Assembly (NCBI GenBank): GCA_003218535.1
Contig: QHNV01000052.1
Span: 1 to 51,579 of the forward strand
Direction: 5' to 3'
DNA length: 51,579 bases
From: Verrucomicrobiota bacterium
GTDB taxonomy: Bacteria > Verrucomicrobiota > Verrucomicrobiia > Chthoniobacterales > UBA10450
In this document: positions 1-51,579 of the stretch, piece after piece
Layout: each line of letters opens with the position of its first letter
Position numbering within the stretch: position 1 is the first letter of the stretch
Notes under the pieces: generated by a model
What the model saw: the letters and a program-made list of their open reading frames with translations, nothing else
Database searches by the model: none
What the model was told of the DNA's origin: nothing
Translations under genes and position numbers: made by a program

Positions 1-415
1 AATCGATCTCGCTAAAATCACATGTGTAATCAGGCAGAAATCCAATGCGCCGAAACGATTCGACAATCTGCGGACGGCGTTTGGCAACATCTGCACCAGT
101 ACCGGGAATTAGCACAACCTCACTCGTGCAGCGCGAAAGTTCTTCGGCGATCCGATCGTCATCGCGCTCCTCTCCGGAATAAAACCAGATTGCGATCTGA
201 AAATATTCCTCGCTACAGTCCCGGGGAAGTTTTTGCTTCAAATCGGCAAACGACTCGCAAACGATGGCTTCTCTTCCCAACGCTGCAAACTGCTCCTGCA
301 ATTGTTCAGAGCCATCTCCCACGATTAGAAATCGGTCACACTTGAACATCCGCGAGACGATTTGCGCAAAATCGGGGCGCAAAGAATGCAAAGGCGATCG
401 AAACACCGAGCACAT
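1..415 (-). CDS. Partial unrecognised protein (C-terminus beyond window)
   Basis: Reading the minus strand, an ATG at 415 opens a frame with no stop down to base 1, about 138 codons, so the 3' end lies outside the window. The protein has a Rossmann-like opening strand (FLIVGDGSEQL) and a later strand (VVLIPGTGAD), with alternating hydrophobic and charged stretches. This would fit a nucleotide- or SAM-binding fold, but I recognise no family. It is divergent from the acyltransferase/glycosyltransferase gene, with 63 bases between the two starts, so both promoters must lie in that gap. The plus-strand open frames across the same bases look like shadows. Confidence 0.6.
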   Translation of the reverse strand, partial: MCSVFRSPLHSLRPDFAQIVSRMFKCDRFLIVGDGSEQLQEQFAALGREAIVCESFADLKQKLPRDCSEEYFQIAIWFYSGEERDDDRIAEELSRCTSEVVLIPGTGADVAKRRPQIVESFRRIGFLPDYTCDFSEID

Positions 416-478
416 TATATCGGTTGAAGCACGGCTGAGGCAAATTTACCCTGCGACACCGTTCACCGTCGGCTCTGC

Positions 479-2440
479 ATGCTTGATTTTGTCGTTTATC
501 TTCTTTATCGCTTAGGATCAGCGATTATTGGCGGGCTGCCACTGCCGCTTCTTTTTGTTACCGGGCAATTTCTTGGTTTTTTTGCTTGGATTGTTCTTGG
601 GAAATATCGTCGCCTCGCGCTGCGTAATCTTGCTATTGCGTTCGGAGAGGAAAAGTCTCCCCTAGAATTGCGCCAATTAGGGTGTCGTCATTTTCAACGC
701 CTGGGCGCGAATCTCTTGTGCAGCGTCAAACTCACCCAAATGTCGCCAGAAAAAATTCTGCATCGGGTGACGGTCGAAAATATCGAAGCGATGGGGGGCC
801 GTTTTCGTGCCGGCATTCCGGTAGTTCTGGTGTTAAGCCATTTAGGCATTTGGGAGTTGTTCGCCCAATTGATGCCGAAGTTCGTCGGTTACGTACGAAA
901 CGCGAGCGTGTACCAAAGGCTCGGAAATCGCTTCATTGATGAGCATGTGCGGCGCACTCGTAGTCGCACTGGCTTGGAACTCTTTGATCGTAAAGACGGT
1001 TTTCAGCCAGTCATCGAGTTACTCCGCTCCGGTGGCGGTGTGGGTGTTCTGTGCGACCAACATGCCGGTGACCACGGAGTGTGGACACCGTTTTTTGGAA
1101 GGCTGGCTTCCACTTCACCGCTGGCTGCTTTGCTCGCCAAACGTACTAGGGCTGCGCTCGTTGCTGCCGGCGTTTACACCGACGGTCTTGCTCGATGGCG
1201 CATGGTGTTCATCGAGCGCTTTGATACGGCAGATGCTTCCGCCGCAGCGCTCACATCCAAAATAAATCAAATTATCGAACAACAAATCCGGCGTGCACCG
1301 GAAGATTGGTTCTGGGTGCACAATCGATGGAAAACTCCCCGGCCTCATTTTCTCCTGTCCCAATATAAGCGTGGAGTTTATCTACCGGATGGTCCCGCGG
1401 CAGCGAGAACACGAGACTTGAAACCGTTTCGTATCCTCATTCGCTCAGGCAATTGGTTAGGCGACGGCGTGATGAGCGCGCCTGCCGTGCGCGCAATCAA
1501 GAGTGGACGACCTGATGCACAAATCACGATAGCTGCACCATCGAAAATTGCACCGATGTGGGATTTGATTCCAGAAGTGGACGCAGTTATTACTTTCCCA
1601 AGCAATTCACTTCTGGCGGCTACCCGTTTGATCCGGCGCCAGCCATCTTTCGACGTCGCCATCCTTTTCCCGAATTCGCTGCGCGCCGCATTGGAGGTTT
1701 ATCTGAGCGGCGTGGCCCGCCGAGTTGGTTATCGTGGTCATTCGCGGCGATGGCTATTAAACCAACTTGTGCGAGAACCGGAAAAACCGGCGCCACTCGA
1801 ACATCAGAGCAATCGTTACTTGCGGATTGCACAGGCTTGCGGCGCCGAAAGATCGAACGTCGAACATCGAACATCGAACGCCAAAGCTCCAAATCCCAAT
1901 CAGACATCAGACATCAGACATCAAACATTCCTCGGCCTTTGCGCCGGTGCGGAGTACGGCCCCGCCAAACGCTGGTTGCCAGAGCGTTTCGCCGAAGTAG
2001 CCGCGGCTGTCACTGCGAAAATACAGGTGCACTGGGTGCTCTTTGGGACTGCCCAAGACACGGCAACCGGCGAGCAAATTTCCAGAGCTCTAGGCGATCG
2101 CTGCGTGAACCGAATCGGTCAAACTACGCTCGATCAATTCATCGATGAATTGCGCGAGTGCCGTTTGTTGCTGACGAACGACACTGGCACGATGCATCTG
2201 GCTGCTCTGCTTGGAATCCCCACCGTGGCTATCTTTGGCTCGACTGAGCCCCGTCTTACCGGGCCGCTCGGGAATGATCACATTATCTTGCGACATCACG
2301 TCGAGTGCAGCCCGTGTTTCCTTCGCCAATGTCCGATCGACTTTCGCTGCATGAAAGCAATCAGCGTCCAAGAAGCGACTGACGCGGTTATGTCGATCCT
2401 GCAAAAGAAAAGGTCGCAATTTGGCGCTGAAATTGACTGA
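479..2440 (+). CDS. Fused lysophospholipid acyltransferase (LpxL/HtrB-like) and family 9 glycosyltransferase (heptosyltransferase-like)
   Basis: A 653-residue two-domain protein. Residues about 1-295 are a lipid A-type acyltransferase: an N-terminal membrane segment, HLGIWE at 121-126 (the HX4E catalytic motif) and HNRWK near 281. Residues about 317-645 are a GT9/WaaF-like glycosyltransferase, starting FRILIRSGNWLGDGVMS and carrying AGAEYGPAKRW, NDTGTMHLAALLG and a Cys-rich CSPCFLRQCP tail typical of heptosyltransferase II. LpxL-type enzymes acylate lipid A at the inner membrane and GT9 enzymes add heptose to the LPS core, so one polypeptide would join two outer-membrane lipid steps. The linker between the two GT-B halves contains a heptamer-repeat insertion at about residues 457-483. 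No clear Shine-Dalgarno precedes the ATG. Confidence 0.9.
   Translation: MLDFVVYLLYRLGSAIIGGLPLPLLFVTGQFLGFFAWIVLGKYRRLALRNLAIAFGEEKSPLELRQLGCRHFQRLGANLLCSVKLTQMSPEKILHRVTVENIEAMGGRFRAGIPVVLVLSHLGIWELFAQLMPKFVGYVRNASVYQRLGNRFIDEHVRRTRSRTGLELFDRKDGFQPVIELLRSGGGVGVLCDQHAGDHGVWTPFFGRLASTSPLAALLAKRTRAALVAAGVYTDGLARWRMVFIERFDTADASAAALTSKINQIIEQQIRRAPEDWFWVHNRWKTPRPHFLLSQYKRGVYLPDGPAAARTRDLKPFRILIRSGNWLGDGVMSAPAVRAIKSGRPDAQITIAAPSKIAPMWDLIPEVDAVITFPSNSLLAATRLIRRQPSFDVAILFPNSLRAALEVYLSGVARRVGYRGHSRRWLLNQLVREPEKPAPLEHQSNRYLRIAQACGAERSNVEHRTSNAKAPNPNQTSDIRHQTFLGLCAGAEYGPAKRWLPERFAEVAAAVTAKIQVHWVLFGTAQDTATGEQISRALGDRCVNRIGQTTLDQFIDELRECRLLLTNDTGTMHLAALLGIPTVAIFGSTEPRLTGPLGNDHIILRHHVECSPCFLRQCPIDFRCMKAISVQEATDAVMSILQKKRSQFGAEID
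1850..1929 (+). repeat. Heptanucleotide tandem repeats inside the glycosyltransferase coding sequence
   Basis: Four copies of a 7-base unit TCGAAC(A/G) are followed, after a short spacer, by four copies of CAGACAT/CAAACAT. The block is in frame and encodes a low-complexity Ser/Asn/His/Arg/Thr-rich peptide (SNVEHRTSN ... TSDIRHQT). It is stop-free in all three forward frames. It sits exactly between the acceptor and donor halves of the GT9 domain, where a flexible linker is expected. Confidence 0.75.
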
Positions 2441-2660
2441 AGAAACCTGCCGGATCCCGTCATCTCCGCGCGTCAGGCGACTCAGTTAAAGCGCAAGCAT
2501 TCCAAACTTCGTGGAGAAATCTGCGAACGACTTTAGGCGGATTCACTTCCATTTTCCCGAGGTGTTTCTTCACCTGCGAAAATCGACATTGTAAACAAGT
2601 GGCAGTCGAACGCGACCGCCACTTTCGAGACACTTTCGGCGTCAAAGACCGCAGCTACAG

Positions 2661-3275
2661 TTATGACGATTTATATTTTACCGAGCATCCGTACGGCCTT
2701 GTCTGGGGTGTCGTGACCGGTTTGCCTGCCAGGGATTCGTCCAGTGCGGCTTTAACGTAGTTTGTGGAGTTTGGGATATCGGCAGGATTTGGCGTCGCTT
2801 TGCTGTCGATTGCGCCTTCATAGGCGATTTTTCCCTCTGGATTAACTATCACCATATCCGGCGTATTCTTGGCGCCATACGCCCGGCCCACTTTGCCGTC
2901 CGGATCGAGCAGCAACGCGGTCTGACGCGTTTTCCAAGATGCCGTGATCTTCTGCGCCTGTTCCGGAGTGACGTTGCCCTCGGTTCCGGGCGCGTTGGAG
3001 TCAATCGTCAGCCAGACAACGCCCTTCCCGGTGTATTGCTGTTGTAATTTTTGCATGTTGCCGCTGCCATAATGTTTCTTCACAAACGGGCACTCCGGGT
3101 TGAACCATTCGAGCACGACGTATTTGCCCTTGTATTGTGAAAGCGAATGTGTCTTGCCGTTCGCATCGATAAGCGAAAAATCCGGTGCCGCGCTCCCAAC
3201 AGGAGGCGGATCGAAGGCAAAAACTGCGGTGGCCATGAGTGACATCAAAATGGTCGGGATCATTGTTGTTTTCAT
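2661..3275 (-). CDS. Exported redoxin (AhpC/TSA-thioredoxin family)
   Basis: A 204-residue protein with a signal peptide (residues 1-20, ending AVFA) and a redoxin/thioredoxin-fold domain. PDFSLIDANGKTHSLSQYKGK is the typical entry into the AhpC/TSA fold. The usual CXXC is replaced by a single cysteine, NPECPFVKKHYG (Cys62); a second cysteine near the C-terminus (YGCSVKY) could act as partner. Verrucomicrobia and Planctomycetes carry many such periplasmic proteins. The likely role is thiol redox or peroxide chemistry outside the cytoplasm, possibly fed by the DsbD homologue upstream on the same strand. No substrate can be assigned. The 220 bases between it and the fused gene at 479-2440 hold no convincing gene. 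Confidence 0.85.
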   Translation of the reverse strand: MKTTMIPTILMSLMATAVFAFDPPPVGSAAPDFSLIDANGKTHSLSQYKGKYVVLEWFNPECPFVKKHYGSGNMQKLQQQYTGKGVVWLTIDSNAPGTEGNVTPEQAQKITASWKTRQTALLLDPDGKVGRAYGAKNTPDMVIVNPEGKIAYEGAIDSKATPNPADIPNSTNYVKAALDESLAGKPVTTPQTRPYGCSVKYKSS

Positions 3276-3382
3276 GATTTTGTTAGAAAGCGAAGTTCTC
3301 AGGATGGTTCAAATTTCTCGGGAATAGCAGCTTTGCAAGTCATCTTTGGCGCGCTCGGCGGCTGCGCCCCACCATTTATTCC

Positions 3383-3818
3383 TCAGCCCTTAAACCGCTC
3401 CGCCAAGCTGCGAAGTCCGTCGGAGAAATTTCGGCTCATCAGTTCGACCAGTTGCGCTTCATGTTTCGGGGCGATCTCAAATCTCGATGACCACTCGACG
3501 TAAGAGCAGTCGCCATCGGTAATCGGCAACACTCTCAGCGTCGTCCGATGGTTCCGAACGGGAACCCGGGAACTGGCGAATGCGTACGAATAGAAATGTT
3601 CAGCATCCGAAAGTGCAACGAGCACCTCGCGAAACACCCCTGCATCTGCCTGAGTCAAAACGCGAACACATCCAACGCGAGTTGGATCCCCGCCATCCTC
3701 GATCGGGCTCGATTTCACAAACGGCAGCCACTCGGCAGCAGCGTCGAATCGCCAAATCATCGCCCCACACCTTGTCCGCAGGCACATCAACTACGCTGCT
3801 TATAAAGACCTGCGCCAT
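3383..3818 (-). pseudogene. SRPBCC-family (polyketide cyclase/START-like) protein, frameshifted
   Basis: The minus strand starts at 3818 with MAQVFISSVVDVPADKVW, the standard opening of small SRPBCC proteins. The frame is then lost and the family pattern resumes one base later as IWRFDAAAEWLPFVKSS and continues to FSDGLRSLAERFKG. Removing one base from the CCCC run at 3763-3766 restores a continuous protein of about 145 residues with no missing segment. The gene starts 5 bases after the DsbD homologue stops, so it belongs to that operon. SRPBCC proteins bind hydrophobic ligands in a helix-grip cavity; the ligand here is unknown. This may be a sequencing error in a homopolymer rather than a true pseudogene. 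Confidence 0.8.
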
Positions 3819-3823
3819 TGTAA

Positions 3824-5395
3824 TTATTGCGCAGCGACCGCGCGCGATGTGTGTTCGAGTTTTTCTAGGAGCATGCTTTTGGTGAGCAATTCTGGGAAGA
3901 CAATCGGCTCCTCATTTTTTCCGGGATAGAGTACGTAGAGCGGCACGCCGGGCCGACCGAACTGTTGCAACAGTTTCGTGATCGCGGGGTCGCCGTTGGT
4001 CCAATCGGCCTTCAGTTTCACGATGCCGTGGCGTTGAAACGCCTGTCGCACCGCACCGTTCTCAAGGACATTGGCCTCGTTAAACTTGCAAGTCAGACAC
4101 CACGCGGCTGTGAAATCGACAAATACTGCGCGGCCTTGCTCCAGTTCCATCTGCAAGCGCTCCGGTGTAAACGCCTGCCAGTCCCCTCGGAGACGTGAAT
4201 CGGTTGAGGCAAGATTCGTCGAGCGAAATTTCCCGCCGATAAAATAAACGCCACTTCCGAGAACGAGCACGAGCATGAGGACGAGCGCAACGCTTCGCTT
4301 CACGGCTGATGCATTTGGCAAGACGAACACGCCTTTCATCCAGCAGGCGACACTGATCACGAGCAAAAAGCAGCTTGCCCAAATCGCTCCTTCCACACCG
4401 CGCTGAGCGCCCAGGACATAAAGAAGAAACAGCAGCGTGGCAAACAGCAGAAATCCCATGAATTGCTTCACGTGCACCATCCAGGGGCCCGGCTTTGGCA
4501 AAAACCGCAGCCAGGTGGGCTGAGCGCTCAAAAGCAGATAAGGCGAGCTCATGCCAGCGGCAATGGCAGTGAACATCGACAATATGATTAGCGACGACTG
4601 CGAAAACGCAAAACCGAGGGCGGTCCCGAGAAACGGCGCAGTGCACGGTGTCGCAAGCACGGTGGCGAACACGCCCTGAAAAAATGAGCCAAGATCGTCC
4701 TTACGCTCGGTCGTTGAAACCAAGCCGCGCCTAATGCTTTGCGGTAACGAAATTTCGAACACGCCAAAAAGATTCAGAGCGAACACCAGGACAATCACGC
4801 TTAGCGCGAGAACGAAATAAGCGTTGGTGAATTGAAATCCGCCCCAGGTAATATCACGACCGGCCGCCTTCAGCCCGATCAAGAGTAAGGCCAGCGCCAT
4901 GAACCAAATGAAAATGCCTGCAGCAAAAGCGATCCCGCTGCGCAAAATGTTCTGCCGGCTTTGGCCGGCGTGTTGAATGAATCCAAAGACTTTGAGCGAT
5001 ATGACCGGCAACACGCACGGCATCAGATTTAAAATAATGCCGCCGAGGAAACCGAATAGCAGAAAAGTGAAAATTCCCCGCGTGGCCGCTGGACGAGACG
5101 CCGAAGCAATCGACGGCGTTGCAAGTTGCCACGCCGCGCGGTCCTCGCCGTTTGGTTGCTGGGAAAAGACGATGAGGCCGGCGATAGACGACAAATTCTT
5201 CTCCGAAGACTCAATCGGGATGCGAAAGACAACTTCTTTTTTGTTACGTGACTCGATTGTTGGATGGCCGATCACGGTGCCTTGCTGCGGCAACGGATAA
5301 ATTCGGTATTCGCCGGCTGGCTCGTTGTGGATACCGGTAACTCCAACTGCAATGTTGCGCTTCCAGGAATACAGATTTTTTCGCAAACTAACCAA
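3824..5395 (-). CDS. dsbD: DsbD-type thiol:disulfide interchange protein, C-terminal part (membrane plus thioredoxin domains)
   Basis: This frame holds the DsbD beta domain, with eight or so hydrophobic segments and the two functional cysteines in NLMPCVLPVISLKV and ATPCTAPFLGTALG. The C-terminal thioredoxin domain follows, with active site WCLTCK. DsbD carries electrons from cytoplasmic thioredoxin across the inner membrane to periplasmic thiol proteins. The frame is open to 5395, but resemblance to the family begins only at about 5310 (YPLPQQGTVIGHP). The N-terminal domain is in another frame (next entry). About 35-45 family residues appear to be missing at the joint. As it stands the gene would not give one continuous protein. 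Confidence 0.85.
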   Translation of the reverse strand: MVSLRKNLYSWKRNIAVGVTGIHNEPAGEYRIYPLPQQGTVIGHPTIESRNKKEVVFRIPIESSEKNLSSIAGLIVFSQQPNGEDRAAWQLATPSIASASRPAATRGIFTFLLFGFLGGIILNLMPCVLPVISLKVFGFIQHAGQSRQNILRSGIAFAAGIFIWFMALALLLIGLKAAGRDITWGGFQFTNAYFVLALSVIVLVFALNLFGVFEISLPQSIRRGLVSTTERKDDLGSFFQGVFATVLATPCTAPFLGTALGFAFSQSSLIILSMFTAIAAGMSSPYLLLSAQPTWLRFLPKPGPWMVHVKQFMGFLLFATLLFLLYVLGAQRGVEGAIWASCFLLVISVACWMKGVFVLPNASAVKRSVALVLMLVLVLGSGVYFIGGKFRSTNLASTDSRLRGDWQAFTPERLQMELEQGRAVFVDFTAAWCLTCKFNEANVLENGAVRQAFQRHGIVKLKADWTNGDPAITKLLQQFGRPGVPLYVLYPGKNEEPIVFPELLTKSMLLEKLEHTSRAVAAQ

Positions 5396-5814
5396 CTTGC
5401 GTCGGCGGAAAGTTTCACTGATGGATTATCAATCTTGGACGGCGGCCTGATTTCTTGGATGAGCAGGACTTCATTTTCGTATCCGTAGGTTTGAATATCG
5501 CCGGGATCGATTGTCTTTAGTGGAATCGGCCACTGAATCTCACTCACCTTCGAGCCCGGTGGCAGTTTCCAGTTCAATTCCGTAGGAAGACCGGCGTCGC
5601 CAGAAAATTTCCAGTAGGTGTGCCAGCGCGGAGCCATGCGGAGCAGCAAGCCCACCGTAAAAGTTTTTCCCGGAACGACTGCGTTGGTGTCCGCCAGCAA
5701 TTCCGCTTTGACGAGTTGTTTTCCTTCGTATACCTGGCCTTGGCCTTGCGGCGTAAAAGCAAGGATCGACGAATAAACGATCGCGCAGAAAACAACTCGC
5801 GACGCCAGTATCAT
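5272..5814 (-). CDS. dsbD: DsbD-type protein, N-terminal periplasmic domain fragment
   Basis: This frame gives a signal peptide (MILASRVVFCAIVYSSILAF) and then a DsbD alpha-like domain: PGKTFTVGLLLRMAPRWHTYW, TYGYENEVLL and WLVCEKICIPGSATLQLELP. The last of these carries the cysteine pair that passes electrons to periplasmic partners. I prefer the ATG at 5814 because it places the signal peptide at the N-terminus. An alternative GTG at 5898 overlaps the stop of the upstream lipoprotein gene as GTGA. Family similarity ends at SQPANTEF near 5300; the frame then runs into a stop at 5272. It should be read with the following fragment as one broken gene. Confidence 0.82.
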   Translation of the reverse strand: MILASRVVFCAIVYSSILAFTPQGQGQVYEGKQLVKAELLADTNAVVPGKTFTVGLLLRMAPRWHTYWKFSGDAGLPTELNWKLPPGSKVSEIQWPIPLKTIDPGDIQTYGYENEVLLIQEIRPPSKIDNPSVKLSADASWLVCEKICIPGSATLQLELPVSTTSQPANTEFIRCRSKAP

Positions 5815-5894
5815 CTTATTAGGTAGCACTCGCGGAAGTTCGCGGCAATCAGCCGAGGCAGGACGTGGAATCGCCGCGGCGACCGTGTCCCAAC

Positions 5895-6425
5895 TCACGG
5901 CACAATGAAGATTTTATCGGTCCAGGGATCTTTTACTTTGGTACCTGAGGCGTAGCCGCTCACGTCGACATACCTGCCACTGGAATCAAATGGGCTGACA
6001 ACATAACCGGGCTTGCCCGGAACCACTTTGGCCGTTGGGAATTCTGGTTGCGTAGATGATGTACGCGACGTGGAGGATGTTTTCGTTTTTGATTGCGTTG
6101 TCTCTCTGTGAGTCACACCCGGTGAAGACTCTGAAATCCTCTCCTCTGCGGGCTGCGGCTGTCGCCTTCGTGTAACGTTCGCTTCTGATACCGGCACTGA
6201 CTGAGCTGTACTCGGAACGTCGGATGAAATGGTTTCCGTGGCGACCGCCGCCGATCCCTCGCCTCGTTTGCGCAAAGCGTAATGCACGGGCGCGGTCGCA
6301 ACTCGATAGGAACCCACCGCGACACCGCGCGTCACATGATAAGAAGTGACGGCAACATCCCGGGTCGCTCGACACCCAGCGAGCACCGCTGCTGTTAAAA
6401 GTAAACCTCGCGCAAGCCTGTTCAT
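5895..6425 (-). CDS. Predicted lipoprotein with conserved C-terminal motif
   Basis: Starting at the ATG at 6425, the protein begins MNRLARGLLLTAAVLAGC, a signal peptide with lipobox LAGC (Cys18), so it should be lipid-anchored. The middle is low-complexity and rich in Ser, Thr, Arg and Gln. The C-terminus is compact, with GRYVDVSGYASGTKVKDPW followed by TDKIFIVP, and looks like the conserved functional part. The open frame extends upstream to 6464, but those residues would put a non-signal stretch before the lipobox. It lies upstream of dsbD in the same direction. Function unknown; I recall similar Ser/Thr-rich lipoproteins ending in a Phe-Val-Pro type tail in Verrucomicrobia, but cannot check this. 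Confidence 0.75.
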   Translation of the reverse strand: MNRLARGLLLTAAVLAGCRATRDVAVTSYHVTRGVAVGSYRVATAPVHYALRKRGEGSAAVATETISSDVPSTAQSVPVSEANVTRRRQPQPAEERISESSPGVTHRETTQSKTKTSSTSRTSSTQPEFPTAKVVPGKPGYVVSPFDSSGRYVDVSGYASGTKVKDPWTDKIFIVP

Positions 6426-6460
6426 TTTGCCTGTACAGACGCGTTGAGACCGCGATGCGT

Positions 6461-7504
6461 TCAATGATCCAGTGCGACTATATCAGCAATGAAATCGGAT
6501 ATCTCTTCCGCGGTGGTCGCCCATGAACACATCAGGCGATAAACATCCGGCTCGATGAATTTGTAAAAATGCCAGCCACACGCGTGAAGCTCGCGCACGA
6601 GTCGCTCGCCCATTCGCACAAAAACCGCGTTGGCTTCCACAGGAAATACGATGTCGATCTTTGCTTCGTTTTGCAGGCGGTCCGCAAGGCGGCGCGCCAA
6701 ACGATTGGCGTGCTGCGCATTTCGTAGCCAGACATCATCCGTTAAAAGGCCGAGCCACGGCGCGGCAAGAAAACGCATTTTTGAGCCAAGCTGGCCGCCT
6801 TGTTTCATTCGGTAGTCGAAGTCGCCTGCGATTTCTCTATTGAAGAAAACCACGAGCTCGCCGGCAGCCGCCCCATTTTTTGTTCCGCCGAAACAGAGAA
6901 CATCAACCCCGACCTGCCATGTGATCGCCTTAGGCGGACAATTGAGCGACGCAATTGCATTGGCGAAGCGCGCCCCGTCCATGTGGAGAAACATATTGCC
7001 TGCGCGGGCAAACTCGGTGATAGCCGCAATCTCGGCAGGCGTGTAAGCCGTCCCGAACTCCGTTGCTTGCCCAATGCTGATGACGCGCGGCTTGTGCGAA
7101 TGCAGCTCGTTCTGGCGCGCAATTACTGCTTCGGCCTGAGCGATGTCAATCTTGCCATTCGCGCCGTCAATCAGAAGCAGCTTCGACCCTTTCGTGAAAA
7201 ATTCCGGAGCGCCGCATTCGTCGGTCTGAAGATGGGAATACTCGTGACAGATAATGCTGTGGAAAGATTGGCAAAGTTGCGCGAGCGATAACGCGTTTGC
7301 AGCCGTGCCATTGAAAACCAAATAGACATCGCAATCCGTCTCGAACGTTTCGCGGACCCGATCGCAAACGTGTGCCGTCCAGCGGTCCTCGCCGTAGGCC
7401 GGCGTATTCTTCTCATTCGCCTGTTGCAACGCCGCGAACGCCTCCGGACAAATCCCAGCAGTATTGTCGCTAGCAAACTCATAACGCGCCGGGTCCGCAC
7501 GCAT
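6461..7504 (-). CDS. ltaE: Low-specificity threonine aldolase (PLP-dependent)
   Basis: A 347-residue fold-type I PLP enzyme of the threonine aldolase family, which splits threonine or allo-threonine into glycine and acetaldehyde. Landmarks are FASDNTAGICPEA at the start, AYGEDRWT near 37, FNGTAANALSL near 64, HMDGARFANA at 174 onward and FGGTKNG, whose Lys209 is the predicted PLP Schiff-base lysine. Length and motif order are normal. It is divergent from the proline dehydrogenase gene, with 255 bases between them that contain a strong hairpin. It is probably cytoplasmic and provides glycine. Confidence 0.93.
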   Translation of the reverse strand: MRADPARYEFASDNTAGICPEAFAALQQANEKNTPAYGEDRWTAHVCDRVRETFETDCDVYLVFNGTAANALSLAQLCQSFHSIICHEYSHLQTDECGAPEFFTKGSKLLLIDGANGKIDIAQAEAVIARQNELHSHKPRVISIGQATEFGTAYTPAEIAAITEFARAGNMFLHMDGARFANAIASLNCPPKAITWQVGVDVLCFGGTKNGAAAGELVVFFNREIAGDFDYRMKQGGQLGSKMRFLAAPWLGLLTDDVWLRNAQHANRLARRLADRLQNEAKIDIVFPVEANAVFVRMGERLVRELHACGWHFYKFIEPDVYRLMCSWATTAEEISDFIADIVALDH

Positions 7505-7561
7505 CTCGTCGTTTGCTACGCGAATTATTGATCAAGAGCAACCATGAGCAGGAGATGGGAC

Positions 7562-7616
7562 GAGATTGCCTGACAGACCCGAGCCCTGGGCCTCCGGAGT
7601 CCGCCAGGCAAATCTC
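7562..7616. promoter_or_regulatory. Long imperfect hairpin between ltaE and the proline dehydrogenase gene
   Basis: GAGATTGCCTG (7562-7572) pairs with CAGGCAAATCTC (7605-7616), leaving one bulged base: an 11-pair stem. The loop contains a second palindrome, CTCCGGAG. There is no T-tract on either side, so it is not an obvious terminator. It would lie in the 5' leader of either divergent gene. The rest of 7505-7759 holds only a good GGAGG ribosome site just before 7760 and a degenerate CCCGAGCGAA repeat fragment near 7731. Confidence 0.5.
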
Positions 7617-7759
7617 CTCACTTGCTCCCCGAAATTCTGTACAGCAGTTCATTTATTGTTTCGAACGGAGCCCGCTAACTGAGCGTGTTCATGCACGATT
7701 ATTTTCCGTAGGCACGGCCTAAGCTTGTCCCGAGCGAAATTCGAAGGAGGCGCGCCCGG

Positions 7760-9841
7760 ATGGAACTTTGCCTACGGGCTAACGCCAGATTAATCTTTCA
7801 AATGAGATCGCTCCAAAACGAGATCGAGCAGCGCGGCATGCGCATTTTCGAGCTCGTCGATCAGCATCCCGAACCACTTTTCAGCAAGGCTGGCTTTCAT
7901 CAGCGAATGATGGCGCTCTCAATGCGCGATGAGCGACTCAAAGTGCAGCTGTTTCGCTTTGTCGATGTTCTCCCATCATTGGATACGTCAGCTGAAGTCA
8001 TTGAGCACCTCCAAGAATACCTCGCCGATACGCGAAACGGCTTGGCGCCGTTTATTCATGCTGGTATTCGCCTCGCCCGAATCGCTCCCTGGGCTAGTGC
8101 GCGCGCCTTACGTTGGAATGTCTCCGGAATGGCGCACCAGTTTATCGCCGGAAAAAATCCGCGCGAACTAATGAAGACATTACGAAAGCGCCGAACGCAA
8201 AAAATCGGGTTCACTGTCGATCTTCTAGGGGAAGCTGTGGTCAGCGAAATAGAGGCAGACCAATACACCGCGCGTTGCCTCGGACTGCTGGAGACTCTCG
8301 CCCGCGAAACACGAGGCTGGTCCGATCCGCTCGGCAAAAATTCAGAGCTCTTTCCGGTTGTAAACCTTTCCGTTAAAATTTCTGCGCTGTATTCGCAAAT
8401 TAATCCGGCTGCGCCAGCTGACGCCATCGCGCATCTCGCGTCGAAGCTACGGCCGATTCTGCGCCGCGCACGAGAGCTCGGCGCCTTCGTTAATTTCGAC
8501 ATGGAAAGTTACGATCACAAAAACATCACGCTTGAACTTTTCAAAACGATGTTCACCGAGCCGGAGTTCAAAGAGTGGCCGAACGCCGGGATCGTGATCC
8601 AGGCGTATTTGCGGGATGTAGAGACCGATTTGCGCGAGCTCCTCGACTGGGGCCAGGCACGCGGCACGCGATTCACCGTGCGACTCGTGAAGGGCGCTTA
8701 CTGGGACTACGAAACAATGAAATCCCGCCAGAACGGCTGGGATTGTCCGGTATTCTTTCAAAAGCCGGAAAGCGATGCGAATTTCGAGACTCTTACTCGA
8801 TTACTGCTCGAAAATGAGCCAATCGTGACTGCTGCGTTCGGGTCACACAATGTTCGCAGCATCGCATATGCCCAGGTTCTCGCTGACGAACTAGGTATCG
8901 ACCGCAGCCGTTTCGAGTTTCAACTGCTGTATGGCATGGCCGGATCGGTCAAGCGCGCACTCGTTGAATTGGGATATCGCGTCCGCGAATACTGCCCGGT
9001 TGGTGAACTCCTGCCCGGCATGGCCTATCTGGTCCGGCGTTTGCTCGAGAACACTTCCAACGAGGGATTTTTGCGCGCAAAATTTGCGGAGAATGTTTCG
9101 GAAAAAGAGTTGCTGCGCGATCCTGAGGAGCTAATCAAAAAGAATGGAGCCACGCGCTCCGTCGTGTCCATGCAAGATCGACTTCGCGAAAATGACGCTT
9201 CCCTTGACACCGCCTCCGGCGACACTTACGAGAACTCACCACTTGTGAATTTCGTTTACAAAGATAGCCAAGACAAAATGCAGAGCGCATTGCGCGAAGT
9301 GCGAAAACGCTTCGGCGAAAAGTATCCACTTGTCATTGGTGGCGAAAAGGTTTGGACCGATCAGCTGACGCCCTCGGTGAATCCCAGTGCTCCGGATGAG
9401 ATTGTCGGTTACGGAAGCGAAGCAGGAATTCCCGAAGCGGAGCGCGCCGTCAAAGCTGCGCGCGAGGCGTTTGGCAAGTGGAGCCGGATGCCGTTCGAAG
9501 AGCGCGCGCGCTTATTGGAGCGGGCCGCCGACATCATGGAACGCCGGCGCTACGAGCTCTCCGCAGTCGAAGTATTCGAGGCCGGCAAGCCGTGGAAGGA
9601 AGCGGCCGCGCGGCGTCGCATTTGTGGTTGCACCGTGGAATTTTCCGATAGCGATCCTCTGTGGCATGGCCTCAGCCGCACTCGTAACGGGCAACACCGT
9701 GATCATGAAACCTTCCGAGCAATCGGTAATCTGCGGTGCCATGCTGATGCAGGTCTTCGAAGAAGCGGGTGTACCACCCGGCGTTTTGAACTTTCTGTCC
9801 GGCCGCGGCTCCGTCATCGGCGCGCATCTTGTCGACCATAA
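7760..9841 (+). CDS. putA: Bifunctional proline dehydrogenase/P5C dehydrogenase, N-terminal part (broken gene)
   Basis: The first 600 or so residues are a proline dehydrogenase domain with the barrel motifs FTVRLVKGAYWDYE, FGSHNVRSIAYA, FEFQLLYGMAGSVKRAL and YCPVGELLPGMAYLVRRLLENTSNEGF. The aldehyde dehydrogenase domain then begins (VIGGEKVWT ... VNPSAPDEIVGYGS). At KPWKEA (about 9602) the family sequence stops and the rest of this frame, to 9841, is unrelated. The enzyme oxidises proline to P5C with FAD. A GGAGG lies 11 bases before the ATG at 7760; MRSLQNEIEQRG at 7802 is an alternative start. Unlike E. coli PutA there is no N-terminal DNA-binding domain. The remainder of the gene continues in a different frame. 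Confidence 0.88.
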   Translation: MELCLRANARLIFQMRSLQNEIEQRGMRIFELVDQHPEPLFSKAGFHQRMMALSMRDERLKVQLFRFVDVLPSLDTSAEVIEHLQEYLADTRNGLAPFIHAGIRLARIAPWASARALRWNVSGMAHQFIAGKNPRELMKTLRKRRTQKIGFTVDLLGEAVVSEIEADQYTARCLGLLETLARETRGWSDPLGKNSELFPVVNLSVKISALYSQINPAAPADAIAHLASKLRPILRRARELGAFVNFDMESYDHKNITLELFKTMFTEPEFKEWPNAGIVIQAYLRDVETDLRELLDWGQARGTRFTVRLVKGAYWDYETMKSRQNGWDCPVFFQKPESDANFETLTRLLLENEPIVTAAFGSHNVRSIAYAQVLADELGIDRSRFEFQLLYGMAGSVKRALVELGYRVREYCPVGELLPGMAYLVRRLLENTSNEGFLRAKFAENVSEKELLRDPEELIKKNGATRSVVSMQDRLRENDASLDTASGDTYENSPLVNFVYKDSQDKMQSALREVRKRFGEKYPLVIGGEKVWTDQLTPSVNPSAPDEIVGYGSEAGIPEAERAVKAAREAFGKWSRMPFEERARLLERAADIMERRRYELSAVEVFEAGKPWKEAAARRRICGCTVEFSDSDPLWHGLSRTRNGQHRDHETFRAIGNLRCHADAGLRRSGCTTRRFELSVRPRLRHRRASCRP

Positions 9842-10715
9842 AGATGTCGATTTGATCGCGTTCACCGGTTCCCGCGAAGTCGGCCTGAAAATTTGGGAGT
9901 CGGCTGGTATCACTCGACCCGGCCAACGCGAGTTAAAGCGGGTTATTTGCGAGATGGGCGGCAAAAACGCAATGATCGTGGACTCCGATGCCGACATCGG
10001 CGAGGCGATCGATTATTCCATTTATTCCGCCTTCGGTTACCAGGGACAAAAGTGTTCTGCGCTGTCGCGTCTGATTCTGCTCGAGGAAAATTACGATCGC
10101 GTGATGGAACGTTTGATTCCGGCCGCAGCGAGTCTGCGCATTGGTAATCCCGAAGAACCAAGCATGATGGTTGGCCCGGTGATTGATGAAGCCGCTTACC
10201 GGCGCATTTTGGATTATATCGAGATCGGCAAGAGTGAGGCGACGCTCGCCTATCAAGCGAAGGATGTTCCACCGCACGGATATTTTATTCCGCCGACCAT
10301 TTTCACCGACGTAAAACCCAATATGCGGATCGCGCGTGAAGAGATTTTTGGCCCAGTGTTAAGCGTCCTAAAAGCGCCCGATCTCGATGAAGCGATCGAA
10401 GTAGCCAACGGCACTGATTACGCGCTGACTGGCGGATTTTTCTCACGTAGCCCGGCCAACATCGAACGAGTAAAAGCGCAATTGGAGGCGGGAAACGTTT
10501 ACATCAATCGCTCGTGCACCGGGGCCATTGTCGGGCGTCATCCCTTTGGCGGATTCAAAATGAGCGGCGGCGGCACCAAGGCCGGTGGCGAAGATTATCT
10601 GTTGCACTTCCTGCTGCCGCGCGTTGTCACTGAAAATATCAGCCGCCACGGCTTGGCGCCTGAAAAGGCACTGGAGGATCGGGACGAGTTCCTCTGGCCC
10701 AAACCGAAACAGTAA
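9606..10715 (+). CDS. putA: Bifunctional proline dehydrogenase/P5C dehydrogenase, C-terminal P5C dehydrogenase part (out of frame)
   Basis: From RGVAFVVAPWNFPIAI this frame is a glutamate-semialdehyde (P5C) dehydrogenase. It has TGNTVIMKPSEQS, AFTGSREVGLKI, the general-base Glu in VICEMGGKNAMIV and the catalytic Cys in FGYQGQKCSALSR, then EEIFGPVLSV and PFGGFKMSG near the end. It oxidises glutamate semialdehyde to glutamate with NAD. The frame is open back to 9387, but those first residues are only the shadow of the upstream part. Compared with stand-alone P5C dehydrogenases, about 43 residues between the EA and the GV of the cofactor-binding core are absent, and the joint changes frame. Confidence 0.87.
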   Translation, partial: PRGVAFVVAPWNFPIAILCGMASAALVTGNTVIMKPSEQSVICGAMLMQVFEEAGVPPGVLNFLSGRGSVIGAHLVDHKDVDLIAFTGSREVGLKIWESAGITRPGQRELKRVICEMGGKNAMIVDSDADIGEAIDYSIYSAFGYQGQKCSALSRLILLEENYDRVMERLIPAAASLRIGNPEEPSMMVGPVIDEAAYRRILDYIEIGKSEATLAYQAKDVPPHGYFIPPTIFTDVKPNMRIAREEIFGPVLSVLKAPDLDEAIEVANGTDYALTGGFFSRSPANIERVKAQLEAGNVYINRSCTGAIVGRHPFGGFKMSGGGTKAGGEDYLLHFLLPRVVTENISRHGLAPEKALEDRDEFLWPKPKQ

Positions 10716-10749
10716 AAGGAACGAATCTGCCCGAAACGGCAGCCCCAAT

Positions 10750-11040
10750 TCAATTCAGCGGCCGCCCCTTGCTCAGCAATTTCACGACGGTGACGATCAT
10801 GTAGATGACCGGCCACGCTGCTGTCACCACAATAAAACCAAACACGACCATCTCCTTGGCTCGTTCGCGCGCGGCTTCAATACGGAATTCACGACCTAAA
10901 TTGTAAAAATTCCGGAATGCCGATCGATCTTCCCCGTCGTATGGCGACCAGCCGCGCCATTGGCCGAACCCTGAATGAAAGAAGTAATCCGTCTGCGGAA
11001 ACCGCGTCTTGCCAGCAGCTGACGGATCCGTTGGTTTCAT
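10750..11040 (-). CDS. Small single-pass membrane protein, unknown function
   Basis: The ATG at 11040 (MKPTDPSAAGKTRFPQTDYFF) is preceded by GAGG at a suitable distance; a TTG at 11046 is in frame but less likely. The 96-residue product has a soluble aromatic-rich N-terminus (FHSGFGQWRGWSPYDGEDRSAF), a charged helix and one membrane segment near the end (MVVFGFIVVTAAWPVIYMIVTVV). It is convergent with the P5C dehydrogenase gene. I do not recognise a named family. The non-random N-terminus and clean start argue that it is real. Confidence 0.6.
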   Translation of the reverse strand: MKPTDPSAAGKTRFPQTDYFFHSGFGQWRGWSPYDGEDRSAFRNFYNLGREFRIEAARERAKEMVVFGFIVVTAAWPVIYMIVTVVKLLSKGRPLN

Positions 11041-11107
11041 GGCCAATGCCTCGGAGTCAGGACAATACTAGAGATATGATACCACGTTGACAAAAAGAAG
11101 CAGCTTG

Positions 11108-11130
11108 AAAAATGGGCTCCCGCATGGAGC
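11108..11130 (-). terminator. Probable intrinsic terminator of the YXWGXW lipoprotein gene
   Basis: Read on the minus strand, GCTCC and GGAGC form a short GC-rich stem around a 5-base loop and are followed by CCATTTTTC. It lies downstream of the lipoprotein gene that ends at 11181. Confidence 0.45.
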
Positions 11131-11180
11131 TCGCCGCCCAGATTCTCGTTCTCGGAACACAATCTCGCTGCTACGCCTCT

Positions 11181-11531
11181 TTATCGCCAGTGGCCCGGAA
11201 TCCAGACCCAGCCGCCGGAACGACGCACCCAATGGCCTTCCACCCACACAGCCACCGGGCTCGGACGCACCACCCACGTGCCGGGAACCCAAACGTAGTC
11301 GGTCCCAGTCCAGCGCCAATAACCACTCGTCCAGACATATCCCGGCCCTGGCGCGACCGTCTGCGTTTCGATCCGCACCGGCGGCGGTGGCCTCGTCACG
11401 ACAACCTCGCGGGCCGGCCCCGTGGTGGTGACTTGCTGTGTCGTTGTCGTCGTCGTCACCGTTGTAGGTTCCTCCGCGCAACCAACCAAAGCTATCAGCC
11501 CTAGCATCGATAGATAAGAGCCTGTTTTCAT
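11181..11531 (-). CDS. YXWGXW-repeat lipoprotein
   Basis: A 116-residue predicted lipoprotein: the signal peptide ends LIALVGC (lipobox Cys18), followed by a Thr-rich spacer. Then come three Trp-rich units of the YXWGXW type: GYVWTSGYWRW, DYVWVPGTW and VEGHWVRRSGGWVWIPGHW. Such proteins are common in Gram-negative envelopes and are presumed to be surface or periplasmic structural proteins; no biochemical role is established. The ATG at 11531 sits at the start of the signal peptide. Confidence 0.85.
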   Translation of the reverse strand: MKTGSYLSMLGLIALVGCAEEPTTVTTTTTTQQVTTTGPAREVVVTRPPPPVRIETQTVAPGPGYVWTSGYWRWTGTDYVWVPGTWVVRPSPVAVWVEGHWVRRSGGWVWIPGHWR

Positions 11532-11598
11532 GTTATGCCTCCTCTACGAATTCGTTTTACGGCAGCGCGTCGGCTTTGTGGAAAGTCTGGGGAACAGT

Positions 11599-12447
11599 CT
11601 ATTGCCTCATCGCCTCGAGAATTTCGTTGGCAGCTTTACCGATGACGCTGATGTGGTCGCCGTCAGCGACGGGATGGAATTTAACGATGCTGGGAAAGGT
11701 TTCTGCCAGTTCGCGGCTCATTCGGATCGGGATGATGTCGTCATTTGTTCCGTGGAAGATGTCAATCTTGGGCGACGGCGAGCGGCGCGATAGCTCGCGC
11801 AGCGCGCGGCGATTATCGTAATTCTCGATCAGCAAGTGCGAAAATGGCGAGCCAACCATAGTGGCGGCTTCCTCGCGCAACGTGGTAAAAACGGCAATCA
11901 GAATGACGTGTTGCACCGGATGGCGCGTCGCGAAATCGAGCGCCGCAGCCGTTCCCCATGAATGTCCGATCAGATTCAAGCGGGATTCGATCTCGCTTTC
12001 ATCCACGTGCAAATGATTCGCCAATGCATCGAGCGCCTTATCGGCTGCCGCACGGGTGGTCGCAATGGTTGCATAACCTTCGCTTTTCCCGTAGCCAGGA
12101 TAATCGATCAGAAGAAATCCCTCGTCGGACTGTCGATCTTGCACGATAAGCCAGGTCCAATCGAGCGCTAGCGAACCGTTACCGCAAAACGCAACCCAAA
12201 CACGCCTCGGTAAACGGGAGTCCGTGCCTTGGGGCAGATAAAATGCGACCTGCTTGCCCGCAAACGTCGTGAAGTGCAGTTCGACCCCGTCTTGCGGCAA
12301 AGAATAGGCATAGCGAGGATCGTACGGCCGCGGGTGGTAGAGCATCGAGTGTTGCCGAAAAAAGAAAAAAGACGCGATCGCAAAGAACGCGAGGCAAACA
12401 CATACAGGGAGCCAAATCCACCATCGCCTATGACGCCGTGTTCGCAT
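11599..12447 (-). CDS. Membrane-anchored alpha/beta hydrolase
   Basis: I place the start at the ATG at 12447 (MRTRRHRRWWIWLPVC), giving a 282-residue protein with one N-terminal transmembrane anchor. The alpha/beta hydrolase core shows the oxyanion region FCGNGSLALDW, LIDYPGYGKSEG, the nucleophile elbow GHSWG (Ser163), the acid in FHGTNDDIIPI and the histidine in DGDHISVIG. The arrangement resembles the BEM46/ABHD13-like serine hydrolases. The open frame reaches back to 12564, but that leader is basic and not conserved in character. Substrate unknown. It is divergent from rsmI. Confidence 0.82.
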   Translation of the reverse strand: MRTRRHRRWWIWLPVCVCLAFFAIASFFFFRQHSMLYHPRPYDPRYAYSLPQDGVELHFTTFAGKQVAFYLPQGTDSRLPRRVWVAFCGNGSLALDWTWLIVQDRQSDEGFLLIDYPGYGKSEGYATIATTRAAADKALDALANHLHVDESEIESRLNLIGHSWGTAAALDFATRHPVQHVILIAVFTTLREEAATMVGSPFSHLLIENYDNRRALRELSRRSPSPKIDIFHGTNDDIIPIRMSRELAETFPSIVKFHPVADGDHISVIGKAANEILEAMRQ

Positions 12448-12579
12448 TGAGACTATAGGCTGGCCTGCGCTCGGTCGACAAGAAAGCGCTGGCAATGGCG
12501 TCGAGCAAACTGATCGCCGGATAATGGAAATCAATTTTGTCGATGTGGCGTGAATCCAATTCATATCGCATGGTGCGTG

Positions 12580-13248
12580 ATGTTGTACGTGGTAGCTACG
12601 CCGATCGGCAACCTCTCCGATATGACGTTGCGCGCACTGGAAGTATTGAAATCAGTCGATCTCGTCGCCGCCGAAGACACGCGCCATTCTGGAATGCTAC
12701 TTAAACATTTCGGAATTAAGAAACCGCTGCTGAGTTACCACGAGCACAATGAAGCGATGCGCACTGCACAGTTAATCGAGCGCCTTGCCGCGGGTGAAAA
12801 CGTGGCGCTGATTACAGATGCCGGAATGCCCGGATTCTCCGATCCCGGAACGCGTCTCGTTCGTGAGTGCATTAAGCTCGGTTTGCCTCTGACCATTGTT
12901 CCCGGTCCATCTTCAATTCTAACCGCGCTCCTTGGCTCGGGATTTTCGACAGAAAGATTTTGTTTTCGTGGGTTTCTTCCAGTGAAAAGCGGACAACGCG
13001 AGCGCGAGCTGCGAGCAGCAGCTGGACGCGAAGAGACCACAGCCTTTTTCGACTCGCCTTACCGCCTGACCAAAACGCTCGCGTCGTGCATCGACATTCT
13101 GCGCAATCGACAGCTCTGCGTCGCACGCGAGCTCACCAAAAAATTCGAAGAATTCCGGAGAGGTACCGCAAGCGAGCTACTCGCGTATTATGAGGCGCAT
13201 GCCCCGAAAGGCGAAATCGTGCTGATTGTTTCCGGTAGCGGCGACTGA
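12580..13248 (+). CDS. rsmI: 16S rRNA 2'-O-ribose methyltransferase (C1402)
   Basis: RsmI methylates the 2'-OH of C1402 in the 16S rRNA decoding centre using SAM. The tetrapyrrole-methylase-like fold is visible: YVVATPIGNLSDMTLRALE, AAEDTRHSGMLLKHFGI, ALITDAGMPGFSDPG, VPGPSSILTALLGSG and FFDSPYRL. The ATG at 12580 starts right before the conserved YVVATPIGNL; ATG 12550 would add ten atypical residues. The C-terminal extension is short compared with E. coli. It lies ahead of rplU-rpmA. Confidence 0.93.
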   Translation: MLYVVATPIGNLSDMTLRALEVLKSVDLVAAEDTRHSGMLLKHFGIKKPLLSYHEHNEAMRTAQLIERLAAGENVALITDAGMPGFSDPGTRLVRECIKLGLPLTIVPGPSSILTALLGSGFSTERFCFRGFLPVKSGQRERELRAAAGREETTAFFDSPYRLTKTLASCIDILRNRQLCVARELTKKFEEFRRGTASELLAYYEAHAPKGEIVLIVSGSGD

Positions 13249-13382
13249 CCTCAATCGCGCTGTCGCCAATCTCGATCACCTGCCACGCGGGCGAATTCCC
13301 TCCGTCGAGACCCTAGCCTTTCCTCTTGTCAAAATCCAGTATCTATGGGATTTTGCGCGGCTTTTCCCCGAAGCTTTCACTT

Positions 13383-13733
13383 ATGGCTTACGCAATTATC
13401 AAGACCGGTGGGCGCCAGTATCGCGTTGCTGAGGGCGATACTATCGATGTCGATCTGTTGGACATCGAGCCTGGCAAAACCGCAACCTTCGGTGAGGTAT
13501 TAATGTTTGCTGACGGAAAAAGCCTCACACACGGTACTCCGCTCATCGCGGGTGCAAAAGTTACGGCCGAAGTTCTCCAGCAGCGCAAGGACAAAAAAGT
13601 CATCGCGTTTAAATACAAGCGGCGCAAAGGGTATCACCGTACTGTTGGACATCGGCGCAAATTGACGCGGGTGAAAATTAAGAGCATCAATGTAGGAGCA
13701 AAAAAAGCTGCGGCGAAGAAGACCGAGGAATAA
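13383..13733 (+). CDS. rplU: 50S ribosomal protein L21
   Basis: The start MAYAIIKTGGRQYRV at 13383 matches the usual L21 N-terminus; the open frame extends further upstream but those residues are not L21-like. The RNA-binding C-terminal signature is present (KYKRRKGYHRTVGHRRKLTRVKI), followed by a Lys/Ala-rich tail. It pairs with rpmA 51 bases downstream, the usual rplU-rpmA order. I see no convincing promoter between rsmI and this gene. Confidence 0.96.
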   Translation: MAYAIIKTGGRQYRVAEGDTIDVDLLDIEPGKTATFGEVLMFADGKSLTHGTPLIAGAKVTAEVLQQRKDKKVIAFKYKRRKGYHRTVGHRRKLTRVKIKSINVGAKKAAAKKTEE

Positions 13734-13784
13734 AAATGCGTCGCAGGCTAACAACTATCAACTCTCAACCAATAACTCTCTTCC

Positions 13785-14042
13785 ATGGCACATAAAAAAG
13801 GGCAAGGCAGCGTTAAGAACGGTCGCGACAGCGTCAGTAAACGGCTGGGTGTGAAAAAATTCGGCAGCGAGATAGTTGTGGCTGGCAATATCATTGTGCG
13901 CCAACGGGGAACGAAATTTTTACCAGGAAAAAATGTCGGGCTCGGACGCGATTACACGATTTTTGCGTTGGTCGATGGCAACGTGCGCTTTGATCGCGGC
14001 GGCCGCCGTGTGAATGTTGATCCTGTCGTGGCTGGAAATTAG
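13785..14042 (+). CDS. rpmA: 50S ribosomal protein L27
   Basis: An 85-residue L27 beginning [16 protein letters not shown], with no cleavable N-terminal extension of the Firmicutes type. It also has [17 protein letters not shown] and [12 protein letters not shown]. The N-terminus reaches the peptidyl-transferase centre in known ribosomes. In many bacteria obg follows; here the next gene is an adenylate kinase. Confidence 0.96.
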
Positions 14043-14097
14043 CCGTTGACCCCGTTGTCCGGCTTCGAGCCGCCGAGGGTATAAGCCGAATTCGATA

Positions 14098-14700
14098 ATG
14101 AGATATAACACATTCATTCTCTTTGGTGCTCCGGGCAGCGGCAAAGGCACCCAAGGCAAAACTCTCGGCACCATCCCGCGCTTTTATCACTGCGCCTGCG
14201 GCGATGTATTCCGCTCCATAGATACGCGCACCAAGGTCGGCAAAGCGTTCCTCGAATATTCGAGCAAAGGGCAGCTCGTTCCGGACGATATCACCGTCGA
14301 GCTTTGGCGAGAAGCGATCGGCGCAGCAGTCGAAGCGCACAAGTTTAAGCCCGACATTGATACGCTGGTCCTTGACGGTATTCCGCGCAATGTCGGACAA
14401 GCGAAAATCATGGAGGAAATGATCGACGTTAAAAAAATCTTCCATCTCGCTTGCCCGGACCGGGAAACGCTGTTCGCTCGGCTGAAAAAGCGCGCTTTGA
14501 AAGAAAATCGCCTCGACGACGCGAATGAACAGGTCATTGAGCGACGGCTTGATATCTACGAAAAGGAATCTAAGCGGGTGCTCTCATATTATCCGGGGGA
14601 CCTGATCACAGTGGTTGACGCAACTCAGCCGCCCTCCAAAGTTCTGCTCGATATTCTACAGAGCGTGAACGACGGCGTGTATGAACCAGCAACAGTTTGA
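14098..14700 (+). CDS. adk: Adenylate kinase-family nucleoside monophosphate kinase
   Basis: A 200-residue P-loop kinase with Walker A GAPGSGKGTQ, the NMP-binding DVFRSIDTRTKVG, LVLDGIPRNVGQA in place of the usual DGFPR, and an arginine-rich C-terminal segment (ENRLDDANEQVIERRLDIY). The LID is short, without a zinc-binding insert. It probably converts AMP and ATP to two ADP, though another NMP specificity cannot be excluded given the Ile-Pro change. Its last 20 bases overlap the zinc-ribbon gene, suggesting coupled translation. Confidence 0.88.
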   Translation: MRYNTFILFGAPGSGKGTQGKTLGTIPRFYHCACGDVFRSIDTRTKVGKAFLEYSSKGQLVPDDITVELWREAIGAAVEAHKFKPDIDTLVLDGIPRNVGQAKIMEEMIDVKKIFHLACPDRETLFARLKKRALKENRLDDANEQVIERRLDIYEKESKRVLSYYPGDLITVVDATQPPSKVLLDILQSVNDGVYEPATV

Positions 14701-14929
14701 GAATTTCACCGCTTCGAGTCTTTATTGCGAAAAATGCAAAACCTCGATGCCGGTGCGCGAGCGTTTGCTTTTAGTTCTACCCGATCGCGAGATTTTCGAT
14801 TATCTTTGCACTGGCTGCGGCTCATCGGTTGGTCGTCGCGAGGTCACAGCTGGTGACAGACTGATGGCGCAAGCGATGGCGGCGCGGCACTCGCGGCGAG
14901 CCGCGACCGTTCATCAGTTGACGCCGTAG
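14681..14929 (+). CDS. Small zinc-ribbon protein
   Basis: An 82-residue protein with two CXXC pairs, LYCEKCKTS and YLCTGCGSS, about 25 residues apart: a classic zinc-ribbon knuckle arrangement. The C-terminus is basic (MAARHSRRAATVHQ). It overlaps adk by 20 bases and ends 6 bases before fmt, so it is embedded in the operon. Probable nucleic-acid or protein binding; no named family recognised. Confidence 0.8.
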   Translation: MNQQQFENFTASSLYCEKCKTSMPVRERLLLVLPDREIFDYLCTGCGSSVGRREVTAGDRLMAQAMAARHSRRAATVHQLTP

Positions 14930-14935
14930 TTCGGC

Positions 14936-15856
14936 ATGCGGATCATTTTCATCGGCGCGGGCCAAATCGGTGTCCCGACGCTGCAGGCTCTGCAAAAATC
15001 ATCTGAGCACGAGCTCCTGGCAGTCGTTACTCAACCAGACAAACCAGTCGGACGGGCCAAGCGCATTGAGGCGCCGCCAGTCAAAAAAGCGATCGCAGGA
15101 ACGACGATACAAATTCTGCAGCCGGCGCGCATCAGAGATCGGCAAGCGATCGAAGAGATTCGCGCTCTGCAACCGGACGTCATCGTCGTCATGGCCTACG
15201 GCCAAATCTTCCCACGTGAAGCGCTCGAAAGTCCACGTCTGGCTTGTTTGAATTTGCACGCATCGCTTCTGCCGCGCTGGCGTGGGGCGGCGCCAATTCA
15301 GGCGGCAATCGCGGCGGGCGATCGCGAGACAGGCATCACCGTGATGTACATGAGTGAAGAGCTCGACACCGGCGACCTCCTGTTGCAGCGCACCAGTGAT
15401 ATTCGGCAAGATGATACGGGTGGATCGTTGCACGACCGATTAGCACAAATTGCGCCTGAAGCATTGCTTGAATCTTTGCGAATGCTTGCGAAGGGAAACG
15501 CGCCGCGCATCGCACAGGACAACTCGTTTGCGACTTATGCGCCAAAGCTCAACCGTGAAGACGGCAAGATCGATTGGTTGGAGCCGGCGGAAGTGATTGA
15601 GAGAAAAATTCGCGCGTTTAATCCATGGCCGGGAGCGTTCATGAAGATCGACGGGCGAAACTTGAAGATATTTTCCGCATCTGTTGTCGATCTCCGCAGC
15701 AAACCTGGGGAAATTTTGTGCAGCGAAAATGAGCTAATCATTGCCGCTCGCAAAGGCGCGCTATCACTGCACGAAGTCCAATTAGAAGGAAAACGACGAA
15801 TGAACGCGCGCGAATTCCTGCGCGGGCACGCACGGAGTTTGCGCGCGGCACGTTGA
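14936..15856 (+). CDS. fmt: Methionyl-tRNA formyltransferase
   Basis: Fmt formylates initiator Met-tRNA using 10-formyl-tetrahydrofolate. The N-terminal hydrolase-like domain has IIFIGAGQIGVPTLQAL, VVTQPDKPVGR, LNLHASLLPRWRGAAPIQ (catalytic Asn and His) and GDRETGITVMYM. The C-terminal OB-like domain follows (IRAFNPWPGAFM). At 306 residues the length is normal. Def is not adjacent. Confidence 0.95.
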   Translation: MRIIFIGAGQIGVPTLQALQKSSEHELLAVVTQPDKPVGRAKRIEAPPVKKAIAGTTIQILQPARIRDRQAIEEIRALQPDVIVVMAYGQIFPREALESPRLACLNLHASLLPRWRGAAPIQAAIAAGDRETGITVMYMSEELDTGDLLLQRTSDIRQDDTGGSLHDRLAQIAPEALLESLRMLAKGNAPRIAQDNSFATYAPKLNREDGKIDWLEPAEVIERKIRAFNPWPGAFMKIDGRNLKIFSASVVDLRSKPGEILCSENELIIAARKGALSLHEVQLEGKRRMNAREFLRGHARSLRAAR

Positions 15857-15863
15857 TCCTTGG

Positions 15864-15990
15864 GAAGCACAGGCCGCCCGCCTGTCGTTGCCGACAGCTT
15901 GCCGGCAACAGTCCAGGACATCCATCCCGAGGCAGTGGAGAGGATCTCGGTAAGCTGCCGAGATGAACAGCCTAGGAGCTTGTGCTCCCA
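15864..15990. repeat. Array of three hairpins between fmt and pyrH
   Basis: Three separate inverted repeats lie in a row: GTTGCCG/CGGCAAC (15887-15909), ATCTCGG/CCGAGAT (15944-15964) and GGAGC/GCTCC (15975-15988). A CAGGC...GCCTG palindrome lies near 15871-15884. There is no T-tract. The layout and wording resemble hairpin-rich interspersed intergenic repeats of Verrucomicrobia rather than a single terminator. An open frame across it is not protein-like. Confidence 0.6.
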
Positions 15991-16055
15991 GACAATGGCA
16001 GCCCCACTAGCATTTTGCTTTTCAAGAGCATCGTGGTTGTTGATGATTGCTGAAC

Positions 16056-16796
16056 ATGCAAACCGAGACGCCAGTTTATGAACGCATCGTGCTAAAGCTA
16101 AGCGGCGAAGCAATGCAAGAGCGCGGCGCCCGAGATAATATTTCACTAACGGTCGTGCGTGAGATCGCCGAGCGCATAAAAGAGGTACGCGACCTCGGTG
16201 TGCAAGTGGCGGTTGTCATCGGCGGCGGAAACATCTGGCGCGGGCTTTCCGCGTCGCACCGGGGAATGGATCGCACCACAGCCGATTACATGGGAATGCT
16301 GGCGACTGTAATCAACGCGCTGGCGCTGCGCAGCACGCTCGACCAAATGGGCGTCGAAACGCGCGTCCAGACGGCCATTGAGATGAAAAATGTCGCCGAG
16401 CCATTTATCCTTGGCCGTGCAATCCGGCATCTCGAACTGGGTCGCGTAGTGATTTTCGCCGCGGGTACCGGTAACCCCTACTTTTCTACCGATACGACGG
16501 CGGCACTGCGCGCGAGTGAAATTCGCGCCGACGTCATTTTGAAAGCCACCAAAGTTGAAGGCGTCTACGATCGGGACCCGAAAACTCATGCAGACGCGCG
16601 CCTCTACGACCGCCTCAGCTTCACTGAAGCGCTGACCAAACGTTTGCAGATCATGGATTCGACGGCGTTCAGTCTATGCATGGACAATAAAATCCCCATT
16701 GTCGTGTTCGACATGTATAAGCCCGGCAGCATTCGCGATGCCGTGCTGGGCCGCAAAGTCGGAACCTTGGTTTGCGACGAGGGGCAACTGAAGTAA
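16056..16796 (+). CDS. pyrH: UMP kinase
   Basis: A hexameric amino-acid-kinase-fold enzyme that phosphorylates UMP to UDP. Motifs are [60 protein letters not shown] and [15 protein letters not shown] prefer the ATG at 16056; an in-frame TTG lies three codons upstream. frr follows after 12 bases, the standard pyrH-frr pair. tsf, often upstream, is not here. Confidence 0.95.
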
Positions 16797-16808
16797 GAAT
16801 TCAACGCC

Positions 16809-17369
16809 ATGAGTAGAGACGACATTCTTCTGGAAGCCGAGATGTCGATGGAAAAAAGCGTTAATCATTTGGTGCACGAATTTGCCGCGGTCCGCACCGG
16901 CAAAGCTTCGCCCGGGATTGTGGAAAATGTGGATGTGCAAGCCTATGGATCGACGATGAAATTAAAGCAGCTGGCGCTGATTACTACGCCGGAGGCGCGT
17001 TTGCTGGTCGTTCAACCGTTCGACGCAGGCACGGTGCACGATATCGAACGGGCGCTAAAGGAATCGAATATCGGTATCATGCCTGCCGTTGATGGAAAGA
17101 TCATTCGGTTGCCGATTCCGGAATTGTCAGAAGAACGGCGCAAGGAGCTCGCCCGTTCCCTTGGAAAAATGGCCGAGGAAGCTCGGGTTCGCGTTCGCAG
17201 TAACAGGCGCGCGGCGCTCGACGAGGCCAAAAAACTGAAGGCCGCAGGCGAACTGACTGAGGACGGCTTGCGCGACGTGGAGGACGAAGTGCAAAAGCTG
17301 ACCGATCGCTTCGTAAAAGCGATCGACGACCATCTCACGCACAAGGAAGCTGAAATCATGAAGGTGTGA
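16809..17369 (+). CDS. frr: Ribosome recycling factor
   Basis: RRF, 186 residues. The long three-helix bundle shows MEKSVNHLVHEFAAVRTGKASPG, the hinge and core (YGSTMKLKQLA, LLVVQPFD) and the C-terminal helix (RVRSNRRAALDEAKKLKAAGELTEDG). With EF-G it splits post-termination ribosomes. It is co-transcribed with pyrH by position. A repeat element lies directly downstream. Confidence 0.96.
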   Translation: MSRDDILLEAEMSMEKSVNHLVHEFAAVRTGKASPGIVENVDVQAYGSTMKLKQLALITTPEARLLVVQPFDAGTVHDIERALKESNIGIMPAVDGKIIRLPIPELSEERRKELARSLGKMAEEARVRVRSNRRAALDEAKKLKAAGELTEDGLRDVEDEVQKLTDRFVKAIDDHLTHKEAEIMKV

Positions 17370-17430
17370 CGAGAATGACCAATCTGCAGCCGCGGTGATT
17401 CGTCATTTGTGCTTCGTCATGTCGCCCAAT

Positions 17431-17540
17431 TGTCATTCCGAGCGAATGCGAGGAATCCCGCAGGCTATTGAAATCACGCTCTGTAGCTTGGGCGTTCCGA
17501 AAGTTGAGTGTAGATCCCTGGCTTCGCTCGGGATAATACG
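17431..17540. repeat. Interspersed repeat with inverted CATTCCGAGCGAA ends
   Basis: The segment opens TGTCATTCCGAGCGAATGCG and closes TTCGCTCGGGATAAT, so its ends are imperfect inverted repeats around an about 80-base interior. This wording is familiar from interspersed repeats in many environmental bacterial genomes. A 60-codon open frame over it is not protein-like. A degenerate relative (CCCGAGCGAAATTCGAAGG) occurs near 7731. Confidence 0.6.
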
Positions 17541-17553
17541 CAACGGGATCAAA

Positions 17554-18369
17554 TCACAATCGCACAAGATCTACTAGGAACTGACACCAAAGATAAATCA
17601 TCCCGCGCCATGAGTATTTCACGTCGCCTCCGGCAGTTTGTTTAAGTACGCCCTTGCGGATATTGTGCGCGATTTGATCGCGGAGGTCGTTTTCCATTTC
17701 TGTCTGAATTCGCTCGTCATCAAGCGCATCGATCGCACTTGCGTCCACTCCATTTCGTCGAAGAAACTCGCGATGGCTTTGGTAAAGCTGCCAGAATGAT
17801 TGATCCGGCCGCTGACGATTGATACGGAAATGCGGGGTGAGCTTTAGGCCATAGGAAAGTGGATAATTCCACGTCGTCCAAACTGTGCCGTTCTTCGCGC
17901 GCGATGAAATTCGGAGGTAGTAAAACGAGAGATCATGCTGCTCATTCAAGCAAATGGCGGCTTGGGCGCGGTCTTCCTCCTTGTAAAACAATCGGAAGAA
18001 CTGGCGGTAATCCTCCCAGTCCCAGCCTGCGTCTCCTACGTGCGCGAATCCTTCATCCTCAATCTCGCGCGTGATCTCGCTGAGCGCAGGGAACGTTTCG
18101 GAAGATGGTGGACTTTTCGGGCGAAGCTGTTTTTCCTTCGGCAGCCGAAGGGCGCGAATCCGAGTGAGAATCTCCAGCCACGGCAAGAAGAGCCAGCTCA
18201 CCGCTGCGGCCAAACTCAGCGCCCAATTTCCGCTAATAAAATAAATCGCAAGGAAAGTAGTAACGAGAATTCCGAGCGCTCCCGCTTTCTGCGCATACGA
18301 ATTCTGAAAACTACGCAAACCGACGCTGAGCAGCGCCGCACCGAGCGTTACAAGAATGGGAAACAGCAT
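17554..18369 (-). CDS. Membrane protein of unknown function
   Basis: The ATG at 18369 shares its first base with the stop of the glutaredoxin gene, so translation is probably coupled. The N-terminal 75 residues hold two or three hydrophobic segments (LFPILVTLGAALLSVGL, LGILVTTFLAIYFISG, ALSLAAAVSWLFLPW). The rest is a soluble, aromatic- and acid-rich domain (WDWEDYRQFFRLFYKEEDRA, FYYLRISSRAKNGTVWTTW) with a final hydrophobic patch. I recognise no family. Position with grx and proS suggests a widely kept gene, not a recent arrival. Confidence 0.72.
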   Translation of the reverse strand: MLFPILVTLGAALLSVGLRSFQNSYAQKAGALGILVTTFLAIYFISGNWALSLAAAVSWLFLPWLEILTRIRALRLPKEKQLRPKSPPSSETFPALSEITREIEDEGFAHVGDAGWDWEDYRQFFRLFYKEEDRAQAAICLNEQHDLSFYYLRISSRAKNGTVWTTWNYPLSYGLKLTPHFRINRQRPDQSFWQLYQSHREFLRRNGVDASAIDALDDERIQTEMENDLRDQIAHNIRKGVLKQTAGGDVKYSWRGMIYLWCQFLVDLVRL

Positions 18370-18614
18370 CAAGGATTGATCTGGTGCTCGTTCAGAAATC
18401 TCTCGAGCTGACCGGTATCGAAATTGGCCAGGACCATGTCGCCTGCTACGAAAGTGGGCACATAGGTTTGAGCGGATAGCTCTTTCATTTCCTCGTATGC
18501 TTTCCGATCCTTGCCGACGTCAATCTCCAGAAAGCGGTATCCCTTTTCGCTGAGATAATCCTTCGCGTCAATGCACCATGAGCACCATTCCCGACTGTAA
18601 AGCTTTAATTCCAC
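18369..18614 (-). CDS. Glutaredoxin-family protein
   Basis: An 81-residue glutaredoxin/NrdH-like protein with an early active site SREWCSWCIDAK (CXXC), then YVPTFVAGDMVLANFDTGQLERFL, which contains the conserved cis-Pro (VPT). It would reduce disulfides or shuttle electrons in the cytoplasm. The start is a GTG at 18614. It sits between proS and the membrane protein gene on the same strand. Confidence 0.9.
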   Translation of the reverse strand: MELKLYSREWCSWCIDAKDYLSEKGYRFLEIDVGKDRKAYEEMKELSAQTYVPTFVAGDMVLANFDTGQLERFLNEHQINP

Positions 18615-18682
18615 AGCTGCGCGGGGGAAATAAACAAGAGGCGACCACTACGTCAACTGAGGCTGTCAGGTCGATGATGATG

Positions 18683-20209
18683 TTAGTACGATTTCGCCCA
18701 GACGACCCGACGTTGACTTGCTTCGCCGGTAAAGATGCATCGCCCGGGCTCAGAATCCCCCAATGGAATAACGCGAATGGTGACCTTGAGGTCGTTCTTG
18801 ATTTGTTCTTCGACTTCCCGCGAGCCGTTCCAGTGCGCGAGGGCAAATCCGCCGTGGATCTCAGGCTTAGCCGCGTTCTTCGGCGTGAAGAAATCGTAGA
18901 ATTCGTCTTTGCTGCCGATCACGCGCGTGTTCGCATCGGCAAACTTTTTGGCGCGATCATAAAGGTTTTGTTGGATCGACGTGAGAATTTCAGGAGCCCG
19001 CACGATGAATTCTTTCATCTGCATTGGCTGTTTCTCCTTCACAGGCTGGTCACGTCGGCTGATTTCCACTGAACGTTTCTCCAGATCGCGCGGACCGATT
19101 TCGATGCGCAATGGCACGCCCTTTTTGATCCATTCCCAATTCTTAACGCCGCCGCCGATCTCGCGCCGATCGATTTCCACTGCGATCGGAAGATCGACAT
19201 AGCGAGCTTCGCCTAGTCCCTCTGCCAATTTATCGCAAGCCTCTAGGACGGCGGCGCGGGTTTCTTCCTTCGGCATGATCGGTAGAATCACGATCTGGGT
19301 TGGCGCGATGCGCGGCGGCAAAACGATCCCGTCGTCGTCGCCGTGCATCATGACCAGCGTGCCAATCAGCCGTGTCGTCATTCCCCAACTCGTAGTCCAG
19401 CCAAATTCCTGCTTGCCTTCGCGGTTTTGAAATTGGATGCCACTGGCGCGCGCAAAGTTCTGGCCGAGAAAATGCGACGTACCGGCCTGGATCGCCTTCC
19501 GGTCCTGCACCATCGCTTCGATCGACAACGTCTGCACCGCGCCGGGGAAACGCTCGCTCTCGGATTTTTCCCCGGTGAAAACCGGGATCGCGAGATGCTC
19601 GCGCACGAACCTTTCGTAAAGATCGAGAATTAACTTTGCTTCCGCGCGCGCCTCGGCCTCGGTTTCATGGACAGTGTGCCCTTCTTGCCAGAGAAATTCA
19701 GTCGTACGCAAAAATAGTCGCGGCCGCATTTCCCAGCGGACAACATTCGCCCACTGATTAATCAAGATCGGGAGATCGCGATATGATTGCACCCATTTCG
19801 CATAGCTCGCGCCGATGATTGTCTCCGACGTTGGTCTCACGACCAGCGGCTCGGTCAGCGCGCTTGCCGGTTTCAATTTTCCATCAGCGTCCGCCTCGAG
19901 CCGGCTGTGCGTTACCACCGCGCACTCCTTGGCGAAGCCTTCAACGTGCTCGGCTTCCTTCTCAAAATAACTCAGCGGAATGAAGAGAGGGAAATAGGCG
20001 TTTCGATGGCCGGTCGCGCGAAACATCGCATCGAGCTGTCGCTGCATGTTCTCCCAAACACCGTAGCCCCACGGACGGATGACCATGCAGCCGCGCACCT
20101 CAGACGGCTCGGCCAACTCAGCCGCACGGATTACCTGTTGATACCATTCAGGAAAATCTTCCTCGCGCCGCGGCCTGAGTGCGCTTTTTGTGTTCGTTGA
20201 AGTCGCCAT
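18683..20209 (-). CDS. proS: Prolyl-tRNA synthetase, short (eukaryote/archaeal-like) form
   Basis: A class II synthetase of 508 residues starting at the ATG at 20209 (MATSTNTKSALRPRREEDF). Motif 2 (WEMRPRLFLRTTEFLWQEGHT) and motif 3 (FGWTTSWGMTTRLIGTLVM) are present, with the prolyl-specific RPTSETII. It has no INS editing domain between motifs 2 and 3 and carries the long C-terminal extension (FTPKNAAKPEIHGGFALAHW), so it is the archaeal/eukaryote-like type rather than the E. coli type. It charges tRNA-Pro. An open frame continues upstream to 20278 but is not needed. Confidence 0.95.
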   Translation of the reverse strand: MATSTNTKSALRPRREEDFPEWYQQVIRAAELAEPSEVRGCMVIRPWGYGVWENMQRQLDAMFRATGHRNAYFPLFIPLSYFEKEAEHVEGFAKECAVVTHSRLEADADGKLKPASALTEPLVVRPTSETIIGASYAKWVQSYRDLPILINQWANVVRWEMRPRLFLRTTEFLWQEGHTVHETEAEARAEAKLILDLYERFVREHLAIPVFTGEKSESERFPGAVQTLSIEAMVQDRKAIQAGTSHFLGQNFARASGIQFQNREGKQEFGWTTSWGMTTRLIGTLVMMHGDDDGIVLPPRIAPTQIVILPIMPKEETRAAVLEACDKLAEGLGEARYVDLPIAVEIDRREIGGGVKNWEWIKKGVPLRIEIGPRDLEKRSVEISRRDQPVKEKQPMQMKEFIVRAPEILTSIQQNLYDRAKKFADANTRVIGSKDEFYDFFTPKNAAKPEIHGGFALAHWNGSREVEEQIKNDLKVTIRVIPLGDSEPGRCIFTGEASQRRVVWAKSY

Positions 20210-20221
20210 TGTGAAAAAGGA

Positions 20222-20249
20222 ATTGTAGGAAGGGTGCGTCTGCCGCCAA
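20222..20249 (-). promoter_or_regulatory. Candidate promoter of proS
   Basis: On the minus strand TTGGCG and TACAAT are separated by 16 bases. The -10 lies only about 13 bases before the proS ATG, so the transcript would have almost no leader. Suggestive only. Confidence 0.4.
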
Positions 20250-20321
20250 GAGATGTTTTCGCCTGCGACGCTTTGCACGCCTCAGATGAAGTTGTGCATC
20301 TAAAGTCAATCATTGCTCAGG

Positions 20322-20350
20322 TTGACAGCTACCTGCGTCGCCCGTAGTTT
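20322..20350 (+). promoter_or_regulatory. Candidate promoter of rplM-rpsI
   Basis: TTGACA at 20322-20327 and TAGTTT at 20345-20350 with a 17-base spacer. The -35 matches sigma-70 consensus; the -10 is weak. It places a start site just ahead of the GTG at 20367. Confidence 0.45.
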
Positions 20351-20366
20351 TCGTGCCCTTTCTGCC

Positions 20367-20801
20367 GTGAAGAAAACGTTTTCTGCCAAAGCCAGCGAAG
20401 TATCCCGTCACTGGTGGCTCATCGACGCCAAAGACCAGGTGCTTGGTCGCGTCGCGGTCAAGGCTGCCAACTTGTTGCGCGGCAAAGGAAAGACGATTTT
20501 CACTCCACATGTGGACACGGGCGATTTCGTCATCGTAATCAACGCGGACAAAGTGCGACTGTCCGGAAAAAAAGAAGAGCAGAAAACCTACATGAGCTTT
20601 TCCGGCTATGTCGGCGGCCACAAATCCGAGAGTGTCCGTGCGCGCCGTGCCCGGCACCCGGAATTGCTAATTGAGCGCGCGGTGCGCGGGATGATTCCGC
20701 ACAATCGGCTGGGGCGCGCAATTTATCGGAAACTCAAAGTTTACCGCCGGGATTCTCATCCGCATGCCGCGCAACAACCGCAGCTTGTCAAACTCGCGTA
20801 G
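20367..20801 (+). CDS. rplM: 50S ribosomal protein L13
   Basis: The GTG at 20367 begins VKKTFSAKASEVSRHWWLIDA, which matches the L13 N-terminus; the open frame back to a TTG at 20313 adds non-L13 residues over the likely promoter. Further hallmarks are DQVLGRVAVKAANLLRGKGK, TPHVDTGDFVIVINADKVR and VRGMIPHNRLGR. It is followed 10 bases later by rpsI. Confidence 0.95.
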   Translation: MKKTFSAKASEVSRHWWLIDAKDQVLGRVAVKAANLLRGKGKTIFTPHVDTGDFVIVINADKVRLSGKKEEQKTYMSFSGYVGGHKSESVRARRARHPELLIERAVRGMIPHNRLGRAIYRKLKVYRRDSHPHAAQQPQLVKLA

Positions 20802-20811
20802 AGATAATCTT

Positions 20812-21207
20812 ATGCCAGACGCTCAGGAATTCACCGCCACGGGTCGCCGCAAGACATCAGTCGCCCGGATTCGCATGTCGCCAGGGAACGGCAAGATCGA
20901 CATCAACGGCCGCAGTTTCGAAGATTATTTTCCTACCGCGTCGTTGCAAAATTCGGTCCTGCAGCCGCTGCAAACCGCGAAACTCGTCAACGCTTACGAT
21001 CTCTGGATTAACACAAGCGGTGGCGGCGCGAGCGGTCAAGCCGGGGCCGTGCGGCTGGCGATTTCGCGTGCACTGCTTCAGGTGGATAACAGTCTGCGCA
21101 GTACGTTGAAGACTGAGGGTTTGCTCCGTCGCGATCCGCGCATGCGGGAGCGAAAGAAATCAGGGCAACCTGGAGCACGAAAACGCTTCCAATTTTCGAA
21201 GCGGTAG
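20812..21207 (+). CDS. rpsI: 30S ribosomal protein S9
   Basis: Starts at the ATG at 20812 (MPDAQEFTATGRRKTSVARI). S9 hallmarks are TGRRKTSVARI, NTSGGGASGQAGAVRLAISRAL and the C-terminal DPRMRERKKSGQPGARKRFQFSKR, whose last residues contact P-site tRNA in known structures. The standard rplM-rpsI pair. Confidence 0.96.
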   Translation: MPDAQEFTATGRRKTSVARIRMSPGNGKIDINGRSFEDYFPTASLQNSVLQPLQTAKLVNAYDLWINTSGGGASGQAGAVRLAISRALLQVDNSLRSTLKTEGLLRRDPRMRERKKSGQPGARKRFQFSKR

Positions 21208-21265
21208 CGTTTTATTGGACCAATGCGCCCCATCTGACTCGGAACTCGCGAGAAGATTCCAATCT

Positions 21266-21976
21266 TTACGGTTTCTGTCCGCCCGGTGTCGGCGCAGATG
21301 GTGACCCTTCCGTCGGAGGACGCGTTAATAACGGCGGAATGGGTGACGCTGGCGGCGGTTGTTCGCTGACGCTCAGCAGCCGCAACTCTTGCGCGGCCTC
21401 GCCGGCCCAAAAGCTTGTCCGGTATTGCGTCAGGATATTTTCGCAGACACGGCGCGCCTCATCCAGTCGGTTTTTGGCCTTCAGCAAATAGACCTCCGCA
21501 AGCAGCGCGAGCGGCGCATTAAAACTGTTCTGGTAAAGCGATGCAACCTGCTGGTACGTGGACAGCGCTTCATCCGTTTTTCCCATCAATTCCAAATTCG
21601 CGGCTAGCGCCATCCGCGCGGTGCTCACGAGCTCGTGGTTCGGATTTTTCGTGATGAAGACTTGAAGCGTTGCGTTCGCATCTGCGAACTTTCCCTCCCT
21701 TCGCTGCGCTTCTGCGAGCAGAAGATAAGCGTCAGCCCCTGCGGCTGTATTCGGGTAACGCGCGAGTACGTCTTGATAATCCTGCGCGCTTTTTGACCGG
21801 GCCAACAAGGCTGACGCTCCTGCCGATTGTTTATCAGCGTAGGCACGATACGCGACAAAGCCGACAGCAGCGACGGCAACGACAACGATAATCGCGACAA
21901 TTTGGCCTTTGAACCGCTCCCAAAAGACGCGCGTTTCAAGCGCGACATCACGGGAAGGAGGCGGGGCGGTTGGCAT
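21266..21976 (-). CDS. Membrane-anchored TPR protein (YfgM-like)
   Basis: A 236-residue protein with an N-terminal transmembrane helix (IVAIIVVVAVAAVGFVAYRAY), then tetratricopeptide-like helix pairs (DVLARYPNTAAGADAYLLLAE, GKFADANATLQVFITKNPNHE, MGKTDEALSTYQQVASLY) and a Pro-rich tail. The layout matches the YfgM/TPR_21 group, known in E. coli as a SecYEG-associated periplasmic chaperone; here that role is only an inference. It is convergent with rpsI and divergent from the DUF421 gene. Confidence 0.82.
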   Translation of the reverse strand: MPTAPPPSRDVALETRVFWERFKGQIVAIIVVVAVAAVGFVAYRAYADKQSAGASALLARSKSAQDYQDVLARYPNTAAGADAYLLLAEAQRREGKFADANATLQVFITKNPNHELVSTARMALAANLELMGKTDEALSTYQQVASLYQNSFNAPLALLAEVYLLKAKNRLDEARRVCENILTQYRTSFWAGEAAQELRLLSVSEQPPPASPIPPLLTRPPTEGSPSAPTPGGQKP

Positions 21977-22011
21977 AACTCAATTACTCTCGCCCGATTT
22001 GCACCGCGCGA

Positions 22012-22083
22012 GCGTGGTCTTATGCCACGCGAAAGTTTGTCGCGCAAGCGCGGCCAAAACCGGCATGCATACGACAAACTTTC
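22012..22083. promoter_or_regulatory. Perfect 12-bp inverted repeat and adjoining hairpin before the DUF421 gene
   Basis: GAAAGTTTGTCG (22031-22042) and CGACAAACTTTC (22072-22083) are exact inverted repeats 29 bases apart. Just upstream GCGTGG/CCACGC (22012-22030) forms a second hairpin. A TATACAAT sequence (22091-22098) follows directly and could be the -10 of the DUF421 gene. It may be an operator or the remains of a small inverted-repeat element. Confidence 0.5.
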
Positions 22084-22105
22084 CCCCGGCTATACAATCT
22101 CAACT

Positions 22106-22618
22106 ATGAATTCATTCTCGAAGTTTTTGGAAATATTGCTCGGCCTGAGCGCCGAGCCGAAAGATCTGACTTTTGTTCAAGTCTCTGTGCGTGGGATCAT
22201 AGTTTTCCTCGCGACATTGATCATGGTCCGGTTCGGGCATAAACGCTCGCTCGCACATAAAACGCCGTTTGACTCCCTTCTCCTGGTGATTTTAGCCGCT
22301 GTCCTTTCACGCGCCGTCAATGGCTCGGCGGCTTTTTTCCCCACCCTCGGTGGCGGCGTAGTTCTGGTATTGCTTCACCGTGTCTTCGCCCAGCTCGCAT
22401 ATCATTCACACCGGTTTGGAATTTTGGTGAAGGGCTCGCCGGACACCATTGTGCGTAATGGCGAGCGCGATCTTGACATGATGCGGCACAACCATGTTTC
22501 CATCCATGATCTGGAAGAGGACATGCGCCTGAACGCCCACACGGACGACATTTCGCAGGTGCGTCTGGCCCGCGTGGAGCGAAGCGGCGATATCAGTTTT
22601 ATCAAAGAAGGCGAGTAG
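22106..22618 (+). CDS. DUF421 (YetF-like) membrane protein
   Basis: A 170-residue protein starting at the ATG at 22106 (MNSFSKFLEILLGLSAEPKDL). Hydrophobic segments cover RGIIVFLATLIMVRFG, DSLLLVILAAVLSRAV and GGGVVLVLLHRVFAQLAY. The DUF421 core then appears (FGILVKGSPDTIVRNGE, MMRHNHVSIHDLEEDMR). YetF-family proteins are small inner-membrane proteins with a cytoplasmic domain; YetF forms active phosphatidylserine decarboxylase-like or stress-related roles have been discussed, but I cannot assign one. The larger open frame from 21827 is discarded because its extra residues cross the inverted repeat. Confidence 0.85.
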   Translation: MNSFSKFLEILLGLSAEPKDLTFVQVSVRGIIVFLATLIMVRFGHKRSLAHKTPFDSLLLVILAAVLSRAVNGSAAFFPTLGGGVVLVLLHRVFAQLAYHSHRFGILVKGSPDTIVRNGERDLDMMRHNHVSIHDLEEDMRLNAHTDDISQVRLARVERSGDISFIKEGE

Positions 22619-22653
22619 AATCCGCGTCCGCAAAAAAATCTTCCCGGCCCTTG

Positions 22654-22684
22654 TAGCGCTGTTGCCCTCCGGGCGCTAATTTTT
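22654..22684 (+). terminator. Intrinsic terminator after the DUF421 gene
   Basis: TAGCGC (22654-22659) pairs with GCGCTA (22673-22678), with an inner GCCC/GGGC option, followed by ATTTTTG. It ends only a few bases before the likely start of the aminotransferase gene. Confidence 0.6.
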
Positions 22685-22688
22685 GTGC

Positions 22689-23759
22689 GTGGAACCGCAT
22701 GATAAGCTCTTTACTCCCGGGCCGGTGGAGGTCTCACCAAAAACTTGGATGGCATTCTCGCGCCCGATGATTGGACATCGCGGCGAAGACTTTAAAAATC
22801 TTTACCGCGCAATTTATCCAAAGCTCCAGAAGCTATTCGGCACCAGACAACCAGTTTTTCTTTCCACTTCTTCGGCGTGGGCTGTGATGGAGGCCTCGAT
22901 CCGGAACCTGGCTGATCGCGGCGTCCTTTGCTGCATGTGCGGCGCGTTTTCCGATAAGTGGTTTGATGTTGCGAAACGCTGCGGTAAAAATGCCGAGCCG
23001 TTGCAAGTCGATTGGGGAAAACACATCGATCGGCGGGACATAGATCGACAATTAGCGACTGGAAAATTCGACACGGTCACATTGGTTCACAATGAGACTT
23101 CGACTGGCGTGATGAATCCACTCGAGGAAATCTGCTCTATTCTGGCAAAGTATCCTGATGTCGCGCTGATTCTCGATACCGTCTCGTCATTTTCTGCAGT
23201 TGAGATCGATATGGACGCGCTTGGGATCGACGTAATGCTTACCGGCGCACAAAAAGCTCTCGCGCTGCCCCCCGGTTTTTCGTTGTTTTCCGTGTCCGAA
23301 AAAGCATTCGCCCGCGCGGGAAAAATTGCAAACCGCGGATTTTATTTCGACTTCCTGGAGTTCAAGAAAGAGCAGGCACAGTGGATGACGCCTAGCACAC
23401 CCAGCATTGCGCATATTCACGCGCTGCAATCAAAGCTCGACGAAATTTTCGAAGAAGGTTTGCAGGCGCGCTTTGATCGGCACGCGCGCACTAACGCGCT
23501 GGTGCACGACTGGGTTCGTCGGGCTGGGTTCGATTTCTTCGCCGAGGAAGGATTCCGATCAAAGACGCTCACCTGCGTGAAGAACAATAAGGGGATCGAC
23601 GTGCTGGAGTTTGCGAGGGAGCTTCGGCAGAAACATCATTTGGTGATTGATCCCGGCTACGGGAAGATTCGCGGCGAAACCTTCCGTCTGTCGAATATGG
23701 GAGACGAAACTGAGGAATCCGTCTCGCATTTGCTGGCATGCCTGGACGACGTCTTGTAG
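22689..23759 (+). CDS. Class V PLP-dependent aminotransferase (alanine-glyoxylate/serine-pyruvate type)
   Basis: A 356-residue fold-type I aminotransferase with the family opening LFTPGPVEVSPKTW and MIGHRGEDFK. It also has FLSTSSAWAVMEASIRNL, LVHNETSTGVMNP, ALILDTVSSFSAVEID and the PLP lysine in LTGAQKALALPPGFSL. Related enzymes are alanine-glyoxylate, serine-glyoxylate, 2-aminoethylphosphonate and PucG aminotransferases; the exact substrate cannot be set from sequence alone. The start is uncertain: GTG at 22689 or TTG at 22683, both immediately after the terminator, with no obvious ribosome site. Confidence 0.87.
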   Translation: MEPHDKLFTPGPVEVSPKTWMAFSRPMIGHRGEDFKNLYRAIYPKLQKLFGTRQPVFLSTSSAWAVMEASIRNLADRGVLCCMCGAFSDKWFDVAKRCGKNAEPLQVDWGKHIDRRDIDRQLATGKFDTVTLVHNETSTGVMNPLEEICSILAKYPDVALILDTVSSFSAVEIDMDALGIDVMLTGAQKALALPPGFSLFSVSEKAFARAGKIANRGFYFDFLEFKKEQAQWMTPSTPSIAHIHALQSKLDEIFEEGLQARFDRHARTNALVHDWVRRAGFDFFAEEGFRSKTLTCVKNNKGIDVLEFARELRQKHHLVIDPGYGKIRGETFRLSNMGDETEESVSHLLACLDDVL

Positions 23760-23818
23760 CAATTAGCGGGTCATTATTTTGCCCACCCATCATCACCACG
23801 TAGCGTCATAAAGGACCG

Positions 23819-24844
23819 ATGCCAGCAATTGAAGCTTCCAGATTGACTAAAGTCTATCGTACTTACCGCAAAGAGCGCGGTCTCTGGGGTTCGGTGAAGG
23901 GCTTGTTACGCCGGCGGTACGACGAAACCCGCGCAGCCGACCAGGTCTCGTTTCAGATAGAGGAAGGCGAGTTTGTCGGGTTTCTCGGCCCCAACGGCGC
24001 GGGAAAAACTACAGTGCTCAAAATGCTTTCCGGATTGCTCAATCCTACTTCGGGTGATGCGCGGGTGCTCGGCTTTGTTCCGTGGGAACGGTGCAATGAA
24101 ATGAAGCGGCAGTTCAGTTTGCTTATGGGACAAAAGAATGCCCTCTGGTGGGACTTGCCCGCGCAAGAATCGCTCGAGCTCAACCGGGCAATTTACGGGA
24201 TCGACCGCGACCGCTTTAAAAGGGTCGTGGACGGGTTATCGGAGCTCTTGGAAGTGCGAGATAAAATGAACGTGATGGTACGTGAACTTTCTCTGGGCGA
24301 GCGCATGAAAATGGAGCTGATCGCTGCGCTTATTCATCAGCCGCGCGTGCTTTTTCTCGATGAACCGACCATTGGCCTGGATGTGGTCAGTCAAAAACGC
24401 GTCCGCGAGTTTCTGCGTATTTACAACGAGGAACATCGCATTGTCACGTTGCTCACCAGCCATTACATGCAGGACATCGAAGAACTTTGCGACCGTGTGC
24501 TGGTAATCGACCACGGCAGAATTTTCTTTGACGGCCCGCTGGCCCAAATCATTGATCGCTTTTCCCGGCACAAAATTCTCAGTCTTACTTTTGAAAAAGA
24601 ACGAAAGCGTGATCTCTCCGCGTTCGGGGAAGTGACCGAACAAACGCCCGTTTCAGTGCAACTGAAAGTTCCCCGCGCCAAAGTCACCGAAACCTGCCGA
24701 AAATTGCTCGAAGCATGTGATGTGAGCGATATCAACGTTCAGGAGGTGCCGGTGGAAGAAGTGATCCGCCAACTCTTCGGCGAACGGCACGAGAGCCATC
24801 GCACCGTGGACGTGCCGACGATAGAAGCCGTGCAGATGACTTAG
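23819..24844 (+). CDS. ABC transporter ATP-binding protein (ABC-2/NatA-like)
   Basis: A 341-residue ATPase with Walker A GPNGAGKTT (57-65), Q-loop MGQKNALWWDLP, signature LSLGE (157-161), Walker B VLFLDEP (177-183) and H-loop LLTSHYMQDIEELC. A C-terminal regulatory-type extension follows. It resembles NatA/DrrA-like exporter ATPases that pair with ABC-2 permeases. AAAGGA before the ATG is a good ribosome site. No permease gene is adjacent: the next gene is convergent and unrelated. The ATPase is therefore an orphan here. Confidence 0.92.
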   Translation: MPAIEASRLTKVYRTYRKERGLWGSVKGLLRRRYDETRAADQVSFQIEEGEFVGFLGPNGAGKTTVLKMLSGLLNPTSGDARVLGFVPWERCNEMKRQFSLLMGQKNALWWDLPAQESLELNRAIYGIDRDRFKRVVDGLSELLEVRDKMNVMVRELSLGERMKMELIAALIHQPRVLFLDEPTIGLDVVSQKRVREFLRIYNEEHRIVTLLTSHYMQDIEELCDRVLVIDHGRIFFDGPLAQIIDRFSRHKILSLTFEKERKRDLSAFGEVTEQTPVSVQLKVPRAKVTETCRKLLEACDVSDINVQEVPVEEVIRQLFGERHESHRTVDVPTIEAVQMT

Positions 24845-25710
24845 GAAGGGCACGCTCCAAAGCTGGGCAGAATACTTTTTTCCATTGCTTGAGCGAACGT
24901 GGCATACTGTGGGGTCCATCCGAGGCGGCGCAGTTTCGCGTTGCTGACACGCTTGTTGCTCGCGCCACGCTTCGAGATTGACGTCGATCTTCCGATTGGC
25001 GGAATTGGCCGACTCAATTTCTTCGCCAACCAGCGGTAACATTCGCTTTGCAAAATCGGCTGATTGTCAACGACATTGTAAATTTCTCCACCCACTGATT
25101 GTCGATTCAACAAAAGAAAGAGCGCAGCAGCGATATCGTCCCGATGCACCTGATTAACGAAGCGATCGTTTTGCGGGTCAATGATCGCCAAACCGGTCAG
25201 AAATTTGCTCAACAGCGCTGAACGTCCAGGTCCGTAAATTCCCGCAAGTCGCGCGACCACGCCGCCGCGTGCGAGTATCAAACTTTCCGTTTCGAGCAGT
25301 ATTCGGCCAGTTTCGCGCTCGGGTTTAGTCTCGCTCTCTTCGGTGACCCACGAGCGGTCCCGTTGCGCATAGACGCTGGTGCTACTCGTGAAGAGCATTC
25401 TCGCTCCGGTAAATCGATCGAGGAGATTACGCGCTCCATCCAGGTAAATTTCGCGGTAAACGCTTGCGTCGCCCCCGCGTGAGCTTACGCAATGGATTAC
25501 AGCATCAAATCTATCAACGGCTACAACGCGTGCGGAGACCTCAGTCGGGTCCGCGATATTGACTGCAAAAACGGGATACGGTTTGGTCGATAACCTGGCT
25601 GCAGATTTTCTGGAATTTACCCAGCCTTCCACTATCCAGCCACCGGCGTAAAACAAATCTGCGGTGGCTTGGCCGACATAACCGCACCCGGCGATCAGGA
25701 CTCGCGGCAT
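24841..25710 (-). CDS. NAD(P)-binding epimerase/dehydratase-like SDR protein (YeeZ-like)
   Basis: A 289-residue extended short-chain dehydrogenase with GCGYVGQATADLFY (GXXGXXG) at the start, HCVSSRGGDASVYREIYLDGARN, LFTSSTSVY and VARLAGIYGPGRS, plus QVHRDDIAAALFLLLNR later. The usual YXXXK active-site pair is not clearly intact, as in the YeeZ/YfcH-like group, so catalytic activity is uncertain. It overlaps the ABC ATPase gene by 4 bases tail to tail and lies 12 bases after scpA on the same strand, where scpB would normally be. Confidence 0.82.
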   Translation of the reverse strand: MPRVLIAGCGYVGQATADLFYAGGWIVEGWVNSRKSAARLSTKPYPVFAVNIADPTEVSARVVAVDRFDAVIHCVSSRGGDASVYREIYLDGARNLLDRFTGARMLFTSSTSVYAQRDRSWVTEESETKPERETGRILLETESLILARGGVVARLAGIYGPGRSALLSKFLTGLAIIDPQNDRFVNQVHRDDIAAALFLLLNRQSVGGEIYNVVDNQPILQSECYRWLAKKLSRPIPPIGRSTSISKRGASNKRVSNAKLRRLGWTPQYATFAQAMEKSILPSFGACPS

Positions 25711-25722
25711 GATGGTCGATTT

Positions 25723-26316
25723 TCACGCGGCTGCTGCTGCGATTTCAATCTCTGCAAAAATGTTTTTCTGAGTGGCGCGAACCTGTTTAAGACGGATGAG
25801 TTCCAAAAGCGCGAGAAAAGTCACTGCGATTTCGACGCGGGACACGATGGCCCCAAACAAATCGGAGAACCGGATGGGAACTCCTGCTGCCACCCGCCTC
25901 AAAATTGCATCGATCTTTTCCGAGACGCTAAAACGTTCGCCAAAAATCTCCTGCACGTCCTGTCGCGCTTCGATGCGCTTAATCACACTTTGGAACGCGT
26001 TAATCAGCTGAAAAATCCCAACTTCTTCCAAGCGAAGCGGATTCTCCGATAACAGGCATGCTTCCCGAGCAAAAATGCTCTCTTGCTTCACTTCGCGCAG
26101 ATGCAGGTCCGCTGCTGCTTCCTTGAATTTTTTGTACTCAATCAGTTGTCGGATTAGATCCCAGCGGTTGAACGTCTGGAGATATTCAAGGTACTGGCGC
26201 GTAATGCGCTCGATCGAAATATCGTAGATGTCGATCTCGTCCTGCTTGATTAGGTAAAGCAGCAGATCAAGTGGTCCCTCGAATACCTCAAGCTTGACCT
26301 TGTAATCGGGGTCCAT
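25723..26316 (-). CDS. scpA: Segregation and condensation protein A, internally shortened
   Basis: ScpA is the kleisin of the Smc-ScpAB condensin. The N-terminal Smc-neck-binding domain is clear: YKVKLEVFEGPLDLLLYLIK, DEIDIYDISIERITRQYLEYL. At LQTF the sequence jumps straight to NRWDLIRQLIEYKKFKEAA. Family members have a further 40-45 residues there, containing the hydrophobic EFLVMAATL-type helix and a Leu-Leu-Pro acidic linker. The remainder, including the ScpA C-terminal winged-helix region (RFSDLFGAIVSRVEIAVTFLALLELIRLKQV), is present in the same frame. The product is 197 residues rather than about 240-270. The start is the ATG at 26316. scpB is not adjacent. Confidence 0.88.
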   Translation of the reverse strand: MDPDYKVKLEVFEGPLDLLLYLIKQDEIDIYDISIERITRQYLEYLQTFNRWDLIRQLIEYKKFKEAAADLHLREVKQESIFAREACLLSENPLRLEEVGIFQLINAFQSVIKRIEARQDVQEIFGERFSVSEKIDAILRRVAAGVPIRFSDLFGAIVSRVEIAVTFLALLELIRLKQVRATQKNIFAEIEIAAAAA

Positions 26317-26382
26317 GCGTCCGTGTGGGACTTTAGACAACCGCAGATCAAAGTAAATCGCCGCCTGCCAATTATGCTTCCA

Positions 26383-27495
26383 TCAAGCGGGAATATGACG
26401 ATGGATCCAGACGCTGTTCACGAGGCCGAGCCCAAACATGATCATGAGGACAAACGAGCCGCTGTAACTGATCAAGGGCAACGGCACGCCGGTAATTGGC
26501 AACATCGCGATCGTCATTCCCATGTTTTGGAAAATATGTGTGAAGATGAGCGTAGTGATCCCAACTACCAATAGCAAACCTAGATGATCACCTGCAAAAA
26601 AAGCGACGAAGAGACAGGTCACCAGGAGCAAGGCGAACCCGCCGATAAGAAATATGCCACCGATAAATCCCCATTGCTCGCCGATAGCAGAGAATATGTA
26701 GTCGTTATGGACGGCAGTCGCCGGCAGAAAACCAAGTTCGATTTGCGTGTTTTGCGCTTTGAATCCCTTTCCCGACCAGCCACCTGAGCCAATCGCAATG
26801 AGCGACTGATTGATTGCCCACGCCGATCCCTGTTTGTCGATATCAGGATGAGTGAAGGCCGTAATCCGTTGCTGTTGATACGGTTTTAAGCCGAAATTTA
26901 TAGCGATTGGAATAAAGGCCAACCCAATAAGAATTATGCAAATCAAGTAGCGCAAAGGCAGACCGCTTACAAATAGCAGCGCCAATAGCACTGGTATCCA
27001 AATGACAACCTCGCCCAAGTCTGGTTGCAACAAGATGAGGAGACAAGGCGCACCGGCGATTGCCCCACAGAGAAGTAAGCGCAGTATCGGGTGGATTTCG
27101 CGGAATTGCGTTAAGCACAATGCCAACACCATAATTCCAGCGACAACCGCGAGCTGAGCGGGTTGAAAATTGATTGGTCCCAAGTGCAGCCAACTGCGGG
27201 CGCCGTAAACTTTTGTTCCGATAAACTTCGTTAAAATCAGAAACAGGATTCCAGCCAGATACATCGGTAACGCGCCCCAACGAGTCCAGCGGTAATCAAT
27301 CAGGCTTGTGAGAATGAACGCGAAAACGCCGACGGCCACCCAGTTTGCCTGTTTTCGCCAGAAATCCGCCGCGTAGGAATCGGCGCGCGAAGAAGTGGCA
27401 CTGTAGATTGCGATCACTCCAAAGATGGCCAGCCCAAGCATAGTCGTTAGGAGGAGCCAATTTTGGCCGAGCAACTTTCGAAGAAAAGGCATCAT
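26383..27495 (-). CDS. rodA: Rod shape-determining SEDS protein RodA
   Basis: A 370-residue polytopic SEDS-family peptidoglycan glycosyltransferase. About ten hydrophobic segments are visible, with GARSWLHLGPINFQPAQLA and the extracellular loop ITAFTHPDIDKQGSAWAINQSLIAIGSGG, then NDYIFSAIGEQWGFIG and GVPLPLISYSGSF. It works with a class B PBP to build the lateral wall, suggesting a rod-shaped cell. ATG at 27495 has a GGAG-type ribosome site. mrdA/pbp2 is not in the window. Confidence 0.94.
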   Translation of the reverse strand: MMPFLRKLLGQNWLLLTTMLGLAIFGVIAIYSATSSRADSYAADFWRKQANWVAVGVFAFILTSLIDYRWTRWGALPMYLAGILFLILTKFIGTKVYGARSWLHLGPINFQPAQLAVVAGIMVLALCLTQFREIHPILRLLLCGAIAGAPCLLILLQPDLGEVVIWIPVLLALLFVSGLPLRYLICIILIGLAFIPIAINFGLKPYQQQRITAFTHPDIDKQGSAWAINQSLIAIGSGGWSGKGFKAQNTQIELGFLPATAVHNDYIFSAIGEQWGFIGGIFLIGGFALLLVTCLFVAFFAGDHLGLLLVVGITTLIFTHIFQNMGMTIAMLPITGVPLPLISYSGSFVLMIMFGLGLVNSVWIHRHIPA

Positions 27496-27545
27496 GCGAT
27501 TAATCTCCGTTTAAAATTCCGGCACATCGCGCGAAATTTAAGACA

Positions 27546-27572
27546 ATTATACGCAAGTTGCGACCTTGGCAA
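27546..27572 (-). promoter_or_regulatory. Candidate rodA promoter
   Basis: Perfect TATAAT on the minus strand (27546-27551). Upstream, TTGCCA (27567-27572) is at 15 bases, or TTTTGC at 17. The start site would be about 45 bases before rodA. Confidence 0.55.
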
Positions 27573-27670
27573 AAGTAAGAAGCGCACGGTTGGCTTCGCC
27601 ACATCAAGTCGTTAATCGCGGAATCGTAGAATCGACGTAGCACTTCAGTGTTTCTAAGGAATCAAACTGG

Positions 27671-27701
27671 GTGATCGCAGGGGATAAGCCCCTGGAGTCA
27701 C
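27671..27701. other. Hairpin in the 308-base rodA-sprT intergenic region
   Basis: CAGGGG (27678-27683) pairs with CCCCTG (27689-27694) around ATAAG, flanked by an outer GTGA/TCAC pair. It is not followed by a T-tract. Apart from this hairpin and the two divergent promoters, the 27496-27803 gap contains nothing I can recognise. Confidence 0.4.
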
Positions 27702-27740
27702 GCTAATTATAGAAATTTAATTGTGAATAGTATGCTCTGC

Positions 27741-27769
27741 TTGTCACTTGATCTGAGGCCCACTAAAAT
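27741..27769 (+). promoter_or_regulatory. Candidate promoter of the SprT-like gene
   Basis: TTGTCA (27741-27746), 17-base spacer, TAAAAT (27764-27769). Good sigma-70 match, with a leader of about 28 bases to the ATG at 27804. Confidence 0.6.
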
Positions 27770-27803
27770 ACCTTACACGTGTCGTTTTTTCGGGGGCAAA
27801 TCA

Positions 27804-28274
27804 ATGGCTAGGAAAACCAAAAAAAAGAAAAAGACCAAACGAAAGCTCGCCCGCCCGCAGTTGCCGATGCAACGGCAACTGAATTTGCGAGACGAAGAAA
27901 CGTATTTCGATCTGCACCCAATTTTCGAGCGGATAAACCAGCGGTATTTTCGCGGACGGCTTCGTGACTACAAAGTCGTATGGAGCCGGCGACGAAAACA
28001 TCGACCGAGGGATCACTTCGTGTTTGGTACAATCCAAGAGGAAGATCGGGTGATCCGAATCAACCGGGCGCTCAATCAACCCTTCGTGCCGCTTTGGTTT
28101 CTTCAGTACGTACTCTATCATGAGATGCTGCATTCTGTCGTACCGGACGAGATTGTATCGCTTGGCCGCCGGCGCGTGCACACAGAAGAATTCAACCGGC
28201 GCGAACGTCAATTCCCGGGGTATCGGCGTGCCCGACATTGGGAGGAAGAAAACCTGTCGCGTTTTTTCCGCTAG
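27804..28274 (+). CDS. SprT-like zinc metalloprotease-fold protein
   Basis: From the ATG at 27804 the 156-residue product begins with a very lysine-rich tail (MARKTKKKKKTKRKLARPQL). A SprT/M48-type domain follows with FERINQRYFRGRL and YVLYHEMLHSVVPDE, the HEXXH zinc-binding helix read as HEMLH. The basic N-terminus suggests nucleic-acid or ribosome contact. SprT/SPRTN relatives in other organisms act on DNA-protein crosslinks; whether this small protein does is unknown. An upstream GTG at 27723 is in frame but lies before the promoter. Confidence 0.82.
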   Translation: MARKTKKKKKTKRKLARPQLPMQRQLNLRDEETYFDLHPIFERINQRYFRGRLRDYKVVWSRRRKHRPRDHFVFGTIQEEDRVIRINRALNQPFVPLWFLQYVLYHEMLHSVVPDEIVSLGRRRVHTEEFNRRERQFPGYRRARHWEEENLSRFFR

Positions 28275-28305
28275 CAGATCGTTGCGAAACCACGTTAGCG
28301 CATGC

Positions 28306-28464
28306 TCAGCGCCGTTCGGTGGCTGTTGGCTGGGAACGTGGCTCAGACGGCGAGGGCGTCGTCGCTACGTTCTTTTTGATGAGGTACCAGAGCGTTGTCG
28401 CGAGCAGGAGCGAGATCAACTTCGCGCCCCAGTTTTTCAGAATGAGTTTCTTCAGTCTCTTCAT
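28306..28464 (-). CDS. Short YbbR/CdaR-like N-terminal membrane protein overlapping cdaA
   Basis: A 52-codon frame starting at the ATG at 28464: MKRLKKLILKNWGAKLISLL, then LATTLWYLIKKNV and a Thr/Pro/Ser-rich tail. The basic start and the NWGAKLISLLLATTLWYLI transmembrane helix are the classic opening of YbbR/CdaR proteins, which regulate CdaA and are usually its next gene. It overlaps the last 122 bases of cdaA in another frame, and only the membrane anchor is present; no YbbR domains follow. GGAG lies close before the start. It may be a real micro-gene or a relic of a longer cdaR. Confidence 0.6.
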   Translation of the reverse strand: MKRLKKLILKNWGAKLISLLLATTLWYLIKKNVATTPSPSEPRSQPTATERR

Positions 28465-29227
28465 AGTCTCCATGCAACAAAATTTCCGCGATACGTTGAC
28501 GAAATGTTTCGGGAGTAAAATTGCGCTCAATTCGTCGCCGATGACAAATGGAAATGCTACCCGTCTCTTCGGAAACCACCACCGTGACGGCGTCAGATTC
28601 CTCCGTAATCCCCAGACCGGCGCGATGACGGAGGCCAAGGCTCCGATCGAGTGTTTCCCGCTGGCTCACCGGAAAAATGCATGCCGCTGCCGCAACCCGT
28701 CCGTTGCGCAAGATCACGCCCCCATCATGCAGGGCGGCTTTCGGGTGAAAGATCGCCAGGATCAGCTCGACCGAAAAATCGCCGTCGATCATCACACCCG
28801 TTTCCTCGTAAACGCGAATGGACGTGTCGCGTTCGATGGCAATGAGTGCGCCAAACTGCTTGTTGGCCAATTGTGTCACTGCTTCGGCCAAATCGTGCAC
28901 TGTCTCCCGCTTTTCGCTCGTTAGGGAAAAAATCGGATGCCCACCGAGTGCCGCTAGTCCGCGCCGCAGTTCCGGTTGAAAAATAACCACCAGCGCGATT
29001 GCTAGGAACACCGAAAAACTGCGCACCAGCCAGCCGATTACCACGAGGTTTAGCAACGTCGAGATCAGCGTCAGCGTCAGAAAAACGATTGCCAGCCCAG
29101 TCAACACCTTGGCGCCGCGCGTCCCGCGAAAATAGAGGTAGCCGTAGTAAATCGCGACGGTCAGCAATAAGATTTCCACAACGCTGCGCCAGCCCCTGAA
29201 CCAGAGATGAGTGAGTTCCTGAATCAT
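28343..29227 (-). CDS. cdaA: Diadenylate cyclase (c-di-AMP synthase)
   Basis: CdaA makes the second messenger c-di-AMP from two ATP. Three N-terminal membrane helices (VVEILLLTVAIYYGYLYF, VLTGLAIVFLTLTLISTLL, LVRSFSVFLAIALVVIFQ) precede the DAC domain, with FGALIAIERDTSIRVYEETG, ALHDGGVILRNGR (DGG where many enzymes have DGA) and LGLRHRAGLGITEESDA (RHR motif). Its start overlaps the folP stop by 4 bases. The acidic C-terminal tail is encoded over the small YbbR-like frame. Confidence 0.93.
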   Translation of the reverse strand: MIQELTHLWFRGWRSVVEILLLTVAIYYGYLYFRGTRGAKVLTGLAIVFLTLTLISTLLNLVVIGWLVRSFSVFLAIALVVIFQPELRRGLAALGGHPIFSLTSEKRETVHDLAEAVTQLANKQFGALIAIERDTSIRVYEETGVMIDGDFSVELILAIFHPKAALHDGGVILRNGRVAAAACIFPVSQRETLDRSLGLRHRAGLGITEESDAVTVVVSEETGSISICHRRRIERNFTPETFRQRIAEILLHGDYEETEETHSEKLGREVDLAPARDNALVPHQKERSDDALAV

Positions 29228-30075
29228 ATTGCCCTCTGAAGAATCGCTTCCGATAGCCGTAACGCATCTGCGTTCTCTTTCACATCATGGACGCGGAAGA
29301 CGTCTGCGCCGCGCTCCCGCAGCAGCGAGGTCAAAGCCAGCGTGGGCGCCAGGCGCGATTCCATCTTTGAGGCACCGGTCACTGTCGCTAGGAAGCCCTT
29401 CCGCGAAACGCCGATCACTAGTGGCCGATCGTGCACCCGAATTTTTTCCAGTTGCGCGAGCAGCTTAAGATTATGCTCCAGCGTTTTCCCAAAACCGATT
29501 CCCGGATCGAACGCAATCGCCATTGGATCACTGCCGCACTCTATGGCGCACCTATACTGTTGTCGAAGAAAATTAGCCACTTCCGCGACTACATCCACGT
29601 ATCGCGGCTCGACCTGCATCGTCCGCGGACTACCCTGCATGTGCATGATGATGAACGCGGTTTTCGTGTCGGCAACAAGCGGCAGCATCTCTTTGTCGCC
29701 GCGTCCCCCGGTAACGTCGTTTACAATCGAGACTCCTGCCTCAATCGCGGCGCGCGCGACCAGAGCCTTTGAAGTATCGACCGAGATCGGGATGTCGATC
29801 TTCCGTCGCAGTTTTTTGATGACTGGGATAACGCGATTTAGTTCTTCCTCTAGGGCGACCGGTTGCGCGCCCGGTCGCGTCGATTCGCCGCCAATATCGA
29901 TGATGTCGGCGCCTTCCGCAGTCATTTGAAGGCCGTGCTCGATTGCTTCCTCCATCGCGAAAAATTTCCCACCATCGGAAAAAGAATCTGGAGTCACGTT
30001 CAGTACGCCCATGACCAAGCCGCGTTTGGAAAGGTTGAAAACCTGCTTCCCAATTTTCCAGATCCTCTCGCACAT
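29224..30075 (-). CDS. folP: Dihydropteroate synthase
   Basis: Condenses p-aminobenzoate with the pterin pyrophosphate in folate synthesis; the target of sulfonamides. The TIM barrel shows LVMGVLNVTPDSFSDGG, IDIGGESTRPGAQPV, PISVDTSKALVARAAIEAG, SIVNDVTGG, IIMHMQG and DPGIGFGKTLEHN. I prefer the ATG at 30075 (MCERIWKIGKQVFNL), giving 283 residues, over the longer open frame from 30144. It is coupled with cdaA by an ATGA overlap, a pairing also common outside this phylum. Confidence 0.94.
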   Translation of the reverse strand: MCERIWKIGKQVFNLSKRGLVMGVLNVTPDSFSDGGKFFAMEEAIEHGLQMTAEGADIIDIGGESTRPGAQPVALEEELNRVIPVIKKLRRKIDIPISVDTSKALVARAAIEAGVSIVNDVTGGRGDKEMLPLVADTKTAFIIMHMQGSPRTMQVEPRYVDVVAEVANFLRQQYRCAIECGSDPMAIAFDPGIGFGKTLEHNLKLLAQLEKIRVHDRPLVIGVSRKGFLATVTGASKMESRLAPTLALTSLLRERGADVFRVHDVKENADALRLSEAILQRAI

Positions 30076-30208
30076 CACGATTGAGACTAATTCAAATGCG
30101 CGATTATTCGAACCGTAGTCGCTTCCCTGTGCGAAATGCGGCAAAAATCGCCTGCATTCGGCGGTCGCTCTGAGCTGAGCTCCGGCGCGGAACCAGACCT
30201 CGCTATGG

Positions 30209-30727
30209 TTACTTTTTGCGCGAGTAGCGGCCCATTAGTTCGCCTTGCGCAACGATGTGGCCTTTCATCGCCGCATCGACTTGGCCGCGCTTTGCGCCGA
30301 ACGGCAAATCCAACTCGCGATCCAGCGCGAAAACCTTGAAGTAATAACGATGCGCGCCAGATGGCGGACATGGCCCGCCGTAACCTGATTTGCCGAAGTC
30401 ATTCGTCCCTTGTACGCCTTTTGGCGTGCTTCCTTCAGCGATCGCGCCAGCTTGCGGTGGAATATTCCAAACCATCCAGTGCGTGAACAATCCGTTCGGC
30501 GCATCCGGATCATCAACAATCAGGGCAAGGCTCTTCGCGCCGGAGGGGATATCGGCAATTTGCAAAGGTGGGCTGGTATCCGAGCCGTCGCATGTAAATT
30601 GCCTTGGAATATTTGCACTTTCCTGAAAAGCAGAACTTGTGATCTTCATCTTGGCACCTCCTGCGGCAAACGAAACGATAACTGTCAGTGTAATCGCAAA
30701 CGCACTCAAAATAATTGCTTTTTGCAT
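30209..30727 (-). CDS. Exported YbhB/YbcL-type PEBP (Raf kinase inhibitor-like) protein
   Basis: A 172-residue protein with a signal peptide (AIILSAFAITLTVIVSFAAGG). PEBP-family motifs follow: CDGSDTSPPLQIADIPSGAKS, LALIVDDPDAPNG, HWMVWNIP and GPCPPSGAHRYYFKVFALD. Bacterial YbhB/YbcL proteins have a ligand pocket of unknown physiological substrate. It is probably periplasmic. It is divergent from rnr, with 62 bases between starts. Confidence 0.9.
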   Translation of the reverse strand: MQKAIILSAFAITLTVIVSFAAGGAKMKITSSAFQESANIPRQFTCDGSDTSPPLQIADIPSGAKSLALIVDDPDAPNGLFTHWMVWNIPPQAGAIAEGSTPKGVQGTNDFGKSGYGGPCPPSGAHRYYFKVFALDRELDLPFGAKRGQVDAAMKGHIVAQGELMGRYSRKK

Positions 30728-30789
30728 TATCGACCTCTGCTTGAAACCACGTTACTTCGGGAAGAAACCTACAAGATTGTTTCGCTGCT

Positions 30790-32985
30790 ATGAGTTTAAA
30801 CGGACGTAAACTTTGGGAACAAATCCTTGCCGTCCTCAGGCGCAAAGATTACCGACCGATGGATAAAACCGAGATCGGACGCGAGCTTCGGTTAAAAGGG
30901 AGGGAACGCGTCATCCTGCGACAGAATTTACGCGAGCTGGAACGCGCGGGTGAGATCGCGCGCATTCGCAAGAATCGCTACGTGCTGCCGACTGAGGCAG
31001 ACCTGGCGACCGGAAAGCTGTCGATTCACCAAGCCGGCTACGGTTTTCTTACCAGCGAAGAACTAGGCGAGCCAGACATTTTCATCGCGGCGGAAAATAT
31101 CGGGACAGGGATGCACGGCGACCGCGTGGTTGTGCGTATATCGCGCGATGCGCCTTACGGGCGGATCAAAGGACGGCGCGAAGGGCGTGTGATTCGAATC
31201 CTGGAGCGCGCTCACGATACGATCGTAGGCACGCTGCAGCGGTCGCGAAACTTTTACTACGTCGTCCCGGATGATCCGCGGTTTGTGCACGACATCTACG
31301 TGAGCCCAGATCGCGATGAGCGCGTGGGAACATCGGCGAGCGTCGGCGACAAAGTCGTGGTCCGCCTGGACGCGTGGGAATCGCGCCACGTCAATCCTGA
31401 AGGCGAAATCGTCGAAGTACTCGGACCGGCATCCGCGCCGGGCATCGACATGCTTTCGATCATCCGCAAATACCACCTCCGCGCAGAATTTCCGAAGGAT
31501 GTTTTGGATCAAGCGGAGCGGATTTCCGAACGAATCGATGCGCGACAACTCGAAGGACGTGAAGATTTGCGCAAAGAATTTATCGTCACCATCGATCCTG
31601 ATGACGCGCGCGATTTCGACGACGCGATTCAGGTTGAGAAGATAAAGAATGGTTGGCGCCTCGGTGTGCACATTGCCGATGTCGCGGCTTACGTGGAGCC
31701 CGAGAGCGCGCTGGATCGCGAAGCGCGCCGGCGCGGCAACAGCGTTTATCTGCCCGACCGCGTCATTCCAATGTTGCCAGAGCGGCTGAGCAATGGTGTT
31801 TGCAGTCTGAATCCCGGAGTCGATCGGCTTACACATTCCGTCTTTGTTCATTTCGACAAGAACGGAAATGCAAAAAGCGCGCGCTTTGCCCGCAGCGTGA
31901 TCCGCAGCGCCCACCGCCTTACATACAAACAAGCGTACGCAATCTTAAAATCCCCGCCACGCGACCAGCTAGGCGAACGGCTGCACGTTGCCTGGGAACT
32001 CGCTGCGTTACTGCGGCGGAAACGATTCGAACACGGTGCGCTGGATCTTGATTTTCCAGAGGTAAAAGTGTGGGTCGATAAACAAGGCCATCCAGTACGA
32101 CTAGAACGCGTTGAAAACGACGAATCGCATCAATTGATCGAAGAGTTCATGCTGGCCGCAAACGAGGCCGTGGCACGCGAGCTCAAGAATCGCGCGATTC
32201 CCACGGTCTATCGCGTTCACGAAAATCCAGATCCGGAAAAACTCGCAGAGTATCGCGAATTCGTGCTTAGCTTTAACTATAGGGTTGGCGATCTGACTCA
32301 TCGCTCTGAGTTGCAGCGATTGCTCGCGCTGATCCACGGCAAACCCGAAGAGCAAGCTCTCAAGGTTGCGCTGCTCAAAAGTTTGAAACGCGCGCGCTAC
32401 TCTGCCCAGCCGCTCGGTCATTACGGCTTGGCCAAGGCGAATTATTTACATTTCACCAGTCCGATCCGGCGTTATGCCGATCTGGGGGTACATCGATCAC
32501 TCGGTAGGGACACAGCGCTGCGGCGTCCCTACCAGACAGACAGCCGCGAGATCGCTTCGATCGCGGAGCACCTTTCAATGACCGAACGAACCGCAGCCGA
32601 TGCAGAGATCGACGCTGCACAAATGAAGAAGCTAGAATTTTTTCAGCGACAACTCGACGAACGCAATCCGCAGATTTTTCGCGCTTCGATTGTCGATGTC
32701 CGCAACTACGGGTTGATGGTGGAATTGCCGGATGCGCTGATCACCGGGCTTATTCACGTCTCCTCACTGACCGATGATTTTTATGTCTTTGAACCCGCTC
32801 GCCGGCAGCTCATTGGCAGGCGGTCGCGCAAACGATTCAGTATTGGCGACGAGCTATCGGTCTATGTCGCCCGCGTCGATACTTTCAAACGGCAGGTGGA
32901 TTTCGCAATTGCGCTTGCATCGGAAGGGCCCGGGAGACGTCGCCGCGCAAGGCGGCGATCCAGCGTTGCCCCTGCAGCGAGTTGA
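30790..32985 (+). CDS. rnr: Ribonuclease R
   Basis: A 731-residue RNB-family 3'-5' exoribonuclease. It has an N-terminal winged helix (KDYRPMDKTEIGRELRLKG), cold-shock-type domains, the RNB core with catalytic aspartates in TIDPDDARDFDDAIQ, VHIADVAAYVEPESALDREA and YLPDRVIPMLPERLSNGVCSL, HFTSPIRRYADL, and a C-terminal S1 domain (ASIVDVRNYGLMVELPD). A basic tail ends the protein (RRRRARRRSS). It degrades structured RNA in the cytoplasm. A long antisense open frame at 31063-31932 is a shadow. Confidence 0.95.
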   Translation: MSLNGRKLWEQILAVLRRKDYRPMDKTEIGRELRLKGRERVILRQNLRELERAGEIARIRKNRYVLPTEADLATGKLSIHQAGYGFLTSEELGEPDIFIAAENIGTGMHGDRVVVRISRDAPYGRIKGRREGRVIRILERAHDTIVGTLQRSRNFYYVVPDDPRFVHDIYVSPDRDERVGTSASVGDKVVVRLDAWESRHVNPEGEIVEVLGPASAPGIDMLSIIRKYHLRAEFPKDVLDQAERISERIDARQLEGREDLRKEFIVTIDPDDARDFDDAIQVEKIKNGWRLGVHIADVAAYVEPESALDREARRRGNSVYLPDRVIPMLPERLSNGVCSLNPGVDRLTHSVFVHFDKNGNAKSARFARSVIRSAHRLTYKQAYAILKSPPRDQLGERLHVAWELAALLRRKRFEHGALDLDFPEVKVWVDKQGHPVRLERVENDESHQLIEEFMLAANEAVARELKNRAIPTVYRVHENPDPEKLAEYREFVLSFNYRVGDLTHRSELQRLLALIHGKPEEQALKVALLKSLKRARYSAQPLGHYGLAKANYLHFTSPIRRYADLGVHRSLGRDTALRRPYQTDSREIASIAEHLSMTERTAADAEIDAAQMKKLEFFQRQLDERNPQIFRASIVDVRNYGLMVELPDALITGLIHVSSLTDDFYVFEPARRQLIGRRSRKRFSIGDELSVYVARVDTFKRQVDFAIALASEGPGRRRRARRRSSVAPAAS

Positions 32986-33017
32986 AACCGATCATGTTAT
33001 TCCGCGTTTATTAAATC

Positions 33018-33248
33018 GTGGCGGACAAACTGAGCAAACATCCTGAGAACGCAGCTGGAGAATGGTACGTGGATACAAGTTGCGCGTTGTGCCGCATGTG
33101 TCTCGAAGAAGCGTCAAATCTCATCACGTACAATCGCGACGAAACTGCTGTTCATTTTTTTAAACAACCGGAAACGCCGGAAGAAATCGCCGCGGCACAG
33201 CGCGCCATGGAAGTTTGTCCCACGCTTGCAATCGGAAATGATGGGTAA
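33018..33248 (+). CDS. Ferredoxin
   Basis: A 76-residue small iron-sulfur protein with a GTG start at 33018. Cysteines lie in YVDTSCALCRMCLEEASN and AMEVCPTLAIG, a single-cluster ferredoxin arrangement. It ends 39 bases before the reductase gene on the same strand. Because that reductase lacks a flavodoxin domain, this ferredoxin is its likely electron partner. Confidence 0.9.
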   Translation: MADKLSKHPENAAGEWYVDTSCALCRMCLEEASNLITYNRDETAVHFFKQPETPEEIAAAQRAMEVCPTLAIGNDG

Positions 33249-33287
33249 AATTTGCGACGCTGGCGAATCCCCGCTACAAGAGTTGCC

Positions 33288-33503
33288 ATGACCGAAGCCA
33301 CTGCTACCGCTGCCGCTGCTCCCCCACGCTACACGCGGGCGAATCCGTTTCCCGCGCGCATGCTCGTGAATCGCCGTCTCAGCGGCCCGGAGTCTGAGAA
33401 GGACACCCGCCATTTCGAACTCGATCTAACCGGCTGGGGTTTGAACTTTGAAGTGGGCGATTCGTTGGCTGTTTATCCAACGAACGACCGGCAACTGGTT
33501 TGA
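33288..33503 (+). CDS. CysJ-type ferredoxin/flavoprotein reductase, N-terminal fragment (broken gene)
   Basis: From the ATG at 33288 the product runs MTEATATAAAAPPRYTRANPF ... RLSGPESEKDTRHFELDLTG and FEVGDSLAVYPTNDRQLV, the FAD-binding beginning of the sulfite reductase flavoprotein reductase domain (no flavodoxin domain in front). It stops at a TGA right after the NDRQLV, whereas family members continue. The next part of the protein resumes in another frame overlapping the stop. Confidence 0.83.
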   Translation: MTEATATAAAAPPRYTRANPFPARMLVNRRLSGPESEKDTRHFELDLTGWGLNFEVGDSLAVYPTNDRQLV

Positions 33504-34327
33504 GGGCCATTGCGCAACGGGCCTCCGCCGCGCCTACGTTGAGTTACCTTCTCGCTCCAGACCGCAAACAGGACCTCGAGACTTACCTCTGGGGCATGGA
33601 GGTAATCGATTTCCTCCTGGAACACCCCTCTGCCCGTTTCGCACCGGAAGAATTTGTCGGCCTGCTCACGAAATTACAGCCACGACTTTATTCAGTGGCC
33701 TCGAGCTTAACGGCGTACCCCGATCAAGTGCACTTCATCGTGGACGTCGTCCGCTACGAAAGTCATGGTCGCGTCCGGAAAGGGGTTGCTTCTTCTTTTC
33801 TTGCGGAACGTGCTGATGACGTGCCGGTGCCGGTGTTCCCCAGCGTGGCAAAACATTTTCATCTACCGGACGATCCTCACACTCCAATCATCATGGTGGG
33901 TCCCGGGACGGGAGTGGCGCCGTTCCGCGCGTATCTGCAGGAGCGAAAAGCCACAGGGGCGAAGGGCAAAAACTGGCTCTTCTTCGGATCGCAACACGAG
34001 GGCTGCGATTTTGCCTATGGAGATGAGTTCAAGACGTATCTGAAGAAGGGCCTTCTTACACGACTCGATTGCGCTTGGTCACGCGATCAACCCCAGAAAA
34101 TCTACGTCCAGCACAAAATGTTGGAAAACGCTGCCGAGATTTGGGACTGGATCGACGCCGAAGGCGCACACTTCTTTGTGTGCGGCGACGCCCGCCGCAT
34201 GGCGAAGGACGTGGATGCAACGCTGCGCAAGATCGTGCAGGAGCAGGGCCGGAAAAGTGTCGATCAAGCAAATGAATACGTTGAGAAGCTCAAGAGCGAC
34301 AAGCGCTACAAGCGCGATGTGTATTAG
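33500..34327 (+). CDS. CysJ-type reductase, C-terminal FAD/NADPH domain (out of frame)
   Basis: Continues the same protein: RASAAPTLSYLLAPDRKQDL, EYLWGMEVIDFLLEHPSARF (as ETYLWG...), PRLYSVASSL for FAD, RKGVASSFLAERA, then the NADPH domain IIMVGPGTGVAPFRAYLQERK, NWLFFGSQH, SRDQPQKIYVQHKM and FFVCGDARRMAKDVDATL, and a final aromatic KRYKRDVY. These are the hallmarks of CysJ-like reductases. About 50 family residues between DRQLV and the RASAAP stretch are absent, and the frame changes at the joint. As written, no single full-length enzyme can be made. Confidence 0.87.
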   Translation: MRAIAQRASAAPTLSYLLAPDRKQDLETYLWGMEVIDFLLEHPSARFAPEEFVGLLTKLQPRLYSVASSLTAYPDQVHFIVDVVRYESHGRVRKGVASSFLAERADDVPVPVFPSVAKHFHLPDDPHTPIIMVGPGTGVAPFRAYLQERKATGAKGKNWLFFGSQHEGCDFAYGDEFKTYLKKGLLTRLDCAWSRDQPQKIYVQHKMLENAAEIWDWIDAEGAHFFVCGDARRMAKDVDATLRKIVQEQGRKSVDQANEYVEKLKSDKRYKRDVY

Positions 34328-34383
34328 CAAGAACGACGAAGGAATGACTAGATTCCGAAAAAAGCGTGTGACGTATCTCGTGG

Positions 34384-34431
34384 GTCATTTGAGCTTCTAC
34401 ATTGTTTCGTCATTCGGATTTCGTCATTTTC
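34384..34431. repeat. Degenerate TTCGTCATT-type simple repeat
   Basis: Several imperfect copies of a (T)TCGTCATT-like word (GGTCATTTGAGC, TTCGTCATTCGG, TTCGTCATTTTC) lie between the reductase fragment and sufT. A similar word pair occurs at 17399-17421. An extended -10-like TGGCATAAT follows at 34440-34448 and may serve sufT. Confidence 0.45.
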
Positions 34432-34468
34432 TTCATCTGTGGCATAATAAACAAAAGACTTTAAGGCT

Positions 34469-35020
34469 ATGTACGAGAACACTGAATTTACATTGAGCCG
34501 TGATTGCGTGGCCATCCAGATTCCGAGCGGCCAAAAAACAACGATCCCAGCCGGAACACGGGGCGTGATCACCCAAAGCCTCGGAGGAAGCCACACCATC
34601 GCAACTTACCAGGGCCTGGCGCGCGTCGCGGAAAAAGACCTCGACGCCCTGGGTTTGGAAAAACCGCAGCCGCAGGAAACGCAAAAATCTGCACGCACAG
34701 ACGGTGAAGTTTCAGAGCAAGATGTCTGGAACCAGCTGCGGCAATGTTACGATCCAGAGATACCGGTCAATATCGTTGATCTCGGTCTCGTTTATGATTG
34801 CCGCCTCATCAAGAAAGAGGATGGCGGGACCCGTGTGGAAGTTAAAATGACGTTAACCGCACCAGGTTGCGGAATGGGACCAGCCATCGCGCATGATGCG
34901 CAGAGCAAAATTCTTAGCATCGACGGTGTGGATGAAGCAGACGTGCAGCTCGTCTGGGATCCGCCTTGGAATCAAAATATGATCAGCGAAGCAGGCCGGA
35001 TGAAGCTCGGCATGATCTGA
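34469..35020 (+). CDS. sufT: SufT-like Fe-S cluster assembly protein
   Basis: A 183-residue protein: an N-terminal part of about 65 residues (IPSGQKTTIPAGTRGVITQSLGGSHTI), then the MIP18/PaaD-like DUF59 domain with VWNQLRQCYDPEIPVNIVDLG, LVYDCRLI, KMTLTAPGCGMG and VWDPPWNQNMIS. This two-part layout is that of SufT, which helps mature Fe-S proteins. Placed near a ferredoxin gene, but the suf operon itself is not in view. Confidence 0.88.
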   Translation: MYENTEFTLSRDCVAIQIPSGQKTTIPAGTRGVITQSLGGSHTIATYQGLARVAEKDLDALGLEKPQPQETQKSARTDGEVSEQDVWNQLRQCYDPEIPVNIVDLGLVYDCRLIKKEDGGTRVEVKMTLTAPGCGMGPAIAHDAQSKILSIDGVDEADVQLVWDPPWNQNMISEAGRMKLGMI

Positions 35021-35038
35021 GCGGATTTTCTCGCCTGC

Positions 35039-35070
35039 GTTTTGGAGTGCGGCGATGCTGCGCCGCTTCG
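35039..35070. repeat. Short interspersed hairpin repeat (TTTTGGAGTGCGGCG type)
   Basis: GCGGCG (35049-35054) pairs with CGCCGC (35061-35066) within a TTTTGGAGTGCGGCG...CGCCGCTTC sequence, directly after sufT. It resembles hairpin repeats I recall from Verrucomicrobia and Planctomycetes intergenic regions. No T-tract follows. Confidence 0.45.
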
Positions 35071-35144
35071 GCGATGTTAAGCCGGCACGAAACTGGTGTT
35101 GGATAAAGTGCGGCTAAAAAAATCGCCGGAATTCTAATCGCGCG

Positions 35145-35172
35145 TTGACAGCGCGTGTCGCGCTTCTATACT
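35145..35172 (+). promoter_or_regulatory. Promoter of rplI-dnaB
   Basis: Perfect TTGACA (35145-35150), 16-base spacer, TATACT (35167-35172). The spacer contains the palindrome GCGCG-TGT-CGCGC. This is the best sigma-70 match in the window, about 60 bases before the rplI ATG. Confidence 0.75.
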
Positions 35173-35231
35173 CGTCACCCTCCGAAGTTTCGAGATTGAA
35201 AATTTCTCAGCGCGCCTTAGGAAAGATCAAG

Positions 35232-35792
35232 ATGCCCACAACTGAACTGATTTTGACTGAAAATGTTCCGGGTTTGGGCGCGGAAGCGGATGTCGTAAGA
35301 GTGCGACGCGGCTACGCGCGCAATTATTTGCTGCCGACAGGCAAAGCATACGAAGTTACTCCCGCAGCTTTGCGTCAACTCGATAATTTGAAGAAGAAAC
35401 GCGCAGACCGTGAGGCGCGCGAATTGAACGAAGCGGAAGAACTCAGCCGGCGCATAGGGAAACTGCGCGTGACCTTCACGCTCGCGACCGGTGAAACAGG
35501 CAAAGCTTTCGGCTCGATCACCGCGCAGGATATCGTTCATCGACTCAAGAATGAAATCGGAGCTGAGATCGATCGCCACAAGATTATACTGGAACGACCG
35601 ATTAAAGATACCGGCGAGCACGTGGTCCTGATCAAGTTGCATCACGACGCGACAGCACAGTTTGTTTTCCAGGTAAAATCCGCAGAGGAACCAAAGACTG
35701 AGCCGGTGGGCGCTACGTCCGAGGAACCTGAGGAGAAGAAGAAACACCGATTTTTCCGAAGAAAAAAAGAAGGGCGAAAAGAAACGAAATAA
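35232..35792 (+). CDS. rplI: 50S ribosomal protein L9
   Basis: The ATG at 35232 (MPTTELILTENVPGLG) gives a 186-residue L9: N-terminal domain DVVRVRRGYARNYLLPTGKA, connecting helix, and C-terminal domain ETGKAFGSITAQDIVHRLKNE. An extra acidic-then-basic tail of about 35 residues (EEPEEKKKHRFFRRKKEGRK) goes beyond the E. coli protein. The stop is directly followed by the dnaB ATG. The open frame from 35145 runs over the promoter and is rejected. Confidence 0.94.
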   Translation: MPTTELILTENVPGLGAEADVVRVRRGYARNYLLPTGKAYEVTPAALRQLDNLKKKRADREARELNEAEELSRRIGKLRVTFTLATGETGKAFGSITAQDIVHRLKNEIGAEIDRHKIILERPIKDTGEHVVLIKLHHDATAQFVFQVKSAEEPKTEPVGATSEEPEEKKKHRFFRRKKEGRKETK

Positions 35793-37283
<1,491 letters not shown>

Positions 37284-37296
37284 ACGTCACGTTCTG

Positions 37297-37326
37297 GGGA
37301 GCGCGCGCGGCCCGCGTGCGCTACCC
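37297..37326. terminator. Strong hairpin between convergent dnaB and tkt
   Basis: AGCGCGCGCG (37300-37309) and CGCGTGCGCT (37313-37322) form a 10-pair stem with one G-U around a 3-base loop, extended by GGG/CCC past a bulged A. There is no long T-tract, but as the only structure between two convergent genes it probably ends transcription from both sides. It overlaps the tkt stop codon. Confidence 0.6.
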
Positions 37327-39309
37327 GAGACTTTTCGCCGCGTCGATCGCATGCTGCGCGTCGATGCCGCGCTCCTTCATCACTTCCGCGCCGGGCGCGC
37401 TCAAGCCGAACTCGTGCAGCCCGACGACTCGTCCATCGAGACCCACGTACTGATACCAAATCTCACTTACTCCAGCTTCGATCGCGACGCGTTTACGACA
37501 TTCGTTAGGCAAAACTTCTTCGCGGTATTCTGAAGACTGGCGATTGAACCGCTCAAAACACGGCATTGAAACGACACGCACGCCATCGCCGAGTTCTCTT
37601 GCCGCGGCCAAGGCGTGTTGCAACTCACTCCCGCACGACATGATGATGAGATTGAGCTCGCGAGTTTCTTTCTTCGCGATGTAACCGCCGCGCAATACTC
37701 CTTCGCGACGCAGGTTCGCGTCGATTTGGTTCAATATCGGAACCGTCTGACGCGTGAGCGCGAGTAGCGTCGGTCCCTCTATTCGCTGCATCGCCGCGAC
37801 AAATGCGCCTGCGGTTTCTTCGGGATCCGCTGGGCGAATCACGTCGATGTTCGGCATCAGACGAACCGAGCTAACCGTCTCCACAGGTTGATGGGTCGGA
37901 CCGTCTTCACCCACGCCGATCGAGTCGTGAGTGAAAATGTAAATGTTGGGAAGCTTCGCCAATGCGCCGAGACGAATGGATGCGCGACAATAATCGGTGA
38001 ACACCGTGAAGGTTGCACCTGAGGCGCGAAACAGCCCGTGATACGAGATACCGTTCACGATCGCGCACATGCCGTGCTCCCGGATGCCGAACCGAATATT
38101 GCGACCGCCTGGATTCTCGCGATTAAAATCGCCGCCGTCCTTGATGTAATTCATGGTCGATCCGTACAGATCAGCGCTACCGCTCATCAGCAACGGCATC
38201 GCTTGCGCGATCGGCTGCAACACTTCGCCGCCGGCTTTGCGCGTGGCCAGCTTCGCGTCATTCGGAAATTCCGGAATCTTCGCTAAGAGATCCGCGGGAA
38301 CTTTTCGCGCGACACCGTCATCGAGCAGCTTCGCCTTGCCAGGGCTTTTCTTGCGCCACGCGTTGTAAGTTTCTTCCCAGCGATCGTACTCGGCGAGCAG
38401 CTTCTTTTTGTGATCGGCAAAATAGTTGTACACGTCCTGCGACACGAAATAATGTTCGTCTGGCAAGCCGAGCGCCTTCCGCGCCGCATCGACAAATTTT
38501 GCGCCCGCCTCTCCATGCGCCTTGTATGTCCCCTCGACTTCCGGGACGCCTTTACCGATGAGCGTGTGCGCGATGATGAACTGAGGTTTCCCGTTGTCAC
38601 GCCTTTTGGTGACGTTCAACGCGTCTAGAAACTCTTGCATGTCGTGACCGTCGATTTCCTGAACGTCGAATCCGTAGGCTTCCATGCGTTTGCCGGTGTC
38701 CTCGCTCTGCGTCTCTTTCGCCGCAGCGTCGAGCGTGACGGCATTCGAATCGTAGATGAAGATCAAATTATCGAGACCCCAATGAGCGGCCAGTGCGCAC
38801 GCCTCGGAAGCGACTCCCTCCTGCATGTCGCCGTCGCTGCATAAACAGATCACATGCTGATCGAAAATCTTGTGCTCATCGGTGTTGAAACGCGCCGCAG
38901 CCATTTTTGTCGCCACGGAAATGCCAACTGCGTTTCCAACGCCCTGCCCGAGCGGTCCCGTTGTGCACTCTACTCCTGGAGTATCACCAAATTCCGGGTG
39001 CCCCGGTGTTTTCGAATGCAGCTGTCGGAACCGTTTGATTTCCGACATCGGCAGGTCATAGCCGCTCATGTGCAGCCATGCATAAAGGAACATGCTGCCG
39101 TGGCCACCAGAAAGGACGAAGATGTCGCGATTGATCCAGCGCGGCTGATCCGGATTGTATTTCAGCGCATAGCCAAAGAGCACTGCGCCCATTTCCGCGC
39201 AGCCGAGTGGAAGTCCAAGATGCCCCGATTGTGACGCCTGCACAGCGTCCATGCATAACCCGCGCGCCTGAGTCGCAGCTTTTGAAAGAATTTCAATGTT
39301 TAAACTCAT
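37321..39309 (-). CDS. tkt: Transketolase
   Basis: A 662-residue thiamine-diphosphate enzyme of the pentose phosphate pathway. Markers are [52 protein letters not shown], the ThDP site [47 protein letters not shown] and the C-terminal domain SMPCFERF. Length and domain order are normal. The start is the ATG at 39309. It faces dnaB and is divergent from the DUF697 gene. Confidence 0.95.
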
Positions 39310-39375
39310 GCAAGGCTTATAATCGGAGCTAAGCCACTCGTCATCGGATTTTGCAATTACCTTTCCTCATTTCAG

Positions 39376-40479
39376 ATGAATCAGGCAACACTTTTGCAGA
39401 TTGCCGAGCGACTTGAAGCTCTTGCAGGTAAACTTCCCGAGAAAATTCGCCGGCCGGTGCTGAGCGAACTGACTCCGCTCAAAGAATTGTTTCTTAGACA
39501 GCGGCGACCGCGGTTTCTCTTTGTCGGCTCGAGCAGAATGCCAATGCACCGAATTGTGAACATGCTTTTCGCTCCAAATGCAGCGGAGCATGTGAACCTT
39601 ACGCTAATGCCAGTCCATCGATGGATCGACTGGAACATACCTGGTCACGGAACGGTCTCGATCCTGGATGCGCGTGATGCCGCAGGTTCGGCCGTACTCC
39701 AGGTCGAAGAAGATCTGAAGCGTGACCCTGCTGACATAATCTTCTTTTTCGACGATGGCCAATCGGATTTAAAGGATCTGCTCGTTCCCAATTTCCTCTC
39801 GCACATGAAATATGAATTCGGTATGCGCTTGGACGCACCGAAAATCATTGGCCTTTCAGTCGGACCTGAAAAGCGGGTTGCGCAACTGAAACAAGCGTTC
39901 GATGCGCAGCCGGCCGTGCCCAATCGTTTAGTAAGTGTGGTCCGCCTCACCGAAAACGGATCAGCCGAACAACAGCGTTTGATGTCGATCCTTGCCGAAG
40001 AGCTGCCGAACGAGGCTAAGATCGAGATGATTCGGATTTCGCACGATCGTAAAGCGCAGGCTCACGTCGCGAAGATGCTGATAAAATCGGTAACTGCGAT
40101 TTGCACGGCGATCGGTGCGCAGCCCATTCCGCTGGCAGACCTGCCAATTCTCACCACACTCCAAGTAGTAATGGTCTCAGGAATCATGTACGTAAGCGGC
40201 CGCGAGCGCAGCTTGCGGGGTGCGACCGAGTTTATCGCCGCGCTTGGAGCCAATGTGGGTGTGGCGATGCTTCTTAGAGAAGCGGCGCGCGCGATTCTGA
40301 AGTTCTTCCCGGGCTGGGGCAATGTTGTCTGCGGCATGGTTGCCGGAGCCGGGACATATGCGATCGGTCGCGCGGCGACTGCGTACTTTCTCGAAGGAGC
40401 TTCTTTGAAAGACGCGCGTCGGACCTATCTGCGGAGCCGCAAAAAGCGGGCGCCTCCTGGCCTGGAGATGCCTGAGTGA
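39376..40479 (+). CDS. DUF697 membrane protein with degenerate GTPase-like domain
   Basis: A 367-residue protein. Residues about 45-220 look like a GTPase fold: RPRFLFVGSSRMPMHRIVNMLF occupies the P-loop position but lacks the GKS/T, and PADIIFFFDDGQSD stands where a switch/Walker B strand would be. Residues about 235-345 are a DUF697/YcjF-like region with IPLADLPILTTLQVVMVSGIM, EFIAALGANVGVAMLLREAAR and NVVCGMVAGAGTYAIGRAATAYF, which should insert in the membrane. Role unknown. It is the only gene between tkt and rsmA. Confidence 0.8.
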   Translation: MNQATLLQIAERLEALAGKLPEKIRRPVLSELTPLKELFLRQRRPRFLFVGSSRMPMHRIVNMLFAPNAAEHVNLTLMPVHRWIDWNIPGHGTVSILDARDAAGSAVLQVEEDLKRDPADIIFFFDDGQSDLKDLLVPNFLSHMKYEFGMRLDAPKIIGLSVGPEKRVAQLKQAFDAQPAVPNRLVSVVRLTENGSAEQQRLMSILAEELPNEAKIEMIRISHDRKAQAHVAKMLIKSVTAICTAIGAQPIPLADLPILTTLQVVMVSGIMYVSGRERSLRGATEFIAALGANVGVAMLLREAARAILKFFPGWGNVVCGMVAGAGTYAIGRAATAYFLEGASLKDARRTYLRSRKKRAPPGLEMPE

Positions 40480-40515
40480 AAGCGCACGTTGCATGGGACA
40501 CATACGTGGCAGTTG

Positions 40516-40595
40516 TCGTATGAGCCATACGAGTGAATAACTTGTGAACAAGTTTTCTGCTCCAGCATATTTTGTTCGCAAACTTTTGTGAACAA
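40516..40595. promoter_or_regulatory. Cluster of related palindromes upstream of rsmA
   Basis: TTGTGAACAA occurs at 40542-40551 and 40586-40595, and TTGTTCGCAA (its near reverse complement) at 40572-40581. The first copy is the centre of AACTTGT-GA-ACAAGTT. A separate hairpin TCGTATG-AGC-CATACGA lies at 40516-40532. The spacing and symmetry suggest binding sites for a dimeric regulator, not a terminator. Confidence 0.5.
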
Positions 40596-40633
40596 AACAG
40601 CAATCTTAGGTAGGTGGTAACGCGTTCGTAAAC

Positions 40634-41995
40634 ATGAAGCTCACCGAGATTCGCGCGTCGCTTCGGGAAATAGAAGTCTCGCCGGTCAAAACTCTCGGAC
40701 AAAATTTTCTGCACGATCAAAATCTCGCACGCTGGATCGTCGATCAAGCAGAGATAAGTCCGAATGATTACGTCGTCGAAGTCGGACCGGGTCTGGGCGC
40801 TTTGACTGAATTGCTTGTTCAAAAATGCTCACACGTTCTAGCAATCGAAAAAGACACAAGACTCGCTAATTTTTTGCGCGAGCGATTCAAACATTCGCGA
40901 TTTGAAGTAATCAACATCGACGCGCTCAACTTCGATTCGCGTGTTCTCTTCTCATGTCGTCGCGTAAAACTTGTTGGCAATATTCCTTACAACATTTCGA
41001 GTGCGCTGCTTTTGAAATTTCTGCAATATCCTAGCCCTATTTCGTTGCTGTTGTTTATGTTACAAAAAGAGATGGCATTGCGACTTTCCGCATCGCCACG
41101 CACGCAAAGTTATGGATCGCTGACGTTGCACGTGCAGACGAACCACCACGTCAAGTATTTGCGCACGATTCCAGCGTCAGTTTTCTTTCCAAAACCGGAA
41201 GTCGATTCTGCGTTAGTAAAAATCTCGCCGCGCGATCCGCTTGAATTACCGCCGCACGATTATGAGTTGCTCGAAAGATTGGTCCGACGCGGTTTTTCGC
41301 AGAGACGAAAACAACTAAGGAAGCTGCTCAGCCCGGAAATTGTTCACGACTGGGACAGCGCAGCCTCGATTGTCAGATTTGATCCTAGAGCTCGAGCCGA
41401 AGAGCTGTCACTTCCTCAATGGATTGCATTGGCGAATTATATCGCGCCACGGACGGCACCAAACATAAGCGCGACATCCGAAGAACGCTTCCCGGTTGTA
41501 GATAAAAATGATCGCATTCTGCGCTACGCACCCCGCTCGGAAGTGCATGGGAATAACTTGCGGCATCGCGCAATTCACGTCCTGATTTTCAATCAGGCAG
41601 ACGAAGTTTATTTACAGCAGCGCTCGCGCTGGAAAGATAGGCATCCTCTCAAATGGGATTCGAGCGCTGCTGGGCACGTAGGGGACGGGGAAAGCTATGA
41701 CGAAGCCGCCGAGCGAGAGTTGCAAGAAGAACTAGGCGCCAAGATCAACCTTAAAAGGATTCTAAAGATTCCGGCCTCAACACGGACCGACCACGAATTT
41801 ATATGGCTTTATCGAGGAGAAATTTTGGGCGGTCTCCAGCCGAATACGACGGAAATCGAGACTGGCGTTTTTTACCCCCCGGCAATCATTGATGGTTGGG
41901 TCGCAGCGCGGCGGGAAGATTTTGCGCCTGGTTTTTTGGAGTGCTGGAAAGCATATCGACAGAAAGAGCGGTCCAACGCGAACGCACCTACCTAA
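40634..41995 (+). CDS. rsmA: RsmA/KsgA 16S rRNA dimethyladenosine transferase fused to a Nudix hydrolase
   Basis: A 453-residue fusion. Residues 1-270 are RsmA: LGQNFLHDQNLARWIVD, the SAM motif VEVGPGLGALTELL (48-61), catalytic NIPYNISS (116-123), FFPKPEVDSALV and the GFSQRRKQLRKLL helix. It dimethylates two adjacent adenines near the 3' end of 16S rRNA. Residues about 283-440 are a Nudix domain with intact box GHVGDGESYDEAAERELQEE (347-366, GX5EX7REUXEEXG), preceded by HRAIHVLIFN; it resembles the IPP-isomerase-like/YfcD group. The C-terminal end overlaps the convergent AP2-like gene by 8 bases. No stop or ribosome site lies between the domains. Confidence 0.92.
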   Translation: MKLTEIRASLREIEVSPVKTLGQNFLHDQNLARWIVDQAEISPNDYVVEVGPGLGALTELLVQKCSHVLAIEKDTRLANFLRERFKHSRFEVINIDALNFDSRVLFSCRRVKLVGNIPYNISSALLLKFLQYPSPISLLLFMLQKEMALRLSASPRTQSYGSLTLHVQTNHHVKYLRTIPASVFFPKPEVDSALVKISPRDPLELPPHDYELLERLVRRGFSQRRKQLRKLLSPEIVHDWDSAASIVRFDPRARAEELSLPQWIALANYIAPRTAPNISATSEERFPVVDKNDRILRYAPRSEVHGNNLRHRAIHVLIFNQADEVYLQQRSRWKDRHPLKWDSSAAGHVGDGESYDEAAERELQEELGAKINLKRILKIPASTRTDHEFIWLYRGEILGGLQPNTTEIETGVFYPPAIIDGWVAARREDFAPGFLECWKAYRQKERSNANAPT

Positions 41996-42233
41996 GTCCC
42001 ACGAATTTTCTTCGAGGCAAACGGCGTAGGGTTGCCCGTTTAAACTTTCGCGCGGCGCGTCTCGCTCCTTTTTTGCCGCCGTAAAGGCTGTCGCTGAACA
42101 TTCTGGTCACCACACGATCTCCGCGAAGAAAGTGAACCTGAAAACCATGCGTCTGCTTCTTGGCGCGCGATTTCGTGTCGATGCGACGGATGTTTGCTTC
42201 CGAATCAGGATTGGGACGTCTTCGCTTTCGCAT
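41988..42233 (-). CDS. Small AP2-like DNA-binding protein
   Basis: An 81-residue, very basic protein. After a charged leader, IRRIDTKSRAKKQTHGFQVHF, LRGDRVVTRMFSDSLYGGKK and ARRAARKFKRATL follow the three-strand-plus-helix pattern of bacterial AP2 domains (GWQVRI...FFSD...YGGKEKALKAA). Such stand-alone AP2 proteins occur in Verrucomicrobia and Planctomycetes. Probable DNA binding. It is convergent with rsmA, and no invertase or endonuclease domain is attached. Confidence 0.7.
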   Translation of the reverse strand: MRKRRRPNPDSEANIRRIDTKSRAKKQTHGFQVHFLRGDRVVTRMFSDSLYGGKKGARRAARKFKRATLRRLPRRKFVGLR

Positions 42234-42269
42234 GGCACTAACAAGAAGCTAACCAAGCAACGCGATGAT

Positions 42270-43040
42270 TCAATCAGCGGATGAAACCGCGCGGTGAACC
42301 GCCTCTGGCAATGGCAGGTTCCAAGCGCGCCATTTCTTATCGTACGCGGCGGCCGGTAACAGCGCGTAACAAGGATGCCGTGCTGCGCGCAGCCACGTGA
42401 TCAACTTAACGAGATCTGGTTCCGCCATCGTCGTGCAACCCGTGGTTGGCCGGTTTATGCCGCGCCGAATATGGAAAAAGATTGCGCTGCCTGCGCCCGG
42501 AACAGGCGGATTCGAGTTATGTCGAATCTCGATAAGCCAGTGATACGCGAAATCGCCCGAGCGCATTTTTTCATGCGTGTAATTGTCGGGTAGATTCTTT
42601 GGATCGATGAGAATATGCCGATTGTAGTTAGGTGATCGCGGGTCATCGCTCCACACGTCAGCTTCCGTGACTTGGTGATACGGATAATCCGCTCCAGCAG
42701 GGAGGTGCGGATCGTATCCAAATACCTTGCCGATCTCGAAAATCCCCGCAGGCGCGCGACCGTCTCGCTCTTTTTTTCTAAGGCCGGGCTCATCTTGACC
42801 GGCGAGTCCTGTGCCCCAAGCAAGCCCACTTTTGCCGAACAATGCCGGGAAGGGGCCGGCGACAAGCTTCCAGTCCCCGCCGTGTGAACGCTCAAACAAT
42901 CGCAAGTCGCCGCGCATTGAATTCCACGTCGGCGCGATTCCGAGAATCAGCTGAGTGCAATCCTCGGGAATGCCGTCGGCATATACGCTGACGCCAATCA
43001 ACAACAACAAGTAGATCGCTAGGCTGCGCACGATCGACAT
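42270..43040 (-). CDS. Exported L,D-transpeptidase-family protein
   Basis: A 256-residue protein with a signal peptide (SLAIYLLLLIGVSVYADG) and a YkuD-type domain. KERDGRAPAGIFEIGKVFGY is the typical substrate-side segment. The catalytic motif is FFHIRRGINRPTTGCTTM, with His190 and Cys202. Related proteins crosslink peptidoglycan or attach lipoproteins, but this subgroup (long PNYNRHILIDP insert) has not been defined well enough for me to choose. Periplasmic. No partner gene is adjacent. Confidence 0.85.
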   Translation of the reverse strand: MSIVRSLAIYLLLLIGVSVYADGIPEDCTQLILGIAPTWNSMRGDLRLFERSHGGDWKLVAGPFPALFGKSGLAWGTGLAGQDEPGLRKKERDGRAPAGIFEIGKVFGYDPHLPAGADYPYHQVTEADVWSDDPRSPNYNRHILIDPKNLPDNYTHEKMRSGDFAYHWLIEIRHNSNPPVPGAGSAIFFHIRRGINRPTTGCTTMAEPDLVKLITWLRAARHPCYALLPAAAYDKKWRAWNLPLPEAVHRAVSSAD

Positions 43041-43161
43041 AAGCTTCTACAAGGAAATCATTTTAACGATTCCGCCAGTTTGTTTTCACATCCGCAGAAA
43101 CGACGACTAACGATTCTTGTGTGTCGGCTCGCACGAGATTGAGCCTAAACCCCTATTGCTT

Positions 43162-44148
43162 ATGAAAACATTATTTTCACTGGGAGCCTTTGTTGCCGTT
43201 TTGGGTTTGGCCGGGGCTTCTACATTCGCCCAAACCCAGAGCACTACGACGAGCAGCAACACGACTTACGTCCAGACCAGCAAGCTCGTCGGCACGAAGG
43301 TAAAATCGTCCCAAGGAGAAGAGATTGGTACGGTCAAAGACGTGGTTCTCGACCGTAATACGGGCTGCATGGCTTACACAGTCCTTTCAACCGGCGGAGG
43401 TGGAGCGCGTGTCGCCGGAGGCGGCAAGTTAGTGGCTGTTCCCTGGGCGGTATATTCGCCGACAGCAGACGTCAGTGCCCTTACTGTAACGGTGGATCGG
43501 GATCGGATCTATAACGCGCCGGTGTTCGACTACGCGCGTATCGATGAATATTCCAGGCCCGATTACATCAGCAACGTCTATAGCTATTACGGCGTAAGCC
43601 CCGGCGCAGGAGCGGGTGCTGCAGTCTCGACGACTACAACGGGCGCTGCCGCAAGAGCGGGCGCCACGGCGAGCCCAGGAGCAACTGCTTCGCCGGCTGC
43701 GACCGGCTCACCCGGTGCCATGAGATCGCCCGCGACGACGGCTTCACCCGCTGGTAGAGCATCGCCAAGTCCACGCGCCACAACCACGGCAAGACCGCGT
43801 GCGAGTGCACCGACACGACCATACGCTACTGCATCTCCGGGCCAAGAAGGCGCGGCAACTGCAAGCCCGTCAGCCAGAGGAGCACGCGGCGCTAGGGGCA
43901 GGCCAGAAGTCTCACCGGGTGGCGGCGCCGAGACGGCATCGCCAACTGAAGGACGGGAAACTCCATCGGAACGCGGCGCTAGGAGCAGGCCAGAAGCCTC
44001 GCCGGGTGGTAGCGCTGAGACGGCGTCGCCAACCGAAGGCCGAGGAGGTCCATCGGAGGGAGCAAGCCCTGGGGAGAAAACTAGGACTTCGCGGCATCAC
44101 GGGAAGCCAACTGGCACACCGCCAGAGAAGCCACAAGAACAAGAATAA
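43162..44148 (+). CDS. Exported PRC-barrel protein with long Ala/Ser/Pro-rich tail
   Basis: The ATG at 43162 starts a signal peptide (MKTLFSLGAFVAVLGLAGAS). Residues about 30-125 are a PRC-barrel domain (KLVGTKVKSSQGEEIGTVKDV, LDRNTGCMAYTVLS, KLVAVPWAVYS). From about 150 the protein is a low-complexity tail of ASPGAT/ATASP units, ending in two 29-residue tandem repeats and a basic HHGKPTG stretch. PRC-barrels in exported proteins often bind ligands or partners at the envelope. The tail would be extended and wall- or matrix-associated. Its codon pattern is strongly repetitive. Confidence 0.8.
   Translation: MKTLFSLGAFVAVLGLAGASTFAQTQSTTTSSNTTYVQTSKLVGTKVKSSQGEEIGTVKDVVLDRNTGCMAYTVLSTGGGGARVAGGGKLVAVPWAVYSPTADVSALTVTVDRDRIYNAPVFDYARIDEYSRPDYISNVYSYYGVSPGAGAGAAVSTTTTGAAARAGATASPGATASPAATGSPGAMRSPATTASPAGRASPSPRATTTARPRASAPTRPYATASPGQEGAATASPSARGARGARGRPEVSPGGGAETASPTEGRETPSERGARSRPEASPGGSAETASPTEGRGGPSEGASPGEKTRTSRHHGKPTGTPPEKPQEQE
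43885..44058 (+). repeat. Two 87-bp tandem repeats in the PRC-barrel gene
   Basis: Two near-identical 87-base units begin at 43885 and 43972 with CGCGGCGCTAGG(G/A)GCAGGCC, each encoding a 29-residue GAR(G/S)RPE(V/A)SPGG-type unit. The length is a multiple of three, so copy-number change keeps the frame. Confidence 0.7.
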
Positions 44149-44180
44149 TCGGTATTTGTTAGGCAAGATTCGTTGCAATG

Positions 44181-44204
44181 AGCCCGGAGCCTCGCGGGCT
44201 TTCT
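44181..44204 (+). terminator. Short terminator after the PRC-barrel gene
   Basis: AGCCCG pairs with CGGGCT (44181-44200), followed by TTCT. A weak T-tract, but placed correctly in a convergent gap of 69 bases. Confidence 0.45.
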
Positions 44205-44217
44205 GCCAGACTGGGAA

Positions 44218-45477
44218 TCAGCCGCTTGGTTCGCCGTCCACTGCGGCCGTATCGGCAGGCAGATATTTCACACCGATCAGCCATGCCAACCCCGAGGCAA
44301 AGATGATGCCGGACACGAAAAGAAATGCCACATGCATGTTAGTATGACCACCGAGGTAACCCAGCAGCCAAAAGGCCTGCACGTCGCCTAACGCGTGTAC
44401 GACGAAGATATTTAGGGCAAACGCCGTCGCGCGCACCGCCGGCAGCGAGACATTGGCCAGCGCCGTGTTTGACGGGCCTGTGTTCACAAACAAGAAAAAG
44501 ATGGCGACAAACATTGTGATCCACGCGGCGGGAAACGGAATGTAGAGAGTCGCAATGAAAAATGGACACGCGGTCAGCATCCCAATTCCCGAGACCCAGA
44601 AATAAGAGCCCGCAAAACGCGGGCGCAATCTGTCGGCGATAACACCTCCAAGAAGCGTCGAGAACAAACCCGCGACTACGGTGATCAAGCCGAAGATTGT
44701 CCTGCCCAAGGCCGGACTTTGATTTCGATAATTCAAGTAAGCCGATATCCAATATCCGAGGCCGCCGGTTACAAAAGTCATCAGTGTTTGCGCAATGCAG
44801 TTGATGAGATATGAGCGCGTACGGAAAAGCTTTAGGTAATCCCCTACGCTTCGGCGCGGCGACGCCAGCGCTAATTGATGTCCAGCGACGCGCGGGTCGC
44901 GTTGGAAGAAGCACAGTAGGCCCAGCAGCAAACCCGGTGGGGCAACCAGATAAAAGGCCCAGCGCCAGCCCAGGTGAGCACCGATCAATCCGCCGATTAC
45001 ATAGCCGAGGGCGCTGCCAACGGGAATCGCTGTGTAAAAAATCGCCATCATGCGCCCCCGCGTCTCGATCGGGAAAAGATCGGACAAAATGGTCGGTGCG
45101 GCCGGCCCGTAGCCGCCTTCGCCAATTCCAACGCAGATTCGAGTAGCAAAAAGGATGGCGAATGTTGCCGCTAAACCGGAGCCGCCGCTAGCCAGGCTCC
45201 ACAAAATCACGGCGGAACCGACGATGATCCACCGCGAGAATCGATCGGCAAGGAACCCGAGAATCGGTGCGCTGACCATGTAGGTGACGAAAAAAGCGTC
45301 GCCGAGCAGCCCGGTCTTCGTCATGGCATTTACGTCGCTGGCTGCGAAGAAACTGGCGCGAATATCCGGCTCGAGTGCGGCCAGAATTTGCCGGTCGATG
45401 TAATTGAAAAGATTGATGGCAAGTAAGAGCAGCAACGCTGCTCGAGCACCGGATGCTAGGCGCGCCTGGGTTCCCAT
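44218..45477 (-). CDS. Spinster-like major facilitator transporter
   Basis: A 419-residue, 12-helix MFS protein starting at the ATG at 45477 (MGTQARLASGARAALLLLL). The sequence pattern is Spinster-like: NLFNYIDRQILAALEPDIR, TYMVSAPILGFLADRFSR, RICVGIGEGGYGPAAPTIL, DLFPIETRGRMMAIFYTAIP and VGSALGYVIGG. Eukaryotic Spns1 carries lysophospholipids and Spns2 sphingosine-1-phosphate. Here the gene is divergent from an aas homologue with 50 bases between starts. In E. coli the MFS lysophospholipid flippase gene lplT adjoins aas. Lysophospholipid transport is therefore a reasonable inference, not a proven function. Confidence 0.85.
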   Translation of the reverse strand: MGTQARLASGARAALLLLLAINLFNYIDRQILAALEPDIRASFFAASDVNAMTKTGLLGDAFFVTYMVSAPILGFLADRFSRWIIVGSAVILWSLASGGSGLAATFAILFATRICVGIGEGGYGPAAPTILSDLFPIETRGRMMAIFYTAIPVGSALGYVIGGLIGAHLGWRWAFYLVAPPGLLLGLLCFFQRDPRVAGHQLALASPRRSVGDYLKLFRTRSYLINCIAQTLMTFVTGGLGYWISAYLNYRNQSPALGRTIFGLITVVAGLFSTLLGGVIADRLRPRFAGSYFWVSGIGMLTACPFFIATLYIPFPAAWITMFVAIFFLFVNTGPSNTALANVSLPAVRATAFALNIFVVHALGDVQAFWLLGYLGGHTNMHVAFLFVSGIIFASGLAWLIGVKYLPADTAAVDGEPSG

Positions 45478-45527
45478 CGATAATTGCCGATTGCAGTTTG
45501 CCTCGCACCGATTGTAAATCATAAACG

Positions 45528-47711
45528 ATGTCTTCGACGTCCCCGACTGAACGCGCCCTCTATTTCATTGGCCGACCACTGGTGCGTTGCTTTTACCGGG
45601 TCACAGCGCTCGGTCTGGAAAACTTGCCCGAGGATGGGTTTCTTCTACTGCCCAATCATATTAGCTGGGTAGACGCCCTCGTTCTGCAGCTCGCCTGCCC
45701 CCGACCGATCCGTTACATCATTGACCAGGAGTATTATCACAAACCGATCCTGCCCCCTTTTTTGCGCGTGCTGGGCTGCATTCCGATTAATACCCGCCAT
45801 TCGCATCTAGCCGTGCGCGCGGCTACGGAAAAAATCGCCGAGGGCGAGATAGTCTGCCTGTTTCCCGAGGGCCGGCTCGAACGCGCCGCTACGTTGCTGC
45901 GTTTGCAACGCGGTTACGAATTGATCGCGCGACACGCCAACGCGCAAGTCGTGCCCGCATGGCTGGACCAGCTTTGGGGCTCGATCTTCTCGTTCCAAGG
46001 CGGAAGATTTTTCAGAAAATTACCAAAGCATACTCGTTATCCAGTGACGGTCGCTTTCGGCAAACCGCTCGAGGCCAAGGCTGCCGACACAGCAGCGGTC
46101 CGCGAAGAGCTGCTTAAGCTCGGCGAATTTTGTTACAGTCGCCGTCCTTCGTTGGATCGACATCTTGCCGAAGAATGCGTGCGCGGATTGAAGCGCCGCC
46201 CGTTTGCGACCGCCGTCATCGATGGACTCGATCACAGCGTCTTAAGCCGATCGAAATTGCTCGGAGCCGCCGCGGCATTGAGCCGTGTTCTTCGCAAGCA
46301 ATTCACCAACGAACGAATCGCCATTGTATTACCAGCAAGCAAGGGATCGATGCTCGCAAACCTAGCCGTTACGCTGGCGGGCAAAGTTCCTGTCGATCTT
46401 AATTTCACCATTGGACGCGCGGCTAACGAGTCGTGCTGCAAGCGCGCAAATCTGCAGGTCGCCATTTCGGCCACGCAGTTCATGGAGCGGATCAAAGATT
46501 TCCCGTGGCCGGAGCACGTTTTGGAACTGGATGAGCTGATGCCGCGACTGAAACGTCAGATAATTTTCTGGTGGATCATGTCGGTCTTGCTTCCGGCGCG
46601 CTTGCTTTTGCGGCTGTTGAACGTTCCTAAAATAGGAGGACACGCAGACGCAATCTTGCTTTTTACGAGCGGGACGACCGGCGAACCAAAGGGAGCTGTG
46701 ATGAGTCACCGCAATGTCGTTGGGAACGTCTCGCAATTCCGGGAGCTGCTTGACGCGAAAAAAGATGATGCCGTTCTCGCGTCGCTGCCATTTTTTCACA
46801 CCTTCGGATCGACCGTTACGCTTTGGTATCCACTCATCGAAGGCGTGCGGATTGTCACGTACCCAAATCCGTTGGAAGCGGCCAAGTGCGCGGCGCTAAT
46901 CGAGCGGTACAAGCTGACTCTCCTGCTGGCGACGCCCACGTTCTTGCGCGTTTATTTGCGCAGAGCTGAGCCGTATCAGCTCCACAGTTTGCGTCTCGTG
47001 ATCGCTGGGGCGGAAAAATTGCCGCTCGATCTCGCCGAAAAGTTCGAGGAACGCTTCGGCAAGAAAGTTTTCGAAGGATATGGGCTCACCGAGACCGCAC
47101 CGGTGGTGAGTGTAAACTTGCCGGAGCCTGTTCCAAATGCCGAGCCAACCAGTCGCCTGGGTTCCGTCGGCCGAATGGCCCCAGGAATCGCAGCCGAAAT
47201 TCGCGAGCCGGAGACAGACCGCAAGCTCACCTTGTACGACACCGGAATGCTTTGGCTGCGCGGCGTAAACATTTTCGCAGGTTACCTGCACGATCCGAAA
47301 CGAACGGCGGAAGTCCTGCGCGACGGCTGGTTGAAAACGGGCGACATCGGCCGATTCGACAAAGATGGATTCCTCTACATCGAAGGCCGACTGTCACGCT
47401 TTTCAAAAATCGGCGGCGAAATGGTGCCGCATGAAACAATCGAGGGCAAAATTGTCGATCTCCTTGGTTTGTCTGGAAGAGATGAACGCCCGATTGCCGT
47501 CATGGGCGTGCAAGATGCAGCCAAAGGTGAAGCGCTAGTCCTGCTGAGCACGGTAGATGTTGATCTTGACCAGCTCCGCAAAAAACTTCACGAAGCTAAG
47601 GTGCCAAACCTGTGGATACCCAAGCAGGTGCAACACGTTGAATCCATCCCCGTCCTCGCCTCCGGCAAACTCGACCTCAAAAAATGTCAGGAACTCGCAA
47701 ATCAAAAATAG
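45528..47711 (+). CDS. aas: Aas-type bifunctional acyltransferase/acyl-ACP synthetase
   Basis: A 727-residue two-domain enzyme. Residues about 1-200 are a PlsC acyltransferase (LLLPNHISWVDAL with His44 and Asp49, then LFPEGRLERAATLL). Residues about 225-725 are an AMP-forming acyl ligase with LLFTSGTTGEPKGAVMSHRN, FEGYGLTETAPVVSV, LKTGDIGRFDKDGFLYI and SGKLDLKK. In E. coli Aas re-acylates imported lyso-phosphatidylethanolamine using ACP-activated fatty acid. Size and domain order match. TTGCAG and GTAAAT 17 bases apart (45491-45519) form a weak promoter. It is followed after 24 bases by another acyltransferase gene. Confidence 0.92.
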   Translation: MSSTSPTERALYFIGRPLVRCFYRVTALGLENLPEDGFLLLPNHISWVDALVLQLACPRPIRYIIDQEYYHKPILPPFLRVLGCIPINTRHSHLAVRAATEKIAEGEIVCLFPEGRLERAATLLRLQRGYELIARHANAQVVPAWLDQLWGSIFSFQGGRFFRKLPKHTRYPVTVAFGKPLEAKAADTAAVREELLKLGEFCYSRRPSLDRHLAEECVRGLKRRPFATAVIDGLDHSVLSRSKLLGAAAALSRVLRKQFTNERIAIVLPASKGSMLANLAVTLAGKVPVDLNFTIGRAANESCCKRANLQVAISATQFMERIKDFPWPEHVLELDELMPRLKRQIIFWWIMSVLLPARLLLRLLNVPKIGGHADAILLFTSGTTGEPKGAVMSHRNVVGNVSQFRELLDAKKDDAVLASLPFFHTFGSTVTLWYPLIEGVRIVTYPNPLEAAKCAALIERYKLTLLLATPTFLRVYLRRAEPYQLHSLRLVIAGAEKLPLDLAEKFEERFGKKVFEGYGLTETAPVVSVNLPEPVPNAEPTSRLGSVGRMAPGIAAEIREPETDRKLTLYDTGMLWLRGVNIFAGYLHDPKRTAEVLRDGWLKTGDIGRFDKDGFLYIEGRLSRFSKIGGEMVPHETIEGKIVDLLGLSGRDERPIAVMGVQDAAKGEALVLLSTVDVDLDQLRKKLHEAKVPNLWIPKQVQHVESIPVLASGKLDLKKCQELANQK

Positions 47712-47735
47712 CCGCGCTCACGCGGTGAAGGTCCA

Positions 47736-49478
47736 ATGCAACGATTCTTTCACTCGGTTGCAAACCATGCGGCAGCGCTTCTGATGAAACTGCTGTTTGG
47801 CTACTCGTCACAAATTCACGTCATCACGCGAGAAAGAGCGAATTGTGTGGGCGGATTTCTGCTCGCGGCAAATCACATCAGCCATTTCGACCCGTTCATT
47901 ATCTCGTCGGTGGTGCGACGAAAGATCGATTGGATGACGATGGCGGAATTCTTTCGATTTCGGTTTTTCCGATTTCTCTTGCGCGCCGTCGATGCATTTC
48001 CAGCAGACCGACACCATGCCGATCGCAAGACAATTCGCACCGCAATCGAGCGTCTAAAGAGCGGGCACGTCGTAGGCCTGTTCCCAGAGGGCGGCATTCG
48101 GGATGGCGCACGTTCGCTGCTTCAAGGAGCCCCGCTCCGGCCAGGCGCAGCGACGCTGGCCCACATCGCAGCAGTTCCAATCGTGCCGTGTGTGATCGTC
48201 GGAAGCGATCGCCTGTATTCGGCAAAGCGCTGGCTGCCGGTTCGGCGCACGCCCATCTGGATTGTGTTCGGCAATCCGATCCCACATTCTCCGGAGCTGC
48301 CAAAATTAGAGGCGCGCAAGCAAATCGAAGCCCACCTGGCTGCCGCGTTCGAAAATTTGTACGCGGAGGTGCGGGAAAAATTTCGACTCACGGTTGATGA
48401 TTTGCCTCATTCACCGCAGGAACGTATGAAGAAATCAGCGCTCAACGAAAACGACGTAGGTATCGCTGAAATCTCGTCGAACGTCGGCCTCTTTCGTGAA
48501 AGAGCCAGACGTAGCGCGATCCGGCGCTTTTCTGCTAATGCGGTCGATTCGGTTATCTGCACATCGATGAATCTGTTGCAATCGCGTCATCGGCTCCATG
48601 CGCGCAGCCGCGAGGAGATGCAGCGGTATCTGGCTGAGTGCGAGAAACTGACCGCGCACGAGTATTACGCAGCGCCAAGCAATGGCGATCTTGCGGGCGC
48701 TATCGGAAATGGCACGAGTGTCACGTGGCCCAGTCCAATCGAAACGAAATTTCCCGTGAACAACATCGCGCGCGCAGATCTTTTCAGATCGGCGCGCGGT
48801 TGGAGCGCCCCTACTATTTTCATATTGCACGCGCTCATGTCCGCGACGCATATCGGGTATCGGCGCTTGGCCGCGCGACTTAATGAGTTGGGCTGGAACG
48901 CATGCTTTGTCCATCTGCCATTTCACTATTCGCGTGTACCACGCGGCTACTGGAATGGTGAGCTCGCGATCACCGCCGACCTCATCCGCAACGCCGAGGG
49001 GCTGCGGCAAGGTGTAATGGAGGTGCGGCAGCTGATGGCTGCGTTACATGAGCACAACTGCCACGAGTTCGGTTTGCTCGGCACGAGCTACGGCGGTTGG
49101 ATCGGCGCGCTGCTCGCCGTAGTTGAACGAGATTTTCGTTTCGTCGCCCTGATGGCACCGATCGTGAACGTCGAACACGCAATCTGGGAAAATCCGGCTG
49201 CGTGGTTCATGCGTCGCGAACTGCGCAGGGCAAATATCGAGTCGTCTCTTGTTGCCCGGCATTTTCATTTAAGCTCGCCGATGCACAATCAGCCGCTATG
49301 CGATCCAGCTCGCATCCTCTTTGTCGCCGGTGAATTCGATTTGATCACGCGACCTGAACACATTGAGGCGATCCATCAAAAATGGCGCGGCTCAGAACTG
49401 TTGCGCGTGCCGCAGGGGCATTTCGGTTACCGCATGATGCGCGACACGATCACACGACTGAAAGCGCGCGCATTATAA
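47736..49478 (+). CDS. PlsC acyltransferase fused to an alpha/beta hydrolase
   Basis: A 580-residue protein. The first 210 residues are a PlsC acyltransferase: ANHISHFDPF (His47, Asp52), LFPEGGIRDGARSLL and IVPCVIVGSDRLY. A linker follows. From about residue 350 an alpha/beta hydrolase domain shows ILHALMSATHIGYRRLAARL, the nucleophile elbow LGTSYGGWIGAL and a late VAGEFDLITRPEHIE with histidine in PQGHFGYRMM. It follows aas by 24 bases in the same direction, so acyl transfer and ester hydrolysis appear combined in one operon. A lipid remodelling role is inferred. Confidence 0.88.
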   Translation: MQRFFHSVANHAAALLMKLLFGYSSQIHVITRERANCVGGFLLAANHISHFDPFIISSVVRRKIDWMTMAEFFRFRFFRFLLRAVDAFPADRHHADRKTIRTAIERLKSGHVVGLFPEGGIRDGARSLLQGAPLRPGAATLAHIAAVPIVPCVIVGSDRLYSAKRWLPVRRTPIWIVFGNPIPHSPELPKLEARKQIEAHLAAAFENLYAEVREKFRLTVDDLPHSPQERMKKSALNENDVGIAEISSNVGLFRERARRSAIRRFSANAVDSVICTSMNLLQSRHRLHARSREEMQRYLAECEKLTAHEYYAAPSNGDLAGAIGNGTSVTWPSPIETKFPVNNIARADLFRSARGWSAPTIFILHALMSATHIGYRRLAARLNELGWNACFVHLPFHYSRVPRGYWNGELAITADLIRNAEGLRQGVMEVRQLMAALHEHNCHEFGLLGTSYGGWIGALLAVVERDFRFVALMAPIVNVEHAIWENPAAWFMRRELRRANIESSLVARHFHLSSPMHNQPLCDPARILFVAGEFDLITRPEHIEAIHQKWRGSELLRVPQGHFGYRMMRDTITRLKARAL

Positions 49479-49487
49479 ATGTCGATT

Positions 49488-50531
49488 TTACCTCTGATTT
49501 TCCTGGGCCGGCAAAGGCGACTTAATTCCAAGAAATTCCAAACTTGATCCAAGATCGCTGAACGCGGCGGCTGCAAGGACATTGTGACCTTCGCGGGAAG
49601 CATGCCAGCCATCAATTTCGTGAAGTAGTTCCACGCGACTCAAATCGGCTCGCGCCAACGCATCCGAATATCGCAACTGAATGTTCCCCCCATCCGCAAG
49701 CTTATGATTCAGCTCTTCCACCATTGCGCGCAGCTCTTCGTTCACCATTAACGCGAGACGGATCAAATCGCGTCGGTAATCTGGCTGGAAGGACCGAAAA
49801 TATTTGTAAGTGGTTTCCAAGTGCGGATACAACCGCCGATCCCCGGCTCGCAGGCGTTCTGCGGCTTCACGACCGTTAAAGTACGCTTCGAAATTGATTA
49901 GGCCGTAAACCACTACCGCGACCCGATGCTGCTGGCTGCGCGCACGCTCAGTAAGTCGCTGCACCTGTCGGGCAAAATTTTCACGAAAGGACTGGCTGAT
50001 TCCTTGCAATCGCTTTTCCGGTTTCGCAAATTCGCTGCGCGGACATCGCCACGCCCAATCGACGTTATTGTGACCGATTGAAATCAGGATCAAATCGGGG
50101 AATCGCGCAGCGCCAAGGAGCCGCGCAACCTGCCCGGAGAAATTGCACGTACCCAGAATGCGACGGAAAAAATTCTGCCGCTCGCGCTCATCGTCGACGA
50201 GCGCGCCAACACCGGCGTATGCGGTGGCGACGAGCGGTGTGAATTCGTCCAATCGTTTCGACACGCTGCGCACCACCGGTGCAGGATCGAGATCAAGAAA
50301 CCAGTTTCCGCCACGGCAAGTGTGCGCGCGCCAGAACGTGCTCCAGGGTGATGAGATGTAAATGTCCAGACAGACGCTGTCGCCGATCATAGCGACGTGG
50401 GGCAGCCGGGCAGTCAATTCGTCATCCGTGATCTCGCCGTTTCGGTAGGCAAGATAATCTGGGTAAAATCGCGACATAGGATCAGCGATTCGCTCTAAAA
50501 AATTTGTGCTGGTCACAGAAACAGACTTCAT
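49488..50531 (-). CDS. SGNH/GDSL-type hydrolase
   Basis: A 347-residue protein with the SGNH blocks HVAMIGDSVCLD (Ser52), a Gly in CRGGNW/AYAGVGAL, SIGHNNVDWAW and the late catalytic EIDGWHASREGHNVL (Asp and His). There is no signal peptide or membrane segment in view, so it is probably cytoplasmic. Long charged helices separate the last two blocks. It is convergent with the PlsC-hydrolase gene with only 9 bases between stops. The substrate cannot be told; the esterase family fits the lipid theme of its neighbours. Confidence 0.82.
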   Translation of the reverse strand: MKSVSVTSTNFLERIADPMSRFYPDYLAYRNGEITDDELTARLPHVAMIGDSVCLDIYISSPWSTFWRAHTCRGGNWFLDLDPAPVVRSVSKRLDEFTPLVATAYAGVGALVDDERERQNFFRRILGTCNFSGQVARLLGAARFPDLILISIGHNNVDWAWRCPRSEFAKPEKRLQGISQSFRENFARQVQRLTERARSQQHRVAVVVYGLINFEAYFNGREAAERLRAGDRRLYPHLETTYKYFRSFQPDYRRDLIRLALMVNEELRAMVEELNHKLADGGNIQLRYSDALARADLSRVELLHEIDGWHASREGHNVLAAAAFSDLGSSLEFLGIKSPLPAQENQR

Positions 50532-50561
50532 AAGCAGCGTTTCGTCTACGCTTCCCGATTT

Positions 50562-51579
50562 TTAGTTGAGCCAGTCCATCGCGCTAAGAAGGCGACGAAA
50601 CTCCGCATCGTCTGTGGACAGAGCGGGTAACCATTCGCCGATCACTTCACGTTTCCACCATGCTTTGTCGCCGAGCGGCGTGAATTGGTAACGATAAAGT
50701 CGTGCGCGGATATAATGCGGCGGCGTACCGGGGAACGGATTGTTCGCCAGAAGCGACAGCGTGCCGCGATCGTTGTGCAGGAGTTTCCAGACGAAGTGCA
50801 GCGTCCACGGATATTCTGCAGGCGATGCCATAGCGGCGAACCAGATTTGCCAGTCAATTCGCGGCTGGTAAGGCGCGACGAACGGCGGGCGTCGATTGGG
50901 ATCGCCGGGTTTTGCTTTGAATTCGTACTCCTTCCATTTGGTATCGCCGGTTATTGTCGAATCATCAGTGCCCTCAAAAATAATCTCGTCGCGTTCGCGC
51001 CCAACCGTACCAAATGCCCCATACGTGTTCACGAGATCAAATCGGTTGAACGATGTATTCATGATCTGCCGGCCCGAAACGAGGTTGAGCACCGGCGCGA
51101 TGCTTAAATAGGTAACCAGGATCAACAACGCGATCGCAATGGCGTTGTTGATGCGAGATGGTTGCGATTCCTGGGCGGCCTGCTCGGCACGCTTCACGAG
51201 TGGCCTGGGCAATAGGCGACGCAGAAATGTGTCATCAAAGCAGGCAAGAAACGGAATAATCGTCAGGTAATTAAGGAACGAGAGGTTGCCGCTGATGATG
51301 AGAAAAATTTGAAAGGTGACAAGCAAAACGCCAGCGACATGACGGGCGTGCCGCGGGCCGAATGAGAACCACGGCGCAACCAGTTCGATGAAATGGTTCC
51401 ATGCCGTCTCAAATTTGTGAAACCAATGTGGCGCAAAATGCAGATAGCGACTGATTGGGCTCGGGATTGGCTGCGTCTCGTAGTGATAATAGAGACAGGT
51501 GAGATCGCGCCAGCATGGATCGCCGCGCAACTTAATCAGACCGGCGCCAACCATGATCCGAAACCCCAACCAGCGAAAG
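50562..51579 (-). CDS. Lipase maturation factor family membrane protein, partial
   Basis: The frame is open past base 51579 (FRWLGFRIMVGAGLIKLRGD at the edge), so the N-terminus is missing. LMF-family hallmarks are present: GLIKLRGDPCWRDLTCLYYH, YETQPIPSP, then membrane segments (VAGVLLVTFQIFLIISG, LTIIPFLACF, AIAIALLILVTYLSIAPVL). The soluble domain has FDLVNTYGAFGTVGRERDEI, WKEYEFKAKPGDPNRRPPF and YQPRIDWQIWFAAM. Animal LMF1 helps lipases fold in the ER; the role of bacterial homologues is not established. The stop at 50562 lies 31 bases before the SGNH gene start, so the two are likely co-transcribed. Confidence 0.9.
   Translation of the reverse strand, partial: FRWLGFRIMVGAGLIKLRGDPCWRDLTCLYYHYETQPIPSPISRYLHFAPHWFHKFETAWNHFIELVAPWFSFGPRHARHVAGVLLVTFQIFLIISGNLSFLNYLTIIPFLACFDDTFLRRLLPRPLVKRAEQAAQESQPSRINNAIAIALLILVTYLSIAPVLNLVSGRQIMNTSFNRFDLVNTYGAFGTVGRERDEIIFEGTDDSTITGDTKWKEYEFKAKPGDPNRRPPFVAPYQPRIDWQIWFAAMASPAEYPWTLHFVWKLLHNDRGTLSLLANNPFPGTPPHYIRARLYRYQFTPLGDKAWWKREVIGEWLPALSTDDAEFRRLLSAMDWLN

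Follow-up and report, generated by a model that had tools for sequence, protein, structure and literature searches.

The methyltransferase RsmA/KsgA dimethylates A1518 and A1519 of the 16S rRNA late in the assembly of the 30S subunit. It is near-universal and acts at a well-studied late 30S checkpoint. Among the Nudix proteins of known structure, the stand-alone enzyme DR_0079 of Deinococcus radiodurans is a CDP/CTP hydrolase that prefers these two nucleotides (PMC5389931, PMC5158307). A eukaryotic precedent joins a Nudix domain to an unrelated partner: NUDX3 of Arabidopsis, in which that partner is dipeptidyl peptidase III, turns IPP, DMAPP, GPP and FPP into monophosphates (PMC11062433, PMC6412517, PMC6779861). 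Our search of the open-access literature turned up no publication describing an RsmA-Nudix protein, and a methyltransferase partner is not mentioned in a wide-ranging review of the Nudix clan. Both domain families of the protein reported here are already known; the architecture, its recurrence and a three-histidine hydrolase signature are new.

In the window, which is the whole stretch of 51,579 nucleotides analysed here, the fused gene occupies positions 40634 to 41995 of the plus strand, and all its features given below are on this strand. It starts with ATG and encodes 453 amino acids followed by the stop, with zero internal stops, and full-length homologues were found. The N-terminal RsmA/KsgA domain (residues 19-271, 40688..41446) was recognised by Pfam RrnaAD (E 1.5e-60) and by the NCBIfam RsmA equivalog TIGR00755, which it passed with 244.4 bits at a cut-off of 171. 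Foldseek matched this half to KsgA of Bacillus subtilis (6ifs, E 2.6e-26). Among 47 fused proteins, residues E49, G51, P52, G53 and G55 of the SAM-binding motif I (E49-V-G-P-G-L-G55, 40778..40798) are invariant, indicating that this motif is kept, and the same holds for N116, P118 and Y119 of the catalytic NxPY motif (N116-I-P-Y119, 40979..40990). The whole fold, both motifs and the occurrence as a single copy are shared with standard RsmA/KsgA, from which the window protein differs by a C-terminal Nudix domain attached via a short linker. An identity as Erm resistance methylase was rejected, as all Erm models shown scored below their own cut-offs.

The linker (residues 272-283, 41447..41482) has the same length in the majority of fused proteins, and its region is modelled with a pLDDT of 70 (residues 271-280). 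The IDI-like Nudix domain behind it (residues 284-453, 41483..41992) is supported by Pfam, the AlphaFold2 model and VIA-align. Pfam NUDIX matched residues 310-419 (E 8.5e-17), with NUDIX and RrnaAD both above cut-off, and the Nudix box (residues 347-369, 41672..41740) reads G347-H-V-G-D-G-E353-x7-R361-E-L-Q-E-E-L-G368, an exact GX5EX7REUXEEXG. The AlphaFold2 model of the full-length protein reached a pLDDT of 92.6 and a pTM of 0.89, and this high pTM suggests that the two domains are placed in a fixed arrangement relative to each other. For the Nudix domain the pLDDT was 95.8, and Nudix structures dominated the structural matches. The open reading frame encodes, without a change of frame, a complete RsmA/KsgA and a complete Nudix domain, exactly as the first-pass annotation had claimed from the letters: Pfam, TIGR00755 and the exact Nudix box agree on this, and no stop separates the domains in the window or in its relatives, where the junctions are open.

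Relatives carrying the fusion, which that annotation had proposed to look for, are abundant; they stem from independent assemblies, one being that of Chthoniobacter flavus Ellin428. Within the class, about 107 of 286 sampled genomes encode the fused protein, a count of full-length matches less three genomes (G060, G239, G326) in which the two genes proved to be genuine neighbours. In three others (G057, G206, G051) the search flagged stops, yet the junction was in frame and open on checking. Nearly all complete copies are fused in the genus, family and order of the window, and not a single split fusion or Nudix loss was found among the sampled genomes of this order with a complete RsmA match. 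The fusion is also present in records named Udaeobacter, Chthoniobacterales and Chthoniobacter flavus. Since the carriers comprise many independent assemblies, closed single-contig genomes among them, a sequencing or assembly artefact was rejected. Two genomes of 0.92 Mb have retained the fusion; each holds only two Nudix matches, the fused domain being one of them. We take one of the two (G043) to be Ca. Xiphinematobacter Idaho Grape, and another fused genome (G152) is very probably that of Akkermansia muciniphila ATCC BAA-835. Beside soil Verrucomicrobia, the fusion group thus very probably takes in a tiny-genome nematode endosymbiont together with the gut bacterium Akkermansia. Outside the class, the fusion was absent among the matches listed for a phylum sample of 289 genomes, and the best 80 loci of a genome-contig scan were all titled Verrucomicrobia. 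Six genomes with an estimated completeness of 86-96%, five of them from the window's order (G037, G047, G049, G055, G160, G195), had no RsmA over the cut-off, and those tested also had no IDI-like Nudix protein; these could be real KsgA losses or assembly gaps.

The Nudix half was found in 173 of 188 genomes of the class, almost always as a single copy, and is, judging from its distribution, an old gene of the class that was formerly an ordinary stand-alone gene. It occurs in three states: fused, as a separate gene that immediately follows rsmA in the same orientation, or without linkage to rsmA. Many adjacent pairs (L156, L157, L158, L159, L185, L191) have an ATGA overlap or nearly one, or an ATG/TGA overlap, an arrangement typical of translational coupling. 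Within the families f28 and f37 the fused and the adjacent state exist side by side, and in f18, f20, f21, f24, f36 and others the Nudix gene lies away from rsmA. A concatenated tree of RsmA and Nudix requires at least four changes between the adjacent and the fused state, all of them forced by well-supported branches, so the fusion has recurred. On this tree, the fused groups are one large clade of the window's order with f15 and f35, then f14, f37 and a single genome of f28 that sits within a group of adjacent pairs; a tree of the Nudix domain alone recovered the same four groups. Three or four separate fusions would be the simplest history, whichever state was ancestral, because many fissions instead would take far more steps. 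We consider it quite probable that the fusion arose from a coupled gene pair. In comparisons of close pairs, dN/dS was mostly 0.03-0.2 in both halves, with a maximum of 0.28, so both domains are under purifying selection and neither half is decaying.

Because the fusion arose repeatedly from genes that lay side by side, the pairing probably matters. It is not obligatory, as about 10 sampled genomes of the class keep RsmA with the Nudix gene missing. A tie between the Nudix domain and ribosome maturation had been proposed from the sequence of the window, and the repeated fusion, the ATGA overlaps and the joint conservation support this as far as a functional pairing is concerned. The regulatory side of the proposal did not gain the same support: it is the recurrence that suggests such a link, and elsewhere in the class the Nudix gene is unlinked to rsmA or was lost while rsmA was kept, so that a regulatory tie is at most what we infer.

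The Nudix half was compared in a residue census of 255 sequences, covering fused, adjacent and unlinked arrangements and counting some genomes more than once. Irrespective of the gene arrangement, H305, H311, H348, R312, R330, K334, E388 and E407 are 100% conserved, as are G347, H348, R361, E362, E365 and E366 of the Nudix box; for R301, H305, H311, R312 and H315 (41534..41578) the values are 99-100%. In some families, Asp, Gln or Cys sometimes stands in place of the first glutamate of the box. H305, H311, H348 and E388 align with His25, His32, His69 and Glu116 of IDI, which form the metal site of this enzyme, and counterparts of IDI K21, R51 and K55 are present as well; R312 and H315 are two more conserved residues in this stretch. 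The catalytic residues of IDI, Cys67 and Trp161, are missing. The position of Cys67 is Ala346 in the window and A or S in 98% of the fused copies, and the position of Trp161 is Gly433 in the window and was never Trp in the census. In place of IDI Arg83 stands the Nudix glutamate E362. As the catalytic Cys and Trp are absent, the idea of an isomerase fails and hydrolysis is favoured: the residues characterise this half as a Nudix of the hydrolase type whose pocket is of the IDI type, and not as an isomerase. The three-histidine signature is common to homologues in other Verrucomicrobiota classes and in Bacteroidota, and the genuine IDIs of the phylum differ at five of the signature positions. 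The three histidines together with the intact Nudix box mark out a distinct IDI-like Nudix group.

The best match to this half in both sequence and fold is YfcD of Escherichia coli (2fkb; fused-Nudix profile E 1.4e-25; VIA-align Z 24.0, rmsd 1.6 over 159 residues, 23% identity), a stand-alone protein which lacks two of the three IDI-type histidines. Its equivalog PRK15393 was missed by the window protein (59 bits, cut-off 152). DR_0079 (2o5f) has the second-best fold (Z 22.7, rmsd 1.7 over 156 residues; profile E 4e-19) and likewise a hydrolytic Nudix box, but has Asn for the final Gly of the box and lacks all three histidines. Since these histidines are invariant in the Nudix proteins of the class, their pocket differs from that of DR_0079 and YfcD. 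E. coli IDI of type 1 (1hx3/1nfs) followed with a Z of 22.0 and an rmsd of 1.9 over 163 residues; in the fused-Nudix profile search, IPP isomerases came after YfcD and DR_0079. All 12 genomes of the class tested, including that of the window, contain IspH and no IDI over the cut-off; they use the MEP pathway, and the Nudix domain described here is their sole IDI-like match. Genuine IDI-type sequences were seen outside the class in the families f76 and f98 (L321, L322, L327). In two f76 genomes with a genuine IDI, ispH was not detected, which suggests the mevalonate pathway there.

Taken as a whole, we read the locus as encoding a two-enzyme protein that derives from a coupled operon and whose halves are produced together, with a prenyl diphosphate as substrate of the Nudix half slightly above a nucleotide; the probability of this reading is roughly 0.6. 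There is little doubt, in our view, about its core, the fusion of two enzymes in one chain that are both predicted to be active. The N-terminal half would carry out the late dimethylation of A1518 and A1519, and the C-terminal half would be an active Nudix pyrophosphohydrolase cutting the diphosphate of a small metabolite in an IDI-type pocket, which combines the canonical Nudix box with an Arg and a Lys that bind the diphosphate and with a glutamate beside the three invariant histidines. In part of the class, the stand-alone Nudix gene would have come to lie immediately behind rsmA, often with overlapping start and stop codons; a change of frame, or loss of the stop in between, would then have fused the two several times. 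The benefit is most simply explained by co-production with ribosome building, in which the fixed joint output of both enzymes would let the clearing of the diphosphate track the rate at which ribosomes are built. The ligand of the Nudix domain might also control methylation directly.

As substrate we tentatively propose, at somewhat less than even odds, prenyl diphosphates, with IPP and DMAPP being converted to monophosphates. We lean to these because of the IDI-like pocket, the status as the only IDI-like protein in MEP genomes and the precedent of NUDX3, which by description also combines a fused Nudix domain with reported IPP/DMAPP hydrolysis; nucleoside di- and triphosphates rank slightly lower and are nearly as likely. 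The motifs of NUDX3 are presumably similar to those of the fused domain, which is a lead only. The neighbours of stand-alone Nudix copies vary by family, and an isoprenoid theme was absent among them.

The nucleotide alternative, a house-cleaning (d)NTP/NDP hydrolase acting like DR_0079 on CTP/CDP or on oxidised or methylated nucleotides, with a fusion that shares expression only, is a serious if not favoured possibility. It gains from YfcD and DR_0079 being the closest solved folds, the latter the best one with a known substrate, and from an ogg-like glycosylase gene near the rsmA-nudix pair in several families; the missing histidines of both proteins count against it, and the glycosylase neighbourhood is not general. 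That the domain is an IPP isomerase, or keeps such an activity, is highly improbable. The profile similarity to PRK03759 (63 bits) and TIGR02150 (about 48-50 bits) and the conserved metal-site counterparts would fit, but both equivalog cut-offs (127 and 105.8 bits) were missed, and the residue changes described above, together with the ispH of the class genomes and the other signature of the phylum's genuine IDIs, led us to reject a true IDI. Of the 'isomerase-like' label in the first-pass annotation, the resemblance to IPP isomerase stands and the catalysis does not.

For the fusion itself, a neutral origin, in which co-transcribed neighbours were joined when a stop was lost and nothing depends on the join itself, appears rather unlikely. 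Overlapping reading frames make the fusion an easy mutational step, the Nudix gene is unlinked or absent in many relatives, and the surroundings of unlinked copies lack a theme; against this stand the three to four recurrences at least, the stability in the window's order, the retention in the 0.92-Mb genomes and the purifying selection on both domains. At the other extreme, the Nudix domain could sense or degrade an alarmone such as (p)ppGpp or Ap4A and gate rRNA methylation as a metabolic checkpoint on 30S release, which we regard as improbable to a still greater degree. The cotranscription of ksgA with apaH, the gene for Ap4A hydrolase, in E. coli and the fixed domain arrangement suggested by the model would both suit this idea. 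To our knowledge, a pocket of the IDI/YfcD type matches no known alarmone-hydrolase group; alarmone genes are not consistently linked, and the active site is identical in unlinked copies. In its favour, other Nudix enzymes are reported to degrade (p)ppGpp, an alarmone that controls ribosome assembly factors (PMC7584652, PMC5845004). An alarmone or a damaged nucleotide, the substrates named at first, is possible, and nothing in the data points there. It is likewise improbable that the Nudix half controls or reports on the RsmA half and gates the last rRNA methylation at the pre-30S particle, where it would bind or hydrolyse a diphosphate metabolite, either a prenyl diphosphate or a signal nucleotide; if true, this would be a metabolic checkpoint on ribosome release built several times by Verrucomicrobia. 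With the recurrent, conserved fusion to a metabolite hydrolase across a whole bacterial group, a link between metabolism and ribosome maturation becomes testable.

Some gene neighbourhoods are conserved within families. In f21/f51 (L184, L192, L194) folE2 (GTP cyclohydrolase IB) immediately precedes the stand-alone Nudix gene. In many families, queE and a class III aminotransferase gene lie directly upstream of rsmA and nudix in a conserved four-gene order (L156-L159, L177-L179, L189, L199, L217, L219, L237). Neither linkage extends beyond its own families, and roles in folate or queuosine metabolism were therefore dropped. In the window, a short basic open reading frame of 81 aa on the minus strand (41988-42233; '...THGFQVHFLRGDRVVTRMFSDSLYGGKKGARRAARKFK...') converges on the fused gene and overlaps its end by 8 bases. 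It is without a Pfam match, is kept at the same position in L036, L062 and L069, and looks like a small AP2-type DNA-binding protein. The upstream gene (39376-40479, plus strand) encodes a protein of 367 aa whose C-terminus resembles DUF697 (below cut-off) and is kept beside the fusion within the family, with a divergent transketolase gene beyond. Further downstream (43117-44148, plus strand) follows a protein that by eye is PRC-barrel-like; its long tail is of low complexity, with many A, S, P, T, R and G residues.
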